From Psychromonas sp. SA13A (GTDB lineage Bacteria > Pseudomonadota > Gammaproteobacteria > Enterobacterales > Psychromonadaceae): a stretch of 64,000 nt of DNA. A program made the translations under genes and the position numbers. Each line of letters starts with the position of its first letter. Position 1 is the stretch's first letter. Shown here piece after piece: positions 1 through 64,000 of this stretch. Under the pieces are notes generated by a model, which was given only the letters and a program-made list of their open reading frames with translations, did not search any database and had not been told where the DNA came from. The stretch is taken from the NCBI RefSeq assembly GCF_011378715.1, contig NZ_WTKU01000002.1, forward strand, positions 248,001 through 312,000, read 5' to 3'.

Positions 1-2168
1 TAAATATTGATGGTGTTAATGCACAACAAACACGTCGCTTCTTAGACCGACTTGTTGGTTTTATGGTTTCCCCTTTACTTTGGAAAAAAGTAGCACGTGG
101 TTTGTCTGCCGGACGCGTTCAGTCTGTTGCAGTAAAACTATTAGTTGAACGTGAACGTTTAATTAAGGCGTTTAATCCCGTTGAATTTTGGGATCTACAT
201 GCACAAACAGTTGCGCAGGATAAAACACAACTTCGCTTAGAAGTTTATAAACATAACGATAAAACATTTGCCCCAGTGACAGAACAAGAAACTGCAGTTG
301 CTGTGGATGCCTTAAAAGAGGCAACCTTCACGTTACATGCACGTGAAGATAAACCAACTAAAAGTAAAGCAAGTGCACCTTTTATTACTTCTACACTGCA
401 ACAAGCAGCGAGTACACGTTTAGGTTTTGGTGTTAAAAAAACCATGATGTTAGCACAACGTCTGTATGAAGCGGGTTACATTACCTATATGCGTACTGAC
501 TCTACAAACTTGAGTAAAGATGCGGTTGCCTCTGCTCGTGATTTTATAGAAAAAGAGTTTGGTAGTAATTATTTACCGGAAGCGGCTGTTTCTTACAGCA
601 GTAAAGCCGGAGCACAAGAAGCCCATGAAGCCATTCGACCATCGGATGTATTACAACGTGCTGAGCTGATTGATGTAACCGATAAAGATGCAAAACGTTT
701 ATATGAATTAATTTGGCGTCAGTTCCTTGCATGTCAAATGTTACCTGCACTTTATGACTCTTCTACCTTGGTCATTGAAGCAGGTGATTACAAATTACGT
801 GCAAAAGGCCGTACATTACGTTTTGCGGGTTGGACAAAAGCTCAACCTGTTACAAAAAGTAAAGCAGATGAAGTTAATTTACCAGACTTAAAAGTGGGTG
901 AAGTATTAACATTAGTTGAGCTTGAGCCTTTACAACATTTTACTAAACCGCCAGCGCGTTTTTCTGAAGCGGCATTAGTAAAAGAGCTTGAAAAGCAAGG
1001 TATTGGTCGACCTTCAACTTATGCGAACATTATTTCTACTATCCAAGATCGTGGTTATGTAAAAGTCGATAAACGCCGTTTCTTTGCGGTTAAAATGGGT
1101 GAAATTGTAACGGATCGCTTAACAGAAAATTTCACCGATTTAATGAGCTATGACTTTACTGCGGCAATGGAAGAAAAACTGGATGCCATTGCCGAAGGCA
1201 AAGCTGATTGGCATAAAGAGTTAGACCGTTTCTATAAAAACTTAACCACTCAACTTGATACTGCCGAGTTACCCGTAGAAGAAGGTGGCATGCGTCTTAA
1301 TGATCCGGTGATCATTGATGATGTCTCATGTCCAACCTGTGGGCGACCTATGGGTATCCGCACTGCAAGTACCGGTGTGTTTTTAGGATGTTCTGGTTAT
1401 GCATTACCACCCAAAGAGCGCTGTAAAACAACCATCAATTTAGTTGATGGTGAAGAAGTTGAAGATATTTTAAGTTCAGAAGATCTTGAAACTGCTGCAT
1501 TAATGGCAAAACATCGTTGTCCTAAATGTGATACCGCGATGGATAGCTACTTAATTGATGAAACCCGTAAATTGCATGTTTGTGGTAATAATCCATTGTG
1601 TGATGGACATACGGTTGAAGTCGGTGAGTTCAAAATTAAAGGTTATGACGGCCCAGTTGTTGAATGTGACAAATGTGGTTCTGATATGCAGCTTAAAGAT
1701 GGTCGTTTTGGTAAATATATGGACTGTACTAATGAGGAATGTAAGAACACGCGTAAAATTCTACGTAGTGGTGAAGTTGCTCCTCCTAAAGAAGATGCGG
1801 TTCATTTGCCTGAATTAGAATGTGAACAAAGTGATGCTTACTTTATTTTACGTGATGGCGCTGCAGGTATCTTTTTAGCCGCGAGTACATTCCCTCGTTC
1901 GCGAGAAACACGTGCACCTAAAGTGGTTGAATTAGCAAAATTCCGCGATAGAATTTCTGAAAAGTTTTACTATTTAGCTGATGCGCCACAACAAGATCCC
2001 GATGGAAATTTAGCAATTGTTCGTTATAGCAGAAAAAATAAAGAACAATATGTGATGACCGAAATCGATAAAAAGGCAACAGGTTGGACTGCAAAATATA
2101 TCGATAATAAATGGGTAGAAGAGATACCTAAGAAGAAAGTGGCTAAAAAAGCGAAAGCGAAAAAGTAA
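1..2168 (+). CDS. topA: DNA topoisomerase I (5' partial)
   Basis: Type IA topoisomerase that relaxes negative supercoils. The frame is open from base 3 and reads [19 protein letters not shown] before the first internal Met at 63, so the gene begins upstream of the window; roughly 145 N-terminal residues (TOPRIM part) are missing by comparison with the E. coli enzyme. The active-site tyrosine lies in [10 protein letters not shown] (Tyr codon 486-488). Three C4 zinc ribbons follow ([24 protein letters not shown]), then a C-terminal ribbon-like domain and a lysine-rich tail ([12 protein letters not shown]). All expected features of the bacterial enzyme are present. A clear hairpin terminator follows directly. 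Confidence 0.97.
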
Positions 2169-2182
2169 CTTTTCTTTGAATT

Positions 2183-2210
2183 AAAAATGGCAGCTTTCGC
2201 TGCCATTTTT
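2183..2210 (+). terminator. Rho-independent terminator of topA
   Basis: A 12-bp perfect stem (2183-2194 with 2199-2210, core ATGGCAGC/GCTGCCAT) closes a TTTC loop and ends in a T run, 15 bases after the topA stop. Confidence 0.9.
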
Positions 2211-2405
2211 ATATCTGATGAATTTTATAACTAATTAAAATGGTGACTGAGTATTTACTGCCTATTATTGCTTTTCCAGATATAGCGTTAGCTTAGTGCT
2301 TATTTTTTCATCATCTAGTAAGAATGTTATTCGCTTCAGTATGCTTGCTTGTTTAATTTTTTAAACATTTGTATATACTAGCGTTTTTTAAAAGGGTGGT
2401 TTCAA

Positions 2406-3191
2406 ATGCGCATTGCTTTAGGTATTGAATATGATGGTGCTAACTATTACGGTTGGCAAAGACAGAAAGAAGTTAATTCTGTACAAGAAGAACTTGAAAA
2501 AGCATTATCCAATATCGCCAATCACCCGATTAGTGTCAATTGTGCAGGTCGAACCGATGCCGGTGTTCACGGTACGGGGCAAGTCGTGCATTTTGATACC
2601 GATGCAGACCGCCAGATCGGAGCATGGACCTTAGGTGTTAATGCCAAATTGCCCGATGATATTGCAGTACGTTGGGTAAAAGAAGTTGATGACTCTTTCC
2701 ATGCCCGCTTTAGCGCAACGGCGAGACGCTATCGCTATATTATTTATAACGGTGTTTATCGTCCTGGTATTTTAAGTAAAGGCTTAAGCCATTATCACTG
2801 TGATTTAGATGCTGACAAAATGCATTTAGCCGGACAACAATTGGTTGGTGAACAAGATTTTACATCGTTCAGAGCGTTACATTGCCAAGCAAATAGCCCT
2901 GTACGTACCATTGAATATTTAAATGTAACAAGACGTAGTAACTTTATCGTTATTGATATTAAAGCAAATGCTTTCCTGCACCACATGGTGCGTAATATTG
3001 CGGGTAGTTTAATTGAAATTGGCCAAGGTAAGCAGCCCGTTGATTGGTTAAATACTTTACTCGATTACAAAGATCGTTCAAAAGCGGCTGCAACAGCAAA
3101 GCCCGGTGGTTTGTATCTTGTAGAAGTAGATTACCCAGAAAAATTTGAATTACCGAGACCTGCTTGTGGGCCTTTATTTCTAGATATTTAA
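2406..3191 (+). CDS. truA: tRNA pseudouridine(38-40) synthase TruA
   Basis: Converts uridines 38-40 of the tRNA anticodon arm to pseudouridine. The catalytic aspartate is D51 in the family motif [29 protein letters not shown] at the N-terminus and [13 protein letters not shown] near the C-terminus are also typical. Its 261 residues are close to the usual 260-270. A GGGTGG element 8 bases before the ATG serves as ribosome binding site. It is the first gene of the truA-folC-dedD-cvpA-purF order common in gammaproteobacteria, with folC 15 bases downstream. Confidence 0.96.
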
Positions 3192-3206
3192 TGTGGCAAA
3201 TTTATT

Positions 3207-4574
3207 ATGACTAATAACACCATACAACCGGTTTTCAGTTCAGAGACATTAAGTGAATGGTTAACGCACTTAGAAAAATTACATCCAAATGCAATAGAAT
3301 TAGGATTAACACGTATTACTGAAGTGGGTAAACGTCTTAACTTAATTCATTTCGATGCTAAAGTGATCACGGTTGCTGGTACCAACGGTAAAGGTACAAC
3401 CTGTGCTTATTTAGAAAAAATATTAATTGATGCCGGGTTTAAAGTTGGCGTTTATAGTTCTCCACACATACATCGTTACAACGAACGATTACGTATTAAT
3501 CTAAAAGAACTCGATGATAAAGCTCATTGTGAAGCTTTTGCCATTATTGAACAAGCTCGATTAGATATATCATTAAGTTACTTTGAGTATGCTACATTAG
3601 CCTGTTTATACTTACTTCAACAGCAGCACTGTGACTATATTTTATTAGAAGTAGGATTAGGTGGTCGTCTAGACGCAACCAATATGGTTGAATCTGACTT
3701 GAGTGTAGTCACTACCATCGGTATCGATCATATTGATTGGCTTGGCAGTGATAGAGAAGTGATCGGTTTTGAAAAAGCCGGAGTATTTAGATCACACAAA
3801 CCTGCTATCTGTGGTGAGTTAGATGCTCCAGTCTCCATTTTAAAACATGCGGCTTCCATTTCAGCTGACCTTAAATTAGCCGGTAAAGATTTTAACTTTT
3901 CGGTTATTGATGATAAAAATTGGTCATGGCATGGGCAAAAAGAATTGTCTCCCATTAAACAAACATTGATGCCAATGCAAAATGCCTCGACTGCCATAGC
4001 AGTGATAGAAACGTTAGCGATAGATATTGCTCCTCAACAGCTTATTAAATCCGTTGAAACGGCATCGTTAGGAGGGCGTTTACAAGCATTATCGGGTTAT
4101 CCTTGTGACTTCTATATTGATGTGGCACATAACCCGCAATCTGCACAATATCTAGCGACACAATTACAACGATTAAAAGCAGACAAAGGCGAAGATTGTA
4201 AAGTACATGCTGTCGTGGGCATGTTATCTGATAAAGATATGAGTGCTACGCTAGCAGAAACTAATTTATTTATTTCAGATTATAGTTTTGTTGATTTGAA
4301 TTGTTTCAGAGGCGCATCTTCAGCATTACTTTTAGAAGCTTATCAACACAGTCAAAATTATAATAACGTTACTAACAACATTGTTAGCAACACTACTAGC
4401 AACATTAATAACGACACTACTAGCAATATCAATAATAGGCATAATGTGACCTGTTATAAAAATGTACAGAGTGCTGTCGATCAAGTCGTCAAAAGTGCAG
4501 CAGCTTCTGATATAATTATTGTATTCGGTTCTTTTCATACCGTTTCTGATATTTTAACTAATTGGCAAGGGTAA
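3207..4574 (+). CDS. folC: Bifunctional dihydrofolate / folylpolyglutamate synthase FolC
   Basis: Mur-ligase-family enzyme that adds glutamate to dihydropteroate and to folates. The P-loop GTNGKGTT is at residues 58-65; LGLGGRLDATN and the SDKD segment of the C-terminal domain are typical. At 455 residues it is longer than the usual 420-430, and the excess is an Asn/Thr/Ser tract at about residues 384-413, encoded by three 24-bp tandem units (4367-4438) inside the C-terminal domain. The reading frame stays open and the terminal FGSFHTVSDIL motif follows, so the gene should be functional. The next gene starts 3 bases after the stop. Confidence 0.95.
   Translation: MTNNTIQPVFSSETLSEWLTHLEKLHPNAIELGLTRITEVGKRLNLIHFDAKVITVAGTNGKGTTCAYLEKILIDAGFKVGVYSSPHIHRYNERLRINLKELDDKAHCEAFAIIEQARLDISLSYFEYATLACLYLLQQQHCDYILLEVGLGGRLDATNMVESDLSVVTTIGIDHIDWLGSDREVIGFEKAGVFRSHKPAICGELDAPVSILKHAASISADLKLAGKDFNFSVIDDKNWSWHGQKELSPIKQTLMPMQNASTAIAVIETLAIDIAPQQLIKSVETASLGGRLQALSGYPCDFYIDVAHNPQSAQYLATQLQRLKADKGEDCKVHAVVGMLSDKDMSATLAETNLFISDYSFVDLNCFRGASSALLLEAYQHSQNYNNVTNNIVSNTTSNINNDTTSNINNRHNVTCYKNVQSAVDQVVKSAAASDIIIVFGSFHTVSDILTNWQG
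4367..4438 (+). repeat. 24-bp x 3 coding minisatellite in folC
   Basis: Three contiguous 24-bp units (4367-4390, 4391-4414, 4415-4438). Units 2 and 3 share CACTACTAGCAA, and unit 1 is a diverged copy (CGTTACTAACAA). The period is a multiple of three, so the expansion keeps frame and adds Asn/Thr/Ser residues. Confidence 0.8.
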
Positions 4575-4577
4575 AAC

Positions 4578-5228
4578 GTGGCAACTCAGTTTAAAAACCG
4601 TTTAGTAGGCGTCACCATCTTAGTTGCCCTTGTGGTGATCTTTTTACCTTCATTGATTGATGGTAAAAAAACATCATACCAACAAGAGTTTGTTGCAATG
4701 CCTATCAAACCAGAAATACAACCTCATACTAAAACTTTCGCTGAGCCTGTGAGCATTAATGATCCTAAATTGGTTGTCGAACCCATCAAAGTCTCTCAAT
4801 CTATTAAAACTGTTGAGCAAAAAAATTCTCCGTCAGTTAAAGAAAAAACCAACAATGCAGAATGGAAAGTAGAAGAAGTAGCTGCTGTCTTAGAAACAGA
4901 AACAGCATCTACTAAGCAGACTGCGGCACCTACTAAACACAGTAATGCTGTTGCAAGTTATGAAAAAGTGAACTTTACTGACTCTGCATGGACTATTCAA
5001 CTCGGTGCATTTGAAAATAAAGCCAATATTAATGCCTTATTGAAAAAGCTTAATAAAGCTGGATTTAGGGCACATACCATTCCAAAAGTTGTGATGGACG
5101 GGCAATTAACCCGTGTATTTGTTGGTCCAGATGTTTCCAAAGAAAAGCTTGAAAGTCAATTGCCTAGATTAAAAAACTTGACCAGTTTAAACGGAAAATT
5201 AGTACCGTTTACACCGATTGAGCCTTAG
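4578..5228 (+). CDS. dedD: SPOR-domain protein, DedD-like
   Basis: Probable inner-membrane septal protein that binds denuded peptidoglycan. It starts with GTG at 4578, with AAGGG from the folC end as ribosome binding site. Residues 9-27 form one transmembrane anchor (LVGVTILVALVVIFLPSLI), followed by a low-complexity linker of about 110 residues and a C-terminal SPOR domain (from AWTIQLGAFENKANINALL to about residue 212). The anchor-linker-SPOR architecture and the location between folC and cvpA match E. coli dedD. Sequence identity in the linker is not expected, so the symbol rests on architecture and position. Confidence 0.9.
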   Translation: MATQFKNRLVGVTILVALVVIFLPSLIDGKKTSYQQEFVAMPIKPEIQPHTKTFAEPVSINDPKLVVEPIKVSQSIKTVEQKNSPSVKEKTNNAEWKVEEVAAVLETETASTKQTAAPTKHSNAVASYEKVNFTDSAWTIQLGAFENKANINALLKKLNKAGFRAHTIPKVVMDGQLTRVFVGPDVSKEKLESQLPRLKNLTSLNGKLVPFTPIEP

Positions 5229-5299
5229 TTTTTGAAGCCTTTCAAAAAAATCTCTGTTAGAATGCGCGCGTTTAATACTTACTACAAATTAGGGTTCTT

Positions 5300-5803
5300 A
5301 TGAATTGGTTTGATATCGCCATTCTCGGTGTAATTGGTTTTTCTTCATTAATCAGCTTAGTTCGCGGTTTCACCAAAGAAGCCATCTCACTTGTTACTTG
5401 GTTTGCTGCATTTTTTGTTGCCAGCAATTTTTATCCTGAAGTTACACAATACTTAACTCAAATCAATGACGATAAACTACGTAATATTGCTGCTATTGGC
5501 ATTCTATTTATTGCGGTTTTATTAATTGGCGCTTTAATTAATTACATCATTAATCGCCTTGTTGCTGTCACTGGGTTATCAGGAACAGACCGTTTGTTAG
5601 GTGTGATTTTTGGTGCAATACGTGGCATTTTAATTGTCAGTGCAGTGCTCTTTTTTATTGATTCCTTTACTTCATTCCATGACAGCACGTGGTGGAAAGA
5701 ATCTACTTTAATCCCTGAGTTTGGGATTGTAATCGAATGGTTTTTTGAACATTTGGAAGGATCGTCAAGTTTTCTAAAAAACATTAAATCGACCACTATT
5801 TAA
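5300..5803 (+). CDS. cvpA: CvpA family membrane protein
   Basis: Small inner-membrane protein of 167 residues. In E. coli it is needed for colicin V production, and its basic function remains uncertain. Four hydrophobic segments are visible (about residues 5-20, 28-45, 62-84, 100-122), and the start [20 protein letters not shown] is typical of the family. It lies directly before purF, as in E. coli, and is probably cotranscribed with it; the 88-base gap holds no terminator. Confidence 0.94.
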
Positions 5804-5891
5804 CGGTTGATTTAAATTAGTTACTCAATTTTAAGGTACATTAATTTGTACTTTTTTGTGAACACTCTCAAAAATAGAAAGGCTTTAACTT

Positions 5892-7406
5892 ATGTGTGGA
5901 ATAGTGGGTATCGTTGGTTCAACTCCTGTCAATCAAAGTATTTATGATGCATTGACCGTATTGCAACACCGCGGGCAAGACGCAGCGGGGATTGTTACTA
6001 CATATGGTGGTAACTTCAAACAACGTAAAGCAAACGGTTTAGTTAAAGATGTTTTTGAAACTAAACATATGCAACGTCTAAAAGGTAATAGTGGCATTGG
6101 CCACGTGCGTTACCCTACTGCAGGTAGCTCTAGCGCTGCTGAAGCACAACCTTTCTACGTTAATTCTCCTTGGGGAATTTCTCTAGCACATAACGGTAAC
6201 TTAACTAATGCCAAGCAATTACGTGCTGCATTAATCAAGTCGCGTCGTCATATTAATACCACTTCTGATTCAGAGTTGTTGTTAAATACACTGGCTGCTG
6301 AATTAGGTAAAACTAAAACAGATCATTTATCCGCTGACGATATCTTTAATGCGATTTCAGAAGTACATAAACAAATCAGTGGTGCTTATGCAGTGACTGC
6401 ATTGATCATTGACCATGGTTTAATTGCTTTTCGTGACCCAGATGGTATCCGTCCTTTAGTACTTGGATCTCGCCAAACAGATGAAGGTGATATTGAGTAC
6501 ATTGTTGCTTCTGAAAGTGTAGGTCTTGATACTATTGGTTTCAGATTCTTACGTGACGTTGAACCGGGTGAAGCTGTATACATCACTGAAAACAGAAAGT
6601 TATTCACCCAGCAATGTGCCGAGAAAACATCGTTAACGCCATGTATTTTTGAATATGTATATTTTGCACGCCCAGATTCAACATTAAATGGTGTTTCTGT
6701 TTATGAAGCACGTTTAGAAATGGGCCGTAAATTAGGTGCAAAAATAAAACGTGAGTGGTCAGATTTAGAAATTGATGCAGTTATTCCTATTCCAGAAACT
6801 TCAAACGATATCGCATTAGAAATCTCTGTTGAATTAGGGTTACCATATCGCCAAGGTTTTGTAAAAAATCGCTACATTGGCCGTACCTTTATCATGCCGG
6901 GACAAACTCAACGTCGTAAATCTGTACGTCGTAAGTTAAATCCAATTACTGCTGAATTTAAAGGTAAAAATGTTTTATTAGTTGATGATTCAATTGTACG
7001 TGGCACAACATCAGAGCAGATCATAGAAATGGTAAGAGAAGCCGGTGCTAAAAAAGTATACCTTGCTTCAGCTGCACCAGAAGTGCGTTTTCCAAATGTG
7101 TATGGTATTGATATGCCAACACCTGAAGAGTTGATTGCACATGGTCGTAATGTTGAACAAATCAGCGATTGTATTGGTACTGATAAATTAATATTCCAAG
7201 ACCTACAGGATTTAAAAGATGCGGTTGGTAAACAAAACCCATCGATTAAAGAATTTGAGTGTTCAGTATTTGATGGTAAGTACGTTACTGCGGGGATCAA
7301 TAAAGAATATTTTGATTATTTAGCAAGTTTACGTAGTGAAGATGCGAAGAAAATCCAAACTCAAAAAGAAGAAATTGCTAACTTAGAAATGTACAACGAA
7401 TCGTAA
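5892..7406 (+). CDS. purF: Amidophosphoribosyltransferase PurF
   Basis: Catalyses the first committed step of purine synthesis, transferring glutamine amide nitrogen to PRPP. The nucleophile is Cys2 (processed MCGIVGIVG) in an Ntn-type glutaminase domain; the C-terminal PRTase domain has the PRPP motif [14 protein letters not shown]. Its 504 residues match the family. RBS AGAAAGG precedes the ATG. No good match to a PurR operator was seen before cvpA or purF, so regulation cannot be read from the sequence. A strong hairpin terminator follows. Confidence 0.97.
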
Positions 7407-7436
7407 TCCTATTGATTAGTTGTTTTAGAGTCATGT

Positions 7437-7463
7437 AAAAGCACAGCTTCGGCTGTGCTTTTT
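7437..7463 (+). terminator. Rho-independent terminator of purF
   Basis: Stem AAAAGCACAGC / GCTGTGCTTTT (7437-7447 with 7452-7462) around a stable TTCG tetraloop, about 30 bases after the purF stop. Confidence 0.92.
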
Positions 7464-7607
7464 AGTATTTGCTTCAATGAAAAATCCATCTTAAAAATTA
7501 TGTTATCTATCCTCTACGTAATCTTTGAACATGCATTTAATTAGATTATTGATAGCTTGTTTGTAGGTAAATATTACTGGCAAATTGTTAATAGATTTAT
7601 TTTCGCT

Positions 7608-7635
7608 ATAAAAAAACCAGCGATTAAGCTGGTTT
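7608..7635 (-). terminator. Rho-independent terminator of asnS
   Basis: On the minus strand AAACCAGC (7635-7628) pairs with GCTGGTTT (7621-7614) and is followed by a T run. It lies 45 bases beyond the asnS stop. Confidence 0.85.
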
Positions 7636-7679
7636 AAATTTTTTACTAGAATAATTACTAGTGCCAATTACTGACGTAT

Positions 7680-9080
7680 TTAGAATTCCGCGCTACCTGG
7701 TGCACGTGGGAATGCGATAACGTCACGGATATTTTGAACTCCCGTTACGTATGACACTAGACGCTCAAAACCAAGTCCGAAGCCAGCATGAGGAACCGTG
7801 CCGTATTTACGTAAATCACGGTACCAGCTGTATTCTTCTTTATCTAACCCCATTTCTTCGAAACGTTTGTCTAGCGCGTCTAAATCTTCTTCACGCTGAC
7901 TACCACCGATAATTTCACCAATACCCGGTGCTAATACATCCATTGCAGCAACCGTTTTACCATCTGCATTTAACTTCATGTAGAAGGCTTTAATATCTTT
8001 AGGGTAGTTTTGAAGAATGATTGGTGCACCAACGTGTTCTTCGGCAAGGTAACGTTCATGCTCAGATTGTAAATCCACACCCCATTCAACAGGGTATTCG
8101 AATTGCTTACCGCAGTTTTGTAAAATCTCGATTGCGTTAGTGTAGTCCATGCGAACAAATTCAGAGCTCACCATTTTCTCTAAACGTTTGATAGCGTCTT
8201 TATCAACACGATCTGCAAAGAAGGCCATATCATCAGCGCGTTCTGTTAATACCGCGTTAAATACATATTTAAGCATGTCTTCTGCTAATTGAGCTGCATC
8301 TGCTAAATCAGCAAAAGCGATTTCAGGCTCAACCATCCAAAATTCAGCTAAGTGGCGAGTTGTATTTGAATTTTCAGCACGGAAAGTTGGACCAAAAGTA
8401 TAAACATTACTTAATGCACAAGCATAAGTTTCAGCATTTAATTGACCAGAAACAGTCAAAAATGTCTCTTTACCAAAGAAATCATTTTTATAATCTACTT
8501 TACCTGCAGCATTCTTAGGTAAATTTTCTAAGTCTAATGTACTAACTCGGAACATTTCACCTGCACCTTCAGCATCACTACCTGTAATAATTGGCGTGCT
8601 GATCCAATTAAATCCACGCTCATAGAAGAAGTTATGAATTGCATGAGATAAACAGTTACGTACACGTGTAACAGCACCAAACATATTAGTACGTGGGCGA
8701 AGGTGTGCATGCTCACGCATATATTCAATACTATGGCGTTTAGCTGACATTGGGTAAGTGTCTGGGTCTTGTACAAAACCATGTACTACTACAGATGTTG
8801 CTTGTAGCTCAAACTGCTGGCCTTTTCCTGGGCTTTCAACTAACTCACCAGTTACTGCAACACTACAACCTGCTGATAAATTCAATACATCGGCAGTATA
8901 ATTTTCTAATTCAGCAGGTACAACAGCTTGAATTGGATCGAAGCATGAACCGTCATAAATATTTAGAAAAGAGATCCCAGCTTTTGAATCACGACGAGTT
9001 CGGATCCAACCTTTTACTGTTACTTGGCTGCCTAATGCAAATTTGCTGTTGAAAATATCAACAATTGGTGTTTTTGACAT
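7680..9080 (-). CDS. asnS: Asparaginyl-tRNA synthetase
   Basis: Class IIb aminoacyl-tRNA synthetase that charges tRNA-Asn. An N-terminal OB-fold anticodon-binding domain (about residues 18-100, [14 protein letters not shown]) is followed by the catalytic core with [20 protein letters not shown] (motif 2 region) and [15 protein letters not shown] (motif 3). The end, [16 protein letters not shown], is the normal C-terminus, and 466 residues is full length. Monocistronic, with its own terminator, and convergent with purF. Confidence 0.97.
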
Positions 9081-9358
9081 CTTAAATAGTGCTCCATAAT
9101 CACAGTCTTAACTGTTTTATACTAAAAATATTGATAGCTGCTTATATTACCTTGGCCAGTTTTAGATACAAGTCTCTCATTCTATATTAATGCCACTATT
9201 GTCCTATAAAAGTGCATTAAATAGCCTGCATCGCTAACCACAGGATTTTATTCCGTTAGTGGGGTTTAATTCAGTTGATAAATACAAGACTAAAATAAAA
9301 GGTAAAGTAAATAGTTGAAGCTAATGTTATTTTACTCATTTATTTTTACTTTCGATTT

Positions 9359-10660
9359 TTATCCATCGATTTTTTTACATACTTGGTAAATCGCATCGCA
9401 TAGTTTATTAATTTGCTGCTTGGATGCTACGTAGGGTGGCATGACATAAATAAGCTTACCAAATGGGCGGATCCAAACCCCTAAATCTACAAACTGTTTT
9501 TGAATGTTAACCATATCAACCGCGTTGTGTAATTCAACCACACCGATCGCACCTAATACGCGCACCTTATTAACACTTGGTAATTGCTCACAGGATAAAA
9601 GCTGAGTATTTAATTGCGAAGAAATAGAGAACACTAAATTTTGCCAATCTGTGTTTAAGAGCTTTTTAAGATTAGCGTTTGCAACCGAACAAGCTAATGC
9701 ATTCCCCATGAAAGTAGGGCCGTGCATAAAAACACCCGCTTTACCCTCACTAATTGTTGTGGCAACTTTTTCTGTAGCAAGCGTTGCAGCAAAACTCATG
9801 TATCCACCTGTGATAGCTTTACCTAAACATAAAATATCAGGGCTTATATCGGCGTGTTCACAGGCAAATAGTTTTCCGGTTCGACCAAACCCCGTGGCAA
9901 TTTCATCGGCAATCAATAGCACCCCGTATTGGTCACATAAAGACCTTGCTGCTTTGAGGTAATTAGGATGATAAAAGTGCATGCCACCAGCACCTTGGAC
10001 AATAGGCTCTAGAATTAAAGCTGCGATGTGTTGATGATTTTCTGCTAAAAGAGTAGAAAGATCATCCATTGCACTCTGTTGCCAAGGTTGCTCAAAGTTA
10101 ATACTAGGCTGCTCAGTAAAGTAATTCTTAGCAACAAAATCTTGATATAGTTCATGCATCGAACCGTCAGGATCCGTCACACTCATGGCAGCAAAGGTAT
10201 CACCGTGATAGCCTTTTTTAAGCGCAATAAATTTTGTTTTATTTTGCCCGAGTGACTGCCAATACTGAAGTGCCATTTTCATGGCGACTTCCACAGCAAC
10301 GCTACCTGAATCGCTAAAGAATACTTTTTCTAGACCCTTTGGTGTTATTTCTACTAATGTTTTTGCAAGGTCAACAGCTGGTTGATGAGTTAAGCCGCCA
10401 AACATCACATGTGACATTTTTGCGAGCTGCTGAGTAGCGGCTTCGTTTAATTCTTTAACATTATAACCAAACAAACAAGCCCACCAAGATGACATGCCAT
10501 CGACTAATACTTCACCTGAAGTTAGTGAAATAGTACATCCGCTTGCACTGTCTACGGGATAACAAGGAATGGGTGATGTCATTGAAGTATAAGGATGCCA
10601 AATATGCTGTTTATCATAAGATAAGTCGATTTTTTGCTTATTTATCTGTTTATCGTTCAT
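9359..10660 (-). CDS. bioA: Adenosylmethionine-8-amino-7-oxononanoate aminotransferase BioA
   Basis: PLP-dependent enzyme that makes 7,8-diaminopelargonate from KAPA with SAM as amino donor, in the cytoplasm. Fold-type I class III aminotransferase with the PLP lysine in LCLGKAITGGYM, the substrate-side motif HIWHPYTSM near the N-terminus, and GMSSWWACLFGYN. Its 433 residues are normal. It diverges from bioB across a 97-base gap holding a possible BirA operator, the arrangement of the E. coli bio locus. Confidence 0.96.
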   Translation of the reverse strand: MNDKQINKQKIDLSYDKQHIWHPYTSMTSPIPCYPVDSASGCTISLTSGEVLVDGMSSWWACLFGYNVKELNEAATQQLAKMSHVMFGGLTHQPAVDLAKTLVEITPKGLEKVFFSDSGSVAVEVAMKMALQYWQSLGQNKTKFIALKKGYHGDTFAAMSVTDPDGSMHELYQDFVAKNYFTEQPSINFEQPWQQSAMDDLSTLLAENHQHIAALILEPIVQGAGGMHFYHPNYLKAARSLCDQYGVLLIADEIATGFGRTGKLFACEHADISPDILCLGKAITGGYMSFAATLATEKVATTISEGKAGVFMHGPTFMGNALACSVANANLKKLLNTDWQNLVFSISSQLNTQLLSCEQLPSVNKVRVLGAIGVVELHNAVDMVNIQKQFVDLGVWIRPFGKLIYVMPPYVASKQQINKLCDAIYQVCKKIDG

Positions 10661-10671
10661 TTTGTGACCAC

Positions 10672-10704
10672 ATGTAAAGTAAAAGTGAGCTTTAAAGTTG
10701 ACAG
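10672..10704. promoter_or_regulatory. Possible BirA (biotin repressor) operator
   Basis: Half-sites ATGTAAAGT (10672-10680) and AGTTGACAG (10696-10704) are separated by 15 bases, in the bioA-bioB gap. Each half matches the known gammaproteobacterial TTGTAAACC / GGTTTACAA pattern at 6 of 9 positions, and the two halves pair with each other at 6 of 9. Position and spacing fit, but the sequence match is weak. Confidence 0.4.
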
Positions 10705-10757
10705 TGTAACTTTCAACATTAAACTAACCAAATATTTTTCTGCTCAGGGTTATAACA

Positions 10758-11837
10758 ATGCACAATGCTATTTCAAATAACATGGTTAATAAAACACAAA
10801 TTCGTCACGATTGGTCTGTTGCAGAAGTGAATGCGTTATATGCATTACCTTTCATGGATTTAATGTTTCAAGCACAAACAATACACCGAGCTCATTTTCC
10901 AAATAACCAAGTTCAAGTTAGTACTTTATTGTCTATCAAAACCGGTGCATGCCCAGAAGATTGTAAGTACTGTCCGCAAAGTGCACGTTATGATACGGGT
11001 CTTGAAAAAGAAACGTTAATGGAAGTCGAAAAAGTAATTAAGGCTGCTAAAGATGCAAAAGCGACGGGCTCTACCCGTTTTTGTATGGGCGCAGCATGGA
11101 AAAACCCAAAGCAACGCGATATGCCTTATCTTGTAGAAATGATTAAAGAAGTTAAGTCGTTAGGCTTAGAGTCTTGCATGACCTTAGGTATGTTAGATGA
11201 TAACCAAGCACAACAACTCTCCAACGCTGGTTTAGATTATTACAACCATAACTTAGATACTTCACCTGAATATTACGGTGAAATTATTACTACGCGTAGT
11301 TATCAAGAAAGGTTAGATACTTTGGACAATGTACGTAGCGCTGGTATGAAAGTATGTAGCGGGGGTATTGTTGGTTTAGGTGAAGAAGGGAAAGATCGTT
11401 CAGGGTTATTAGTGCAATTAGCTAATTTACCCGTACAACCTGAAAGTGTACCGATTAATAAGCTAGTGAAAGTCAAAGGCACACCATTGGATAGTGTAGA
11501 AGATCTTGATGATTTTGAATTTATTAAAACTATTGCTATCGCACGTATTTTGATGCCTATATCGCATGTGCGTTTATCAGCGGGCCGTGAAGATATGTCA
11601 GAACAAACACAGGCATTATGTTTTATGGCTGGGGCGAATTCTATTTTCTACGGTTGCAAGTTACTAACCACAGCAAACCCCGATGAAAATTCGGATATGC
11701 GTTTGTTTAATAAGTTAGGTATCAATAAAGAGGAAATAAACCTATCTCCTTACGAAACCGAAAAAACAGTAGATGCCGCTATTATTCGTCATAGTGAGAA
11801 AGATGAATTATTTTACGATGCAACCAGTAAAGTATAA
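10758..11837 (+). CDS. bioB: Biotin synthase BioB
   Basis: Radical-SAM enzyme that inserts sulfur into dethiobiotin. The [4Fe-4S] cysteines are C65, C69 and C72 in [29 protein letters not shown] and [20 protein letters not shown] are typical of the family. At 359 residues it is slightly longer than usual. A second ATG at 10782 ([11 protein letters not shown]) could also be the start. It leads the bioB-bioF-bioC-bioD operon, with bioF starting 2 bases after its stop. Confidence 0.97.
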
Positions 11838-11839
11838 AC

Positions 11840-13015
11840 ATGTCCTTTTCCTTTATTGCTGAGCAGCTTGCTCAGCGTAAACAGCAACACTTGCACCGTG
11901 CTTCTGTCCCCATCACGGGTAAACAAGCTCGTTATATTGAAGTTAACGGAAAACAATACCTTAACTTTTCTAGCAACGATTATCTGGGCTTAGCTTCAGA
12001 CCCTTTATTAGTTAATGCTTGGAAAAAAGGTGCTGATTTATTTGGTATTGGCAGCGGTGGCTCCTATTTGGTGACTGGGTATAATAAAGTGCATCACGAT
12101 GTGACCCAACAACTTCAAGAATGGTTAGGGTTAGAAGCCGTTGCACTTTTTAGCTCTGGTTATTCAGCTAATCAAGCTCTTATAAAGTTACTACTCTCAA
12201 AAAATGATTTATTAGTACAAGACAAAATAAATCATGCCTCTTTGATGGAAGCCGGCTCCATTAGTGCTGCTAAAATGCAACGTTTTAAGCATAATGATAT
12301 GCAACACCTTGCCAGCATTTTAAACACCCACCAACGAGCTGAAAACAAACTGGTTATTTCAGAAGGGGTATTCAGTATGGATGGCGATAGTGCACCTATC
12401 AACGCACTTAAACAACAATGCACCGCGCATAATGCTTGGTTAATGATTGATGATGCACACGGTTTAGGCGTATTAGGCAAAGAGGGTAAAGGCACGATTG
12501 TTGACCAGCAACTTGATAATAGCGATGTAAATATTTATATGGCCACTTTCGGTAAAGCCTTAGGTGTGGGCGGCGCTTTTGTTTCGGGTTCATCGCAACT
12601 TATCGATTATATTAATAACTTTTCAAAGCCTTATATTTACACCACAGGCCTACCGCCGGCAATGGTGTATTGCATTGGTCAGGCTGCTCATCTAGCACAA
12701 ACGCAGCAATGGCGTCGAGATCAGTTAGGCGAATTAATTCACTACTTTAAACACTTATCAGCACACTACGACATTCCTTTAATGCCATCAAACACCGCTA
12801 TTCAACCGGTATTAATTGGAGCGAGTGATACTGCCTTAGCGGTTAGTCAACACTTAAAAGATAAAGGCTTTTGGACAACGGCGATTCGTCCACCAACAGT
12901 CGCTAAGGGAAGTGCTAGGTTAAGAGTAACCCTAACCAGTCAGCATCAAAAACAAGATATTGAAATACTCGTCAAACAGATTAAACAGGCTATTGATGCA
13001 AATCACTTCCAATAA
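11840..13015 (+). CDS. bioF: 8-amino-7-oxononanoate synthase BioF
   Basis: PLP enzyme of the alpha-oxoamine synthase family that condenses pimeloyl thioester with alanine to give KAPA. The PLP lysine is K239 in TFGKALGVGGAFV; YLNFSSNDYLGLA, IDDAHGLGVLG and the terminal RPPTV...RLRVTLT segment are typical. Its 391 residues are normal. It sits 2 bases after bioB and overlaps the proposed bioC start. Confidence 0.96.
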   Translation: MSFSFIAEQLAQRKQQHLHRASVPITGKQARYIEVNGKQYLNFSSNDYLGLASDPLLVNAWKKGADLFGIGSGGSYLVTGYNKVHHDVTQQLQEWLGLEAVALFSSGYSANQALIKLLLSKNDLLVQDKINHASLMEAGSISAAKMQRFKHNDMQHLASILNTHQRAENKLVISEGVFSMDGDSAPINALKQQCTAHNAWLMIDDAHGLGVLGKEGKGTIVDQQLDNSDVNIYMATFGKALGVGGAFVSGSSQLIDYINNFSKPYIYTTGLPPAMVYCIGQAAHLAQTQQWRRDQLGELIHYFKHLSAHYDIPLMPSNTAIQPVLIGASDTALAVSQHLKDKGFWTTAIRPPTVAKGSARLRVTLTSQHQKQDIEILVKQIKQAIDANHFQ

Positions 13016-13871
13016 AAAAGTCCTAAAGCAACAGTCTGTAAAAGATTCTGTTAACCAGGTAAACGTGACTTCAACTGATACAAGTAAAAAGATCATTAAC
13101 AAAAAAGCGGTCAAAGCCTCTTTTTCAAAAGCAGCTGGTCATTACGATCAATTCGCGGATTTACAAAGAGAGATAGGGCACCAACTTTTTGACCTGATGC
13201 CCGTTAACGTCAAGCAATCGAGTTCTATACTCGATTTGGGGTGTGGCACCGGTTATTTTTCTGCTTTGTTACGTGAAATGAATATTAAAGCTTCACTTAC
13301 CTGCTTCGATTTGTCCCCACAGATGTTGCAGCAAACTGCGCAAAGGAAACTGACATCATGCCAATATGTAGAAGGTGATATTGATGCTCAGCCATTTACT
13401 GCTGGGCAATTTAATCTGATTTTTTCAAACCTAGTATTACAGTGGAGTGAGCAACTCAGTTTATCATTACAACAAACTCATCATGCCCTTAAAAACGATG
13501 GTAACTTGTGCTTTTCTACCTTACTCGATGGATCTCTATTTGAACTTCAACAAGCTTGGAAAAGTATTGATAGTGCGGTACACGTTAATCATTTTTTAAG
13601 TAAAGAACAAGTTTTGACTGCTGTAAAACTAGCAGGTTATCAACAGGTTAAAATATTCACTGAAACACGTATAAAAAAATACCCCGATGTTATCAGCGTG
13701 CTTAAGGCTTTAAAAGGAATTGGGGCTAATCATGTGCATAATAGAAACAACAAGCAAACTTCAAATAGGCAATTATTAAATCAATTAGAGCTTGGTTATC
13801 AACCTTTTAAAAACCAAGACGGTGACTATAATTTGAGTTATCAAGTTTGTTATATTGTTGCACAAAAATAA
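12996..13871 (+). CDS. bioC: Malonyl-[acyl-carrier protein] O-methyltransferase BioC
   Basis: SAM-dependent methyltransferase that caps malonyl-ACP so the fatty-acid pathway can build the pimeloyl chain. The SAM-binding motif is LDLGCGTGYFSALL; FSKAAGHYDQFADLQREIG is the usual BioC N-terminal signature, and NLVLQWSEQLSLSL also fits. The ATG at 12996 (MQITSNK, overlapping bioF by 20 bases) was chosen; an earlier in-frame ATG at 12960 would give a 56-base overlap. Neither has a strong Shine-Dalgarno sequence. Even from 12996 there is an extra N-terminal stretch of about 30 residues, so the exact start is uncertain. Confidence 0.9.
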   Translation: MQITSNKKVLKQQSVKDSVNQVNVTSTDTSKKIINKKAVKASFSKAAGHYDQFADLQREIGHQLFDLMPVNVKQSSSILDLGCGTGYFSALLREMNIKASLTCFDLSPQMLQQTAQRKLTSCQYVEGDIDAQPFTAGQFNLIFSNLVLQWSEQLSLSLQQTHHALKNDGNLCFSTLLDGSLFELQQAWKSIDSAVHVNHFLSKEQVLTAVKLAGYQQVKIFTETRIKKYPDVISVLKALKGIGANHVHNRNNKQTSNRQLLNQLELGYQPFKNQDGDYNLSYQVCYIVAQK

Positions 13872-13929
13872 GCTAATGCTTGTATTGCTAACATCGCTTT
13901 TTAACATCCTTTTAAAAAATGAGTAAACA

Positions 13930-14673
13930 ATGTCAGAATCTACTTTAGCCCCAATAACTAAACTCAGTATGCGTGCTAGAATCAACACAAATCTTGCTTC
14001 TACTACCTATTTTATCACGGGAACTGATACAGATGTCGGTAAAACTATTTGTACCAAAGCATTATTACAAGCAGCCAATGAGCAAGGGAAAAGCACTTTG
14101 GCCTATAAACCTATATCTGCAGGTTGTAGTCAAACTGAACAAGGGTTACGCAATGATGATGCGTTAATTTTACAGCAAAATAGTAGCTTGCAAGTTGACT
14201 ATGCCGCGGTCAATCCCATTGCTTACCAGCAACCTATTGCCCCACATATTGCTGCCAATGAAACTAATCTTCCTATTAGCCTCGCTGCGGTAGATCAAGG
14301 TTTAACATTCTTACAACAGCAGTTGCCTCAATGCTTATTTGTAGAAGGTGCGGGTGGCTGGCACTTGCCGATCAATAAACATCAGTTATTTTCAGAATGG
14401 GTCGTTGCAAATGAAATGCCGGTTATTTTAGTGGTGGGTTTAAAATTAGGATGTTTAAACCATGCGTTATTAACCGCTCAGAGTATTGAACAGAGTGGGC
14501 TAAATATCGCTGGTTGGATTGCCAATCATCTTCAAGCGGAGATGCCCTACGTGCAACAAAATATTGGCACCTTAACAGATTTCATTAATGCGCCATTACT
14601 TGCTGAGATACCTTATTTAGAGAATATTGAACAACAGAGTTTGTCGCAATATATCAATGTAACCTTTATTTAG
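13930..14673 (+). CDS. bioD: Dethiobiotin synthetase BioD
   Basis: ATP-dependent carboxylase that closes the ureido ring of dethiobiotin. The P-loop GTDTDVGKT lies near residue 34; YKPISAGC, VEGAGGWHLPI and GLKLGCLNHALLTAQ are family motifs. At 247 residues it has about 25 extra N-terminal residues; an internal ATG at 13969 (MRARINT) is an alternative start. It is the last gene of the biotin operon; an AT-rich inverted repeat follows at 14705. Confidence 0.95.
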   Translation: MSESTLAPITKLSMRARINTNLASTTYFITGTDTDVGKTICTKALLQAANEQGKSTLAYKPISAGCSQTEQGLRNDDALILQQNSSLQVDYAAVNPIAYQQPIAPHIAANETNLPISLAAVDQGLTFLQQQLPQCLFVEGAGGWHLPINKHQLFSEWVVANEMPVILVVGLKLGCLNHALLTAQSIEQSGLNIAGWIANHLQAEMPYVQQNIGTLTDFINAPLLAEIPYLENIEQQSLSQYINVTFI

Positions 14674-14704
14674 CTTATTTAGTTCATCTACCTATCACTT
14701 TACA

Positions 14705-14732
14705 AAATGTTAACTATAAACAGTTAACATTT
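14705..14732. terminator. Possible weak bidirectional terminator
   Basis: Perfect 11-bp inverted repeat AAATGTTAACT / AGTTAACATTT (14705-14715 with 14722-14732) between the converging bioD and the minus-strand gene ending at 14731. It is AT-rich with a very short T run, so termination strength is doubtful. Confidence 0.5.
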
Positions 14733-15201
14733 AGATGCTTTCAAACCAACTTGGCACAGCGCGTTTAGTCCACTTTGCAAACTTCGCTTTATCTCCTCGA
14801 TAGAATTGTCGATAAGCAGCAACAGCGTCACCATCGACTTTATAAATGTCAGGCATTGCTTGGGGGAAGGGGGTTAAACCGATAGCAGGAAAAGCATATT
14901 GCTCAATACTTGGTAAAACGGCCATCGACTTATGGTCGTTTTGTTTATTATAACGGTACTTATACTCATCATTTAAAGCCACAGTTAAATCGCGTAACCA
15001 AATGAAGTTATCGTAGGATTCTTCTACCCACAATACACTGGGATGCTTCATGTGCGTCGATTTATATGGGGTAACGAATCCTTTTTTATTTAATGCCGTA
15101 CAAAGTAGTTGCACACTTTCTAATATCATTTTTACAACGTGTTGATCGCAATGGTATTGAGCGCACTGTTTAATGTCTTTATCTAATATAAATATGTTCA
15201 T
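14731..15201 (-). CDS. Conserved hypothetical protein of phage-type family
   Basis: A 156-residue soluble protein beginning MNIFILDKDIKQCAQYHCDQ and HVVKMILESVQLLCTAL, with a central KHPSVLWVEES segment and a C-terminal KWTKRAVPSWF. I recognise this pattern (N-terminal D-x(n)-AQYHCD-x-HVVKMILE) from uncharacterised proteins encoded by tailed phages and scattered bacterial genomes, but know no function. No signal peptide or membrane segment. Histidine, cysteine and aspartate clustered near residues 17-22 could form a metal or catalytic site (inference). It lies alone between the biotin operon and the unusual ten-gene cluster, convergent with bioD. Confidence 0.75.
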   Translation of the reverse strand: MNIFILDKDIKQCAQYHCDQHVVKMILESVQLLCTALNKKGFVTPYKSTHMKHPSVLWVEESYDNFIWLRDLTVALNDEYKYRYNKQNDHKSMAVLPSIEQYAFPAIGLTPFPQAMPDIYKVDGDAVAAYRQFYRGDKAKFAKWTKRAVPSWFESI

Positions 15202-15682
15202 AGCAGCCTCTAGAAATTTTATCTATGCTGCAATACGTCTTAAACCAATATAAGGATCTGTTTTTAAACTTAGATTCAAATAATTCGTGCGCTAGATTCA
15301 ATCCTTTTTTTGCATAACTACTTTTGCTCATTAAAGGCCTATTCATGAGCAACAAAATACTTTATCAAATTATGGAAATTGAGTCTTTTTATCTAACTTG
15401 GATTCAGATCATAAGTTCGTAAAAGTGATCAAGTAGTATTTCTAGGTATAAACACACCAATACAAAAAGTTAAGTTATTACTTGGGTTAGATTTAGCCAA
15501 TAACTGTAACATTCTAATTTATCAATTTATTAACCATTTAATTTTTGGATCAAATAAATATAAATTAAAAAGCCGTTTAAAGTCTCTTTTAGAGTTTGTT
15601 AATGTATATTTTTTTATATCTGCATGGTAGCTTAAAAAACAAACAGTAAATCATATGTTGTTCGTATGCTGAAGGAGTCGAT
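15202..15682. other. 481-base intergenic region before the ten-gene cluster
   Basis: AT-rich, with no credible gene. It must carry the promoter(s) of the downstream cluster and of the minus-strand gene at its left edge. An 8-bp inverted repeat TTGCTCAT / ATGAGCAA (15324-15331 with 15345-15352) is present. AAGGAG (15671-15676) is a good ribosome binding site for the first cluster gene. No confident -35/-10 pair could be assigned. Confidence 0.6.
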
Positions 15683-16753
15683 ATGGTAGCTACGGTTGGA
15701 AATTATTGTATCTTGGTTGAAGATATTGGCTCTGCTGGAATTCAGGCTATTCTTCAGATTTCAGCCGGCCTTGGGACGCCACCAAATCAAATTGCAAAAA
15801 AAGTCTGCCAAGCACCTTCTGTGCTTATTTCTGAAATTGATTTTGAAAGCGCAGAACAAATAAACCAATTGTTGAAGTCTATTGGATTGAATACTGTCGT
15901 AGACAGTGAAGACAATATTTCCATCGAAAATTGCCAGCTTTATGATGTTGCAATTCGTTACCTTGAAGTTTCTCACTTAAAAGAAACGCTTGATATCATT
16001 TCTCACGTCATTGGACTTGAACCTCAAAAAATACTGTCGTTGTCGTCATTACCTCCTGGCATCATAATTGGCTCAGTCGGGATCGGTTTAATTGATGCTT
16101 TGCAAAAGCGACTAGGTGAAAATGCCAAGTTATTATTTGCTAAGGCCCATGAAGATATCTACGATATTTTTGTCGAAGATACACAATATTTGCCACATGA
16201 ACTAAAAACTAGTTTAGAAAAAACTTATGGGAAAAGCCGAGGATATATACCACTAGATGTTTCTTATGAGGATGCAAAGAAATTATTTGTTAAATTACCT
16301 AAAGGTAATAGTTCAAGGATATTCCAACGTAAATTACTCAGTTATGACCTAGTGTTGGAAAGTGAAAACCATGCTCCTGAGGCAATTAGGGCTCTTGCTC
16401 AAATCCTTGATATGCCAGAAAAAATTGTACAGCGAATTATGCAAAATACGCCAATTGTTGTGGCAGAAGCACTCGATTATGAACAATCTATTCTAATGTG
16501 TGAACTCGCAAAGGAGTCGAACCTTAACTTGACTAATCGACTCTATAATTTTCAACAATACTCTCTCTATGTAGATCAATATCGTCATCACTCAAGCATT
16601 GCGGAGTTAAAAGAGTTTTATGATATTGCTTTGCCAAACCGTTTACCCGCTAAAATCAAAAGCGGTTTTTCTGAACTTGAGTGTCAAATATTAACGCCAC
16701 AATTTGATGCAATGGGGTTGGTCTATCGTTTCGAACAGGAGATGGTTGAATGA
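15683..16753 (+). CDS. Protein of five tandem L7/L12 C-terminal-domain-like repeats
   Basis: A 356-residue soluble protein of unknown function. It divides into five degenerate repeats of 60-75 residues starting near residues 7, 86, 160, 221 and 293, each opening with a beta strand and an acidic residue (YCILVEDI, YDVAIRYLE, YDIFVEDTQ, YDLVLESEN, YSLYVDQY). Repeat 1 follows the ribosomal L7/L12 C-terminal domain closely in pattern: strand, helix IQAILQISAGLG, helix QIAKKVCQAP, strand VLISEI, helix ESAEQINQLLKSIG, strand LNTVVDSED. The similarity is read by eye. The L7/L12 domain is a docking module for translation factors; that role is not implied here. First gene of a ten-gene set with a strong AAGGAG site; its stop overlaps the next start (ATGA). 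Confidence 0.85.
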   Translation: MVATVGNYCILVEDIGSAGIQAILQISAGLGTPPNQIAKKVCQAPSVLISEIDFESAEQINQLLKSIGLNTVVDSEDNISIENCQLYDVAIRYLEVSHLKETLDIISHVIGLEPQKILSLSSLPPGIIIGSVGIGLIDALQKRLGENAKLLFAKAHEDIYDIFVEDTQYLPHELKTSLEKTYGKSRGYIPLDVSYEDAKKLFVKLPKGNSSRIFQRKLLSYDLVLESENHAPEAIRALAQILDMPEKIVQRIMQNTPIVVAEALDYEQSILMCELAKESNLNLTNRLYNFQQYSLYVDQYRHHSSIAELKEFYDIALPNRLPAKIKSGFSELECQILTPQFDAMGLVYRFEQEMVE

Positions 16754-17286
16754 CGGACGCAAACAATCAACAACAATCGCAAAATAATCTCCATTTAGGA
16801 ATTTGTGAGTCAGGTAAACTATTGCATATTGTAGGGCGCTTTGATGATGCACTTGAAAAATATCGAAATGCCATGGTTATGTGTGCTTCACAACATGCTC
16901 CCCAGGTGTTTGCCCGCCACTATGTAGACTGTATTTTAGATTGTTTACAGCATGCTAAACGATTTGATGCTGCGCTTGAATTGTTGGACCAAGCAATTTC
17001 AAATAAAGGCAATGAAAGTCCTGTTGTGATTGCACCATTTCTATTTCGAAAGCTGATTGTTTTATGTCAGCTTGGACAGCACCAAGAGGCTTTGATTTTA
17101 GTCTCAGAGCTGGATTCGACAATGTATGCAGATAGCTCCTTATATCTTGCATTGAAACAAGCATTAGTCCGACGTCAATCGATGCCCGAAAGGTGGTTAG
17201 ATCAAATATTGAATCACCATAAATTTTACACCGTGCGCAAAGATAATGTTGATAAAAAGCGAGCGGAAATAGGACAAAAACATTAA
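16750..17286 (+). CDS. TPR-like helical repeat protein
   Basis: A 178-residue soluble protein, all alpha-helical in appearance. LLHIVGRFDDALEKYRNAM and CLQHAKRFDAALELLDQAI are spaced and patterned like tetratricopeptide repeat helices (G/A-x-F-x-x-A-L-x-x-Y/L), and LCQLGQHQEALILVSELD looks like a third. TPR arrays act as protein-protein scaffolds; partner unknown. It starts inside the stop of the preceding gene (ATGA at 16750-16753), which suggests translational coupling and equal output with the L7/L12-repeat protein. Confidence 0.8.
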   Translation: MTDANNQQQSQNNLHLGICESGKLLHIVGRFDDALEKYRNAMVMCASQHAPQVFARHYVDCILDCLQHAKRFDAALELLDQAISNKGNESPVVIAPFLFRKLIVLCQLGQHQEALILVSELDSTMYADSSLYLALKQALVRRQSMPERWLDQILNHHKFYTVRKDNVDKKRAEIGQKH

Positions 17287-17305
17287 CTTAAAAGGGTAAA
17301 TGCAG

Positions 17306-19087
17306 ATGGCCAAATATGATGGAATGAAACCTGGAGAAATCCTAGCAGATGCAAGTGTTGCTGAATTTATTTCTAGCTTAGGGTTGGGTATTGCCGCCGC
17401 ACAACAAGCTTTGGATGAAAATACTATTAGTCAACTTGGGCAATTTTCATTGCCTCGCGAAGGGCTTGGGAACAGATCTTTGCTTGAACTTGGTTTAATG
17501 CCAGCGTTTTATCACTATCAATACGCTGATATTTCCTGTTCTATGCAAATTAGACTTGAGGTCGGAAAAAGTTTTGAAATAGGTGGTCAGGCAAGTTTAG
17601 ACTTTAACAATGGAAATAATGCTTCTTCGCAAGAAAGTTTAAATCAAAATAGTGAAGAGTCTGTATCAAGTACGACAAGTATTAACCGCACAGCCGAAAT
17701 GAAATACCACGTCACTGAGACTGGGACTATGTCTTTAAACGGTACAAATTATACTGCCACTGGGGCGACACCTGCTTTAAGGCTTAAAAATCTTCGAGAT
17801 CAATTATTAGGAAACACAAGCTCCAATATAGAAGGCTTAGTATATGAGCCTCCCATTACCACTCCTCCTGTATTAAGTACTCTAGCCACAAACGATAAAG
17901 TACTTATACAATCACCATTTGTGACATTTTTAAAAACAACGGTGCCCTATGGTTTTATTTGGATGAAAGCAAACCAAGATACTGATTACATAATTAACGA
18001 TACAACAACAATTCCCACTGTATCAGCCGCTGATCTAGGGACGTATGCGACATCAGTGTTAGCAAGCTTTAGGGTAGCGTTCACCCATCAGGACGACTTT
18101 GTTAGTATGTTCACCCCGCAAATGGCACAAGAGGGGGATGAGTTTAATTCTGTTGCATATGCTACAGGTGTTGCTGAGTTAGAAGGCGACGCACTTGAGG
18201 AGGCAGTGCTGTTGGCAAATTTAGCTAAATATATAAATTTACCTGTTGAAATCGAAGGGTTTACTGACCGTGTAGGAAGTACTGCTAAAAATTTGGAACT
18301 TGGCAAAAGTCGTGCAAACCGGATGAAGGATGTTTTTATTGCACATGGTGTGAATGCAAACTCAATTATCATACGGCCTAGTCGAGGAGAAGCCGCTGCT
18401 GCTGAGGCTGGTGATAACAACGGTACGGCAAATGCGAATTATCGTAAAACGTCTGTCTATATTCCGACACTTGAGTCCTATGTATTAAAAGTGCAATCTA
18501 CAAATACCATTCTTGATAGTGCAGAGATTGCACCTAACGCCATCACCGATACTAACCTGCAAAATGGATGGTTTTATCTTGCACCAACGGAAGCATTAAG
18601 TATTTCGGGAGAGGAACTAAATATTGATAATGGTGCTGCAAATATTCCTTACAGTGGTGGGTCAGTTAATACCATTGCTTCGGGACATGCAAATGCCTAT
18701 GCTGAAAATTTAACGCTGGCAGTAAATGCATTGCCAGGGTATGCCGCCTCAAGAACAGGTGCGACGGTACGAATTATGAAAGCGACCGATACCTATAGCG
18801 TTAAGTTATTTTCAAAAGTTGACCAAAGTGCTGAATTAACAAGTAACGAAACATATCAAGTTACAAAGAATTTTAATAGTTCTACATCATCCACCACAAA
18901 CAGCGAAGAAAATTCTCAGAGTAATTCTACTGTTGCTATTGGAGTATCGGTAGATGCGCGTTATTCACGACAATTTGAAATGGAAGTAACTGGTAACTCA
19001 CAAATATCTGCAAGATTGGTTTCAATACCGGCGCCTCCTGAGTTTCTTAAGGTGATCAAAGAATATCAAAATGGGTTAGGAGAATGA
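17306..19087 (+). CDS. Core-family protein with inserted OmpA-like domain
   Basis: Largest member of the local family, about 593 residues. N-terminal core: helix AEFISSLGLGIAAAQQALDE, then LLELGLMPAFYHY and strands to about residue 90. C-terminal core at about 545-586: VSVDARYSRQFEMEVTG and ISARLVSIPAPPEFLKVI. Between them lie a Ser/Thr/Asn-rich linker and an OmpA-like domain (about residues 254-390: VEIEGFTDRVGSTAKN...LGKSRANRMK...RKTSVYI) that keeps the Asp and Arg used by OmpA domains to bind diaminopimelate. There is no signal peptide or membrane segment, which is odd for a peptidoglycan-binding domain. Start: ATG at 17306 is 9 bases from AAAGGG; the ATG at 17300 is only 3 bases away. Overlaps the next gene by ATGA. 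Confidence 0.85.
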   Translation: MAKYDGMKPGEILADASVAEFISSLGLGIAAAQQALDENTISQLGQFSLPREGLGNRSLLELGLMPAFYHYQYADISCSMQIRLEVGKSFEIGGQASLDFNNGNNASSQESLNQNSEESVSSTTSINRTAEMKYHVTETGTMSLNGTNYTATGATPALRLKNLRDQLLGNTSSNIEGLVYEPPITTPPVLSTLATNDKVLIQSPFVTFLKTTVPYGFIWMKANQDTDYIINDTTTIPTVSAADLGTYATSVLASFRVAFTHQDDFVSMFTPQMAQEGDEFNSVAYATGVAELEGDALEEAVLLANLAKYINLPVEIEGFTDRVGSTAKNLELGKSRANRMKDVFIAHGVNANSIIIRPSRGEAAAAEAGDNNGTANANYRKTSVYIPTLESYVLKVQSTNTILDSAEIAPNAITDTNLQNGWFYLAPTEALSISGEELNIDNGAANIPYSGGSVNTIASGHANAYAENLTLAVNALPGYAASRTGATVRIMKATDTYSVKLFSKVDQSAELTSNETYQVTKNFNSSTSSTTNSEENSQSNSTVAIGVSVDARYSRQFEMEVTGNSQISARLVSIPAPPEFLKVIKEYQNGLGE

Positions 19088-19530
19088 GTAGCGCAGGCGC
19101 AACTGTTCGGGAAATGTCCTCAGCACCACTTCCTGACATTGTAAGTAGTCTTGGACTTGCAATTGCGCAGGGACAATTCGCGCTTGATTTGAATTCTGCA
19201 GAAATTGCAAAAACCTTAACCACCACTGAAATAGAGATTGATGGTAAGAATTATAATCTTCTAGAACTTGGTTTTTTACCTACATTTTATGCCTATACCG
19301 AAGCTACAGTTGAAGCGAAATTGAGCTATACAATCAATGAAAGCACTGAAACAGAGATTTCAGGCGAGCTTACCATTTCTTACGCAGTAGTTGCTGCGAC
19401 AGTGTCTGCTAGTTATGCACGAAAGTTCAGTGTAGAAGCCTCTGGTTCATCATCAATTGCTGCACGATTAGTCGCGCTGCCACCACCTGAAAAATTTTTA
19501 AAAGTACTAAATGCAGTGATTGAACGTTAA
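19084..19530 (+). CDS. Minimal core-family protein
   Basis: A 148-residue protein, the shortest complete copy of the local core: helix PLPDIVSSLGLAIAQGQFAL (residues 15-34), LLELGFLPTFYAYTEATVEA (59-78), a beta-rich middle, then SASYARKFSVEASGSSSIAA (108-127) and RLVALPPPEKFLKVL (128-142). No signal peptide or membrane segment. It aligns with both ends of the 593-residue protein before it, which shows that the larger gene is this core with an insertion. Its ATG overlaps the upstream stop. Function unknown. The general plan (amphipathic helix, then a hydrophobic strand signature) recalls DUF2589-type proteins, an impression I cannot verify. Confidence 0.85.
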   Translation: MSSAGATVREMSSAPLPDIVSSLGLAIAQGQFALDLNSAEIAKTLTTTEIEIDGKNYNLLELGFLPTFYAYTEATVEAKLSYTINESTETEISGELTISYAVVAATVSASYARKFSVEASGSSSIAARLVALPPPEKFLKVLNAVIER

Positions 19531-19558
19531 CCAACAATAAGAGTAAAGGGAGAGCATA

Positions 19559-20425
19559 ATGAGTATTGGCCAAGATCTATTAAACGTACCAATGGGTGAT
19601 ATGATCCGAGATATGGCATTTGCTATTGCGGACAGTCAATTTCAACTCGATCAAAGCAGTATGCGCACTGCTGAAATGATGGGAGGGTTGCAAACCGTTT
19701 ATGACGAAGAAGGTAAAATAAGTTTTGATGATAGTAGAATATTCTTTGGTTATGAATATATGACTGTCAAACAAGCATTAGCTTATGCAATTTTCGACGA
19801 CGGACTAACGGGCGAAATAAATGATGACACATTGAAATTAAAAGATTTAATTCTCGATGTCATTGCAACTTTTGCAGATAAAAATAATTCAACAGGTACT
19901 TCAAAAACAGATAGGAGTGATGTTGTGGATGATGGTGGGAAGTTATCACCAGCTTTGAAGGAATTTGAAGATGAAATCATTCGAGTTCCAACACGTTTAT
20001 CAATGATGGAACTTGGGTTTAGTCCGACATTTTATCAGTTTGTTGATACGATTATTGAAGTAAAAATTGCTATCAAAATGACTCGTGAATCTAGCTATTC
20101 TCGTACCACATCAAAATCTACAAACGATTCAAGTACCGATAAAACGAGAGGGCTAAAGTTCTCGGGTATTAAAGGTTTGAGGTTTGGCTTACTTGCCGCT
20201 AGAAACAATACAACTAGTAATAGTGTGCAAACTACACAGGTAGATGCCACATATTCAAGTAAATATTCGTATTCTGCTGAAGGGGCTACTTTATTGCGTA
20301 CCAAAATGGTGCCTATTCCACCTCCTGCTGTGTTAGAAGATCGTATTCGTCAACGTATGGATATCGAGGCCGAATTGCTAGCACAGCAAATAGAGAACAA
20401 TAAACCTAAAACAAATGAAAGTTAA
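19559..20425 (+). CDS. Core-family protein with acidic insertion
   Basis: A 288-residue protein. Core N-terminal helix MGDMIRDMAFAIADSQFQLD (residues 12-31), core strand signature MMELGFSPTFYQFVDTIIEV (149-168), C-terminal core YSSKYSYSAEGATLLRTKMV (232-251) and PIPPPAVLEDRIRQRM (252-267). Residues 42-147 are an acidic, probably helical insertion absent from its paralogues. The first ten residues (MSIGQDLLNV) are identical to those of the gene at 20516. RBS GGGAGAG. No signal peptide. Function unknown. Confidence 0.85.
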   Translation: MSIGQDLLNVPMGDMIRDMAFAIADSQFQLDQSSMRTAEMMGGLQTVYDEEGKISFDDSRIFFGYEYMTVKQALAYAIFDDGLTGEINDDTLKLKDLILDVIATFADKNNSTGTSKTDRSDVVDDGGKLSPALKEFEDEIIRVPTRLSMMELGFSPTFYQFVDTIIEVKIAIKMTRESSYSRTTSKSTNDSSTDKTRGLKFSGIKGLRFGLLAARNNTTSNSVQTTQVDATYSSKYSYSAEGATLLRTKMVPIPPPAVLEDRIRQRMDIEAELLAQQIENNKPKTNES

Positions 20426-20515
20426 ATAAGCGCACCCAGACCAATCGTCTAACTATTTAATTTTCATTTGGATTCGTGCCCAATCGTGAGGGCTCATAAA
20501 TAGAAAGGAGTTAAC

Positions 20516-21085
20516 ATGAGCATTGGACAAGATCTATTAAACGTACCCTTTCCCGAAATGGTCAAATCAATGGGAGTTGGTATTGCTCAAGCGCAATATG
20601 AACTTGATTTAACATCGATGAAAATTGCAAGGTTGATGGGGGGATATGATATCGAAGAGGATGAGAATGGAAACTCTTCTACAACTGGAGAACGCACTAA
20701 CCTGGTAAAAATTGGCCCTAAAGAAGACGATGAATATAGTCTACTGGAGCTTGGATTTACACCAACATTCTATCAGTTTGTTGATACTTTGATAGAAGTG
20801 AAAATGTCAATATCCATGAGTCGTGAAACTACGCGGGCGAAGAAGATAAAGTCAGGGCAAGTGAATATGTCAGGAAAACTTGGTTTTTTCTCCGCTAAAG
20901 CATCGGTAAATGCGTCATCGGTTTCAGCAAGTTTTTCGAGTAAATACCAGTATTCAGCAGAAGGAAGTTCATTGATGCGAACCAAACTAGTGACTGTGCC
21001 ACCACCACCAATGCTAGAAGAACGCATTCGTCAAATTCTTGATCGAGATGTTAAACCAGTAATTAAACCAGATGGTGAAGCCTAA
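20516..21085 (+). CDS. Core-family protein, paralogue of preceding gene
   Basis: A 189-residue protein with the same core: MSIGQDLLNVPFPEMVKSMG, helix VGIAQAQYELDLTSMKIARL (residues 21-40), LLELGFTPTFYQFVDTLIEV (76-95), SASFSSKYQYSAEGSSLM (137-154), LVTVPPPPMLEERIRQIL (158-175). It closely resembles the 288-residue neighbour without that protein's insertion, so the two are probably a recent duplication. AAAGGAG ribosome binding site. The 90-base gap before it contains no clear terminator. No signal peptide. Function unknown. Confidence 0.85.
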   Translation: MSIGQDLLNVPFPEMVKSMGVGIAQAQYELDLTSMKIARLMGGYDIEEDENGNSSTTGERTNLVKIGPKEDDEYSLLELGFTPTFYQFVDTLIEVKMSISMSRETTRAKKIKSGQVNMSGKLGFFSAKASVNASSVSASFSSKYQYSAEGSSLMRTKLVTVPPPPMLEERIRQILDRDVKPVIKPDGEA

Positions 21086-21118
21086 TATTTCAATTTAACT
21101 TCAGAGGAGTTTGAGGCT

Positions 21119-21961
21119 ATGACACTTAAATCTTGGAAACATCTTCTTGATGAAGTTGATGAGCCCTTGAAAGATTTTGAAAAAAATCCATCAAAAGAAA
21201 TAGGAAAATTGCTTACAGAAGATTCTAAAATTTCTAAGCTGCTCCTCGAACGTAAAAATCTTGAAGCAAAGATGAGTTTCCTAACCCAAAAAAATGGTGA
21301 AAATGATTCAAGCTCCGACCCTCGATTTCCGGTACAAACGTTATCCCAACGGCGTAATGAGGATGCCCGTTGGCTTGCTCAACGTAAGGAAATTTTTTCA
21401 AAAGCAGAGGTGCAATCATCACGCCAACTTATTAGAGCACAACACCCCACTGCAACTGGGACTGCCAGAAAATTACGAACAGGGCAAACTGCTTTCAAGC
21501 AACGTAGTTCGCTAAAAGATTTTGATATTGAAAAACCTCTGCAAAGCTTGAGAGACAAAACAAATTTAGAAAGTGATAAAAAATTAAAGCAACATAAAGA
21601 TAAATTACTTACCAAGTTACAAGAAAAACTTAACAGTGTTGGTAATGAAATGATTGATGACACACTAAAGAATGGATTTTCAAAGGATAAATTGAGTAAA
21701 AAAGCTAAAGAACAAACCCTAGAGATTGTTCGTAAAGCAGCTAAAGCTAAGGAAAGTTATGAGTCAAGAAGGAATAAATTACTTTCAGTTATCAACGGGG
21801 GATCGGGTGATTTGGATGCAAGAGCAAAACTGATTTCTGAACGTTTAGAAAAAATGGCTGAAACAGGTGTGGATAATGGAATGAAAGATCGAGATGCTTC
21901 TCGAGATAAAAATCGAGACGAAAATAGATTGAATAGCATTAAAAATAGATTGAGGGGTTAG
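21119..21961 (+). CDS. Charged coiled-coil protein of the cluster
   Basis: A 280-residue, highly charged protein rich in Lys, Glu, Arg and Asp, predicted by eye to be mostly helical with coiled-coil stretches (about residues 28-60, 140-200 and 210-255). It has no recognisable domain, signal peptide or membrane segment. The C-terminal end is a run of Asp/Arg/Lys-rich repeats (KDRDASRDKNRDENR). It may be a scaffold or bridging component (inference from composition only). GAGG-type ribosome binding site; it ends 2 bases before the next start codon. Confidence 0.75.
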   Translation: MTLKSWKHLLDEVDEPLKDFEKNPSKEIGKLLTEDSKISKLLLERKNLEAKMSFLTQKNGENDSSSDPRFPVQTLSQRRNEDARWLAQRKEIFSKAEVQSSRQLIRAQHPTATGTARKLRTGQTAFKQRSSLKDFDIEKPLQSLRDKTNLESDKKLKQHKDKLLTKLQEKLNSVGNEMIDDTLKNGFSKDKLSKKAKEQTLEIVRKAAKAKESYESRRNKLLSVINGGSGDLDARAKLISERLEKMAETGVDNGMKDRDASRDKNRDENRLNSIKNRLRG

Positions 21962-21963
21962 CT

Positions 21964-22578
21964 ATGCCAGATTCGACCAAAGTGACTGCGCAAGGGATAC
22001 AAGATATGTTAACAGCGCTTACCGATGCACTAGGAGCATCTCAGGCTCATTTATCTTCGATGGCAGCATATGATGCAGCTGGACGAGAATTACCGCGTTA
22101 CCATATTCCACACTTAGATTTTACTTTTGATATCGAAGCTAGCCAGTCTACTCAACCAGGTGTTGGCTTTAAAATGGGGCCAAGGGAATCGAGTAGTGTC
22201 GAAACAAGTGCAAAAATTTCAGGCAGGATTGTATCTATTCCTCCTAATGCCGGTTTACCTAAAATTGAAATATTAATTGAGTTGGCATCACAAAAAATAA
22301 TAGCAACATTAATAAATGAAGCTGGTGAGATGATGACCAATACACAGATTAGTGTAGAGATCGATAGTGAACTAACGGTCCAAGCAGGTGGAACACAACC
22401 AACATCAAATCAAAAGACATCTCTTTTAGTTGCTCAACAGTATTTGACAGATGCAGGCGGCATTGCCCAAATAGATATTGTCACGGCACAGTTACATGCA
22501 ACCAAACCGATTGTCATACGTATATCTAGTGGGAATACTGAGAGTTATATTGCGGTCACTAAGGGAGCATTAGCATGA
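21964..22578 (+). CDS. Divergent core-family protein with beta-rich C-terminal domain
   Basis: A 204-residue protein. Residues 10-92 look like a diverged copy of the local core: helix GIQDMLTALTDALGASQAHL, then LPRYHIPHLDFTFDIEAS where relatives have ELGFxPTFY, then SSSVETSAKISGRIVSIPPN matching the C-terminal core. Residues 98-204 are beta-rich (IIATLINEAGEMMTNTQISV, then TDAGGIAQIDIVTAQLHATK), in the style of an Ig-like or carboxypeptidase-regulatory-like domain. No signal peptide. It overlaps the next gene by ATGA. Function unknown. Confidence 0.75.
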   Translation: MPDSTKVTAQGIQDMLTALTDALGASQAHLSSMAAYDAAGRELPRYHIPHLDFTFDIEASQSTQPGVGFKMGPRESSSVETSAKISGRIVSIPPNAGLPKIEILIELASQKIIATLINEAGEMMTNTQISVEIDSELTVQAGGTQPTSNQKTSLLVAQQYLTDAGGIAQIDIVTAQLHATKPIVIRISSGNTESYIAVTKGALA

Positions 22579-23630
22579 TCAAAGTAATCGTAGTTGAAGG
22601 CCAGTTTATTAGTGACATACCTTTACAAAAAGTTGAAATGGTAGTTGTATTAGAGTGCTTTTCAATACCTAAAGGTTGGATTAAAGTTTCTGATCTTCCA
22701 TTTGATAAAAATGGTGTGTTCTCTCATAAAGTTAACCCCGAATCATTCATCAAGCTAACAAGTTTCCCTGCAATTAGACTGCGTATTGTGCATCCAGAGC
22801 TCGACAACAAAATTGCAATATTATTAACATCGCCTGTTATTTCTGTGAAAGGAGAAACTAGTTTTTTGTTAAACTTTGGCACTATTTTTATTGACCCTAA
22901 AAGACCTCTTGAGCTTATATCTACGATCCATGAAAAAGCTGACACATCATTTTATGGTTCCATAGTAAAGGTAAATAACGTTGCCGATTCGATTTCTTCT
23001 AACGATTTAGAAAATAGCTTACGCAAAAAAGTATCTGAATTAAATGTGGCTAAAATAAGCCTTGAGGAAGAACTGAGTCTGGTTAGAAAAAATGCAATAG
23101 TTGCCATTGATGCAAAAGAGTTGGGTGATGTACAAGTTAAAAAACTCCAAAGTGACCTTGAAATATTACAAGGGGGGGCTGAAGCACCTAAAATTAATGA
23201 CATAGCCAATGAAATATCTCAAGCGATGCAAATTGATAGTGCAAGTACGGGATATAAAATCTCAACAGCTAATGTCAAACTTAAAGGGTACATGGCTAAT
23301 GGTGGCAGGAGTTTTCGTGCGCTTGATGCTGTTGAGTTAGCCCGTGTTAATCCAGAAACTGCAAGTGAAATTAGTTTTACTCTAAGCAACACCAATAATG
23401 ACAGTTCTTCATCGCAAAAGGCGCCAGACATTGTTGGGCTTACACCCGCTACTGCGAGCCGTGTTTTATTACCCTTGGGGTTAAAATTACGCGTTATTGA
23501 GATGGAACAATCAACCAGCCCAACTGGAGGAATTTTTATGCAAAAACCAGATCCTGGAACAGAGATCCTTTTGGGAGAAAATTTTATTTCGGCTTTTGTG
23601 GCGGTTAAAAGAGGGGGGCAGAAAATATGA
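22575..23630 (+). CDS. Beta domain, coiled coil and C-terminal PASTA-like domain
   Basis: A 351-residue protein. Residues 1-135 are beta-rich without a family I recognise; 143-198 are helical, probably coiled coil (NSLRKKVSELNVAKISLEEE); 203-272 may be a remote core-like segment (ISTANVKLKGYM); 282-346 match the PASTA pattern (APDIVGLTPATASRVLLPLG ... QKPDPGTEILLGENF). PASTA domains of Ser/Thr kinases and PBPs usually act outside the membrane, but no signal peptide or transmembrane segment is visible here. Starts in the upstream stop (ATGA) and overlaps the downstream start (ATGA). Confidence 0.78.
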   Translation: MIKVIVVEGQFISDIPLQKVEMVVVLECFSIPKGWIKVSDLPFDKNGVFSHKVNPESFIKLTSFPAIRLRIVHPELDNKIAILLTSPVISVKGETSFLLNFGTIFIDPKRPLELISTIHEKADTSFYGSIVKVNNVADSISSNDLENSLRKKVSELNVAKISLEEELSLVRKNAIVAIDAKELGDVQVKKLQSDLEILQGGAEAPKINDIANEISQAMQIDSASTGYKISTANVKLKGYMANGGRSFRALDAVELARVNPETASEISFTLSNTNNDSSSSQKAPDIVGLTPATASRVLLPLGLKLRVIEMEQSTSPTGGIFMQKPDPGTEILLGENFISAFVAVKRGGQKI

Positions 23631-24304
23631 GTGATTTTAAAAAATTAACTCAAGATATTGCCACGGCACCACTGGGTGATATTATCGCATCGGTTGGGCG
23701 CGGTGTTGCCGAAGCACAAAAAGCGCTCGACGAAAGCTCAATTCAAGCCTATTTAGATCTTTATTCCGATCAAGCCCATTTAAAAGCGTTACGGGAGTTG
23801 GGGTATCGACCGACCTTTTATACCATTCCAAAAGCGAGTGCAGAAATTAACCTTGCATTTACTATTTCGGGTTCGTCACAAAGCGAGGGAATAAATAATC
23901 AATCCCTTGTTAGTCGCCAGGTTATGGCTCCAAGTAGTAACATTAATTTAAATAACAAGTTGCAGACGTTAAAGGTTTCTCAAACACGACGTGTTGTACC
24001 AAAACTTTATGCTTCACCTGTGGATGCAGGTTTTCAAAATCAATATAATTATGAAAGCAAGGTCAGCGCAAAAATTATTTTCGATGTTGTGGCTATCCCT
24101 CCTTCAAGTGAAATTGAAAATAGTCGCCCAGTTCCTAATGTCGTTGGGAAAACATTGGCACAAGCAACTTTGATACTGGATAGTCTTGATCTTAATGTTG
24201 AAACAGAAATTGAGGATGAAACTACAGTGATAGGGGGGCAAAACCCGGATCCTACAATTGTTGTATTTTTAAGCGTGGGTGAAACTGTACAGCTATTACC
24301 ATAA
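23627..24304 (+). CDS. Core-family protein with C-terminal PASTA-like domain
   Basis: A 225-residue protein and the last gene of the cluster. Core helix LGDIIASVGRGVAEAQKALD (residues 16-35), RELGYRPTFYTIPKASAEIN (56-75), C-terminal core FQNQYNYESKVSAKIIFDVV (136-155) and AIPPSSEIE, then a PASTA-like domain at 167-225 (RPVPNVVGKTLAQATLILDS ... GGQNPDPTIVVFLSVGETV). No signal peptide. It joins the core fold and the PASTA module in one chain, tying the upstream PASTA gene to the family. Translationally coupled to the previous gene by ATGA. Confidence 0.82.
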   Translation: MSDFKKLTQDIATAPLGDIIASVGRGVAEAQKALDESSIQAYLDLYSDQAHLKALRELGYRPTFYTIPKASAEINLAFTISGSSQSEGINNQSLVSRQVMAPSSNINLNNKLQTLKVSQTRRVVPKLYASPVDAGFQNQYNYESKVSAKIIFDVVAIPPSSEIENSRPVPNVVGKTLAQATLILDSLDLNVETEIEDETTVIGGQNPDPTIVVFLSVGETVQLLP

Positions 24305-24475
24305 GTAGAGATCATTAGAACAACCATAAGCATCTACGATTAATACTAAAAACTGGTTTATTTGATATTTTAAATGTTGATTTATTACATACTTGATGAG
24401 TATCGATGACTATAAGTTACTTACTCTAAAGTAGTGTTTGTTTAAATTAGCTCTGCCGATATTTGTAGTTTTTAT

Positions 24476-24508
24476 TCTAGTGCCGTAAATTATATTCACG
24501 GCACTAGA
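24476..24508. repeat. Inverted repeat after the ten-gene cluster
   Basis: Perfect 11-bp arms TCTAGTGCCGT (24476-24486) and ACGGCACTAGA (24498-24508) around an 11-base AT-rich loop, 172 bases past the last cluster stop and 86 bases past the ybbN stop on the other strand. There is no T run on either side, so it is not a standard terminator, though it could form a strong RNA hairpin. The rest of 24305-24593 shows nothing recognisable. Confidence 0.7.
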
Positions 24509-24593
24509 TAGTTACTCGTTATTCTAACCTTGATCTATTTAATACAAGCTCCAGCAATTTTAAAACAGCGATATAAAAAGAATGTTACCTACT

Positions 24594-25445
24594 TTAATAC
24601 AGTAAACTATAAAGTTTACGGCGGTATTCAGAGACTAATGCCGCATCATCTACTGTGGCCAAAATATCTAACATGGTTTTTTTTGCATCGCCATTTTCAT
24701 AACCTAAGTCCTGGCATAACAGACTATATAAAAGAGCAAGCGCTTCACTAAAGCGTTTGTTTTGATGGTATTGAATCGCAAGTTGGTATTGAATCGGTTG
24801 TTTATTCGAAGCATCGATTAACGCATTTTCTAACGCTATTATTTCTGGCGTTTGTGCTGATTGTTCAGCGAGTTTTAACTCTGACATCAAGCTATGATAA
24901 ATCATATTTTGATCTGCCATAGGAATCACCGCTAAGATAGGTTTTGCATTTTCAAACTCACCCAATGCTAAATAAATTTGTGCCGTTGCAAGTTTAATTT
25001 GGTTATCTTCAGGATTAAGATTTTGCGCTTGCACAATTGTTGCTTTCGCTTCATCTAATTTACCTTGAGCAAATAGTGTTTGCGCATCACCTAACAACGA
25101 TTGCGCTGGGTCGGGAAGGTGTTTATTGATGAAGTTATTGATGAAGTCAGCATTTTGCTCTCCAGCAAAACCGTCTACACCTTGTCCATTAACAAACATG
25201 TAAACAGTTGGAACACTTTTTATTTCAAAATGCTGCACAATTTGCTGTTCTGTCTCGCAGTTTATTTTCGCGAGTGTAAAGCCATTAGCATGTTCTCTTT
25301 GTAGTTGTTCAAGTAAAGGCAACAAAGAACGACAGATAGTGCATTGGCTTGACCAAAAAACAGCCAGCACAGGTTTATTCACTGAACCTTGTGCAATAAT
25401 AGTTTGAAAATCTTGCACGGTTACATCAAATATATCTGCTTGCAT
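24594..25445 (-). CDS. ybbN: Thioredoxin-TPR co-chaperone YbbN (CnoX)
   Basis: Holdase co-chaperone that passes clients to GroEL and DnaK, acting in the cytoplasm during oxidative (HOCl) stress in E. coli. An N-terminal thioredoxin-fold domain (residues 1-108) is followed by TPR-like helices to the C-terminus (KLDEAKATIVQAQNLNPEDN, YLALGEFENAKPILAV). Its 283 residues match the family. The active site here is C35-T-I-C38; as I recall, the E. coli protein has SxxC and lacks redox activity, so this copy may keep oxidoreductase function. It has its own promoter region, divergent from dapA. Confidence 0.93.
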   Translation of the reverse strand: MQADIFDVTVQDFQTIIAQGSVNKPVLAVFWSSQCTICRSLLPLLEQLQREHANGFTLAKINCETEQQIVQHFEIKSVPTVYMFVNGQGVDGFAGEQNADFINNFINKHLPDPAQSLLGDAQTLFAQGKLDEAKATIVQAQNLNPEDNQIKLATAQIYLALGEFENAKPILAVIPMADQNMIYHSLMSELKLAEQSAQTPEIIALENALIDASNKQPIQYQLAIQYHQNKRFSEALALLYSLLCQDLGYENGDAKKTMLDILATVDDAALVSEYRRKLYSLLY

Positions 25446-25688
25446 ATTCGGTTTTTCCTCTTTATTAAATATTCTACGAAATGTTTGCCAATGATACGTG
25501 AAGATTGTTGTACAGCAAAGACTATGCGTTTGATATTAGCGCTATTATCAAGTGATTAACGTATAAAAAGGTGAGCATCAGCAACAATGTTATAAATATT
25601 CGCTTTGAGAAGTAATGAGTTGATTTTTCTTCTTGTTTTTAAAGGCTTGCAAAAGTAACATTAGACGCTCAATAAAAGGAGCATTTAC

Positions 25689-26570
25689 ATGTTAACAGGT
25701 AGTATCGTAGCACTCGTAACCCCAATGGATGAGACCGGCGAAATTGATTATAATGCATTAAAAGAACTTGTAGAGTTCCATATTAAATCAAAAACTGCAG
25801 CTATTGTTGCAGTAGGCACGTCTGGTGAGTCAGCAACTTTCAGTGTTGATGATCATGTTAAAGTTGTTGAACGTACTATCACTTATGCTGCGGGTCGAAT
25901 CCCTGTGATTGCTGGTAATGGCGCTAATTCAACATCTGAAGCAATTGCATTAAGCAAATTATTTACTAATAGTGGCATTGTTGCAGGTTTAAATGTAACT
26001 CCTTATTACAATAAACCAACGCAAGAAGGTTTATACCTTCATTTTAAAGCGATTGCAGAATCGTGCGAATTACCACAAATTTTATACAACGTACCTGGTA
26101 GAACTGCGGTTGATATGTTGCCTGAAACGGTTGCGCGTTTAGCTAAAATTCCAAATATTATTGGTATTAAAGAAGCAACTGGTGACTTACAACGCCTTGC
26201 TGAATTAAAAGCAATCTTGCCTGAAGATTTTGTACTCTATAGTGGAGACGATGCAACGGGTTGTGACTTTATGTTACAAGGTGGTCATGGTGTGATTTCT
26301 GTATCAACCAATATTGCTCCCGTTGAAATGGCTGAAATGTGTGAATATGCTTTGGCAGGTGAAGTTGAAAAAGCACAAGCAATTAATACTCAATTAATGC
26401 CTATTCATACCAACCTTTATCATGAAGCGAACCCAATTCCAGTTAAATGGGCCTGTGCGGAGCTAGGTTTAATTCCTACGGCTACGTTACGTTTGCCATT
26501 AACAACATTATCTGAGCAATATCAGGGTACTGTTCGAAATGCCTTAATAGAAGCAAAATTACTGTCATGA
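25689..26570 (+). CDS. dapA: 4-hydroxy-tetrahydrodipicolinate synthase DapA
   Basis: Condenses pyruvate with aspartate semialdehyde, the first committed step of lysine and diaminopimelate synthesis. The Schiff-base lysine K161 (GIKEATGDL) and catalytic Tyr133 (ILYNVPGRT) are at the E. coli positions; TSGESATFS is the substrate motif. Full length at 293 residues. RBS AAAGGAG. Translationally coupled to bamC (ATGA), as in E. coli dapA-bamC. Confidence 0.97.
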
Positions 26571-27685
26571 TTAAAAACAACGCACTGACTAAAATTGCTA
26601 GTTTGGTGATCCTAAGTTCAGCGATCACTAGCTGTGCTAGGTTTGATACTAGAACACAAGCAGAAGGTAATGATGATTATCTACAAGCTACACTAATTGA
26701 AAAATTTGATAGTGGAGATTTTTCAACATTAGAAAATCGTTCTACTTTTGATATTCAAGGGCTTTCAACGCAACAAGAAAAGCTAGGATTAAGTGGTAAA
26801 GATGTAGATGTTCGCCCTCCAAGTCAATTGATGGCTGTACTTGATGGTGTTTTACTCGACCCAGATCTTACACAGAGTAAAGTTTGGTTTAATGCTTTTA
26901 AACAAGAAACCAATATTGAACAAAAAGTGTGGGACTTAGCGCTACAGTACTTAGCATCCAAAGATGCGAAGGATGTTGTTGCAGACAGATCAGCGCTATC
27001 TATTGATACTGGTGTTGTTGTTAACCAACGTAGTTACGGCAGTTTAAGTAAAAATACAGTGCGTGAAGAAGGTGAATATCAATTACAATTAGCGGAAGGC
27101 GGAGATGGGCGAAGTATTTCTTTATCTGTTGACGCGACAAGCTATCAACAGTTAAATGATAATGAGCCGGTTAAAGAAATTTTAGAAGGCCGCAATAAAC
27201 GCAGCATAGAAATTCGCTTTATCAACGACATGCTCAATTTTGCTTATTTGAAGCAAGAATCAGAGGCGTTAATCGCGGCTGATAATAAGCCTTTACCAAT
27301 TAAACTTGGTTTTGATGAGAGTCATCAAACGGCTTGGATTATTGATGCAGAATTTACAGAAGTTTGGCGTAAACTGCCTGCGTTATTGCAGTTAATGAGC
27401 TTTAGTCCTGTTGATAATGATAAGAATCTAGGTTATTTCCTAGTAAAATTTGAATCTCAAGATGCACAATATTGGCAGAAAAGAAACTTGAATCCAATTA
27501 ACTTGGAAGAAGGCGAGTATTTTGTACAATTAGGTGAATTAACCGGTGGGGATACATCTTTAACTTGGTTGAACTCTGATAAAAAACAACTTTCTGAACA
27601 GGAAGTTACTGAGTTATATTTAAGTATCACTGACAATATTCGCAGTGTTATTTTAGAAAATGATATTCAGACTAAACCTTTATAA
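26567..27685 (+). CDS. bamC: Outer-membrane assembly lipoprotein BamC
   Basis: Lipoprotein subunit of the BAM complex that inserts beta-barrel proteins in the outer membrane. The signal peptide ends in lipobox ITSC with the lipidated Cys at residue 23; the next 50 or so residues form the unstructured BamD-binding part ([18 protein letters not shown]), followed by two helix-grip domains. 372 residues. Overlaps dapA by ATGA and ends at a good terminator. Identification rests on the dapA linkage, the lipobox and the RPPSQL-type motif. Confidence 0.92.
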
Positions 27686-27703
27686 AAATAGTATTTAGAT
27701 ATT

Positions 27704-27736
27704 AAAAGCCTGACTTGCGATGAGTTAGGCTTTTTT
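27704..27736 (+). terminator. Rho-independent terminator of dapA-bamC
   Basis: A 12-bp stem with one G-T pair (27704-27715 with 27723-27734, AAAAGCCTGACT / AGTTAGGCTTTT), 7-base loop and T6 run, 18 bases after the bamC stop. Confidence 0.9.
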
Positions 27737-27818
27737 GTTTCTATTCACTGTAAACATTAAAAATTAAACATTAAACATTTTATTACTAATAACACTCCTT
27801 ATCTTTTAACTTTTAAAA

Positions 27819-28028
27819 CTATTTATTATCCTGATCTTTTTGTTGTTGTGCCTGTTCTTCTTCAAGTTGTTTTTTCTGTTCTAATGCCTCTTTTTCTTTT
27901 TTCTCTTTAATCGCTTTCACTACACTATCGGGTAGTTTCATATTCGCGCTTTGTTTCAACAGTAATATATTGCTAAGGATGATTCCTAATACAATCACAA
28001 CGATAAAGATCACCCAACCTGTAGACAT
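27819..28028 (-). CDS. Small single-pass membrane protein, DUF2897-like
   Basis: A 69-residue protein with one N-terminal transmembrane segment (residues 4-24, GWVIFIVVIVLGIILSNILLL), then KLPDSVVKAIKEKKEKEALE and a Gln/Glu/Lys-rich tail. The layout (TM, LLK, MKLP) matches the short DUF2897 proteins of marine gammaproteobacteria; function unknown. It lies after purC on the same strand, but a terminator sits between them. Confidence 0.8.
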   Translation of the reverse strand: MSTGWVIFIVVIVLGIILSNILLLKQSANMKLPDSVVKAIKEKKEKEALEQKKQLEEEQAQQQKDQDNK

Positions 28029-28049
28029 AATTATTTCTCCGATGGATAT

Positions 28050-28075
28050 AAAAAAAGCAGAACTTAGTTCTGCTT
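28050..28075 (-). terminator. Rho-independent terminator of purC
   Basis: On the minus strand an AGCAGAAC-type hairpin (28075-28067 with 28063-28055) is followed by a run of T. It lies between purC and the small membrane-protein gene. Confidence 0.85.
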
Positions 28076-28108
28076 CGATATTAACCTTTACCTGTAGATT
28101 AGCTAGTA

Positions 28109-29212
28109 TTAGTCGATCAGATTGTATTGCTCACGAAGAATATCGATGATTTCTTGTTTTGGATTGTCCGAAAGTACTATTTTTTTACCAATCACTTTTT
28201 CAGCAATACCAATGTAGGTTTCAGAGATTTTCATTAATACAGATTCAGGTAAGGCATTTTCTTGTGCTAATGCAAAACGTTCTGGCATACGCTCTTTATT
28301 CAAAAGAATATCAGGATCAGGAAAATGTTTAAGTAATAATTGACGGAAATCTTCTTTAGAATTTTCAACAATTTTACCTTCACGATAGGCTGGGCCATCC
28401 CAAATTCGAGATGAATCGGGAGTACCGACTTCATCCATATAGATTAGTTTTTCATTGCCCGCTTTATCCGTGACATAACCAAACTCAAATTTTGTATCAA
28501 CAAAAATTTGGTCCAATTTTGCTAACTCATTACTGATAACATCAAAACCTTCTTTTAGTAGTTTTTCATAATCAGCAATGTGCGATGCTGAAGTAAAGTT
28601 GAATGCAGCAAAATTATCTTCGATATTTTTACGTGTAATATTCACATCATCAGCTTCTTGAACGCCTGCAATACCTTTTAAAATTCCTTTAGTTGAAGGA
28701 GTGATTAATAACTCAGGTAATTTTGTATTATTAGATAAACCCTCTGCTATTTCGATACCGCAAAATTCACGTTCACCTTTTTCATAGGCACGCCACATTG
28801 AACCTGTAATATATTGGCGAGCAATCGCTTCAATCATTACTGGACGAGCTTTTTGTACAATCCAAACAAAAGGATGTGGGATATCTAGAATGTGGCTGTC
28901 TGCTAAGCCTTGTTCTTTAAATAGTCTGAACCAGTGATTTGAAATAGTGTTTAATGCTGCACCTTTACCTGGTACGCCATTCATTCCACCTTCGCCGTGC
29001 CAAATGCAATCAAACGCAGAAATACGATCGCTGATCACCATAATGGCTAGTGGAGCATCTGCTGCTACATCGTAACCTTTTTCTTCAATTAAACGTTTGC
29101 TATCGTCAGCTGTTAACCAATAAACTGAACGCACTTTACCACTGTGGACTGGCTGGTCAGTACGAATTGGTAAATCGTTGTTTACAGCTAATACTTTGTC
29201 GGCAAGACTCAT
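28109..29212 (-). CDS. purC: SAICAR synthase PurC, long form
   Basis: Phosphoribosylaminoimidazole-succinocarboxamide synthase of purine synthesis. Visible motifs: [11 protein letters not shown] (ATP-binding strand), [40 protein letters not shown] and [17 protein letters not shown]. At 367 residues it belongs to the long type known from Vibrio- and Shewanella-like genomes, not the 237-residue E. coli type; the extra length is mostly C-terminal. It is divergent from trmN and ends in a clear terminator. Confidence 0.95.
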
Positions 29213-29559
29213 AAAAATATCCTATAAAAAGTCAAAGTGAGCAGAAAGTTCTGCAAAAAATAATAAAGTCAGGATGATAGCAGATTGTATGTAAAAAGTT
29301 TTATGATAATTATAATAAAAAACTAATAGAATAGCTTATTTAAGCGGAGGTCCTGATACTAAAAGTTGCAAAAAGAGACCGACTAGCACTTATAAAAATA
29401 ACTGTAATCGAGTACTTATGGTTTTGTATTATCTATAGATGAGGCGATTTTAAATCATTAATTTCAAGTCACTCAAAGGGGTGCCGATACTAATAAACTC
29501 ATTACTAAGCAATGGAACAAAAAACGAAAAAATGATTAACAAAATAGGTAAAGTGTTAA
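29213..29559. other. 347-base divergent intergenic region (purC / trmN)
   Basis: AT-rich region that must carry both promoters. No clear operator, riboswitch or small gene was seen. A convincing PurR palindrome (ACGCAAACGTTTGCGT type) is absent. Confidence 0.5.
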
Positions 29560-30390
29560 ATGGCTAAAGGCTTCACATTTAAACAATTTCATATTGATGC
29601 CGCTCTTTGTGGTATGCCTGTCAGCACCGATGGTGTGTTACTAGGAGCATGGGCCAATATTAGTAATGCACAAAGTATTTTAGATATTGGTTGTGGTACA
29701 GGTTTATTATCTATTATGTGTGCGCAACGCAATAAAAAAGCGTTTATTACAGGTATAGATATAGAAGAAAATGCGGTGGGTGCGGCAACGGATAATAGTG
29801 AGCAAAGTCCATGGTCTGATAGAATTACGATCAAAAATATCTCGTTACAGGATTTTGTTACAAATGTTCAAACATTCTCAAACATTATATGTAATCCACC
29901 TTATTTTAATAGTGGTGAAGAAGCACTGTTATCACAAAGAGCCTTGGCTAGGCATACTTCGGGTTTATCACATCAAACATTACTTAATGCTTGTTCTGAC
30001 TTACTAATTACAGGGGGCACTGCTAGTTTTATTTTACCTAAAGTCGAAGGCATGAATTTTATCGCACTATTGGATAGTTGCGATATTATTAGTAGTAATG
30101 TACTAAAATTATCACGTTTGACTTTGGTTAAAACGCGCCAAGATAAACAACCAACGCGCTTATTAATAGAGATAACTAAGTCGTTATTCCCTGAACCTAA
30201 AGTAGATGACTCTAAAATAACAGATCCTAAAACAACCTTGTCACAAAGGCCTGATCCGCAAATTAACACTGCTCTTGCAACTATGGCGAGCAAACACGAA
30301 ACCCAATTTGAGATATTAACAATTAATGAAGGGAATGGTTATTCAAAGGAGTTTATTGCACTTACCAAAGACTTTTATTTAAAAATGTAG
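29560..30390 (+). CDS. trmN: tRNA1(Val) A37 N6-methyltransferase (TrmN6 / YfiC)
   Basis: SAM-dependent methyltransferase that makes m6A37 in valine tRNA. The start FTFKQFHIDAALCGMPVSTD resembles the E. coli YfiC start; SAM motif DIGCGTG is at residues 42-48, and the N6-adenine methylase motif NPPY is at 112-115. NSEQSPWSDRI and SQRALARHTSGL also match YfiC. At 276 residues it is about 30 longer than E. coli, with a hydrophilic insertion near residues 205-240. Confidence 0.93.
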   Translation: MAKGFTFKQFHIDAALCGMPVSTDGVLLGAWANISNAQSILDIGCGTGLLSIMCAQRNKKAFITGIDIEENAVGAATDNSEQSPWSDRITIKNISLQDFVTNVQTFSNIICNPPYFNSGEEALLSQRALARHTSGLSHQTLLNACSDLLITGGTASFILPKVEGMNFIALLDSCDIISSNVLKLSRLTLVKTRQDKQPTRLLIEITKSLFPEPKVDDSKITDPKTTLSQRPDPQINTALATMASKHETQFEILTINEGNGYSKEFIALTKDFYLKM

Positions 30391-30419
30391 GTTAAGCTAC
30401 TTTTAACTTATTTAACCTG

Positions 30420-31118
30420 TTAGGTGTAATCTAAAAATTGTCTATGGTCTTTACCTGCACTAAAACTGCTTATCTTATTGCTGTGTTTTACTGCTTTCCA
30501 ATGTGCAACCTGTGCGCCCTTATTTACATGAGGAAAGGAGCTTACATGAGGAAAGGAGCTGTCATGTGGTGAGGAACTGTCATGTGGTGAGGAACAGACA
30601 TGCGATGAGGAATCTTTTTCATCAATAGAAATTTTTAAAAAATCACAAAGCATTTGATAGCTATTTTGCTTACTTATATCAATGGATAGAAAACAAGACT
30701 TGCCTGAGAAATAATCCATTACTTCTGTTTTATGATTTTGATAACAAGCCGTTAGATGTTCATCGGTTAATAAATCAGGGTGGGATAACTGAAAGGTTTG
30801 ATCAAATGAACGTTTTAATACGGGACTAAATTGACCTGTTTTAAGCGTTAGGTGTGGCAACATTCTTTGTAATAAACGTTGAACGGAAGGTAACCAAGCG
30901 GTTAAGTCTCGTGTTAAATAGATAAACTGGGATCCCGGAAATAATTTATCTAATTGTTTATAATCTGAAAAACATGGGCTATCAGTTACTACATCGGCAA
31001 GAGCAAAGGTCTGTTTAGTAAAAGCAGTATGCGCCACTTTAAAACCTAAGTTTAAAAATGCAACGCTGATACTAGTCGTGCCTGTTCTAGGTAAACCGAT
31101 AATAAAAACCTTACTCAT
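30420..31118 (-). CDS. Sulfotransferase-family P-loop protein
   Basis: A 232-residue soluble protein. The start MSKVFIIGLPRTGTTSISVA holds the 5'-phosphosulfate (PAPS) P-loop of sulfotransferases; FIYLTRDLTAWLPSVQRLL is the second PAPS contact (3'-phosphate Arg region), and LSIDISKQNSYQMLCDFLKI fits the C-terminal fold. The ATG at 31118 was chosen; an upstream TTG has no support. Residues near the C-terminus are an SSxPHx repeat coded by five 18-bp tandem units (30526-30615), just after the conserved part. Substrate cannot be read from sequence. Confidence 0.85.
   Translation of the reverse strand: MSKVFIIGLPRTGTTSISVAFLNLGFKVAHTAFTKQTFALADVVTDSPCFSDYKQLDKLFPGSQFIYLTRDLTAWLPSVQRLLQRMLPHLTLKTGQFSPVLKRSFDQTFQLSHPDLLTDEHLTACYQNHKTEVMDYFSGKSCFLSIDISKQNSYQMLCDFLKISIDEKDSSSHVCSSPHDSSSPHDSSFPHVSSFPHVNKGAQVAHWKAVKHSNKISSFSAGKDHRQFLDYT
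30526..30615 (-). repeat. 18-bp x 5 coding minisatellite in sulfotransferase-like gene
   Basis: Five contiguous 18-bp units on the plus strand: 30526 ACATGAGGAAAGGAGCTT, 30544 nearly identical, 30562 TCATGTGGTGAGGAACTG, 30580 nearly identical, 30598 diverged. In frame they code repeats of the form S-S-x-P-H-x. The pairing of copies (1=2, 3=4) suggests stepwise expansion. Confidence 0.88.
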
Positions 31119-31223
31119 GTATTCGTCTCTGATCAATTAATGAAGAGGATTGTAACGAATACCAAGTAAAGTTAAATCAAAAGTTATTATTAATTTTTAG
31201 GCTGCTTTGTCATTCATTAGCAA

Positions 31224-32021
31224 TTAACCATTATTAATGATGTGTTGCATTGTATCAATAATATCAACCGCCATCGTTAGCTGTTGCTTGGATAAAGGCT
31301 CAGTTGCAAAGTGTCCTAGGTCATTATCAAAATATTGGCCATTGTGCTCTGCCATATCTGGCGATAATGCAATTTCACTCACTATGTTTGCACCAATACT
31401 TAAATCGTTTCCTGCAATACCAAAGCCTTCTTTCACCATTTTACTGGCTAATAATGATCCTGGGTTGACCGAAATGCAGTCTGGGCTTTCACTGTTAAGG
31501 CTGAATGAATGTGTCCATAATCTAATGGCTAATTTGCTTTGTGCATAAGCTTGCATGTCATCAAGGTCGACTCTCCCTAGCATTGCATCGATATTTACTG
31601 GTGATTGCGCGGCTGATGATAAATTAACAATACGTGATTGTTTATTTAAAACAGGGGCTAATAATTGGCTTAAATAATAGGGTGCGATGGTATTCACTAC
31701 AAAACGAACATCTAACCCTTGAGCATTTTTGGTTTGAGGGGTTTTAAACACACCGGCATTATTAATTAATACATCGATATGTTGGTATTCACTCAATAGG
31801 GCATCGGCAAGTTGTTTCACTGCTTTAAGTTCAGAAAGATCTGCAATAACGGTATCGATTGTATTAACATTTGGTAATGCCATCAATAGAGACTTAGTGG
31901 CCGCCAATTTTTCACTATTGCGACCATGAATAATTAAGTGATGACCTAAAGAAACTAAATTTTTTGCTGTTTCTAAACCGATGCCATCAGTTGCACCTGT
32001 GATTAAAATTGTTTTCTGCAT
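31224..32021 (-). CDS. Short-chain dehydrogenase/reductase
   Basis: A 265-residue NAD(P)-dependent oxidoreductase. Nucleotide-binding TGATDGIG is at residues 8-15, HGRNSEKL suggests NADP preference, NNAG follows, and the catalytic set is Ser in IVNLSSAAQSP and Tyr/Lys in MQAYAQSKLA. It resembles retinol-dehydrogenase-like SDRs. Substrate unknown. It lies downstream of the MDR gene on the same strand, separated by a terminator. Confidence 0.9.
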   Translation of the reverse strand: MQKTILITGATDGIGLETAKNLVSLGHHLIIHGRNSEKLAATKSLLMALPNVNTIDTVIADLSELKAVKQLADALLSEYQHIDVLINNAGVFKTPQTKNAQGLDVRFVVNTIAPYYLSQLLAPVLNKQSRIVNLSSAAQSPVNIDAMLGRVDLDDMQAYAQSKLAIRLWTHSFSLNSESPDCISVNPGSLLASKMVKEGFGIAGNDLSIGANIVSEIALSPDMAEHNGQYFDNDLGHFATEPLSKQQLTMAVDIIDTMQHIINNG

Positions 32022-32049
32022 GATTCAACTCCTGAATATAAATATCGAT

Positions 32050-32079
32050 AAAAAAGCTGAGCATGGGTGGCTCAGCTTT
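32050..32079 (-). terminator. Rho-independent terminator after the MDR gene
   Basis: A 10-bp stem AAAGCTGAGC / GCTCAGCTTT (32053-32062 with 32070-32079) with a 7-base loop; read on the minus strand it ends in T5. It separates the MDR oxidoreductase from the SDR gene. Confidence 0.88.
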
Positions 32080-32144
32080 GAGAAAATTTACCCAAACTAG
32101 AGAAAGTTTGTAAAACAGTTTGAGTAGAAAAATAATAATGGCGC

Positions 32145-33134
32145 TTAGATTTCTACAACCACTTTACCCATACCTTGACCACTTGATAAGCGAGCATAAG
32201 CTTCGCCAACTTGCGTCAAATCATAACTATTTTCGTCTAAAACAGGTGTTAATCCTCCATCCTCAACGATGTCAGTGAGATGGCGTAAAATAGCGGCATG
32301 TTGTTCACGTTTTGTATTATGTAACATTGGAATGAGCATAAAGACAACGTGTAATGATAAACCTTTCATATGTGCCGTAATTAAATCCAGTGATAGCATG
32401 GCCGTTGTTGAAGCAATTTGACCATTTAATGCTGCCGCTTCAAATGAATTTAATAGGTTTTCACCGCCGACAGAGTCAAACACAATATCAAAGCCCTGTG
32501 CTGCAGTATATTTTTCTACATAATCGGCCACTTTTTCAGTCTTGTAATTAATGCTTGTTGCACCTAATTTCTCGATTAATGCAAGTTGTTTATCACCACC
32601 ACCAGTGGCATAAACGTCACTACCAAAATATTTGGCTAATTGCACTGCGATATGACCAACACCACCAGAGCCACCATGTACTAGCACTTTTTGACCTTTA
32701 CTGATGTTTGCGCGTTGTAAACCTTCGTAAGCGGTGATTGCCACTAAAGGAAGGGCTGCTGCTTCACGCATCGTTAAATTTTTAGGTTTCAACGCAATTA
32801 AATTTGCATCAGCTAGCATATACTCGGCCAGTGCACCTGGTAAATCAGCTAAACCACCAGCGCAACCATAAACTTCATCGCCTACTTGGTAACCTTCAAC
32901 ATCTGCACCTACCTCTGTGATTGTACCTGCGAAATCCATTCCTAATAAAGCGGGTAAAGCGGGTGCTAAACCACCTAAATCTTCGCCCATTGTTTTAATC
33001 ATGGTATCAACTGTATTAATGCTACTTGCTGCCACTTTTAATACAACATGACCCACTTTTACTGTCGGTTTAGGGATATCTGCTTGTTCAAAAACTGCTG
33101 TTTCACCGTAACTATTTAATATCATTGCTTTCAT
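32145..33134 (-). CDS. Zinc-independent MDR oxidoreductase (quinone-reductase-like)
   Basis: A medium-chain dehydrogenase/reductase of about 329 residues. N-terminal GroES-like domain (MKAMILNSYGETAVFEQADI, LLGMDFAGTITEVGADVEGY), then the NADPH-binding VHGGSGGVGHIAVQLAKYFG and VFDSVGGEN. The structural-zinc cysteines are missing, as in the quinone oxidoreductase branch. The start at 33134 was chosen for its AAAGGG site 8 bases upstream. It diverges from a LysR regulator that probably controls it (inference from arrangement). Confidence 0.9.
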   Translation of the reverse strand: MKAMILNSYGETAVFEQADIPKPTVKVGHVVLKVAASSINTVDTMIKTMGEDLGGLAPALPALLGMDFAGTITEVGADVEGYQVGDEVYGCAGGLADLPGALAEYMLADANLIALKPKNLTMREAAALPLVAITAYEGLQRANISKGQKVLVHGGSGGVGHIAVQLAKYFGSDVYATGGGDKQLALIEKLGATSINYKTEKVADYVEKYTAAQGFDIVFDSVGGENLLNSFEAAALNGQIASTTAMLSLDLITAHMKGLSLHVVFMLIPMLHNTKREQHAAILRHLTDIVEDGGLTPVLDENSYDLTQVGEAYARLSSGQGMGKVVVEI

Positions 33135-33268
33135 GAGTTTGACCCTTTTATTAGAAAATACCATTTATTAACAGATTTGATTATATGACCTAGTGACAAT
33201 CTTGATAATATACTTAAACAGTGAATCACTTTATATTTTATGTTGATAATGATAGAGGTTATACAATT

Positions 33269-34162
33269 TTGAATATCGAACATTTAAAATTATTCTTACG
33301 CGTTGCTGCGACGAATAACATTAGTTTAGCAGGACAAGCATTAGGGTTATCAGCAGCGGTTGCAAGTAATCATATAAGTAAATTAGAGGAGAATTTAAAG
33401 GTTCGTCTGGTTCATAGAACAACACGTAAAGTTTCGTTAACCGAAGAGGGCAAAGCCTTTTTACCCTATGCCGAAGATGTTATTGCAAGCGTAGCTTCTG
33501 CACAAGCTGCGTTAAGGTTTACTGATAATGCTTTGAAAGGGACGTTACGCTTAACTTCACCTGCTTCATTTGGGCGAATGCATCTAATCCCTGCTTTAAC
33601 GGACTTTTTAGCACAGCACCCAGGATTGAATATTGATTTAAAGTTATCTGATTCCATAGTCGATTTAGTAGAAGGAGGGTTTGATATTGCGATACGCAAC
33701 TCACAGCTGAAAGACTCAAGTTTGATCGCCACAAAATTAGCGACCGATAGTCGTATCGTTTGTGCATCCCCAGACTATCTTGCAAAGCATGGAGTTCCTG
33801 TTTCTCCGCAAGATCTAAAAAATCATCAATGTATTTCTTTAACTGGTTTGGATCATTGGAGCTTTGCAGGAGAAAATGGAGAAATGGTGATAAAAGCAAA
33901 AGGTAACCTCAGTGCAGATAACGGCGAAGCTATTCGAGATGCCTGTGTTAATGGATTAGGCATCACCGTTTGTTCTAAGTGGATTGCCTACCAACAACTA
34001 CAGGACAATAAACTCATTCCTGTGCTAACGGATTATCCTCTTGCTAGCGATACTGCGATATGGGCTATCTACCCGAGTGCTCGACAAGTTGCTCCAAAAA
34101 TTCGTGCTTTTATTGATTATTGTAAACAATATTTTGTTGAAAATGCATATTGGGAGCAGTAG
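33269..34162 (+). CDS. LysR-family transcriptional regulator
   Basis: A DNA-binding regulator of about 297 residues. The HTH is at residues 1-60 (NIEHLKLFLRVAATNNISLA, SHISKLEENLKVRLVHRTTR), followed by a periplasmic-binding-protein-like effector domain. The start was set to TTG at 33269 because the family normally begins MNIEHLKLF and AGAGG lies 10 bases upstream; a GTG at 33221 would add 16 residues unlike the family. It diverges from the MDR oxidoreductase, the usual arrangement for a LysR regulator and its target. Confidence 0.9.
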   Translation: MNIEHLKLFLRVAATNNISLAGQALGLSAAVASNHISKLEENLKVRLVHRTTRKVSLTEEGKAFLPYAEDVIASVASAQAALRFTDNALKGTLRLTSPASFGRMHLIPALTDFLAQHPGLNIDLKLSDSIVDLVEGGFDIAIRNSQLKDSSLIATKLATDSRIVCASPDYLAKHGVPVSPQDLKNHQCISLTGLDHWSFAGENGEMVIKAKGNLSADNGEAIRDACVNGLGITVCSKWIAYQQLQDNKLIPVLTDYPLASDTAIWAIYPSARQVAPKIRAFIDYCKQYFVENAYWEQ

Positions 34163-34448
34163 ACGACTTGAGGCTAAAATGAATTCACTTTCTTACCATT
34201 TATAAGAACCAGATCGAAACCTAATGCTAAACCTAAATCCCGAACTCATTTACTCTGTTCACTTTCATTCACTGCTTATTATTAACTACAAATAATCGTT
34301 GGCCCTAACGGTAACTACTGCAACACACTGCAACTTTGTGACACAAGACCATTGTGAAGTTGAGTTTTAATGGTAGTCTTTTGCAGGTTACAAACCCATA
34401 ACAAATTGATAACAAGATACAAATCAACTAAATGAACTAAAAGGGATT

Positions 34449-35384
34449 ATGAAAATGCAGAAGATTTTTAAAAACGGAATAATTGGATTAGCGTGTTTAT
34501 TTTCATTTAATGCAATGGCGGAGAACTACACCATCGGTACTGGTAGCCAAAGTGGTACTTATTATCCTCTTGGTGGCATACTTGCTAAAATCTGGAGTGA
34601 AAACATAGAAGACTTTGATATGCGTGCTGAAGTAACGGCTGCATCTGTTGAAAATACGATTAAAGTGTCGACAAACAAACAGCTCGCAGGTATTGCCATG
34701 GGTAATGTGGTATTGCAAGCACATGAAGGTGTAAAACCTTTCCCACGTAAAATGGATGTTTCTGTCTTATTTGCTTTGTATCCAAATGTTGTGCAGTTTA
34801 TTGTGCCTGCTGATTCTAAAATTCAGTCTATTCAAGATCTTAAAGGTAAGCGTATTTCTCTAGGTGCACCAGGTTCGGGTACGCGTGTGAGTTCAACTAA
34901 TATTCTTGCCGCTTTAGGCATTACAGAAAAAGATATTGATGCGCAGTCGCTTAACTATACTGCGACTACCAGTGCTATTTCTGCAGGACAAATTGATGCC
35001 GGCGCTATCGTAGGCAGCATTGGTGTTGGCGCGATTACTGAGCTTGCTTTTACTCACAATATTCGTATTTTATCTTTTACGCCTGAAGAACTAAAAGCAG
35101 TTTCTGCAAGTAATGCTTCTTATCAAGAAATCGAAGTGCCTGCAGGGAGTTATAAAGGTGTGAACGCATTTAATGCACCAGCAGTGTGGAACATCTTAGT
35201 AGTTAATAAAAACCTAGATACTGATTTAGCTTACAAGATGACTAAAGTTGCCTTTGAAAATATGAGTAAAATTAATCAAGTGATCAGTGTGACTAAATTT
35301 ACTACGTTAGAAAATATGAATAAATTAGACGGGATTGATTTACACCCAGGTTCACTTAAATACTTAAAAGAACAAATGCAATAA
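34449..35384 (+). CDS. TAXI-family TRAP transporter solute-binding protein
   Basis: Periplasmic binding protein of 311 residues with a signal peptide cut after about residue 24 (FSFNAMA-EN). The mature start ENYTIGTGSQSGTYYPLGG is the TAXI signature; KGKRISLGAPGSGTRVSSTN and the DAGAIVGSIGVGAI segment are also typical. TAXI proteins feed fused TRAP permeases, and such a permease follows. Ligands described for the family include glutamate-like and other carboxylates; the substrate here is unknown. Confidence 0.93.
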   Translation: MKMQKIFKNGIIGLACLFSFNAMAENYTIGTGSQSGTYYPLGGILAKIWSENIEDFDMRAEVTAASVENTIKVSTNKQLAGIAMGNVVLQAHEGVKPFPRKMDVSVLFALYPNVVQFIVPADSKIQSIQDLKGKRISLGAPGSGTRVSSTNILAALGITEKDIDAQSLNYTATTSAISAGQIDAGAIVGSIGVGAITELAFTHNIRILSFTPEELKAVSASNASYQEIEVPAGSYKGVNAFNAPAVWNILVVNKNLDTDLAYKMTKVAFENMSKINQVISVTKFTTLENMNKLDGIDLHPGSLKYLKEQMQ

Positions 35385-35447
35385 TCTCAACAGCTTTCGC
35401 TTAGAGAAAAAAGTTCAAAGTAAATTATCTTAGAGAGAGTCATTATA

Positions 35448-35485
35448 AAAACGGTTAATAGGTATTTATTAGCCGTTTTATTTTA
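35448..35485 (+). terminator. Hairpin terminator between TRAP genes
   Basis: A 13-bp stem (35448-35460 with 35467-35479, core AACGG/CCGTT) with a 6-base loop, followed by ATTTTAT. It lies 64 bases after the binding-protein stop and probably lowers read-through into the permease gene. Confidence 0.75.
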
Positions 35486-35514
35486 TGCATGGCAACGAAT
35501 AGTTTACGCATAAC

Positions 35515-35589
35515 AATTAACCCAGTATCAATTAACCAAGTAGTAATTAACCAAGGGACAATTAAGCAAGGAGCAATTAACAAATAACA
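35515..35589. repeat. 15-bp x 5 tandem repeat before TRAP permease
   Basis: AATTAA recurs exactly every 15 bases at 35515, 35530, 35545, 35560 and 35575, with units AATTAACCCAGTATC, AATTAACCAAGTAGT, AATTAACCAAGGGAC, AATTAAGCAAGGAGC and AATTAACAAATAACA. It is non-coding, 120 bases before the permease start. The regular period could mark repeated protein-binding sites or a simple microsatellite. Confidence 0.85.
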
Positions 35590-35707
35590 GTAAGTACAAC
35601 TTTTAACATCAGCCTTTTAACTTGATTTAATCATTAACGTAATAACTAACGTAATCAAGAACCAATCTATAAATCTAATAATATTTGGTGACCCTGTGGA
35701 GAATAGC

Positions 35708-37612
35708 ATGAGTGAATCTACTACTACGTGTAAATGGATTTCAGACAAAATAGTATTAATTGCTGCATTAGCAGCTATATCATTATCAATCTTTCAAATA
35801 TGGCAAGGAATAACAGCCGACTTAGCCGCTACCATATTTAGACCTATTCACTTAAGCTGGGTATTAATCCTAGTATTTTTTACCCTACCACTAATTAAAT
35901 CGCAACGTTCGACAGGTTTATACCTAATGGGGCGTATCATAGACTTAATCTTTATTGCCGCGATAGCTTGGGCTTCTTATCATATCGTTGCCTTTGACTA
36001 TGACGATATTTCATTCTTATTAGATGGATTAACAACGCTTGATCAAATATCCGGTTTAATTATTTTAGTGTTATTACTAGAAGCAACAAGACGTACGGTT
36101 GGTTTAGTCATGGTGTTTATAGCCGCATTATTTTTAGTGTATGCGATTTTTGGTAATTACCTACCTGGCTCTGTGGCAAGTAAAGGCTTTGCTGTTGAGG
36201 AGATCATTAGATTCCATATATATTCAACCAATGGTGTTTATGGAGCGCCACTCGCAATTGCTGCTGGTGTAGTTTTTATCTTTGTATTGTTTGGTGCCTT
36301 TTTACAGGTAACTGGAGCGGGTAAATTCTTTATCGATGCTTCTTTCTCAATTGCTGGAAAATATCGTGGTGGCCCAGCAAAAGCGAGTGTTATTGCTTCA
36401 GCTGCTTTAGGTTCAATTTCAGGATCTGCCATTGCTAATACGGTAACCACTGGCGCATTGACCATACCTATGATGAAAAAATTAGGCTATAAACCAGAGC
36501 AAGCTGCAGGTATAGAAGCGGCGGCGTCTACAGGTGGTCAAATCATGCCTCCTGTTATGGGTGCAGGTGCGTTTGTAATGGCTCAGTTTACGGGCATTCC
36601 CTACAGTGAAATTTTATTAGTATCGATAGCTCCTGCTATTTTATATTTTGCTTGTACCTTGCTTTATGTCCACCTAATGGCGTGTAAATTAGGCTTACAA
36701 GGCATGGAAATCACTGAGAAAATTTCCGTGGTGTTAAAAAATGGTTGGCATTTCCTCGTACCATTAATTTTAATCACTAGTTTACTGTTAATGAGTTATT
36801 CACCTATATTGGTGGGTATTTCAGGCTGTGTGGCTATTTTGGTGGCTGCTATGTGTAGAAAGCATAGCCGTATTACCGTAGCGGTTTTCTTTGAAGGTAT
36901 GAAGGAAGGGGCGCTATTAGCATTACCTATTTCTGTGGCTTGTGGTACTGCTGGTATTGTAGTCGGTGTCGTAGGACAAACAGGAATTGGATTGCAATTT
37001 ACACAGTTCTTAATGGCATTGTCTGGCGGATATTTATGGTCTGTATTAGGCTTGATTGCAATCGCAGCGGTAATCCTAGGAATGGGATTACCCGTAACCG
37101 CAGCCTATATCGTTTTATCTATTATGGCAGTGCCAAGTTTAACGGAGTTAGGTGTTGGCTTACTAGCGGCACACATGATTGTATTTTGGCTATCGCAAAC
37201 TTCTAATGTCACGCCACCAATTGCATTAGCTGCCTTTGCCGCTGCAGGTATAGCTAATACATCACCGATGCGATCTGCAGTTCAAGCATTTAAGTTAGCT
37301 CAAGGCTTCTTCATTATTCCTATTATGATGGCTTTTTCTGGGTTGATTTGGATGGAAGGTCAAAATATCGACTTTGTTATTGCTATCGTATTAACCATTG
37401 GTTTAATTGTTGCATTTGCAGGCACTATAGAAGGACGCTTAGCCACTAAGCTACCATTGCTTGCCCGTGGGTTATTATTGATTGCTGGGTTTACTATGTT
37501 AGTACCTTATCTTTATATCAATATAGCGGGGATCGCGATCATTGTAATGGTTTGCTTGGTTAATTATCGTTTATCCCGAACTGAAGATGAGGTTGTAGCT
37601 GCTCAAATTTAA
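35708..37612 (+). CDS. Fused TRAP transporter permease (4TM/12TM)
   Basis: Sodium-coupled inner-membrane transporter of about 634 residues in which the small DctQ-like and large DctM-like subunits are fused, the form that pairs with TAXI proteins. About 16 or more hydrophobic segments; family signatures include RGGPAKASVIASAALGSISG, AAASTGGQIMPPVMGAGAFV and GMGLPVTAAYIVLS. The ATG at 35708 is preferred over the GTG at 35696 because GGAG lies 6 bases before it. It works with the binding protein upstream. Confidence 0.93.
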   Translation: MSESTTTCKWISDKIVLIAALAAISLSIFQIWQGITADLAATIFRPIHLSWVLILVFFTLPLIKSQRSTGLYLMGRIIDLIFIAAIAWASYHIVAFDYDDISFLLDGLTTLDQISGLIILVLLLEATRRTVGLVMVFIAALFLVYAIFGNYLPGSVASKGFAVEEIIRFHIYSTNGVYGAPLAIAAGVVFIFVLFGAFLQVTGAGKFFIDASFSIAGKYRGGPAKASVIASAALGSISGSAIANTVTTGALTIPMMKKLGYKPEQAAGIEAAASTGGQIMPPVMGAGAFVMAQFTGIPYSEILLVSIAPAILYFACTLLYVHLMACKLGLQGMEITEKISVVLKNGWHFLVPLILITSLLLMSYSPILVGISGCVAILVAAMCRKHSRITVAVFFEGMKEGALLALPISVACGTAGIVVGVVGQTGIGLQFTQFLMALSGGYLWSVLGLIAIAAVILGMGLPVTAAYIVLSIMAVPSLTELGVGLLAAHMIVFWLSQTSNVTPPIALAAFAAAGIANTSPMRSAVQAFKLAQGFFIIPIMMAFSGLIWMEGQNIDFVIAIVLTIGLIVAFAGTIEGRLATKLPLLARGLLLIAGFTMLVPYLYINIAGIAIIVMVCLVNYRLSRTEDEVVAAQI

Positions 37613-37683
37613 ATTAAGTTTATGGAGTTAACTTCCATAACATAACCTCTACAATTTAAGACCTACATTTTAATATCTATAAG

Positions 37684-37719
37684 TTAACCGCTATCTCCAA
37701 AGAGGGTGATAGCGGTTAA
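37684..37719 (+). terminator. Strong hairpin after TRAP permease (possible terminator)
   Basis: Perfect 12-bp stem TTAACCGCTATC / GATAGCGGTTAA (37684-37695 with 37708-37719), with extra pairing possible inside the loop. There is no T run, so it may be a Rho-assisted terminator or a stability hairpin. Confidence 0.6.
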
Positions 37720-38145
37720 TATCAAATTCCAGTGTTAATAAATATCACTGTTAATGTCTAACATTCAATTCCTAATTACCTACGTCCAATACCTACTAAC
37801 TAATCACTAATACCTAGTAATTAATGCCATATATTACACTCGTCATAAATTGCAACGAAAGCTGTATATGCATACAGCTAAATGGGCAATTTTTATTTTA
37901 ATAGTAAACTCTCAAACATTTAACACATATTTGAAGCATTAATGTTTATTAATCGAACAAATTATACTAAATCAGTAGGTTAATATGATTATCCGCTTTT
38001 CATTGCATTATCACTTAACTGTTTATTTATACAGTTAATGTTAAATGTATCACTTTCAATATTAATTTTTAATAATCTATTAAAATTTTATTGAACGATC
38101 GTTCTGTATGTGTTTCAATATTATCATCATAAAAAGGAGCATGAC
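37720..38145. other. Intergenic region before the GST pair
   Basis: AT-rich and without a credible gene. It holds a 20-base palindrome at 37860-37879 (AGCTGTAT-ATGC-ATACAGCT), a 7-bp inverted repeat around TAACTGT / ACAGTTA (about 38016-38037) and, at 38092-38105, the palindrome proposed below as a TetR operator. AAAGGAG at 38133-38139 is the ribosome binding site of the first GST. Confidence 0.6.
38092..38105. promoter_or_regulatory. Putative TetR operator before the GST operon
   Basis: TGAACGATCGTTCT, containing the perfect 12-base palindrome GAACGATCGTTC at 38093-38104, 41 bases before the GST start. The same pattern occurs before the decarboxylase-family gene (52511, 52534) and before the tetR gene (53481) about 15 kb away. 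Confidence 0.6.
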
Positions 38146-38823
38146 ATGATCAAGTTTTATTTTCACCACACACCAAACCCAATGAAAGTAGCATTATTTC
38201 TAGAAGAAACTGGCCTTCCATTTGAGTTAGTTGCACTTGATACTTTAAAAGGAGAGCAACACACACCTGAATATCGTCAAATAAATCCAAATGCTAAAGC
38301 ACCGGCCATTGAGGATGACGGTACACGTGTTTTTGATTCAAATGCAATTTTGATGTACTTATCTGAAAAAACTGGAAAATTGGCTGGCCAACCTGGTGAT
38401 CGTGCTGAAATGCTTTCTTGGTTAATGTTTATTGCTTCTGGTCTTGGTCCATATTCTGGTCAATGTGTACATTTCCGTCATGCGGCACCAGAAGGTAATG
38501 ATTATGCAGTTAACCGTTATTTACGTGAAGCGCAACGTCATTATGAAGTGTTAGATACGCATTTAGCTGGGCGTGAATATATTGTTGGCGAAGAGTATAC
38601 TATTGCCGATGTCTCTGCATGGGGCTGGATTGATAAAGCGCCAGTAGTATTGGGCGAAGAAGGGCTAACACCTTACCCTAATATTAAACGTTGGTTTGAT
38701 AGTATTAATAGTCGTCCAGCAGCAGCACGAGCTAGAGAGATGGGTAAAAACATCACATTTAAGAAAGAGTTTGATGAAGAAGCTAAACGGGCATTCTTCC
38801 CATCAAACTATCCTAAGGTTTAA
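38146..38823 (+). CDS. Glutathione S-transferase family protein (YfcG-like)
   Basis: A cytoplasmic protein of about 225 residues. N-terminal thioredoxin-fold domain MIKFYFHHTPNPMKVALFLE, with NPNAKAPAIEDDGTRVFDSN (the cis-Pro and ES/DS glutathione contact), then the helical C-terminal domain (YTIADVSAWGWI is the N-capping box). It resembles the E. coli YfcG/YghU nu-class enzymes, which reduce disulfides and peroxides with glutathione. The start at 38146 is supported by AAAGGAG; an earlier in-frame ATG at 38110 lacks one. It probably forms an operon with the next gene, under the TetR-type palindrome upstream. Confidence 0.92.
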   Translation: MIKFYFHHTPNPMKVALFLEETGLPFELVALDTLKGEQHTPEYRQINPNAKAPAIEDDGTRVFDSNAILMYLSEKTGKLAGQPGDRAEMLSWLMFIASGLGPYSGQCVHFRHAAPEGNDYAVNRYLREAQRHYEVLDTHLAGREYIVGEEYTIADVSAWGWIDKAPVVLGEEGLTPYPNIKRWFDSINSRPAAARAREMGKNITFKKEFDEEAKRAFFPSNYPKV

Positions 38824-38847
38824 TCGTTACATTGCTAAGGAATTAAT

Positions 38848-39714
38848 ATGACTGAACAATATACACCACCAAAAGTTTGGGTTGAAAACACCGAAGGTGG
38901 CAATAAATGGGCGAGCATTAACCGTCCTGTTTCTGGTGCCACTCATGAAAAAGCATTGCCTGTGGGTAACCATTCGCTGCAACTTTATTCATTAGGTACA
39001 CCTAACGGTCAAAAAGTCACTATTCTTCTTGAAGAGTTATTGGCCGCAGGTGTTAAAGAAGCTGAGTATGATGCTTACTTGATCAATATTGGTGAAGGTG
39101 AGCAATTCTCTTCAGGATTTGTGGGTGCAAACCCTAACTCTAAAATTCCAGCGCTGGTGGATAAATCGAGTGAACAGTCTGTTAATGTTTTTGAATCAGC
39201 TTCAATTTTAGTTCATTTAGCAGAGAAATTTGGGCATTTTTTACCAACAAAAGGTGCGGCGAGAACAACGACTTTTAATTGGTTATTTTGGGCTCAAGGT
39301 TCAGCTCCTTTCTTGGGTGGTGGATTTGGTCATTTTTATGCTTACGCAGATGAAAAATTTGAGTATCCAATCAATCGTTTTGCAATGGAAGCTAAGCGTC
39401 AACTGGATGTATTAGATAAGCAACTTGCTAACAATACTTATGTAGCGGGTGAAGAGTTTACGATTGCTGATATCGCAATATGGCCATGGTATGGAAATCT
39501 AGTACTTGGGAACTTATATGATGCTGCAGAGTTTTTACAAGTTGACACTTATACGCACGTTTTACGATGGGCAAAAATGCTTGAAGCGCGAGAAGGTGTA
39601 CAAAGAGGACGTATAATAAACCGTTCTTGGGGTGAGGATTGGGAACAAGTTCCTGAGCGTCATTCAGCTGCAGATATTGATGCAGTATTAGCTAAAAAAC
39701 CAAAAGAGGTTTAA
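38848..39714 (+). CDS. yghU: Glutathione S-transferase YghU-like
   Basis: A 288-residue nu-class glutathione transferase with glutathione-dependent disulfide/peroxide reductase activity in E. coli. The extended N-terminus ASINRPVSGATHEKALPVGN and LQLYSLGTPNGQKVTILLEE are nearly those of E. coli YghU; ANPNSKIPALVD is the glutathione site and FTIADIAIWPWYG the C-terminal box. RBS AAGGAA. It follows the first GST by 24 bases and ends at a good terminator. Confidence 0.95.
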   Translation: MTEQYTPPKVWVENTEGGNKWASINRPVSGATHEKALPVGNHSLQLYSLGTPNGQKVTILLEELLAAGVKEAEYDAYLINIGEGEQFSSGFVGANPNSKIPALVDKSSEQSVNVFESASILVHLAEKFGHFLPTKGAARTTTFNWLFWAQGSAPFLGGGFGHFYAYADEKFEYPINRFAMEAKRQLDVLDKQLANNTYVAGEEFTIADIAIWPWYGNLVLGNLYDAAEFLQVDTYTHVLRWAKMLEAREGVQRGRIINRSWGEDWEQVPERHSAADIDAVLAKKPKEV

Positions 39715-39773
39715 AGCTTAAACGTCGAGTGGGCGTACGTACTATGCAAGTGCTAAATAAGTGCTTATAGAAG

Positions 39774-39809
39774 AAGGCCAAGTAAGATAATCTCCTACTT
39801 GGCCTTTTT
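39774..39809 (+). terminator. Terminator after the GST operon (possibly bidirectional)
   Basis: An 11-bp stem AAGGCCAAGTA / TACTTGGCCTT (39774-39784 with 39796-39806) followed by T5 on the plus strand, placed between converging yghU and afuC. Confidence 0.9.
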
Positions 39810-39825
39810 ATATTTTGTAATCTAA

Positions 39826-40899
39826 CTATTTAGCATCGGCAGGCAATAAAAATAAGCCCGTTGGATTAATCGTTAAAAATGCTCGTTCAGCTAAAGAGGC
39901 ATTAAATTGTGAAGAGTTAAGTTGCAATAATATTTCATGCTCTTGCCAAGTTACACTCACTTCGTACATAGCCCCCATATAAGCAACTTTGTTCACTTGG
40001 CAACGTTGACTTTCATCACCTTGGTTAGTTAATAGGATCGCTTCAGGTCTAACGCCAATTAAATAGTTTCCACTTTTAAAACCTTCAACCATGGTCGGAT
40101 CGGCAGGGGTCTTGTAACCATTAATGTTAATTTGTTCACCATCAAACTCACCTGGGAAGATATTAGCTTCACCCATAAAGTTTGCCATAAACATCGACGC
40201 TGGATTTTTGTAAAGCTCAGTGGGCGAACCTTGCTGCATAATTTTGCCATCTTTCATTACTATCACGGTATCTGACACGGCAAATGCTTCTGTTTGGTCA
40301 TGCGTTACATACAAAGAAGTGATGTTGAAACGTTGCTGTAGTTCACGAATGGTTTCTCGCATGCTACGGCGTAAATTTGCATCTAAATTACTGAGAGGTT
40401 CATCAAACAACAACACTTTTGGTTTTAATACTAGCGCACGGGCTAGTGCCACACGTTGTTGTTGACCACCGGATATTTGATCCACATAACGCTCCCCAAA
40501 GCCTTCTAAATCTACTAATTTTAATGCTTCATCAACACGTTGTTTAGTTTCAGCTTTAGAGATGCCTAGCATCTTTAATCCATAGGCAACGTTTTGGTGT
40601 AATGATAAGTGAGGAAATAGTGCATAGGACTGAAATACCATACAGATATCACGCTGTTGAATCGAAGTATTGGTGACATCCTCACCATCAATAAATATTT
40701 GACCGCTGGTGGGCTTTTCCAATCCAGCCACTAAACGCAATACTGTTGTTTTCCCACAACCAGAAGGACCTAATAATGTAACTAAACTGCCTTTTTTGAT
40801 CTCTAAGTCTAAGTTGCCTATGACTTCTTTATCGTCAAACTTTTTGCAGATATTTTTTAATACTACGAAGTTTTCATTTTCCATTTTACTGTTTTCCAT
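39826..40899 (-). CDS. afuC: ABC importer ATPase, AfuC-type
   Basis: A 357-residue ATPase of the CUT1/ferric-type importer class. Walker [10 protein letters not shown], signature [15 protein letters not shown], Walker [13 protein letters not shown], the His-loop in [12 protein letters not shown], and a C-terminal TOBE-like regulatory domain ([15 protein letters not shown]). Last gene of the minus-strand array; it follows the fused permease by 18 bases. The substrate is proposed as hexose phosphate because of the linked uhpABC genes; on sequence alone it could also be an iron or 2-aminoethylphosphonate importer ATPase. Confidence 0.88.
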
Positions 40900-40917
40900 T
40901 AATCGTTACTCCAGTCA

Positions 40918-43014
40918 TTATTCTTGGTTGGTTGCTTTAGAACGAGATACACGGGTATCACCAACAAGGAAGTCAAAAATCAAAATAATTGCTAACATCA
41001 CCACGATCAGGACTGATCCGTAGGAAATAGCGATACCGTATTCACCATCTTCAACACGATTCAAAATATAAGAAGTGGCAACACGCGTTTCCGGTGTAAC
41101 TAAGAATATAATGGCACTTACTGTGGTCATTGCACGCACAAAGCTATAAATCAGTGTCGATAAAATAGCTGGTTTTAATAACGGAAGTAGAATATGGATA
41201 ATCGTTTTTAAAGAATTAGCGCGTAAACTTAATGAAGCTTCATCCAATGATTTATCCAATTGTCCCAGTCCTGCTATACCAGAGCGTATCCCAACGGGCA
41301 CATTCCTCATCACCATTGATATCACCACAATCGCGGCCGTTCCCGTTAGATAAATTGGCGCATCATTAAAGGCTAGTATGTACGACACACCTGCAACTGT
41401 TCCAGGTACAGCAAAACAAAGCATGGTTGAGAACTCAATGACTTTTTTGCCACGGAATTGTTGTCTAACCACTATGTAAGCAATCAATAAACCGAAGAAA
41501 GCAGTTATTGGTGCGGCAATACCAGCATAAGTCATGGTAGTGATTAAAGAAGGCCAAGCTCCCTCACTCATTCCCATACCAAATAGGTTGATGTAGTTAT
41601 TAAATGTCAGGCTGTAATCAACACCCCAGTTAACCGTAAAGCTGCCATAAAAGATGCTACCGTAAAGAAGCACATTAAAGGCCATCCAAAAATATAGAAG
41701 ACCCGATACACCTAGTTTCAACGATGGTGGTAGTGGTTGAACATCACCACGGTAAGACTTACCTGAAATAGTCACGTATGAACGTTTACCAATCCATAGA
41801 TACTGCACTACAAAAATAGCTAAAGAGAATAACAGTAGCACTGCACCTAAAGTACTTGCCGAAGCATAATCAAGTTGAGCACCCGCAATGTAGAAATAAA
41901 TCTGTGTTGCTAATACATCAAAACTACCACCCAGTACCAATGGATTACTGAAGTCAGCAAGAGATTGTACGAAGATGATTAAAAAGGAATTAGCCAATGC
42001 AGGTTTTAATAATGGCATCACAATTTGAAAGAAGGTTTGGTAACGGTTAGCACGTAATGTATATGACGCTTCTTCTAATGAAGGATGTAAAGATTTCATT
42101 GCACCGTCAATAATCATGAAAGACATAGGTGCAAAAGCGAGTACTTGAGCCATCCAAATACCAGTAAAACCATATAACCAGTTAGTTTGTTCTAAACCGA
42201 ACCAATCGGCCATTAATTCAGTAATATAACCTGAACGACCTAACATTAATGTGACGCCTAAACCCACAACAAAGGGTGGAGTTACAATCGGTAGAATAGA
42301 AAATATGCGCGCAATAAATGCAGAACGTTTTGCAATACGCGTAGTATAAATGGCAAAAATGAGACCAAAAAAAGTGGCTCCGATACCAACTGATGTGCCT
42401 AACATAACCGAGTTTAATATAATTTGTATAATGTGCGATTTGGTGAGTATTTCAAGGAACTGGAACAGTACAAAATTGCCAGCATCATCCTGAAACATCG
42501 GTACAAAAATAGCAATACTTGGATAAATGATAAAAGTAGAGATTAATATAATGATGGAAATGAGTGATGCAATAATAAACACATCACCACCAAGGTATTC
42601 CATTCTTGAAAAGGCGAGTGTCATTACTGCGCCAAGGGCAATGAATAGAACAATCGTGGAGTAACCTAAACCTTGTTCAGTATACCAAGATGAAAGTAGC
42701 GTTATAAACATACAGAAAATAGAAAAAACAATATCGAACCAATGTTGTTTTTTGGCGTATTTGTTTTGTATTTTACGAGGGCGAATTAATAAACCGAGCG
42801 GTAAGATAAACCATAGCCAAGAAATATTAGCTGAGCTCCAGCCCATAGCCATGTTAATTTCTTCAAAAGTGGAATCGAACACCCCATAATCGAGTGAAAA
42901 ACTGGGGAGGAATATAAAGCCGGCAAGTAACACTAAAACCCAATAAAAAATAGGATCTCGATGTTCAGGAGTAGGCCGGTGACGAGTAGATGATTTATCT
43001 GTTATATCATTCAT
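40918..43014 (-). CDS. afuB: Fused ABC importer permease, AfuB-type
   Basis: An inner-membrane protein of about 698 residues with two binding-protein-dependent permease domains in one chain. Two EAA loops that contact the ATPase are visible: EASYTLRANRYQTFFQIVMP and EASLSLRANSLKTIIHILLP. Four to six extra N-terminal hydrophobic segments precede the first domain. ATG at 43014 (MNDITDKSS) was taken as start; a TTG at 43053 has no ribosome-binding support. A 10-bp hairpin lies in the 167-base gap after afuA. The double-domain layout fits AfuB of Actinobacillus-type systems. Confidence 0.88.
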   Translation of the reverse strand: MNDITDKSSTRHRPTPEHRDPIFYWVLVLLAGFIFLPSFSLDYGVFDSTFEEINMAMGWSSANISWLWFILPLGLLIRPRKIQNKYAKKQHWFDIVFSIFCMFITLLSSWYTEQGLGYSTIVLFIALGAVMTLAFSRMEYLGGDVFIIASLISIIILISTFIIYPSIAIFVPMFQDDAGNFVLFQFLEILTKSHIIQIILNSVMLGTSVGIGATFFGLIFAIYTTRIAKRSAFIARIFSILPIVTPPFVVGLGVTLMLGRSGYITELMADWFGLEQTNWLYGFTGIWMAQVLAFAPMSFMIIDGAMKSLHPSLEEASYTLRANRYQTFFQIVMPLLKPALANSFLIIFVQSLADFSNPLVLGGSFDVLATQIYFYIAGAQLDYASASTLGAVLLLFSLAIFVVQYLWIGKRSYVTISGKSYRGDVQPLPPSLKLGVSGLLYFWMAFNVLLYGSIFYGSFTVNWGVDYSLTFNNYINLFGMGMSEGAWPSLITTMTYAGIAAPITAFFGLLIAYIVVRQQFRGKKVIEFSTMLCFAVPGTVAGVSYILAFNDAPIYLTGTAAIVVISMVMRNVPVGIRSGIAGLGQLDKSLDEASLSLRANSLKTIIHILLPLLKPAILSTLIYSFVRAMTTVSAIIFLVTPETRVATSYILNRVEDGEYGIAISYGSVLIVVMLAIILIFDFLVGDTRVSRSKATNQE

Positions 43015-43146
43015 TGTAAAATACCGAGTTAATAAAAAGTTATTTTTAATCAATTTGTTAGATTAAGTATTCCCGAACTGCAGCAAGTGGAAATGTAATT
43101 TGTAATCGTGATTGATAATAGAATTAAAATAAAATATTAAGGGGAA

Positions 43147-43170
43147 ATGAGCAGTACTAATACTGCTCAT
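43147..43170 (-). repeat. Intercistronic hairpin between afuA and afuB
   Basis: Perfect 10-bp arms ATGAGCAGTA / TACTGCTCAT (43147-43156 with 43161-43170) with a CTAA loop, 12 bases after the afuA stop on the minus strand. The following T run is short. It could protect the afuA message or cut read-through, so that binding protein exceeds permease. Confidence 0.7.
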
Positions 43171-43181
43171 CTAAGTGAAGG

Positions 43182-44219
43182 TTATTCACCCATTTTTACT
43201 TGGTTTACCCATTTATCGATTAAACGTTTACGCTCACTAGATGATCCGTACTTATTCATATCGTAATTAATTAAGGTTAGTTTTTTAGGGTCCAGCGCAT
43301 TAGGTGATTGCTCTGCGGTTGTGTTGGTTAAAATTTGGAACGATTGACCTTTGTTCCAAGCTAACTCTTGGCCTTCTTTTGATAATACATAATCAACAAA
43401 AAGTTTTGCATTATCTAAGTTACGAGCACCTTTAATAATACTCACACCACCAATTTCATAACCGGTTCCTTCACAAGGAGAAATAAGCTCCAATGGTGCA
43501 CCTTTAGATTGTTCAAGTGAATAGTCATGTAAGAAGCCTACACCGATTGCGATTTCACCACGTGCAGAGTTACGAGATGGTGTTACACCTGATTTAGTGT
43601 ATTGAGAGATGTTTTTATCTAATGCTTTGAAGTAATCAAACGCTTTATCTTCAGTCCAAAGTTGGATGAAGGTTGCTAATGCAGTGTATGCAGTGCCTGA
43701 ACTTTGTGGGTCAGAAATTTGAATTTCATCTTTGTATTCTGGTTTAGTCAGGTCACTCCAACAACGTGGGATTTCTAACCCTTTCTCTGCAAGGCGTTCA
43801 GTATTCACACCAAAACCAAGAATGCCCATATAAACGGCAGATGAGTAATTACCTTTACGCTTAGCTGGATCTTTGTATTGATCCATAATGAATTCAAGCT
43901 GAGGAGACTTATAAGGTTGCAGTAAATCCATTTCACCCGCTTGAGATTGTGGATCTAGCGTACCGCCATACCAAACATCGGCACGAGGGTTCTTTTTCTC
44001 TGCTTCAATTTTAGCAAACGTGCTACCAGATCCGTTACGTACAAATGAAGTTTTGACATCATATTTTTCAGAGAATGCTTTAGTTTCTGCAGAACACATT
44101 GCATTGGTTGCACTGCAGTAAACAACAAGTCGACCTTCAGCAACGGCTTGTGGTGCAATGGTCATTGTGGAGCCTAGAACACAAGCGGCTAATAAAGTAC
44201 GTTGAGTGCTAATTTTCAT
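43182..44219 (-). CDS. afuA: Periplasmic binding protein, AfuA-type (hexose-phosphate candidate)
   Basis: A 345-residue protein with a signal peptide cut after APQAVA (about residue 27). The mature protein starts EGRLVVYCSATNAMCSAETK and contains NPRADVWYGGTLDPQSQAGE and YEIGGVSIIKGARNLDNAKL, typical of the ferric/AfuA/aminoethylphosphonate binding-protein cluster. In Actinobacillus and Citrobacter, AfuA binds glucose-6-phosphate and related sugar phosphates (established). That substrate is inferred here because the operon begins with uhpABC sensor genes. Confidence 0.85.
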   Translation of the reverse strand: MKISTQRTLLAACVLGSTMTIAPQAVAEGRLVVYCSATNAMCSAETKAFSEKYDVKTSFVRNGSGSTFAKIEAEKKNPRADVWYGGTLDPQSQAGEMDLLQPYKSPQLEFIMDQYKDPAKRKGNYSSAVYMGILGFGVNTERLAEKGLEIPRCWSDLTKPEYKDEIQISDPQSSGTAYTALATFIQLWTEDKAFDYFKALDKNISQYTKSGVTPSRNSARGEIAIGVGFLHDYSLEQSKGAPLELISPCEGTGYEIGGVSIIKGARNLDNAKLFVDYVLSKEGQELAWNKGQSFQILTNTTAEQSPNALDPKKLTLINYDMNKYGSSSERKRLIDKWVNQVKMGE

Positions 44220-44403
44220 ATTCTTTCCCTTCCTTTTTTTGATAAAAAACTAATATTTCACTGTGTGAATAAATAATGCCAAAGCATTTAGTCTCGTTAT
44301 TCCGTTCAACTATTCTGCTAATACAAATATGAATAATGGTGTTAAAACATTCTAAATTTTCTTTTCAAGAAAACACAAGCGTTAGCAAGTAACAACAATA
44401 CGG

Positions 44404-45732
44404 CTACCCATTCGCGTTATCTCGCACATCCTGTGCTTTTACAAAAGGTAAGATTAGTAAACCAATACAAGCTGCAGATAAAGTAATGACACTGAAAAAA
44501 CCTTCCCAATTAAATCGTTCAATAATTAAAGCAAGTGGGTAGCTAGCAAGTGCTGCGCCTAAATACCCAAATAATCCTACAAACCCAGTTGCTGTCCCTG
44601 CTACATTCTTGTGTGAACATTCAGCGGCTGCCATTCCAATCATCATTTGAGGGCCAAATACAAAGAAACCAATGGAAAAAAAGCAACCCGATAGCACCAC
44701 AAAATTATCTACAGGTGTTAACCACAGGGCAGAAACAGAAGCGAAAATACCCAAAGCAAAAATCAAAATCATTGGAGCGCGGTTACCACGGAAAAATCGG
44801 TCTGATCCCCAACCTCCAAATAATGACCCAAGAAAACCGCCTATTTCGAACATGGAAACAGCCGCATTGGCTGAAAAAAGTTCAAATCCATGTCGTTGCA
44901 TTAAATAAAGGTTTCCCCAATCATTAATAGCGGTACGTACGATATACACCAAAAAATAAGAGCTACATAAAATCCATATATACTTATTACCTAATACATA
45001 AACAGTCAGGATTTTTTTAAAACTTAATCCTTTACCTTCTTGTTCGTGTTGCTTTTCAAGTGCATCATTTCGCCACTCGCCGACACTAGGTAGACCTAAA
45101 CTAGTTGGTTTGTCCTGCATTCTGAAACATAAAACAATGCCAACTAATATTGCCGCAACTCCTGGCATAATGAATCCATAACGCCAGCCCCAAGAGACCG
45201 CTATAAAACCAATGACAATAGGGATCAACGCGCCACTTAAATTGTGGCATGTATTCCAAATAGACCACCAAAAACCACGTTCAGAACGAGAATACCAAGT
45301 AGTTAATAGCTTGGCACAAGGTGGCCATCCCCAACCTTGAAAAAAGGCGTTCGCTACCCACAATGTGGCAAACATAAATAACGATGAACTCAAACCAAAG
45401 GCAATATTTATAATGCCCGTTGCTATCAACCCCAATCCCATAAAATAACTAGGTTTTGATTGATCGCTGACCATCCCGGAAAAAAATTTGGATAGGCCGT
45501 AAGTAATATAAAAAAGTGTACCTAAAAAGCCGATATCGGAATGCGCTAACCCAAGGTCGGAAAGTAAAGCTGGCATCGCAAAGTTCAAACTTTTACGCGT
45601 AAAATAAAACATGCCGTAACCAAGATACATAGATAACATTAAGTGCAATCGCCAGTATTGATAAGTGGCATTAATCTGTACTTGATTAGTTATCGTTTTA
45701 GCGGGTTGCTCAGAGGTTAAAAAACCCATCAT
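44404..45732 (-). CDS. uhpC: Hexose-phosphate sensor UhpC (MFS family)
   Basis: A 442-residue, 12-TM organophosphate:phosphate-antiporter family protein. In E. coli UhpC senses external glucose-6-phosphate and activates UhpB. Strong resemblance to E. coli UhpC is visible along the chain: LFYITYGLSKFFSGMVSD, YFMGLGLIATGIINIAFG, NAFFQGWGWPPCAKLLTTWY, and near-identical FFVFGPQMMIGMAAAECSHK. It lies between uhpB and afuA. Two adjacent ATGs (45732 and 45729) can start it. No uhpT copy follows, so a transport role of its own cannot be excluded. Confidence 0.93.
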   Translation of the reverse strand: MMGFLTSEQPAKTITNQVQINATYQYWRLHLMLSMYLGYGMFYFTRKSLNFAMPALLSDLGLAHSDIGFLGTLFYITYGLSKFFSGMVSDQSKPSYFMGLGLIATGIINIAFGLSSSLFMFATLWVANAFFQGWGWPPCAKLLTTWYSRSERGFWWSIWNTCHNLSGALIPIVIGFIAVSWGWRYGFIMPGVAAILVGIVLCFRMQDKPTSLGLPSVGEWRNDALEKQHEQEGKGLSFKKILTVYVLGNKYIWILCSSYFLVYIVRTAINDWGNLYLMQRHGFELFSANAAVSMFEIGGFLGSLFGGWGSDRFFRGNRAPMILIFALGIFASVSALWLTPVDNFVVLSGCFFSIGFFVFGPQMMIGMAAAECSHKNVAGTATGFVGLFGYLGAALASYPLALIIERFNWEGFFSVITLSAACIGLLILPFVKAQDVRDNANG

Positions 45733-45921
45733 GTGTAAATTCTCCTAACTGAAAACGATGGTACTGAATGGTGTTGGTGAAAGAGTGAGACTAATTTCTA
45801 AATGACTAAGAAAAATTCCTAGTTTTACTGTGTAAGGCCCAGAGTTGTGGGTTAGGTAACATAATACTTTCCTACTTAACTACCTATTAGATCATTATTA
45901 ATGGCTTTAGTTGTTGTCATT

Positions 45922-47616
45922 TTAGTCTGCGCTGGAAAAGGCTTTTACGGGTAAATGAATGGTTATTAGGGTGCCGGGGTAAGAGGTCTTCAAGTTTGTT
46001 AACCTTGTTGCCGATTGCTGATGCTGGTCTGCTTGTACTTCTCGGGTTTGTATTCTTATTTTTCCACCCAATGCACTGGTCCGTTCTTTGATCCCCTTAA
46101 GCCCTTGCCCCTTATTTTGCCATTGTTCAGGCAATCCGATCCCATTGTCTCGTAATTCTAAGGTAAACACTTCACCGGGTAATAAACTTAATTGCACTTC
46201 ACTTGCCTGCGCATGTTTACTGACATTGTTTAATAATTCCTGCACAATTCGATATAGCGTAACAGCGGTAATATCATCAAGTTTAGTGGCAGATAAACCA
46301 AAATTTAGTTTAAAATCAATACGTCTATCGGCAAAGCGCATTTCTGCACTTAGTTGTCTAATGGCATCTTCTAAGCCTAATTCATCAAGGGAATGAGGGC
46401 GCAACTGAGTTAATAGTTGCCGAGTAGAGCTGTGAATTCTTAATGCTAATGTGTTAATCGTGGTTGCGATATCTTGACTATTTTTATCCTGGCTTACTTT
46501 GCCTGCAAGCATTGCTTGGATTTGAATCGCTGTAATATTTTGGCCGATTTCATCATGTAATTCACGAGCCACAGACTTGCGAATATTTTCTTCCGCTTGA
46601 ACTAGTTGCTGTGTTAACTGTTGCTTATTAGAAAGCTCCATTGCTAAATCACAGTTCACCCGTTGTAGTTGTTCAGATAATAAATACTGTCTGCTGATGG
46701 CGATCCCTAAACCTAATCCAACTAGCGCTTGGCTAGTCATAAAAATTTGTAATTCTTGATCCGACTCAAAGGTGCCTGTGATTTGTCTCGCGGTAGTTAA
46801 CAGTATGCTGTTAATCACACCCGCTAATACACCACCTTGCCAACCGTATTTGTAGGCCATAAAAATGTTTGGTAATAATATAATTAACAGTACCAAGGGT
46901 TTCATTGTTTCTAATAGCGTTAATTCTGCAACCAGGCCGATACTAAAAAAGCCTATTCCCCAGATGATGGCAGAGGGGCGCAAGCGGATCTCTTGATGGA
47001 TCAGAATAGGACTTAAAGGTAACCACAATTTATGTTGAAGATAGTCATAAAGCAGGTATAAAAACGGGGCTAACAAAATCCCGCCTGTTAATGCGGAAAT
47101 GGTCGCTGAAAATACATAACTAAAGGGCAAGTTTAAGGGTTTCGCAAGTAGTAAAAGGGCTAAGCCACAAACTAAACTGTAAAGGATAGTAACGGCAGAT
47201 AGCGCAAGCAACTTTTGCCAATAGGTCTCTAAATGCTTCCAATAGTGACTAAACGGTATGGCAATAATATAGGGTAAAAAAACAAACATGAATAATAAGT
47301 TTTCGTGTTCACTTTCTCCCAAGAGATAAAGTAAACTAGCAACAATAAACAATTCACTCATCATAAAAAGATGCCACAAACTACGCGGCGCGAGGGTGAA
47401 TGTGATTAATTTTAACCCTGTAGGTAGCAATAAACCCGCTAATAAAATATCTGGCGATAAATAACGGCTAATGTTCCATAAACAAAACCAGCTAATGCTA
47501 TAAATTAAAAAGCTAAATATATAAACAAAAGCGAGCTTAGAGAGGCTGTGTTCACCAATGATGTAATTGTTGAACACATCTTGATTGGTCTCAGTTAGAG
47601 GGGACTTAATCGCCAT
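45922..47616 (-). CDS. uhpB: Histidine kinase UhpB-like
   Basis: A 564-residue sensor kinase. The N-terminal half has about 8-10 membrane segments (MASE1-like, to about residue 310), then a HisKA_3 dimerisation domain with phospho-accepting His in SVARELHDEIGQNITAIQIQ, and a HATPase domain (VQELLNNVSKHA, LRDNGIGLPEQWQNKGQGL). In E. coli UhpB it phosphorylates UhpA when UhpC signals. Slightly longer than E. coli UhpB (500). It begins 4 bases after uhpA; 189 bases separate it from uhpC. Confidence 0.93.
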   Translation of the reverse strand: MAIKSPLTETNQDVFNNYIIGEHSLSKLAFVYIFSFLIYSISWFCLWNISRYLSPDILLAGLLLPTGLKLITFTLAPRSLWHLFMMSELFIVASLLYLLGESEHENLLFMFVFLPYIIAIPFSHYWKHLETYWQKLLALSAVTILYSLVCGLALLLLAKPLNLPFSYVFSATISALTGGILLAPFLYLLYDYLQHKLWLPLSPILIHQEIRLRPSAIIWGIGFFSIGLVAELTLLETMKPLVLLIILLPNIFMAYKYGWQGGVLAGVINSILLTTARQITGTFESDQELQIFMTSQALVGLGLGIAISRQYLLSEQLQRVNCDLAMELSNKQQLTQQLVQAEENIRKSVARELHDEIGQNITAIQIQAMLAGKVSQDKNSQDIATTINTLALRIHSSTRQLLTQLRPHSLDELGLEDAIRQLSAEMRFADRRIDFKLNFGLSATKLDDITAVTLYRIVQELLNNVSKHAQASEVQLSLLPGEVFTLELRDNGIGLPEQWQNKGQGLKGIKERTSALGGKIRIQTREVQADQHQQSATRLTNLKTSYPGTLITIHLPVKAFSSAD

Positions 47617-47620
47617 TTAC

Positions 47621-48247
47621 TTATTCTGCCAATAGTTTATGCCGAAGTGCAAAACGAATTAGATCAACATTATTTTGAAGGTCTAGCTTACTAAGAATAT
47701 TCGCTCTATGTACGTGTATAGTTTTGTGGCTAATGAAAAGCTCATTTCCAATATTTTTTACATCTTTACCTTGAATCAGGTGATTAAATACTTCTGTTTC
47801 GCGCTTTGTTAACGCATTCAATGGTGATGGTGTTGCTGCGGCATTACTTAAGTTAAATAATGCATCCGCGCATAAATAACGATCACCTTTAGCCACGGTT
47901 CGGATCGCCGCAACTAATTCTCCTGGTCCACAACGTTTCGATAAATATCCGCTGGCACCAGCTTCAATAGCTTGGCTAACAAAGGAAGCTGAGTCATAAA
48001 TAGATAAAATAATGGCTTTAAAATTTGGTTGTACTTTGCGTAACTTACCCAATAGCACTAGGCCACTTTCGTCGGGCATTGAAATATCAATAACAGCAAC
48101 ATCTAATGTAGTATTCGCGAGTGCTTGGTAAGCATCTAAAGCACAACCATATTGGCTATGTACTTGTATATCTGGTTCAACACTCAATAATTGGGCAAAG
48201 CCAGAACGTACCATAATATGATCATCAACTAACGCGACGGAAATCAT
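47621..48247 (-). CDS. uhpA: Response regulator UhpA
   Basis: A 208-residue NarL/FixJ-type regulator. Receiver domain MISVALVDDHIMVRSGFAQL is nearly that of E. coli UhpA; the phosphorylation site is D54 in VAVIDISMPDESG. The LuxR-type HTH is at about residues 143-205 (LTKRETEVFNHLIQGKDVKN, ELFISHKTIHVHRANILSKL). First gene of the uhpA-uhpB-uhpC-afuABC array. Its likely targets are the array itself, especially the gap before afuA, and perhaps the divergent kinase gene. Confidence 0.94.
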   Translation of the reverse strand: MISVALVDDHIMVRSGFAQLLSVEPDIQVHSQYGCALDAYQALANTTLDVAVIDISMPDESGLVLLGKLRKVQPNFKAIILSIYDSASFVSQAIEAGASGYLSKRCGPGELVAAIRTVAKGDRYLCADALFNLSNAAATPSPLNALTKRETEVFNHLIQGKDVKNIGNELFISHKTIHVHRANILSKLDLQNNVDLIRFALRHKLLAE

Positions 48248-48694
48248 CTAAAACCCTTGTAATAAAAACATCTAAAGTGCGTAGGTTACTGCAAGCTTAT
48301 TGATCCAGCCTAAGCTTGTAGTACCACGGGAGTTTGTTAATGCAATCAGTTGTAAATTAAGGAATAGTAACTGATATTATTTTTTCAGAGTTTAACCTAA
48401 CTACAGATTAGTTAAGTGATGTTTCATCATAGAAATTAAATTTTTAATGCTAATTTTTTATTGTTAGCCATAAAAAATCAAAGTTATTGCGCTCATAATA
48501 GTTGCAGTACTCATAATAGTTACTCTGCTTAGATTACAATGCTAAGAATAAGTGCAAGACTCAAGTTTAGCTGCAATGTTAGATGACTGTCCAAAGCGTC
48601 TGTGTTTCAATATTCACAAAACATTAAATATAAAAAGTAAAAACAAAGACAAGCTAAATAGAAATTAAATTGATACATAACAGAAGAGGTTGCC
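48248..48694. other. 447-base divergent region uhpA / ROK kinase
   Basis: AT-rich, no gene. It contains a direct repeat of CTCATAATAGTT at 48492-48503 and 48510-48521 (18-base spacing, nearly two helical turns), which could be a regulator site, possibly for UhpA (speculation). AGAGG lies about 7 bases before the kinase ATG. Confidence 0.5.
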
Positions 48695-49564
48695 ATGAAG
48701 TTATTTGGTGCAATAGAAGCAGGTGGTACAAAATTTGTTTGTGCAATAGGTACTGAACAAGGCAACATTTTAGAAAAAGTAATTATTCCAACATCCACTC
48801 CAGATGAGACCCTTGCGCAAGTGATCGCTTTTTTTAAAGATAAACCTATTCAAGCATTAGGTGTTGGCTCTTTTGGTCCAATTGACCCTAACCTTGATTC
48901 ACCCACCTATGGATACATTACAAAAACACCCAAGCCAAATTGGAGCGACTACAACTTAATAGGCGTATTGAAACAACACTTTGATTTACCCATCGGCTTC
49001 GATACCGACGTTAATGGTGCCGCGCTTGGTGAGCTAAATTGGGGTGCAGCAAAAGGGTTATCATCTTCATTGTACATTACTGTTGGTACAGGGATTGGTG
49101 CTGGCGCGGTGATCGAAGGTAACAGGGTGCATGGTTTATTACATCCTGAAATGGGCCATATTTCTGTGAGAAGACATCCTGATGATAATTATCAAGGTAC
49201 TTGTCCATTTCACGGTGATTGTCTTGAGGGATTAGCAGCAGGGCCCGCTATAGAAAAGCGTTGGGGTGAGTTAGCAAATACATTACCCGTTGAACATCAA
49301 GCTTGGGAAATGGAGGCTTATTACTTAGCACAAGCGCTGGTTAATTATATTCTCATCCTCTCCCCAGAAAAGATAATTATGGGGGGTGGAGTAATGAAGC
49401 AAACCCATTTATTCCCTTTAATCAGACAAAAAGTGAAAGAAATGTTGAACGGTTATGTTAGTAAAGCAGAAATTTTGACGCATATTGATCAATATATAGT
49501 ACCTCCACTATTGGGTGATAATGCTGGTATATGCGGCGGTATTGCACTTGCAATTAAAGCTTAA
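48695..49564 (+). CDS. mak: ROK-family fructokinase
   Basis: A 289-residue sugar kinase. ATP-binding IEAGGTKFVCAIG at the N-terminus, catalytic Asp in GFDTDVNGAALGE, ROK segment TVGTGIGAGAVIEG, and the zinc-binding pattern HPEMGH...GTCPFHGDCLEGLAA of fructokinase-type ROK proteins. It resembles bacterial fructo-/mannokinases. It is divergent from the uhp-afu array, which fits a sugar role, but control by UhpA is not shown. Confidence 0.9.
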   Translation: MKLFGAIEAGGTKFVCAIGTEQGNILEKVIIPTSTPDETLAQVIAFFKDKPIQALGVGSFGPIDPNLDSPTYGYITKTPKPNWSDYNLIGVLKQHFDLPIGFDTDVNGAALGELNWGAAKGLSSSLYITVGTGIGAGAVIEGNRVHGLLHPEMGHISVRRHPDDNYQGTCPFHGDCLEGLAAGPAIEKRWGELANTLPVEHQAWEMEAYYLAQALVNYILILSPEKIIMGGGVMKQTHLFPLIRQKVKEMLNGYVSKAEILTHIDQYIVPPLLGDNAGICGGIALAIKA

Positions 49565-49658
49565 ATATTTTTGACTGAAGTTAGCCATGTAAATAATTAA
49601 GCCTTAAATTGCTAAGCAAGCATTAAAAAGAGAGTTAATCTTCTTTTATTTCCGCTCT

Positions 49659-51386
49659 TTACTGATCTTTTGCTGCAGACTTAAGGATCAGACTGTTTGC
49701 GCTATTTTTAATAAAATGGATAAAGCAGTCTGCCATTGAATGTTGAGTAATAATTCCTTCACCTTCCATCATAGTCAATGCATCGTAGCCTTCTTTACCT
49801 TTCATGGTATAAGCGGAAGAACTGCCATAATAAAAGCTTTCATGGTCAATCTGTTGCCAACCGTTAGCTTTTGTATAGATAAACAGTTTAGCAATACGTT
49901 GACCCGTAGGCCGTTCATTATAATAGCGAAAACTCAGGTTATGAGTATAAGGATAACTTCCAGACCCGCTTCCCATGACTCCATTATTGGTCGCATTATT
50001 AATTGCACCCTCTAAAGCCTGCGCAATATATTTCCCCTTGATACGATAAACACCAGTAGGCACAACAAAAGGCAGCAACTTACCTGCAATATCTGCTACT
50101 GAAATATTACCGCTGTTTAAAGATGACCTTACGCCACCCGCATTATGGATTGCAAAATCAACTTGATGCCCATTATGATTCATCATATGAACAAATGACT
50201 CTGCAACTAGAGGCGCAATATCGCTTCCTCCTTGCACATCTGGTATACGAATATGCCGCATATTCTCAGCGATGGTTGCAATCACGGTACTTTGTAACTC
50301 ACGGACTCTGGGGATATATTTATCAAGTAGCAAACTTTGCAGTTGTAGATCTTTTTTACACACGACCACATTTTTATGTTGCGCAAGGTAAAGGCTGGCT
50401 TTGTTATAGAGTTGATCCTCATGAGTGCTTAACAGGGTTTTATCAGTACATAACCGGCGACCTATTAATAACTCATTTTTTCCATTAAAAGCAGTGACTG
50501 AACCATCGGCGGCAAAGTCAATTTCACAATGGCCAAGCGCCTGTGAATGGCATCCTGCTTGAACAATATAAGTATCATTAATTTTTAAACCGTACTCAGA
50601 CTCTTTTTTAAACCCTAAATCACTTAAATCGCCCTGCAGAACATGAGTATGACCTCCGACTATTAAACTAATACCATCTACTTTGTCTGCTAAATCACAA
50701 TCACCCTGAAAACCTAGATGGCTTAATAATATTATTTTATTAATGCCCGTTGCTTGAATTGATTTAATAGTATTAATGGCTGTTTGGTAAGAATCAATAA
50801 AGGGTGTGTCTAAGTCTACATTTGCGATATCAGCCATCTTGTCGATTGAAAGCCCAAATATTGCAATCGGCTCGCCATCTACAATACGCGTGATCCACTG
50901 TGCAGTCTTATCCTTAGGTTGATAAGAGAGTAAGTTTGAACGACCATTTAACCGATGAGACTTAGTGCTTAATTCGTTCGATAAATCCCAGTTACCCGCT
51001 AACAACGGAAACGTGATCCGATCCAAAAAGGTCGCAACTGGTTCGTTACCCATATCTAATTCATGGTTGCCAATCGTCATCATATCAATACCTAATGCAT
51101 TGAGCATTTCGGCATTCGCTTTGCCTTTAAACAAAGAAAAATACAATGTGCCTTGAAAACAATCGCCAGCATGCACAAATAAAAAATCTCGATTATGTGC
51201 TAATGCGTTAGTTTTAAGTTGTTTAACCCGCGTCGCGATCCGCGAAAAGCCACCATTACTAACATACGGAGAGATCTTTTCCCCGTCGATATTAAGTTGT
51301 AACTGTAATGCCTGGGGTTCAAAGTAAGAGTGCGTATCATTGATATGTGCCAATGTTATTCTCACTGGCTTATTGTTTTTTATCAT
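49659..51386 (-). CDS. 5'-nucleotidase / metallophosphatase, UshA-like, without signal peptide
   Basis: A 575-residue protein with the metallophosphatase core: LAHINDTHSYFE, HAGDCFQG, TIGNHELDMG, ILLSHLGFQGDCDLADKV, IVGGHTHVLQG; then a 5'-nucleotidase C-terminal domain (FAIHNAGGVRSSLNSGNIS). Such enzymes hydrolyse nucleotides, UDP-sugars or cyclic nucleotides in the periplasm or on the surface. This one starts MIKNNKPVRITLAHIND, so the catalytic domain begins at once and no signal peptide is present; no upstream in-frame extension with a leader was seen. A cytoplasmic location is the simplest reading. Confidence 0.88.
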   Translation of the reverse strand: MIKNNKPVRITLAHINDTHSYFEPQALQLQLNIDGEKISPYVSNGGFSRIATRVKQLKTNALAHNRDFLFVHAGDCFQGTLYFSLFKGKANAEMLNALGIDMMTIGNHELDMGNEPVATFLDRITFPLLAGNWDLSNELSTKSHRLNGRSNLLSYQPKDKTAQWITRIVDGEPIAIFGLSIDKMADIANVDLDTPFIDSYQTAINTIKSIQATGINKIILLSHLGFQGDCDLADKVDGISLIVGGHTHVLQGDLSDLGFKKESEYGLKINDTYIVQAGCHSQALGHCEIDFAADGSVTAFNGKNELLIGRRLCTDKTLLSTHEDQLYNKASLYLAQHKNVVVCKKDLQLQSLLLDKYIPRVRELQSTVIATIAENMRHIRIPDVQGGSDIAPLVAESFVHMMNHNGHQVDFAIHNAGGVRSSLNSGNISVADIAGKLLPFVVPTGVYRIKGKYIAQALEGAINNATNNGVMGSGSGSYPYTHNLSFRYYNERPTGQRIAKLFIYTKANGWQQIDHESFYYGSSSAYTMKGKEGYDALTMMEGEGIITQHSMADCFIHFIKNSANSLILKSAAKDQ

Positions 51387-51788
51387 AAACCTTCATTTTT
51401 ATAATTTAAATCTAAGTACTGTTTCATTTGATAGTAACGTATTAATCGTGACAATATTATTAATATGTTTTTACTGTATGTTTTTTGCTTAACCTATATT
51501 TAATTAAATCACACTCTACCAATAATAATAAACTAATCAATTGAATAGGTAGCACTAAGCTTATATTGGCAAAATATACATGGGTTTTACATTGTAAATT
51601 TTTATGCGTGATGTGTTTTATATGAGGGGGATATTAACTAAAGTAGAGGGGGTTACTGGTTTAAGTGCGAGGGGGCGAAAAACCAATTATTATCCACTTA
51701 CTTACAGTGTAGATATTGTATCGATATTGGTGAACAGCAAGGAACGGTATTATTTAGAGTCTAATAAAATCCCCATTTATATCTGGCT
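51387..51788. other. 402-base intergenic region
   Basis: AT-rich, with no credible gene. A 62-codon open frame at 51604-51792 runs into the terminator below, has no ribosome binding site, and looks spurious. Otherwise only the promoter of the nucleotidase is expected. Confidence 0.5.
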
Positions 51789-51824
51789 ATAAAAAAGGGT
51801 ACTTGTTGATAACAACAAGTACCC
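51789..51824 (-). terminator. Rho-independent terminator of the CMD-family gene
   Basis: Perfect 12-bp stem GGGTACTTGTTG / CAACAAGTACCC (51797-51808 with 51813-51824), ATAA loop, followed by T6 on the minus strand. Confidence 0.92.
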
Positions 51825-51872
51825 TAAAACTAAAGCAATAGTTTGCTAAGTTTCAAACCGTTAACGTTGTAA

Positions 51873-52421
51873 TTACTTCTTCCAAGCAAATGACTCAAAC
51901 ATTGGATCGACTGGCGTTTCTGCAACATGGTTGACATAGTTACTGATCACTTTTTGAGATAAACCAAGTATAACTTCTAATACTTGTTGCTGACCGTAAC
52001 CTGCTGAGAAGAATGCTTCCATTGCAGCTGCTGGCACATTACCACGGTCACGTACCATGCTTAATGTGAAGTCTTTTAATGCTTGTAGTTTTGCAGTTGG
52101 CAAAGCAGTGTCATTACGTAAAGCGTCTGTAATGGCTGCATCTACTTTCATTGAATGCGCGATTGCTGTGTGTGCAGGAACACAGTAATGACATTCATGT
52201 TCTACATTGATTGTTTGCCATACAACCGTTAGCTCTTCTGCATTAAAAGAAGTGTTTGTAAATAATTCATTAAGCTGAGTGTAGGCTTTTAAAAGATTTG
52301 GAGATTCAGCCATTGTGCCAAAAAGATTAGGCACAACGCCCATTTGTTTAACTGCACCTTCAAGAATTGCTTTACTGTCTGCTGGAGCCGTTTCTACTGT
52401 ATGGATTTTAAATTCGCTCAT
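51873..52421 (-). CDS. Carboxymuconolactone decarboxylase / AhpD-like protein
   Basis: A 182-residue protein of the CMD superfamily. The redox-type motif EHECHYCVPAHTAIA has C77, C80 and H84, the CxxC-x3-H arrangement of AhpD-like peroxidases; VVPNLFGTMAESPNLLKAY is the usual N-terminal helix. It may act in peroxide or electrophile detoxification. Two TetR-type palindromes lie 90-126 bases before its start, matching those before the GST pair and before the nearby tetR gene. Confidence 0.9.
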   Translation of the reverse strand: MSEFKIHTVETAPADSKAILEGAVKQMGVVPNLFGTMAESPNLLKAYTQLNELFTNTSFNAEELTVVWQTINVEHECHYCVPAHTAIAHSMKVDAAITDALRNDTALPTAKLQALKDFTLSMVRDRGNVPAAAMEAFFSAGYGQQQVLEVILGLSQKVISNYVNHVAETPVDPMFESFAWKK

Positions 52422-52510
52422 TCTTTTACTCTCTCTAGTGATGAATCATTATCGAAATTAGTTTTTAATGAGAAGTTCATTCTCTTAAGTGAGACTACTA
52501 TAAACGCTCA

Positions 52511-52524
52511 TGAACGATTGTTCA
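52511..52524. promoter_or_regulatory. Putative TetR operator A (CMD gene)
   Basis: TGAACGATTGTTCA, a palindrome with one mismatched pair, and the exact reverse complement of operator B. Centre-to-centre distance to B is 23 bases, about two helical turns. Confidence 0.65.
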
Positions 52525-52533
52525 AGCCGGTTC

Positions 52534-52547
52534 TGAACAATCGTTCA
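52534..52547. promoter_or_regulatory. Putative TetR operator B (CMD gene)
   Basis: TGAACAATCGTTCA, the reverse complement of operator A, which makes the whole 37-base element symmetric. It shares GAAC....GTTC with sites at 38093 and 53482. Confidence 0.65.
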
Positions 52548-52867
52548 AATTAAGGGGGCAAAACATACTTATTTATCGTTTTATTTGCATTTTAATTCGC
52601 ATCCATATTGTAATAAGTATAAAAATGCTAATTGGTTCGAGATAAATACGTTGGGGTTTAAGTTATGAGCTTAAGTAAAATGCAGTGGGGATTAGTTCGC
52701 TAATGTAGTTTAAGGCATCTTAATATTATTTAAGGTAGTTGATATAGTTAAATATAGTTGAATATAGTTAAATGTATTGGGAGTACTTAAAAAATAAGTG
52801 CTGTAGTGTAAAAAGCCCGTTTAATTACTAAACAGGCTTTAATGAACTTTAAAAGTTTATGCGCATA
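52548..52867. other. Intergenic region with 10-bp tandem repeat
   Basis: No gene. TAGTT recurs at 52736, 52745, 52755 and 52765, giving four units of 9-10 bases (TAGTTAAATA type). The tetR terminator (52808-52840) lies at the right end. Confidence 0.6.
52808..52840 (-). terminator. Rho-independent terminator of tetR
   Basis: A 12-bp stem with one mismatch (AAAGCCCGTTTA 52812-52823 with TAAACAGGCTTT 52829-52840), T-rich on the minus strand, 28 bases after the stop. Confidence 0.82.
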
Positions 52868-53458
52868 TTAATGGAAAGGTGCACCCACAAATATTTGATC
52901 AATAAACTTGTTAACTATTTCTTTGTTATTGTTTAACCGAGCATAAGTTCTTAACCCGATGATTTGTACTTGCAGATAGCTTGCGAGTTCCATTGCATCT
53001 TTGCTTTGGTCTAACTCATCGGCATCAATAGCATCTGTAATAATGCCAGCCAGTCTATTTTCTATATTAGAGAGTATTTTTTTTACTTCATCTAAAAGCT
53101 CTTTGTTATCACTTTCAGTTAATTCAGACAGCGACTTTACAATCATGCACATACAACTAGGTTTACCATCTAGATTATCTATAATAAGTTTCTTAATAAA
53201 TAATTTTAGACCTGTTAATGGCGTTGCAGATTGATCTAAACAATCTTGTAATAAGTTACCTGTTTGTGCAGCGTAGTGATTTATTGCTTCTTTGAATAAA
53301 TTGTCTTTACTGCCAAAAGTTGCGTATATGCTACCTGGACGAAGGTCAATAGCCGTTTGTAAGTTACGCATAGATGTTCCATGGTAACCTTTTTCCCAGT
53401 ACAAATTAGTCGCTTTTTCAATGACCTCTGTACGATCAAACTTAGCATTTTTACTCAT
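52868..53458 (-). CDS. TetR-family transcriptional regulator
   Basis: A 196-residue repressor-type protein. The HTH is at residues 7-60 (ATNLYWEKGYHGTSMRNLQT, RPGSIYATFGSKDNLFKEAI); the helical C-terminal ligand and dimer domain (LKLFIKKLIIDNLDGKPSCM, LQVIGLRTYARLN) resembles the AcuR/YcdC-like group, with conserved cysteines in CMCMIV that might sense electrophiles (inference). The site AGAACACTCGTTCA 23 bases before its start suggests autoregulation. Confidence 0.9.
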   Translation of the reverse strand: MSKNAKFDRTEVIEKATNLYWEKGYHGTSMRNLQTAIDLRPGSIYATFGSKDNLFKEAINHYAAQTGNLLQDCLDQSATPLTGLKLFIKKLIIDNLDGKPSCMCMIVKSLSELTESDNKELLDEVKKILSNIENRLAGIITDAIDADELDQSKDAMELASYLQVQIIGLRTYARLNNNKEIVNKFIDQIFVGAPFH

Positions 53459-53941
53459 ATCGATTTCTTAAATTAATAATAGAACACTCGTTCATTATAC
53501 ATTAACAAATTAATCTTGCCATGCTCTTTGTTCATGATTTACTTTTTACCTGCTAAATTAAATTTACTCAAATGACTCTATATTTTAATCAATAACTGCA
53601 CTTTAGTGATCTTTAGCTAATCATATTTTCTACCTATTTAAGTATTGTTTTGAAGTGAAAACGTTAAATGTATATATAAAGTCACATATTAATTATTTAT
53701 ATGTGACCTAGTAACCTGTGCTTGATGGTTGATAGGTGTAAGTTTTCAGTGCAGACAGTGATCCGTAAGTTGCATGTGTAGATCGTCGGAGTTGCTATAA
53801 AAAGGTTGAAAAATCATATTATGCTGACAGTGACTACATAACGTAGATGATAGTCAAAATAGTTATTTAATGAAGATATGAGCCTGCTCTTTGTGTTTGC
53901 AAAATATTAGTTTAATTAGAGACAATCATAAGGAGAGTGCT
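53459..53941. other. 483-base divergent region tetR / hydrolase
   Basis: AT-rich, without a gene. The tetR operator candidate is at 53481-53494, and AAGGAG (53930-53935) is the ribosome binding site of the hydrolase gene. Nothing else recognised. Confidence 0.5.
53481..53494. promoter_or_regulatory. Putative TetR operator at tetR
   Basis: AGAACACTCGTTCA: matches GAACGATCGTTC at 10 of 12 positions, 23 bases upstream of the tetR start, a usual site for autorepression. Confidence 0.55.
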
Positions 53942-55024
53942 ATGTACTTAATTACTAATCGTAAATTATCTAAAGCAAGCAGTTTAAAATGCTTTGGTAA
54001 ATCCCCTAATGTTAAAGGACCTAATGAATTACGTTTAGTTAGGGTCGATAAATTAGACAACGGATGGAAAGTAGAACCGCTTGATGACAAACTAACTGCC
54101 AGTAAAGTCAAACAACTAAAATCAAAATATCACCTTGATATTGATATTGACAAAGATTGGTATGCGAGCCTTGAAGTCGCCTGTGAACTCTTTGAACGTG
54201 CTAGCACAGAGCAAAAATCCATTTTATTTTTTGTACATGGTTATAACAATGACGTTGAGGATGTTTTAAAAGCCGCCTATGAGATTGAATCTTTATACAA
54301 TGTGATTGTTGTGCCATTTACTTGGCCTGCAAATGGAGGTGGTGTTATTTCAGGAACAGGCGCGTATCTTAGTGATAAATCTGATGCACGAGTTTCAGCT
54401 GGTGCACTTAATCGCACCATTGGCATTATTCAACAACTGCATTTGTTATTGACACATTCTTTACAGCTTAGACGTCAAAAAGAGGCATTTAACAAACATC
54501 CGGATAACCCAAATGCGGAAGCTTCTCTTTTTACCAAATTAATGGCAGCAGACTGCTCCGTTACAATCAATTTACTCTGTCACAGTATGGGGAACTACGT
54601 TCTAAAACATACGCTTTCAACCAGTGAAAACGAAACCTCAGGATTGGTGTTTGATAATATCTGCTTGGTTGCTGCTGATACTAACAATAAAGATCATGCT
54701 AATTGGGTAGAAAAACTTGATGTAAGGAAAAGAGTGTATGTTGTTATTAATGAAAACGATTCTGCACTGAGAGCATCACGTATCAAACCGGGAAAAGAAC
54801 AAAAAGCGCGATTAGGTGCGTATCTGAAAAAACTAAATAGTCCCAATGCCGCGTATATAGACGTTACCGATGTCAACGGCATTGGCACCGATCATACTTA
54901 TTTTAAGGGAGAGTCGGTCAATGAAAACAATGCACTTAAGGTTATTTTTGAAGGTATGTTTAACGGAAAAGTCGTTGAATCCTTATTAGATTACCAAGTT
55001 GATATGAATACCTACAAGTTATAA
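53942..55024 (+). CDS. Alpha/beta-hydrolase protein (DUF900-like)
   Basis: A soluble protein of about 360 residues. SILFFVHGYNNDVEDVLKAA is the oxyanion strand-loop, VIVVPFTWPANGG follows, and the nucleophile elbow is NLLCHSMGNYVLKH (Ser between His and Met, as in DUF900 esterase-like proteins); a late His in IGTDHTYFKG could complete the triad. No signal peptide. The start at 53942 is supported by AAGGAG 6 bases upstream; an earlier in-frame ATG at 53891 is unsupported. Substrate unknown. Confidence 0.85.
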   Translation: MYLITNRKLSKASSLKCFGKSPNVKGPNELRLVRVDKLDNGWKVEPLDDKLTASKVKQLKSKYHLDIDIDKDWYASLEVACELFERASTEQKSILFFVHGYNNDVEDVLKAAYEIESLYNVIVVPFTWPANGGGVISGTGAYLSDKSDARVSAGALNRTIGIIQQLHLLLTHSLQLRRQKEAFNKHPDNPNAEASLFTKLMAADCSVTINLLCHSMGNYVLKHTLSTSENETSGLVFDNICLVAADTNNKDHANWVEKLDVRKRVYVVINENDSALRASRIKPGKEQKARLGAYLKKLNSPNAAYIDVTDVNGIGTDHTYFKGESVNENNALKVIFEGMFNGKVVESLLDYQVDMNTYKL

Positions 55025-55072
55025 TTGACTATCTGATCAGGTATAGCTTTCTGCATAGTTTTTTGTAAATAT

Positions 55073-55098
55073 AAAAGGCCACTCATTTGGCCTTTTTA
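55073..55098 (+). terminator. Rho-independent terminator of the hydrolase gene
   Basis: AAAAGGCCA / TGGCCTTTT (55073-55081 with 55088-55096), six-base loop, T5 end. Confidence 0.9.
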
Positions 55099-55150
55099 AT
55101 GTTTCATATATGAACTTTAGAACTAAGTGACTCTAAATCTCTGCTAATTA

Positions 55151-55540
55151 TTATTTTTTATCTTTCTTATTAATCTCTTTCTTAACAACTTCTTTCTTGC
55201 CAATAAAAGCACTGGGCAGAACCTCAACACCCACTAAACGGCCTAATTTTATGATCATAGGAATAGTAATAGGGGCAAAAGGCAAAACTGCAAACACTCC
55301 TAAGCCTATTCCTTTTAATACATTGACCATTTGATCATTGGCCATTTTCATCTCTGCTTTGCTAGCTTGGCCTTGTGTATAATTTTTATAGGTGGTTAAC
55401 ATCAAAATCGTTTCTTGTTTTTCCTGTGCTAGAGCAATTTTTAGCTTAATCATTGCACGCCTAGTTTTTAATCTAAGCGAGAGTTTTTCGATACGCAAAA
55501 CGCGTAATGGCACTTTGTGAAAATAACGTAAGGTTTTCAT
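55151..55540 (-). CDS. Small membrane-associated protein, LETM1-like segment
   Basis: A 129-residue protein: a basic, helical N-terminal half (residues 1-70) and one hydrophobic hairpin or segment at about 72-100 (NVLKGIGLGVFAVLPFAPIT, IPMIIKLGRLVGVEVLPSAF), then a lysine-rich tail. The hydrophobic part recalls the proline-containing LETM1-type membrane region, but this is only an impression. It lies 10 bases after yedI on the same strand, so the two are probably cotranscribed. Confidence 0.72.
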   Translation of the reverse strand: MKTLRYFHKVPLRVLRIEKLSLRLKTRRAMIKLKIALAQEKQETILMLTTYKNYTQGQASKAEMKMANDQMVNVLKGIGLGVFAVLPFAPITIPMIIKLGRLVGVEVLPSAFIGKKEVVKKEINKKDKK

Positions 55541-55550
55541 TATTGACTCA

Positions 55551-56504
55551 TTATTTTTTAGGTAATAATAATAGTAATTTTGAAGCTAACGTTAGTAATA
55601 ATAAACATACACCACCCGCAACAATACCGACTAGCCCAGTTAATATGGTTGGGGCAATATATTCAAAGAGATAGCTAAGAGCAAAAAAGTAATGTTCAAT
55701 ATGATGCACAAACTCCGCTATGAAATAGATGTTATGGACGATTATTCCACCGCCGACTAAAAACATCGCGATGGTGCCTACAATGACTAGAAATTTCATT
55801 AATAATGGGGCAAAAGCTAATAGAAAATTACCTAGCATCGTTTTTAACGTGTTTTCATTTTCAGTATTTGCACCTTTAAGCAAATATAGGCCTAAGTCAT
55901 CAAGTTTGACGATCGCAGCCACTAAACCATAAACAAAAACAGTTAAACCAATGGCTAAAGCAATCAGCACCAATACGCGAGTTAATATGTCTGCACCGGC
56001 AATAGTACCTAATGCGATTACTACGATTTCGGCTGATAAAATAAAGTCCGTGCGAATCGCGCCTTTAATTTTATCTTGTTCTAAAGCCACGAGGTCGATA
56101 TTTTTATCCGCATTTGCTTTGATACGTTGTTGTTTAACTTGCTGATTGATGTCTTGTTTTTCATGAAGAGTAAACAAAGAATGCGCTACTTTTTCAAAAC
56201 CTTCAAAACATAAATATAATCCACCAATGACGAGTAAAAAAGTAATGGCTGAAGGGAAAAAAGCACTGAGCAATAATGCAATTGGTACAATAATAGCTTT
56301 ATTTAATAGAGAACCTTTAGCAACCGCCCAAACTACGGGTAACTCTCTATCGGCTTTTACGCCTGAAACCTGTTGTGCGTTTAAAGCAAGATCATCGCCC
56401 AAAACGCCTGCTGTTTTTTTAGCCGCGACTTTACTCATTAATGCAACATCGTCTAGTACTGCAACAATATCGTCTAGTAACGCTAATAAACTTAATCCAG
56501 CCAT
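55551..56504 (-). CDS. yedI: Inner-membrane protein YedI (DUF808)
   Basis: A 317-residue membrane protein of unknown function. The N-terminus [20 protein letters not shown] and [20 protein letters not shown] with [17 protein letters not shown] are almost those of E. coli YedI. About seven hydrophobic segments. Upstream of, and probably cotranscribed with, the small membrane-associated gene. Confidence 0.93.
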
Positions 56505-56853
56505 CGTTATCCTTTTTTATGTAAAGCAATAAATACAAAATTTTTTTTGAGTAGGGCCAGCTAGACAATTATTTAAGCCGACCCGTCACTATATAACAGT
56601 AACACTCAAAGGCTCAGTGTTATCTTTATGATTTTTAGAAGTTAATTGAATGAAAAAGGCATAAATCAATACCTATGGTCAAGTAGACATCGAAATTAAA
56701 CTTTGGTTTACATTGATGTTTTGTCTCTTCTCTTTAAAGCGAAAAGGTCGTTGTAATGCCAATATTTTAATCATAAGTTGCGTACAACTGTCGTTTTAAA
56801 CCTTAGATTGTATTGGCTATTGTTTTTAATTTTAGTTTTCGGAATGATATTAC
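56505..56853. other. 349-base intergenic region
   Basis: AT-rich; an open frame at 56778-56975 (plus strand) overlaps the next gene antisense and looks spurious. No terminator or other signal was recognised with confidence. Confidence 0.45.
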
Positions 56854-57699
56854 TTAAGGTAAATAACGTGATAAAAGTTGATGGTTTAATTGTATTAAAT
56901 AATCTTTACCAAACGGGCCATTTTCAAGATCTCGTGACAGAAATTCAGGTAAATCTTTATCATACTCATCACTGAAAAATGCAATACCACAAGCAATAGA
57001 AGCAACACTATCAGTATCTCCTCCCAACATGATTGCTCTATCTAATACTTCTGAAAGGGAGCCCGATTGAGATAAAACGGTTAATACAGCATCAATAGTA
57101 TCAATGGCATCACATTCCGTTCGATCGACTTTATCTTCAATAAAGAACTCATTGGTCTGTAAACAGACATACTCAAATAAACCCTGTTTACTACCTAGTT
57201 TGTTAACGAAATAATAAACAGCTAACGCCACGGCTTGAGAGGCTATTATCCCTTCGTGAGTGTTGTGTGTAACAGTCGCTTGAATGCGCGCTTTTTCCAG
57301 CATCTCGGTTTTATCTTTTATTAAACCCAATGGTACCGAACGCATGGCAGAACCATTACGCACACTATCAGCATAGATAGTGTCAATAAATTCATCGGCA
57401 GTCTTTGTCTTTAATAAAAAGTGATAGAAGTTATCTGAGTATGTTTGCCTAGGGTCTCGTTTAAATACTTTTAAAAAATACTCTGCAACTAACAGTTCGC
57501 TCCACGTGTTTTGTACGTTAAGCATTAGCTCACAAATGGCGAGCGTCATTTGAGTGTCATCGGTATAAGAACCTGCTGGCCGTTTATCTAACCAGGGCTG
57601 ATGATATTGTGTAAGACAATGTTTTTCTTCAATATAATCTGTTTCAGTAAATTCAAATCCGGCACCATAAGCATCGGCCATTGCAATAACTAATAACAT
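56854..57699 (-). CDS. ADP-ribosylglycohydrolase family protein
   Basis: A 281-residue DraG/ARH-type protein that would remove ADP-ribose from proteins or small molecules. The dinuclear Mg site motifs are visible: GSYTDDTQMTLAICELML near residue 43 and GGDTDSVASIACGIAF near residue 230; VRNGSAMRSVPLGL and TVTHNTHEGIIASQAVALA are typical. RBS GGAAGG. No partner ADP-ribosyltransferase was recognised in the window. Confidence 0.92.
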   Translation of the reverse strand: MLLVIAMADAYGAGFEFTETDYIEEKHCLTQYHQPWLDKRPAGSYTDDTQMTLAICELMLNVQNTWSELLVAEYFLKVFKRDPRQTYSDNFYHFLLKTKTADEFIDTIYADSVRNGSAMRSVPLGLIKDKTEMLEKARIQATVTHNTHEGIIASQAVALAVYYFVNKLGSKQGLFEYVCLQTNEFFIEDKVDRTECDAIDTIDAVLTVLSQSGSLSEVLDRAIMLGGDTDSVASIACGIAFFSDEYDKDLPEFLSRDLENGPFGKDYLIQLNHQLLSRYLP

Positions 57700-58322
57700 C
57701 TTTTCCTTCCTTGGCCTCTCATCGTATATCCCTTGTATTCAAAAACCAGTATTGTTGGAAGACTATATGATTAGCCGTAAAACAGGAATTTACGGTTAAT
57801 CATTTTCAAAAAAATTGTTTAACAAACAAAATATTCGGGGACTATAGGCAAAATTGTGGTGCATCAATAATAAAACTTATAAGTGATACACTTATATCAT
57901 GAATAATAACAACAGCATAAGAGTTAGTCGCGACTTGTTAGCTACATCAAATTTCAAATAAATTACCATTTTATTTGAATAAAATTTTCCTATTTAATTT
58001 TGGTAAATAATGTCTGTAATAGCATTTTTCATCACTATTATCAGCATTACCTCGATCAACAGTACCTTCATTAAGAATACTTCATCAGCTTACCTTGATC
58101 AAAAATACCCTTTAACATCATTGGTTGGCTCATTTCATTATGGCCTAATCTATTAGTTTATTTTGTGTAGCACTTGGTGGCATATAAATTAAAAGTTAAT
58201 GAATATTCAGGCATTTTATAAAGTATTAGAGCATACCTCTTAAGAGAAGGAAAAAATTAATATCAATTTTACTCAGTAAATAGCATATATCTATATCAAT
58301 GATATTAAAGACACTTTAACTC
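57700..58322. other. 623-base intergenic region with possible antitoxin remnant
   Basis: AT-rich, no full gene. A palindrome ATAAGTG-ATA-CACTTAT (57879-57895) lies just before an ATG at 57899 that opens a 20-codon frame reading MNNNNSIRVSRDLLATSNFK. Operator-like symmetry plus an N-terminus of the SIRVSRDLL type resembles the start of an autoregulated antitoxin gene that is otherwise lost. A 48-codon frame at 58010 has no support. The rest shows nothing recognisable. Confidence 0.4.
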
Positions 58323-60527
58323 ATGTATATTAATTGTCATATTTTCATGAAATTGGTTAAGGCATTTTTATTTTACAAATCTAGGCTCGGTTACTTAGGT
58401 TTTCATTATTATTTATTCTTTATTCTTTATTATTTATTATTAGTAAAAGGATCCGCTGTGTTTGCAGATATTAATGTAAAGGTCATTATTGGATTATTTT
58501 GTTTATCTATAGTTGCAATTTTATCCCACCGATTAGGCATTGTTGATACCAAGTATCCTCTATTAATTAAAAGCAACGATTCTGTAAAACTACTGTTGAA
58601 AAGTGCGCATGTCGATTCACATTTTATAGATAATGCGGGAGTATCTTTACAGTGTAAGTTAACCAATCAAGATGGATATGAGTTTTGTGGTGTAGGGATA
58701 CCATTGACCGATGGCATAAGAAATAATGGTCTAGATTTGAGTGTATACAACCGAATGTCAGTTTCAATAAAATATACCGCACCCGTTGATAATGCCAAAT
58801 TAAAAATTTCATTTAGAAATTTTAACGACAAGTACTCCAATTTAAAAGACTCGGTGTCATTAAAATTTAATAGTATTTCATATAATCCCAATAGGCATAA
58901 ACTTCCTGTCGACATTCCTTTCGACGCTCTTCAAGTTGATAATTGGTGGGTTGAACAATACAAAATTGGCTTCACCAATAGCCAAGTTGAATTAACCAAT
59001 GTTTCTTATTTAGAGATATTAACTGACAGTATGAATGTTATTGGTGATTATAATATTGAAATCCAACGTATCGATTTATATGGAAAATTAATCTCAGAAG
59101 CGAACTTACTCAAATTAATTTTATTAATCTGGTTAATCACGATCATCTTTTTGGTCACGCTACAACGTAATATTTTACAACGAATATCGATTACCGATTC
59201 ATTAACTGGGTTATATAATCGTCAAGGTATCAGTGCCTGGACCAATAAAAAAATATTCATGGGGATGGCTAGACAATGTTTTCATATGTTCTATTTGGAT
59301 CTAGATGATTTTAAAAAAGTCAATGATACCTATGGCCACCAAGTAGGGGATCAGTTATTAATTAGTTTTTCACATTATGTACAAAATTATTTAGATTCAA
59401 TCGAAGGTATTCAATTTACCTTTGCAAGATTATCAGGTGATGAATTTGCATTAGTGGTTATAGGTTTAAAAGATCATCAAATAAAAACTTTTGCTAAAAA
59501 TTTACTTGGGGTTTGGGATGCTCCAATTGCGCTCGAAGAACATGAAACTTACGCCCGTGCTAGTTTGGGTATTGCTAAATTAAGTGCAGATGTAAAAACA
59601 TTTGACGGTTTATTAGCAAGGGCCGATTCAGCAATGTATTACGCAAAAAAAGAAGGTAAGAATTGTTTCAAAGTCTTTAACGAAACAGTTTCACAAGATA
59701 TATTTTTCCGTAAACAAACTGCTGAAAAAATTAAAAATGCCATTATCCACGACCAATTTCATTTAAATTTTATGCCTATATTGGATGCTAAAAGCTTAAA
59801 AGTAGTCAGTGTCGAAGTATTAATTCGGGCTAATACGCATGAATTATTAGGGATTGGCCCCGATGTTTTTATCCCTATAGCAGAAGAATATAACCTAATT
59901 AAAAGCATCGATTTATGGGTTATTGAGACAACGTTTAAAAAAATAACAAAAGAATCCACGTTTTTACAATCACATCCTTTAGTATTTTGTATCAATATCT
60001 CATCTGTAGAGTTACATAATCCAATTTTTGTACAACAACTTACTGAGCTAATGTCGTTATACCAAATAGATCCAACAACAATTGAACTTGAAATAACTGA
60101 AACTTGTTTGGTTGAAGCGGATCTAATGAGTGTCTCAACACTAGAGGAGATACACAATCTAGGTATTCATCTCACATTGGACGATTTTGGAACAGGGTAT
60201 ACGGCATTTTCACAATTGATTAACTACCCTGTAAGTTGTTTAAAAATAGATAAAACGTTTATTGATAACCTAAATTCAGCGGATAAAACAACATCAACTA
60301 TGATCAAAGCGATTCTTTCAATTGCAGAGTCATATCAATTAAAGACAGTCGGAGAGGGGATTGAAACCTATCAACAATACGCTTTCCTATTAGAGCAGGG
60401 CTGCGATATGCTTCAGGGATATTTATTCAGTAAGCCTCTGCTTTGGAAGGATTTAAGGGATATTTTAAGCGATTCTAATCAACAACCGTTTATCCCTAAA
60501 AAAATAGAGTGGCAGAATAGTAAATAA
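58323..60527 (+). CDS. Membrane GGDEF-EAL protein (c-di-GMP turnover)
   Basis: A 734-residue protein. Two N-terminal transmembrane segments (about 26-42 and 52-68), an extracytoplasmic domain (about 75-255) shaped like a carbohydrate- or ligand-binding sandwich, TM3 at 263-281, a GGDEF domain with active-site SGDEF at 371-375 (DSLTGLYNR, DLDDFKKVNDTYGH), and an EAL domain from about 470. The EAL signature reads EVL at 498; later metal and catalytic residues are present (INISSVEL, LEITETCL, LTLDDFGTGYTAF, LKIDKTFI, GEGIET, LQGYLFSKP). Both activities are possible. ATG at 58347 is an alternative start. Confidence 0.92.
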   Translation: MYINCHIFMKLVKAFLFYKSRLGYLGFHYYLFFILYYLLLVKGSAVFADINVKVIIGLFCLSIVAILSHRLGIVDTKYPLLIKSNDSVKLLLKSAHVDSHFIDNAGVSLQCKLTNQDGYEFCGVGIPLTDGIRNNGLDLSVYNRMSVSIKYTAPVDNAKLKISFRNFNDKYSNLKDSVSLKFNSISYNPNRHKLPVDIPFDALQVDNWWVEQYKIGFTNSQVELTNVSYLEILTDSMNVIGDYNIEIQRIDLYGKLISEANLLKLILLIWLITIIFLVTLQRNILQRISITDSLTGLYNRQGISAWTNKKIFMGMARQCFHMFYLDLDDFKKVNDTYGHQVGDQLLISFSHYVQNYLDSIEGIQFTFARLSGDEFALVVIGLKDHQIKTFAKNLLGVWDAPIALEEHETYARASLGIAKLSADVKTFDGLLARADSAMYYAKKEGKNCFKVFNETVSQDIFFRKQTAEKIKNAIIHDQFHLNFMPILDAKSLKVVSVEVLIRANTHELLGIGPDVFIPIAEEYNLIKSIDLWVIETTFKKITKESTFLQSHPLVFCINISSVELHNPIFVQQLTELMSLYQIDPTTIELEITETCLVEADLMSVSTLEEIHNLGIHLTLDDFGTGYTAFSQLINYPVSCLKIDKTFIDNLNSADKTTSTMIKAILSIAESYQLKTVGEGIETYQQYAFLLEQGCDMLQGYLFSKPLLWKDLRDILSDSNQQPFIPKKIEWQNSK

Positions 60528-60797
60528 TAAATAGTAAAATGCATTTCTTATGTAACTAATTAAGCTAACTAGAATAGTACTCTAAACAAAATAAGCCTTT
60601 TAAGATCAAGTTTTTGTTAATGTCATGTTTAATTCTGTTTAAATTACAATAAAGTAACCAAGTTATTATGCGAATCTAGAAATAGCGCCATAGCAATATA
60701 AAGTAACATGTTTTTTTATCATAACAAGTATTGAGCGTGGTCGTTATATTGACTACAATTGCGCAGTTTTATTTTTTCTTATCAAAGGTCTTATATA

Positions 60798-61046
60798 ATG
60801 AACGACACTAAATCTTTACCCGCTTTACCAGATCGCCTATCAGTTGATCCTCGCAGTCCACATCATGTAGCTGAAATTTTTGAACATGAAATCGGTATCA
60901 AACTTAATGGTAAACAACGTTTCGATGTTGAAGAATACTGCATTAGCGAAGGATGGGTAAAAGTACCTGCACATAAAGCATTAGACCGTCGTGGACACCC
61001 ACTAATGAAAACAGTAAAAGGCACAGTTGAAGCTTTTTATGGTTAA
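60798..61046 (+). CDS. DUF3297-like small protein
   Basis: A small soluble protein of 82 residues (MNDTKSLPALPDRLSVDPRS, PHHVAEIFEHEIGIKLNGKQ, EYCISEGWVKVPAHKALDRR) of a widely conserved family of unknown function, DUF3297 as I recall. The start at 60798 fits the family N-terminus and has AAAGG upstream; an in-frame ATG at 60759 is unsupported. It has its own terminator. Confidence 0.88.
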   Translation: MNDTKSLPALPDRLSVDPRSPHHVAEIFEHEIGIKLNGKQRFDVEEYCISEGWVKVPAHKALDRRGHPLMKTVKGTVEAFYG

Positions 61047-61065
61047 AATGCTGAAATTAAAAGTG

Positions 61066-61095
61066 TAGCTAAATGTTTAGCTAAATGATTTTTTG
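61066..61095 (+). terminator. Terminator of the DUF3297-like gene
   Basis: TAGCTAAA / TTTAGCTA (61066-61073 with 61076-61083), short loop, followed by AATGATTTTTT. Confidence 0.7.
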
Positions 61096-61513
61096 TTAGC
61101 CTACTATTAATCAATGAATAGGCGGCTTTCGATAAAAATCGTTTGGGCGTTTAAACTTCAAATTACCTTTTTGTAATACTTACTGTGCAAAAAGGTAATC
61201 TTCATCTGTAGTTAAATCTTTTCTGTATGTTTTTTAGAAAGACCAAAAATTGAATATAAGTTTATTTTTATGTTTAAGTTACATCTTTCTACACAACAGC
61301 ACAGCGTTCATATCTGTATAATTCTTTTGTTCACTGATTAATAAAGCTACTTACCTACAAGCTATACCACTATAAGCAAGTAAGATAAGCATAGAAGCAA
61401 TAGTGTTTTTACTAATTACTAATTACTAATTATTGATTCTCTTAACCGCTTTTTTAGATACTTTCAGTTACTCTCTTAAATGCTCTGGTAAATAAACATC
61501 TAAATAGAAATTT
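61096..61513. other. Intergenic region before the ycaQ-like gene
   Basis: AT-rich, no gene. The main feature is the 12-bp inverted repeat at 61162-61199. ACTAATTACTAATTACTAATTA at about 61409-61430 is a short 8-base tandem repeat. Nothing else recognised. Confidence 0.5.
61162..61199. repeat. Isolated perfect inverted repeat
   Basis: ATTACCTTTTTG (61162-61173) pairs exactly with CAAAAAGGTAAT (61188-61199) around a 14-base loop. It has no terminal T run on either strand and is not next to a stop codon. Confidence 0.8.
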
Positions 61514-62671
61514 ATGAAATCACTCTCTTTATCTCAAGCTAAAAAACTATCATTACTTTCTCAAGGTTTACTTTCAAAAGTTTCAAAGACGGGTAATAAG
61601 CTAGATAAAACATTAGCTGTGTTTAATAAGCTTGGTTATGTGCAAATAGATACAATTTCAGTGGTGCAACGCGCACATCACCACACGCTTTTTAGCCGCA
61701 ATTCTCATTACAACATCGATCATTTAGATCAACTGGTGGCAAATAAAGAAGTATTTGAATACTGGTCGCATGCAGCAGCCTATTTACCCATGCAAAATTA
61801 TCGATTTACTTTGCTACGAAAAGCAGCCCTAAAACGAGGTGAACAAAAACACTGGTTCACCAAAGATAAAAAAATGATGAGTCATGTCCTTACGCGAATA
61901 GAGAGCGAAGGACCATTGATGGCGAAAGACTTTGCATCGCAAAATATTAAAAGTAATGGCTGGGGAGCAAAGCCAACAAAACAAGCGTTAGAAATGTTAT
62001 TTATGCAGGGGGATTTAATGATCACCGAGCGTAAAAATTTTCATAAGGTGTACGATTTAACATCGCGAGTGCTCCCTAATACAATAAATACTTCAATCCC
62101 AACCAATGAAGAACATGGGCAGTTTTTAGTCTTAAATTATCTAAAAGCACATGGATTTGGCACATTAAGTGAAATAACTTACTTACTAAAAAATAGTAAA
62201 GCACAAATAACCCAAGCACTTAATGAGTTAGTAGAGTCGAAGGCAATAGAGCGTATACTTATTAATAAAACACCTTTTTTTACATGTGATAGTGCTTTAA
62301 ATTTACTCAATGATAGGCTCAATAAAAAGCAGGCTAAGATTATTTCTCCGTTCGATAATCTACTCATACAACGAAAAAGAGCCCGTACTATTTTTGAATT
62401 TGATTATTTATTAGAGTGCTATGTACCAGAGGCTAAACGTCAATTTGGTTATTTTTGTTTGCCTATTATATGGGATGGAAATTTAGTTGCTCGCGCCGAT
62501 TGTAAAGTAGATAAAACAGAAAATGTACTCAACGTTAACCATTTACATTTAGAACCTAAATTAAAAAACCAAGAAGCCTTTTTTGAAGCACTTGATATAG
62601 AACTAATCAGTTTTGCTAAATTTAATGGATGCCAGAGGTATGTCATCAACAAAGTATCGAATACACCATAA
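61514..62671 (+). CDS. ycaQ: YcaQ-like interstrand-crosslink DNA glycosylase (HTH_42 family)
   Basis: A 385-residue protein of the AlkZ/YcaQ group, which unhooks alkylation crosslinks from DNA. The N-terminus LSLSQAKKLSLLSQGLLSK and LGYVQIDTISVVQRAHHHTL (with the catalytic Q-I-D), FEYWSHAAAYLP, and the C-terminal PFDNLLIQRKRARTIFEFDY with LLECYVPEAKRQFGYFCLPI match the family. Three winged-helix modules are expected. Length is normal (about 390-410). No neighbouring repair genes. Confidence 0.9.
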   Translation: MKSLSLSQAKKLSLLSQGLLSKVSKTGNKLDKTLAVFNKLGYVQIDTISVVQRAHHHTLFSRNSHYNIDHLDQLVANKEVFEYWSHAAAYLPMQNYRFTLLRKAALKRGEQKHWFTKDKKMMSHVLTRIESEGPLMAKDFASQNIKSNGWGAKPTKQALEMLFMQGDLMITERKNFHKVYDLTSRVLPNTINTSIPTNEEHGQFLVLNYLKAHGFGTLSEITYLLKNSKAQITQALNELVESKAIERILINKTPFFTCDSALNLLNDRLNKKQAKIISPFDNLLIQRKRARTIFEFDYLLECYVPEAKRQFGYFCLPIIWDGNLVARADCKVDKTENVLNVNHLHLEPKLKNQEAFFEALDIELISFAKFNGCQRYVINKVSNTP

Positions 62672-63146
62672 ATGAGACTCAAAGGTTAATTGCCGTAGCT
62701 TTTTTAAAACAGTATCAACCAAAGAAATCGAATCTGTGTACAGAATTTAATGGCTATTTATTAATTTTATGATGAAATTACGAACTGGTTAAGGTAATCA
62801 AATCTTGTGTCGAATCTCCAACTGGTGAAAGCATCAGAAATGAGTATTAATTAAAATATAAATTAACAAATCAAGAAGCTTGTGAATGGGTACTCTTATT
62901 GTCTCGAGAGTGTTAAAAAGCGCAACCTTTAAAAGAGGGACGAAGGCGGTGATTAATATTAAATATAATTATAAAAATAATTTAACTGCTAACGAGCAAA
63001 CCTTTTAATGTGGCTACGGTGAATTCATTACTGGTGTAACATTAGTTGGTGAAATAGTTGTTATTTACTAATAACTAAAAACTAAAAGTTCAATTTCATA
63101 ACACGCCTAAAGGCTACTCAATATTATATATTGGAGCAATGCATAA
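62672..63146. other. 475-base intergenic region before the glutaminase gene
   Basis: AT-rich, with multiple stops in all frames and no credible gene. TTGGAGC (63131-63137) lies about 9 bases before the glutaminase ATG. No repeat or terminator recognised. Confidence 0.45.
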
Positions 63147-64000
63147 ATGATTAATACTATCGATTACCATCATATTTTTTCTGAAATTGCATCTGAATTC
63201 AAAGAGGTTGATGACCTTGGTGCGATCGCAAACTATATACCTGAATTAGGTAAGGTCGATCCAACTAAGTTGGGAGTTCACCTTACTACTGTTGATAACC
63301 AACACTATGCATTTGGTGATGCTGACGAACCATTTTCAATTCAAAGTGTGGCAAAAGTATTATCACTGACATTAGCCTTGAAAATTATGGGCGGAGATCT
63401 TTGGAATCGAGTGGGTGTTGAACCGTCGGGTTCACCTTTTAATTCTTTGGTGCAGCTAGAATATGAAAAGGGCATCCCGCGAAATCCATTCATCAATGCT
63501 GGCGCGATTGTTATTTGTGATATTTTGGTTACTTGTTTGGATGACCCAAAGAATGACTTACTTGCGTTTATTCGAAAAATATCAGGTATTGATAGTATTA
63601 ACTATTCTTCAAAAGTAGCAGAGTCAGAGAAAAAATGCGGTTATCGTAATTATGCACTAGTCAATTTAATGAAAGATTTCGGTAATATTCATAACGACGT
63701 AGATATTGTTTTAGACCTCTATTTCTACCTTTGCTCAATCGAAATGACCTGTAAAGAATTGACTAACGCTTTTATGTTCCTTGCTTCTGGTGGTATGAAT
63801 CCTATTATAAATGAAAGGGTTATTAGCCTTACGAGAACAAAACGGATAAATTCAGTGATGTTGACGTGCGGATTTTATGACGAAGCTGGTGAGTTCGCTT
63901 TTAGAGTCGGTTTACCTGGTAAAAGTGGTGTCGGTGGTGGCATTGTAGCCATACACCCTGGTAAATTTTGTATTGCAGTATGGAGCCCAAAGTTAAATGC
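63147..64000 (+). CDS. glsA: Glutaminase (3' partial)
   Basis: Serine-dependent beta-lactamase-fold glutaminase that converts glutamine to glutamate and ammonia. The frame is open from ATG 63147 to the window end (284 codons), so about 20-25 C-terminal residues are missing. Motifs: catalytic Ser/Lys in FSIQSVAKVLSLTLAL, SPFNSLVQLEYEKGIPRNPF, INAGAIVI, the KCGYRNYAL segment, LASGGMNP and PGKSGVGGGIVAIHPGKFCI. Not E. coli YbaS-like in any obvious special way; closer in style to the YneH form. Confidence 0.94.
   Translation, partial: MINTIDYHHIFSEIASEFKEVDDLGAIANYIPELGKVDPTKLGVHLTTVDNQHYAFGDADEPFSIQSVAKVLSLTLALKIMGGDLWNRVGVEPSGSPFNSLVQLEYEKGIPRNPFINAGAIVICDILVTCLDDPKNDLLAFIRKISGIDSINYSSKVAESEKKCGYRNYALVNLMKDFGNIHNDVDIVLDLYFYLCSIEMTCKELTNAFMFLASGGMNPIINERVISLTRTKRINSVMLTCGFYDEAGEFAFRVGLPGKSGVGGGIVAIHPGKFCIAVWSPKLN

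Follow-up and report, generated by a model that had tools for sequence, protein, structure and literature searches.

Organisation of the ten-gene locus

The window, i.e. the whole 64,000-nucleotide stretch of DNA that we analysed, contains ten consecutive genes at 15683–24304 in the open reading frame reading, all on the + strand; both position and strand are as described in an earlier note on this DNA. The first gene in the conserved set, g1 (15683–16753, 356 aa), encodes L7/L12-C-like repeats, one of which was found by profile and the rest by eye. Its description as an L7/L12-like repeat protein holds, since a profile built from the g1 family alignment matches ribosomal L7/L12 in a PDB profile search (E = 4e-4). 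The TPR-like g2 (16750–17286, 178 aa), which has orthologues in other sets, was called a TPR protein; TPR matches are present, but all fall below the curated Pfam cut-offs. Five genes encode proteins that carry a common core: g3 (17300–19087, 595 aa), with an OmpA-like domain between two hairpin strands; g4 (19084–19530, 148 aa), a minimal version consisting of a long helix, a long beta-hairpin and a C-terminal helix (AlphaFold2 model with mean pLDDT 70.3 and pTM 0.53); g5 (19559–20425, 288 aa), with an insertion N-terminal of the hairpin; g6 (20516–21085, 189 aa); and g10 (23627–24304, 225 aa), with a PASTA domain (2e-5). The remaining genes are g7 (21119–21961, 280 aa), encoding a basic charged protein (pI 9.84; coiled coil by eye) with an N-terminal motif that, in an alignment, is common to its positional orthologues; g8 (21964–22578, 204 aa), with a divergent core and a beta domain that is Ig-like by eye; and g9 (22575–23630, 351 aa), with a beta domain and coiled coil assigned by eye and a C-terminal PASTA domain (2e-6). 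The OmpA domain of g3 (2e-9) and the PASTA domains of g9 and g10 pass the Pfam cut-offs, confirming both kinds of decoration. ATGA overlaps number four (g1/g2, g3/g4, g8/g9 and g9/g10), one fewer than had been counted. On the 3' side of g10, an inverted repeat on the + strand (24476–24508; 15-nt arms, 93% complementary) is a possible terminator. Over 19-residue segments, the maximal Kyte-Doolittle mean of each of the ten proteins lies between 0.54 and 1.64, and by this crude hydropathy test none has a typical signal peptide or a convincing membrane segment, in agreement with the earlier reading; a classical holin is therefore not among them.

A shared core remotely related to DUF2589

In an all-against-all phmmer comparison, g3, g4, g5, g6 and g10 form one group (E = 8.9e-42 to 4.1e-8), with the g3/g5 pair linked solely via other members, and these five proteins are clear paralogues. 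The same comparison found no pairwise similarity between g8 and the other five. At the profile level, the g8 family matches the core with an E-value of 5e-5, or 1.1e-5 when its c2 relatives are included (reversed control 0.27), and g8 alone gives 8.1e-5 (reversed 0.041). The AlphaFold2 model of g8 keeps the core plan of a long N-terminal helix and a beta-hairpin, to which a beta domain is added. Profile comparison and predicted fold thus support g8 as a probable remote sixth core member. The six-member family proposed earlier therefore comprises five evident paralogues and one distant relative, and the pattern of varied domains decorating a shared core is upheld.

Aligning the core with DUF2589 (PF11655) in hhalign gave an E-value of 1e-9 (probability 96.5, 174 columns) and a second comparison 1.4e-10, both being single-pair E-values; the controls were 0.11 for the reversed profile and 0.34–0.71 for five column shuffles. 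This bears out the resemblance to DUF2589 that had been suspected, and the core is a remote, collinear, full-length relative of the DUF2589 superfamily. The kinship does not extend to Pfam family membership: none of the ten window proteins matches the DUF2589 model at E up to 1 or attains its gathering score, and one of 70 core members matches it (E = 2.7e-4). For g8, profile comparison gave no direct DUF2589 match (0.015 and 0.11). Searches of PDB profiles returned no relative of DUF2589, and none of the core at E up to 10. Divergent paralogues lie side by side both in the window (g3–g6, plus g10) and in several loci with DUF2589 pairs, and Bacteroidota loci mostly have a single DUF2589 gene with two other companions. 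In the open literature that was searched, DUF2589 is named by one paper with no function given, and PF11655 is absent. A DUF2589 relative is also found in the phage record MT839761.1.

Distribution and mobility

The complete ten-gene order is present in 13 other genomes, among them a single Flavobacterium and members of the alpha-, beta- and gammaproteobacteria. A sister genome has an empty site flanked by proteins that are 84–98% identical; the corresponding insertion in the window spans approximately 15301–24594 (about 9.3 kb, vs. about 200 bp in the sister), with no target duplication recognised. Judged from these comparisons of sequence, the set apparently moves horizontally as one unit between distant bacteria. 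Many bacteria and archaea carry compact relatives of the set, in which c2 is the counterpart of g8; the archaeal ones consist of two or three cores and a coiled coil. Another compact-set protein, c1, is reminiscent of a subtilisin propeptide (best PDB hits 0.011 and 0.026) and has no match among Pfam inhibitor families; its equation with an 86–91-aa DUF2589 companion was dropped (E = 0.7). Haloarchaea and methanogens, which lack murein, are among the carriers of compact sets, so any action on the wall is not universal. Neither window nor core queries found a relative in viral contigs, and a search of a phage collection with a Sphaerotilus core found none either; the window family itself was thus not seen in viruses. 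In a plasmid collection, relatives were found in Sphaerotilus only.

Peptidoglycan binding and cell-wall hydrolase neighbours

The D, N and R of the OmpA signature (D323, N331 and R338 in g3), which we take to be the peptidoglycan-binding residues of OmpA-like domains, are kept in every one of 15 g3 orthologues, including four Caulobacter sequences. The OmpA-like domain of g3 thus has a conserved, predicted peptidoglycan-binding signature.

DUF2589 genes are themselves often close to wall-cutting enzymes: 12 of the 24 loci read encode a peptidoglycan hydrolase no more than about 3.5 kb away. The hydrolase-bearing loci span three unrelated virus types, plasmids and chromosomes, and the Pfam-confirmed neighbours are GH19 (twice), Amidase_3, SLT (twice), N-acetylmuramidase, phage lysozyme, DPBB, M15_4 and CHAP; on virus contigs they include M15_4 and a GH108 endolysin 2 bp away. 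The fraction for Bacteroidota is two of 11 loci (ten of the 14 genomes with DUF2589 matches were covered, and nine were in the M15_4 panel). The three viruses are unlike one another: one is a tailed phage, another a provirus whose coat protein is P2-type, and the third an element that has a tail sheath. This speaks for an accessory function of DUF2589 and against a part of the virion. Proteases (subtilisin, trypsin) and a phospholipase (patatin) near some DUF2589 genes make the link to enzymes wider than the wall.

Around the core itself, hydrolases are found in five of 83 loci, a non-exhaustive count in which L095 was its own query. They are M15_4 with PG_binding_1 (L069, L095), CHAP with PG_binding_1 (L098), CHAP in a gene cut by the contig end (L099) and a GH19 relative (L091); at least three of 15 ten-gene sets (L095, L098, L099) have the hydrolase just upstream. 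The 83 loci include near-duplicates (L044, L050, L054, L063, L077, L078), which as near-duplicate or short loci were left out of the neighbour listing, and exclude L026, a copy of L006; L170, with 37 matched query residues, was also dropped. Genes were taken from a composition-aware caller, with the L080 and L095 calls checked for errors. A gene in L064 that resembles a lysozyme to the eye lacks any Pfam match and is uncounted; the same goes for genes in L025 and L076, and a lipase-like gene in L075 falls under its cut-off. Relative to a genome-wide control, the numbers within 3.5 kb of the sets are 2 observed vs. 0.003 expected for GH19, 3 vs. 0.018 for M15_4, 2 vs. 0.011 for CHAP and 3 vs. 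0.09 for PG_binding_1, in a Poisson test for which the families were picked after being seen. Among the 16 listed hydrolases, three have a hydrophobic N-terminus. Neither a hydrolase nor an endolysin gene adjoins the window set, which instead neighbours a bioD-like gene, a gene for a 156-aa protein and a TPR-thioredoxin-like gene. The frequent proximity of relatives to wall-cutting enzymes is a hint that the set may serve to breach or handle the wall.

Possible functions of the assembly

A set that is kept together as a block naturally suggests a multi-subunit assembly. Our preferred explanation, which we put forward tentatively, is that the mobile set encodes a soluble assembly of DUF2589-superfamily paralogues that acts in concert with lytic enzymes, either on the cell wall or across it. 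Each core would consist of an amphipathic helix followed by a long beta-hairpin, with OmpA, PASTA or Ig-like domains borne at the tip or tail; the subunits would assemble and meet peptidoglycan, and the partner enzymes would mostly be without an export signal of their own. The assembly would most resemble an accessory for lysis or for breaching the wall, by which such enzymes are positioned, held or released, and in the window genome the partner hydrolase may be encoded elsewhere. We infer this mechanism as a whole. The cytoplasmic location originally proposed fits the absence of signal peptides and membrane segments, but the OmpA signature and the presence of some hydrolase neighbours make it doubtful.

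We consider it rather unlikely that the proteins build a scaffold, compartment or filament in the cytoplasm and play no part at the envelope; the OmpA, PASTA and Ig-like domains would then be protein-binding modules only, and the hydrolases chance neighbours or, in some lineages, cargo. The proteins without visible export signals, the low share of core loci with a hydrolase and the simple archaeal sets would all suit such a scaffold, but the invariant OmpA residues and the excess of hydrolases over expectation, even with families chosen after the fact, argue against it. A particle or apparatus that delivers a cargo of lytic enzymes, proteases or lipases into the reach of other cells is unlikely: the variety of enzymes beside DUF2589 and the surface-type domains of g3, g9 and g10 would be consistent with it, but a Pfam and PHROGs scan of the ten proteins found no convincing sheath, tube, baseplate, capsid or portal match or other known delivery part, and DUF2589 adjoining a provirus's own endolysin suits lysis better. 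The weak matches were to a virion structural family for g8 (0.0017, the best), a tail tube family for g2 (0.19) and a P22 ejection protein for g1 (0.31). The comparison with a specific capsid, filament or tail is thus not supported, and the statement that no known phage component is recognisable must be qualified, since the core is a remote relative of the virus-borne DUF2589.

A bolder version of our preferred explanation, which we regard as improbable, is that DUF2589-superfamily proteins are a new lysis or wall-crossing device, a pore or translocating ring through which hydrolases without export signals reach the wall. Soluble subunits would build the ring from amphipathic helices and long beta-hairpins; unrelated viruses would use it for lysis, and the chromosomal ten-gene machine would add peptidoglycan anchors. 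Compared with their own shuffles, the strands are amphipathic (p<0.05) in 30 of 70 rows for the first and two of 70 for the second, and with this mixed result the pore idea remains speculative. Finally, a module for defence or conflict, akin to Trypco2 or the protease ternary systems, is very unlikely, as the patchy distribution, recent insertion, proteases close to some DUF2589 genes and weak Trypco2 matches of g8 and two of 70 cores are outweighed by profile comparisons that reject Trypco2 (PF19631) membership (core E = 0.0077, probability 5; g8 0.15), weak PADLOC matches (g9 2e-4 in the PASTA region, the best; g3 0.0012 in the OmpA region; g7 0.044) and no NTPase family match in the ten proteins.

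From Flavobacterium to Marinobacterium the operon keeps its order, and archaea have compact kin of it. A literature keyword search for the whole constellation found nothing, and no described system in the libraries scanned matched the ten genes. For that widespread family, the link to hydrolases across viruses, plasmids and chromosomes provides a first testable function, and could reveal how enzymes are brought to the wall in the absence of signal peptides or classical holins.

Comparison with known systems

The likeness to Trypco2 consists of a helix-and-strand plan seen by eye and weak matches; profile-profile support is lacking, and the set has no trypsin match. Phage lysis cassettes, which combine an endolysin with a holin or spanin, share more: in the provirus with a P2-type coat protein, 2 bp separate a DUF2589 pair from the endolysin, and on two other virus contigs DUF2589 is 1.1–1.6 kb from endolysin-type genes. 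The window set differs from such cassettes in having neither an endolysin gene nor a membrane holin, and in being conserved as ten genes in chromosomes. With DUF2589 genes, which occur on plasmids, in viruses and in chromosomes, it shares remote full-length homology and, often, adjacent divergent paralogues; to these the ten-gene set adds OmpA, PASTA, TPR, L7/L12-like and coiled-coil genes.

The ten-gene set and its core fold

The set lies on the + strand at 15683..24304 of the window as ten consecutive genes, as the earlier note had it; four 4-base ATGA overlaps were counted (g1/g2, g3/g4, g8/g9 and g9/g10) rather than the five claimed, and at the remaining five junctions 2 to 90 bases separate the genes. 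The products, g1 to g10, have 356, 178, 595, 148, 288, 189, 280, 204, 351 and 225 aa. In Pfam, OmpA (g3) and PASTA (g9 and g10) matches pass the cut-offs, a TPR match in g2 stays below them, and g4, g5 and g6 have no match at E up to 1. NCBIfam, PHROGs and PADLOC scans gave matches of OmpA or PASTA type and otherwise weak ones. By a hydropathy test, none of the ten proteins has a convincing membrane segment or signal peptide, in line with the earlier reading of the sequence.

That reading also placed six proteins in one family. Five of them (g3, g4, g5, g6 and g10) form one group by phmmer, g3 and g5 being joined via others only, while g8 has no pairwise phmmer match to the other five and enters by profile comparison. 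Against the core profile its family gives E 5e-5, or 1.1e-5 with its compact-set counterparts (c2) included (reversed control 0.27), and g8 alone gives 8.1e-5 (reversed control 0.041). The AlphaFold2 model of g4, built from a 70-sequence alignment, predicts a helix (16-47), then long strands (68-89 and 112-132) with a tip of low confidence, and a helix at the C-terminus; because mean pLDDT is 70.3 and pTM 0.53, it serves as a guide only. The g8 model (27 sequences; pLDDT 77.4, pTM 0.56) has the same plan, with a helix (3-32), strands (50-61 and 79-90) and a low-confidence tip, followed by a beta domain of higher confidence. The core helix is amphipathic in 65/70 alignment rows; for the two strands this is less clear (30/70 and 2/70). 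As aligned, g3 has its OmpA domain between the two hairpin strands.

Kinship with DUF2589

Judged by its profile, the core is superfamily kin of DUF2589 rather than a member of the family, because none of the ten window proteins matches the Pfam DUF2589 model. In hhalign, with single-pair E-values throughout, the core alignment matches 9 DUF2589 proteins at E 5.2e-7 (prob 92) and 17 at 1e-9 (1.4e-10 in the opposite direction; prob 96.5-96.9, 173-174 columns), versus 0.11 to 0.71 for one reversed and five shuffled controls, which supports a resemblance that the earlier note had guessed. Comparison values are 0.62 and 0.052 for two other families of the set and 0.0077 for Trypco2 (PF19631). The g8 family has no direct DUF2589 match by profile comparison (E 0.015 and 0.11). 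The parts of the open literature available to our search report no function for DUF2589 and leave PF11655 unmentioned; the one mention of DUF2589 concerns up-regulated Archaeoglobus genes (AF0414-AF0417), with no function attached.

Distribution and mobility of the set

Elsewhere in the order, 59 genomes (23 of the same genus) gave no g6 relative at E up to 0.001, and a profile search of class genomes found sets in 3/369, the window's own counted. A three-sequence alignment scanned against 84,980 species genomes picked out 295 candidate stretches, of which 230 were confirmed. Among the 80 of these listed, record titles name Proteobacteria, Flavobacterium, Chloroflexi, cyanobacteria, Clostridia, Aquificales, Fibrobacter, haloarchaea and methanogens; MAGs, in which a contig may be misplaced, account for many of them.

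Gene order was read from profiles and the ORFs of a composition-aware caller. Thirteen other loci are complete: eleven in which an ORF fills the g7 slot (L072, L079, L082, L088, L090, L096, L097, L098, L099, L100 and L105), and L095 (g7 slot) and L080 (g1, g2 and g9), which the caller mislabelled and whose order was confirmed. With L083, whose set ends at the contig end just past the g7 start, and the window, there are 15 ten-gene loci, four of them from Caulobacter. Most of 14 aligned g7 rows have an N-terminal motif in common. The smaller, compact sets run c1 (a small protein), core, core, c2, coiled coil, or, in haloarchaea, core, core, core, coiled coil, c1. The c1 proteins (L027:9619-9915 and others) resemble a subtilisin propeptide and come first or last in many compact sets; no protease was seen adjoining most of the c1 genes listed. 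By eye, a c2 protein (L040:4118-5086) has a PASTA-like stretch and a helix-hairpin-helix-like tail. Coiled-coil genes (L102:168-1268 and L102:2949-4652) stand either side of an archaeal core pair. The gut archaeon Methanimicrococcus (L070:9321-14817) and Fibrobacter (L101:8281-13743) have in common an alternative expanded layout of large cores, low-complexity proteins and, by eye, TPR-like proteins.

In G003, a sister genome, the genes that border the window set are adjacent (their proteins 84-98% identical), ~290 bases separating a 156-aa gene from a TPR-thioredoxin-like gene. None of g1, g3, g4 and g10 has a match there or at this site in four further genomes of the genus. Relative to G003, ~9.3 kb of the window takes the place of ~200 bp, and no target duplication was recognised. 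GC is 0.388 in the set vs 0.366 elsewhere in the window. A tree built from nine concatenated proteins of 14 loci puts Roseitranquillus, an alphaproteobacterium, as sister to the two Marinobacterium sets (58-59% identity), and a gammaproteobacterial MAG outside them. A Sphaerotilus plasmid carries a compact set; relatives that share 69-81% identity with its first core protein are titled Chloroflexi, Gemmatimonadales, cyanobacteria and Clostridia. The empty G003 site, the GC content, the tree, and the plasmid set with its relatives fit horizontal transfer.

Peptidoglycan hydrolases as neighbours

Hydrolases adjoin the core sets of L069, L095 (itself a query), L098 and L099, and L091 has a GH19 relative 2.6 kb from its first core, making 5/83 core loci; the search found no such gene elsewhere in the 1.3 Mb that these loci span, and the window set has no hydrolase neighbour. 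Three of the five are ten-gene sets (L095, L098 and L099; gaps to g1 of 289, 16 and 18 bp). For four families within 3.5 kb, 2 or 3 neighbours were observed vs 0.003 to 0.09 expected from genome-wide counts, with P values (8.8e-7 to 1.1e-4) that overstate the link, because the families were chosen after being seen, L069 was placed in two panels because of its hit, and L098 is closely related to L099 (80% identical). Separately, a gene between cores in L076 (11276-12073; no Pfam match) and L091 (9118-9978) looks by eye like a glycoside-hydrolase barrel.

DUF2589 itself occurs in 5/200 genomes of the window's phylum, 14/247 of the Flavobacterium phylum, 5 plasmid records, viral contigs and one 4-kb phage record, unannotated and of human faecal origin (MT839761.1:3308-3859; E 7e-10 and 2e-11). 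We read 24 loci: 5 from the window's phylum, 5 plasmid, 11 Bacteroidota (10 genomes) and three virus contig types (L169, L171 and L128, the last of which also stands for L129-L131). A Pfam-confirmed peptidoglycan hydrolase lies within ~3.5 kb of DUF2589 in 12/24: GH19 (L124, L127), Amidase_3 (L125), SLT (L132, L133), muramidase (L134), phage lysozyme (L135), DPBB (L128), CHAP (L163), GH108 (L169) and M15_4 (L162, L171). The last two loci have closely similar genes and are not independent; both encode patatin as well. By eye none was seen in the other 12, which were scanned in part; among these are loci with subtilisin (L159, L165), with trypsin (L160), with a DUF922 protein (L126) and with an alpha/beta hydrolase (L164). 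Together with four near core sets, 16 hydrolases were listed, at gaps of -17 to 2021 bp; 3/16 (L128, L132, L133) have a hydrophobic N-terminus, 12 have none and the L099 gene is cut at its 5' end.

The three virus types are a tailed phage that encodes terminase and head protein, a provirus whose coat protein is of P2 type, and an element that has both tail sheath and tape measure. They have no virion architecture in common, which makes DUF2589 an unlikely virion part. In the provirus (L169:8776-10959), 2 bp separate the GH108 endolysin from the DUF2589 pair downstream of it, which has a companion of the 86-91-aa type; this is a candidate unrecognised lysis module. At L171:4829-10576 a tail sheath precedes genes for an M15 endolysin, patatin phospholipase and DUF2589, which are also together in chromosome locus L162. 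At L168:2622-6818, a gene that by eye is Tc-toxin B- or RHS-like follows a Bacteroidota DUF2589 trio by ~230 bp.

A possible role at the cell wall

Our tentative reading, a serious possibility somewhat short of a probability, is that the set's proteins would form a soluble assembly working at or across the cell wall alongside lytic enzymes. Homology, gene order, mobility, the conserved binding residues and, for some of the relatives, the hydrolase neighbours are established; the association of subunits, their location, the enzyme partnership and any pore are putative parts of the reading. The archaea with compact sets are not known to have murein, so their sets cannot act on it, and either partner enzymes differ in archaea or acting on the wall is derived. 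The OmpA domain of g3 keeps D, N and R of the peptidoglycan-binding signature (residues 323, 331 and 338 in the window protein) in 15/15 orthologues. In g9 and g10 there is PASTA, a domain that in other proteins binds fragments of the wall.
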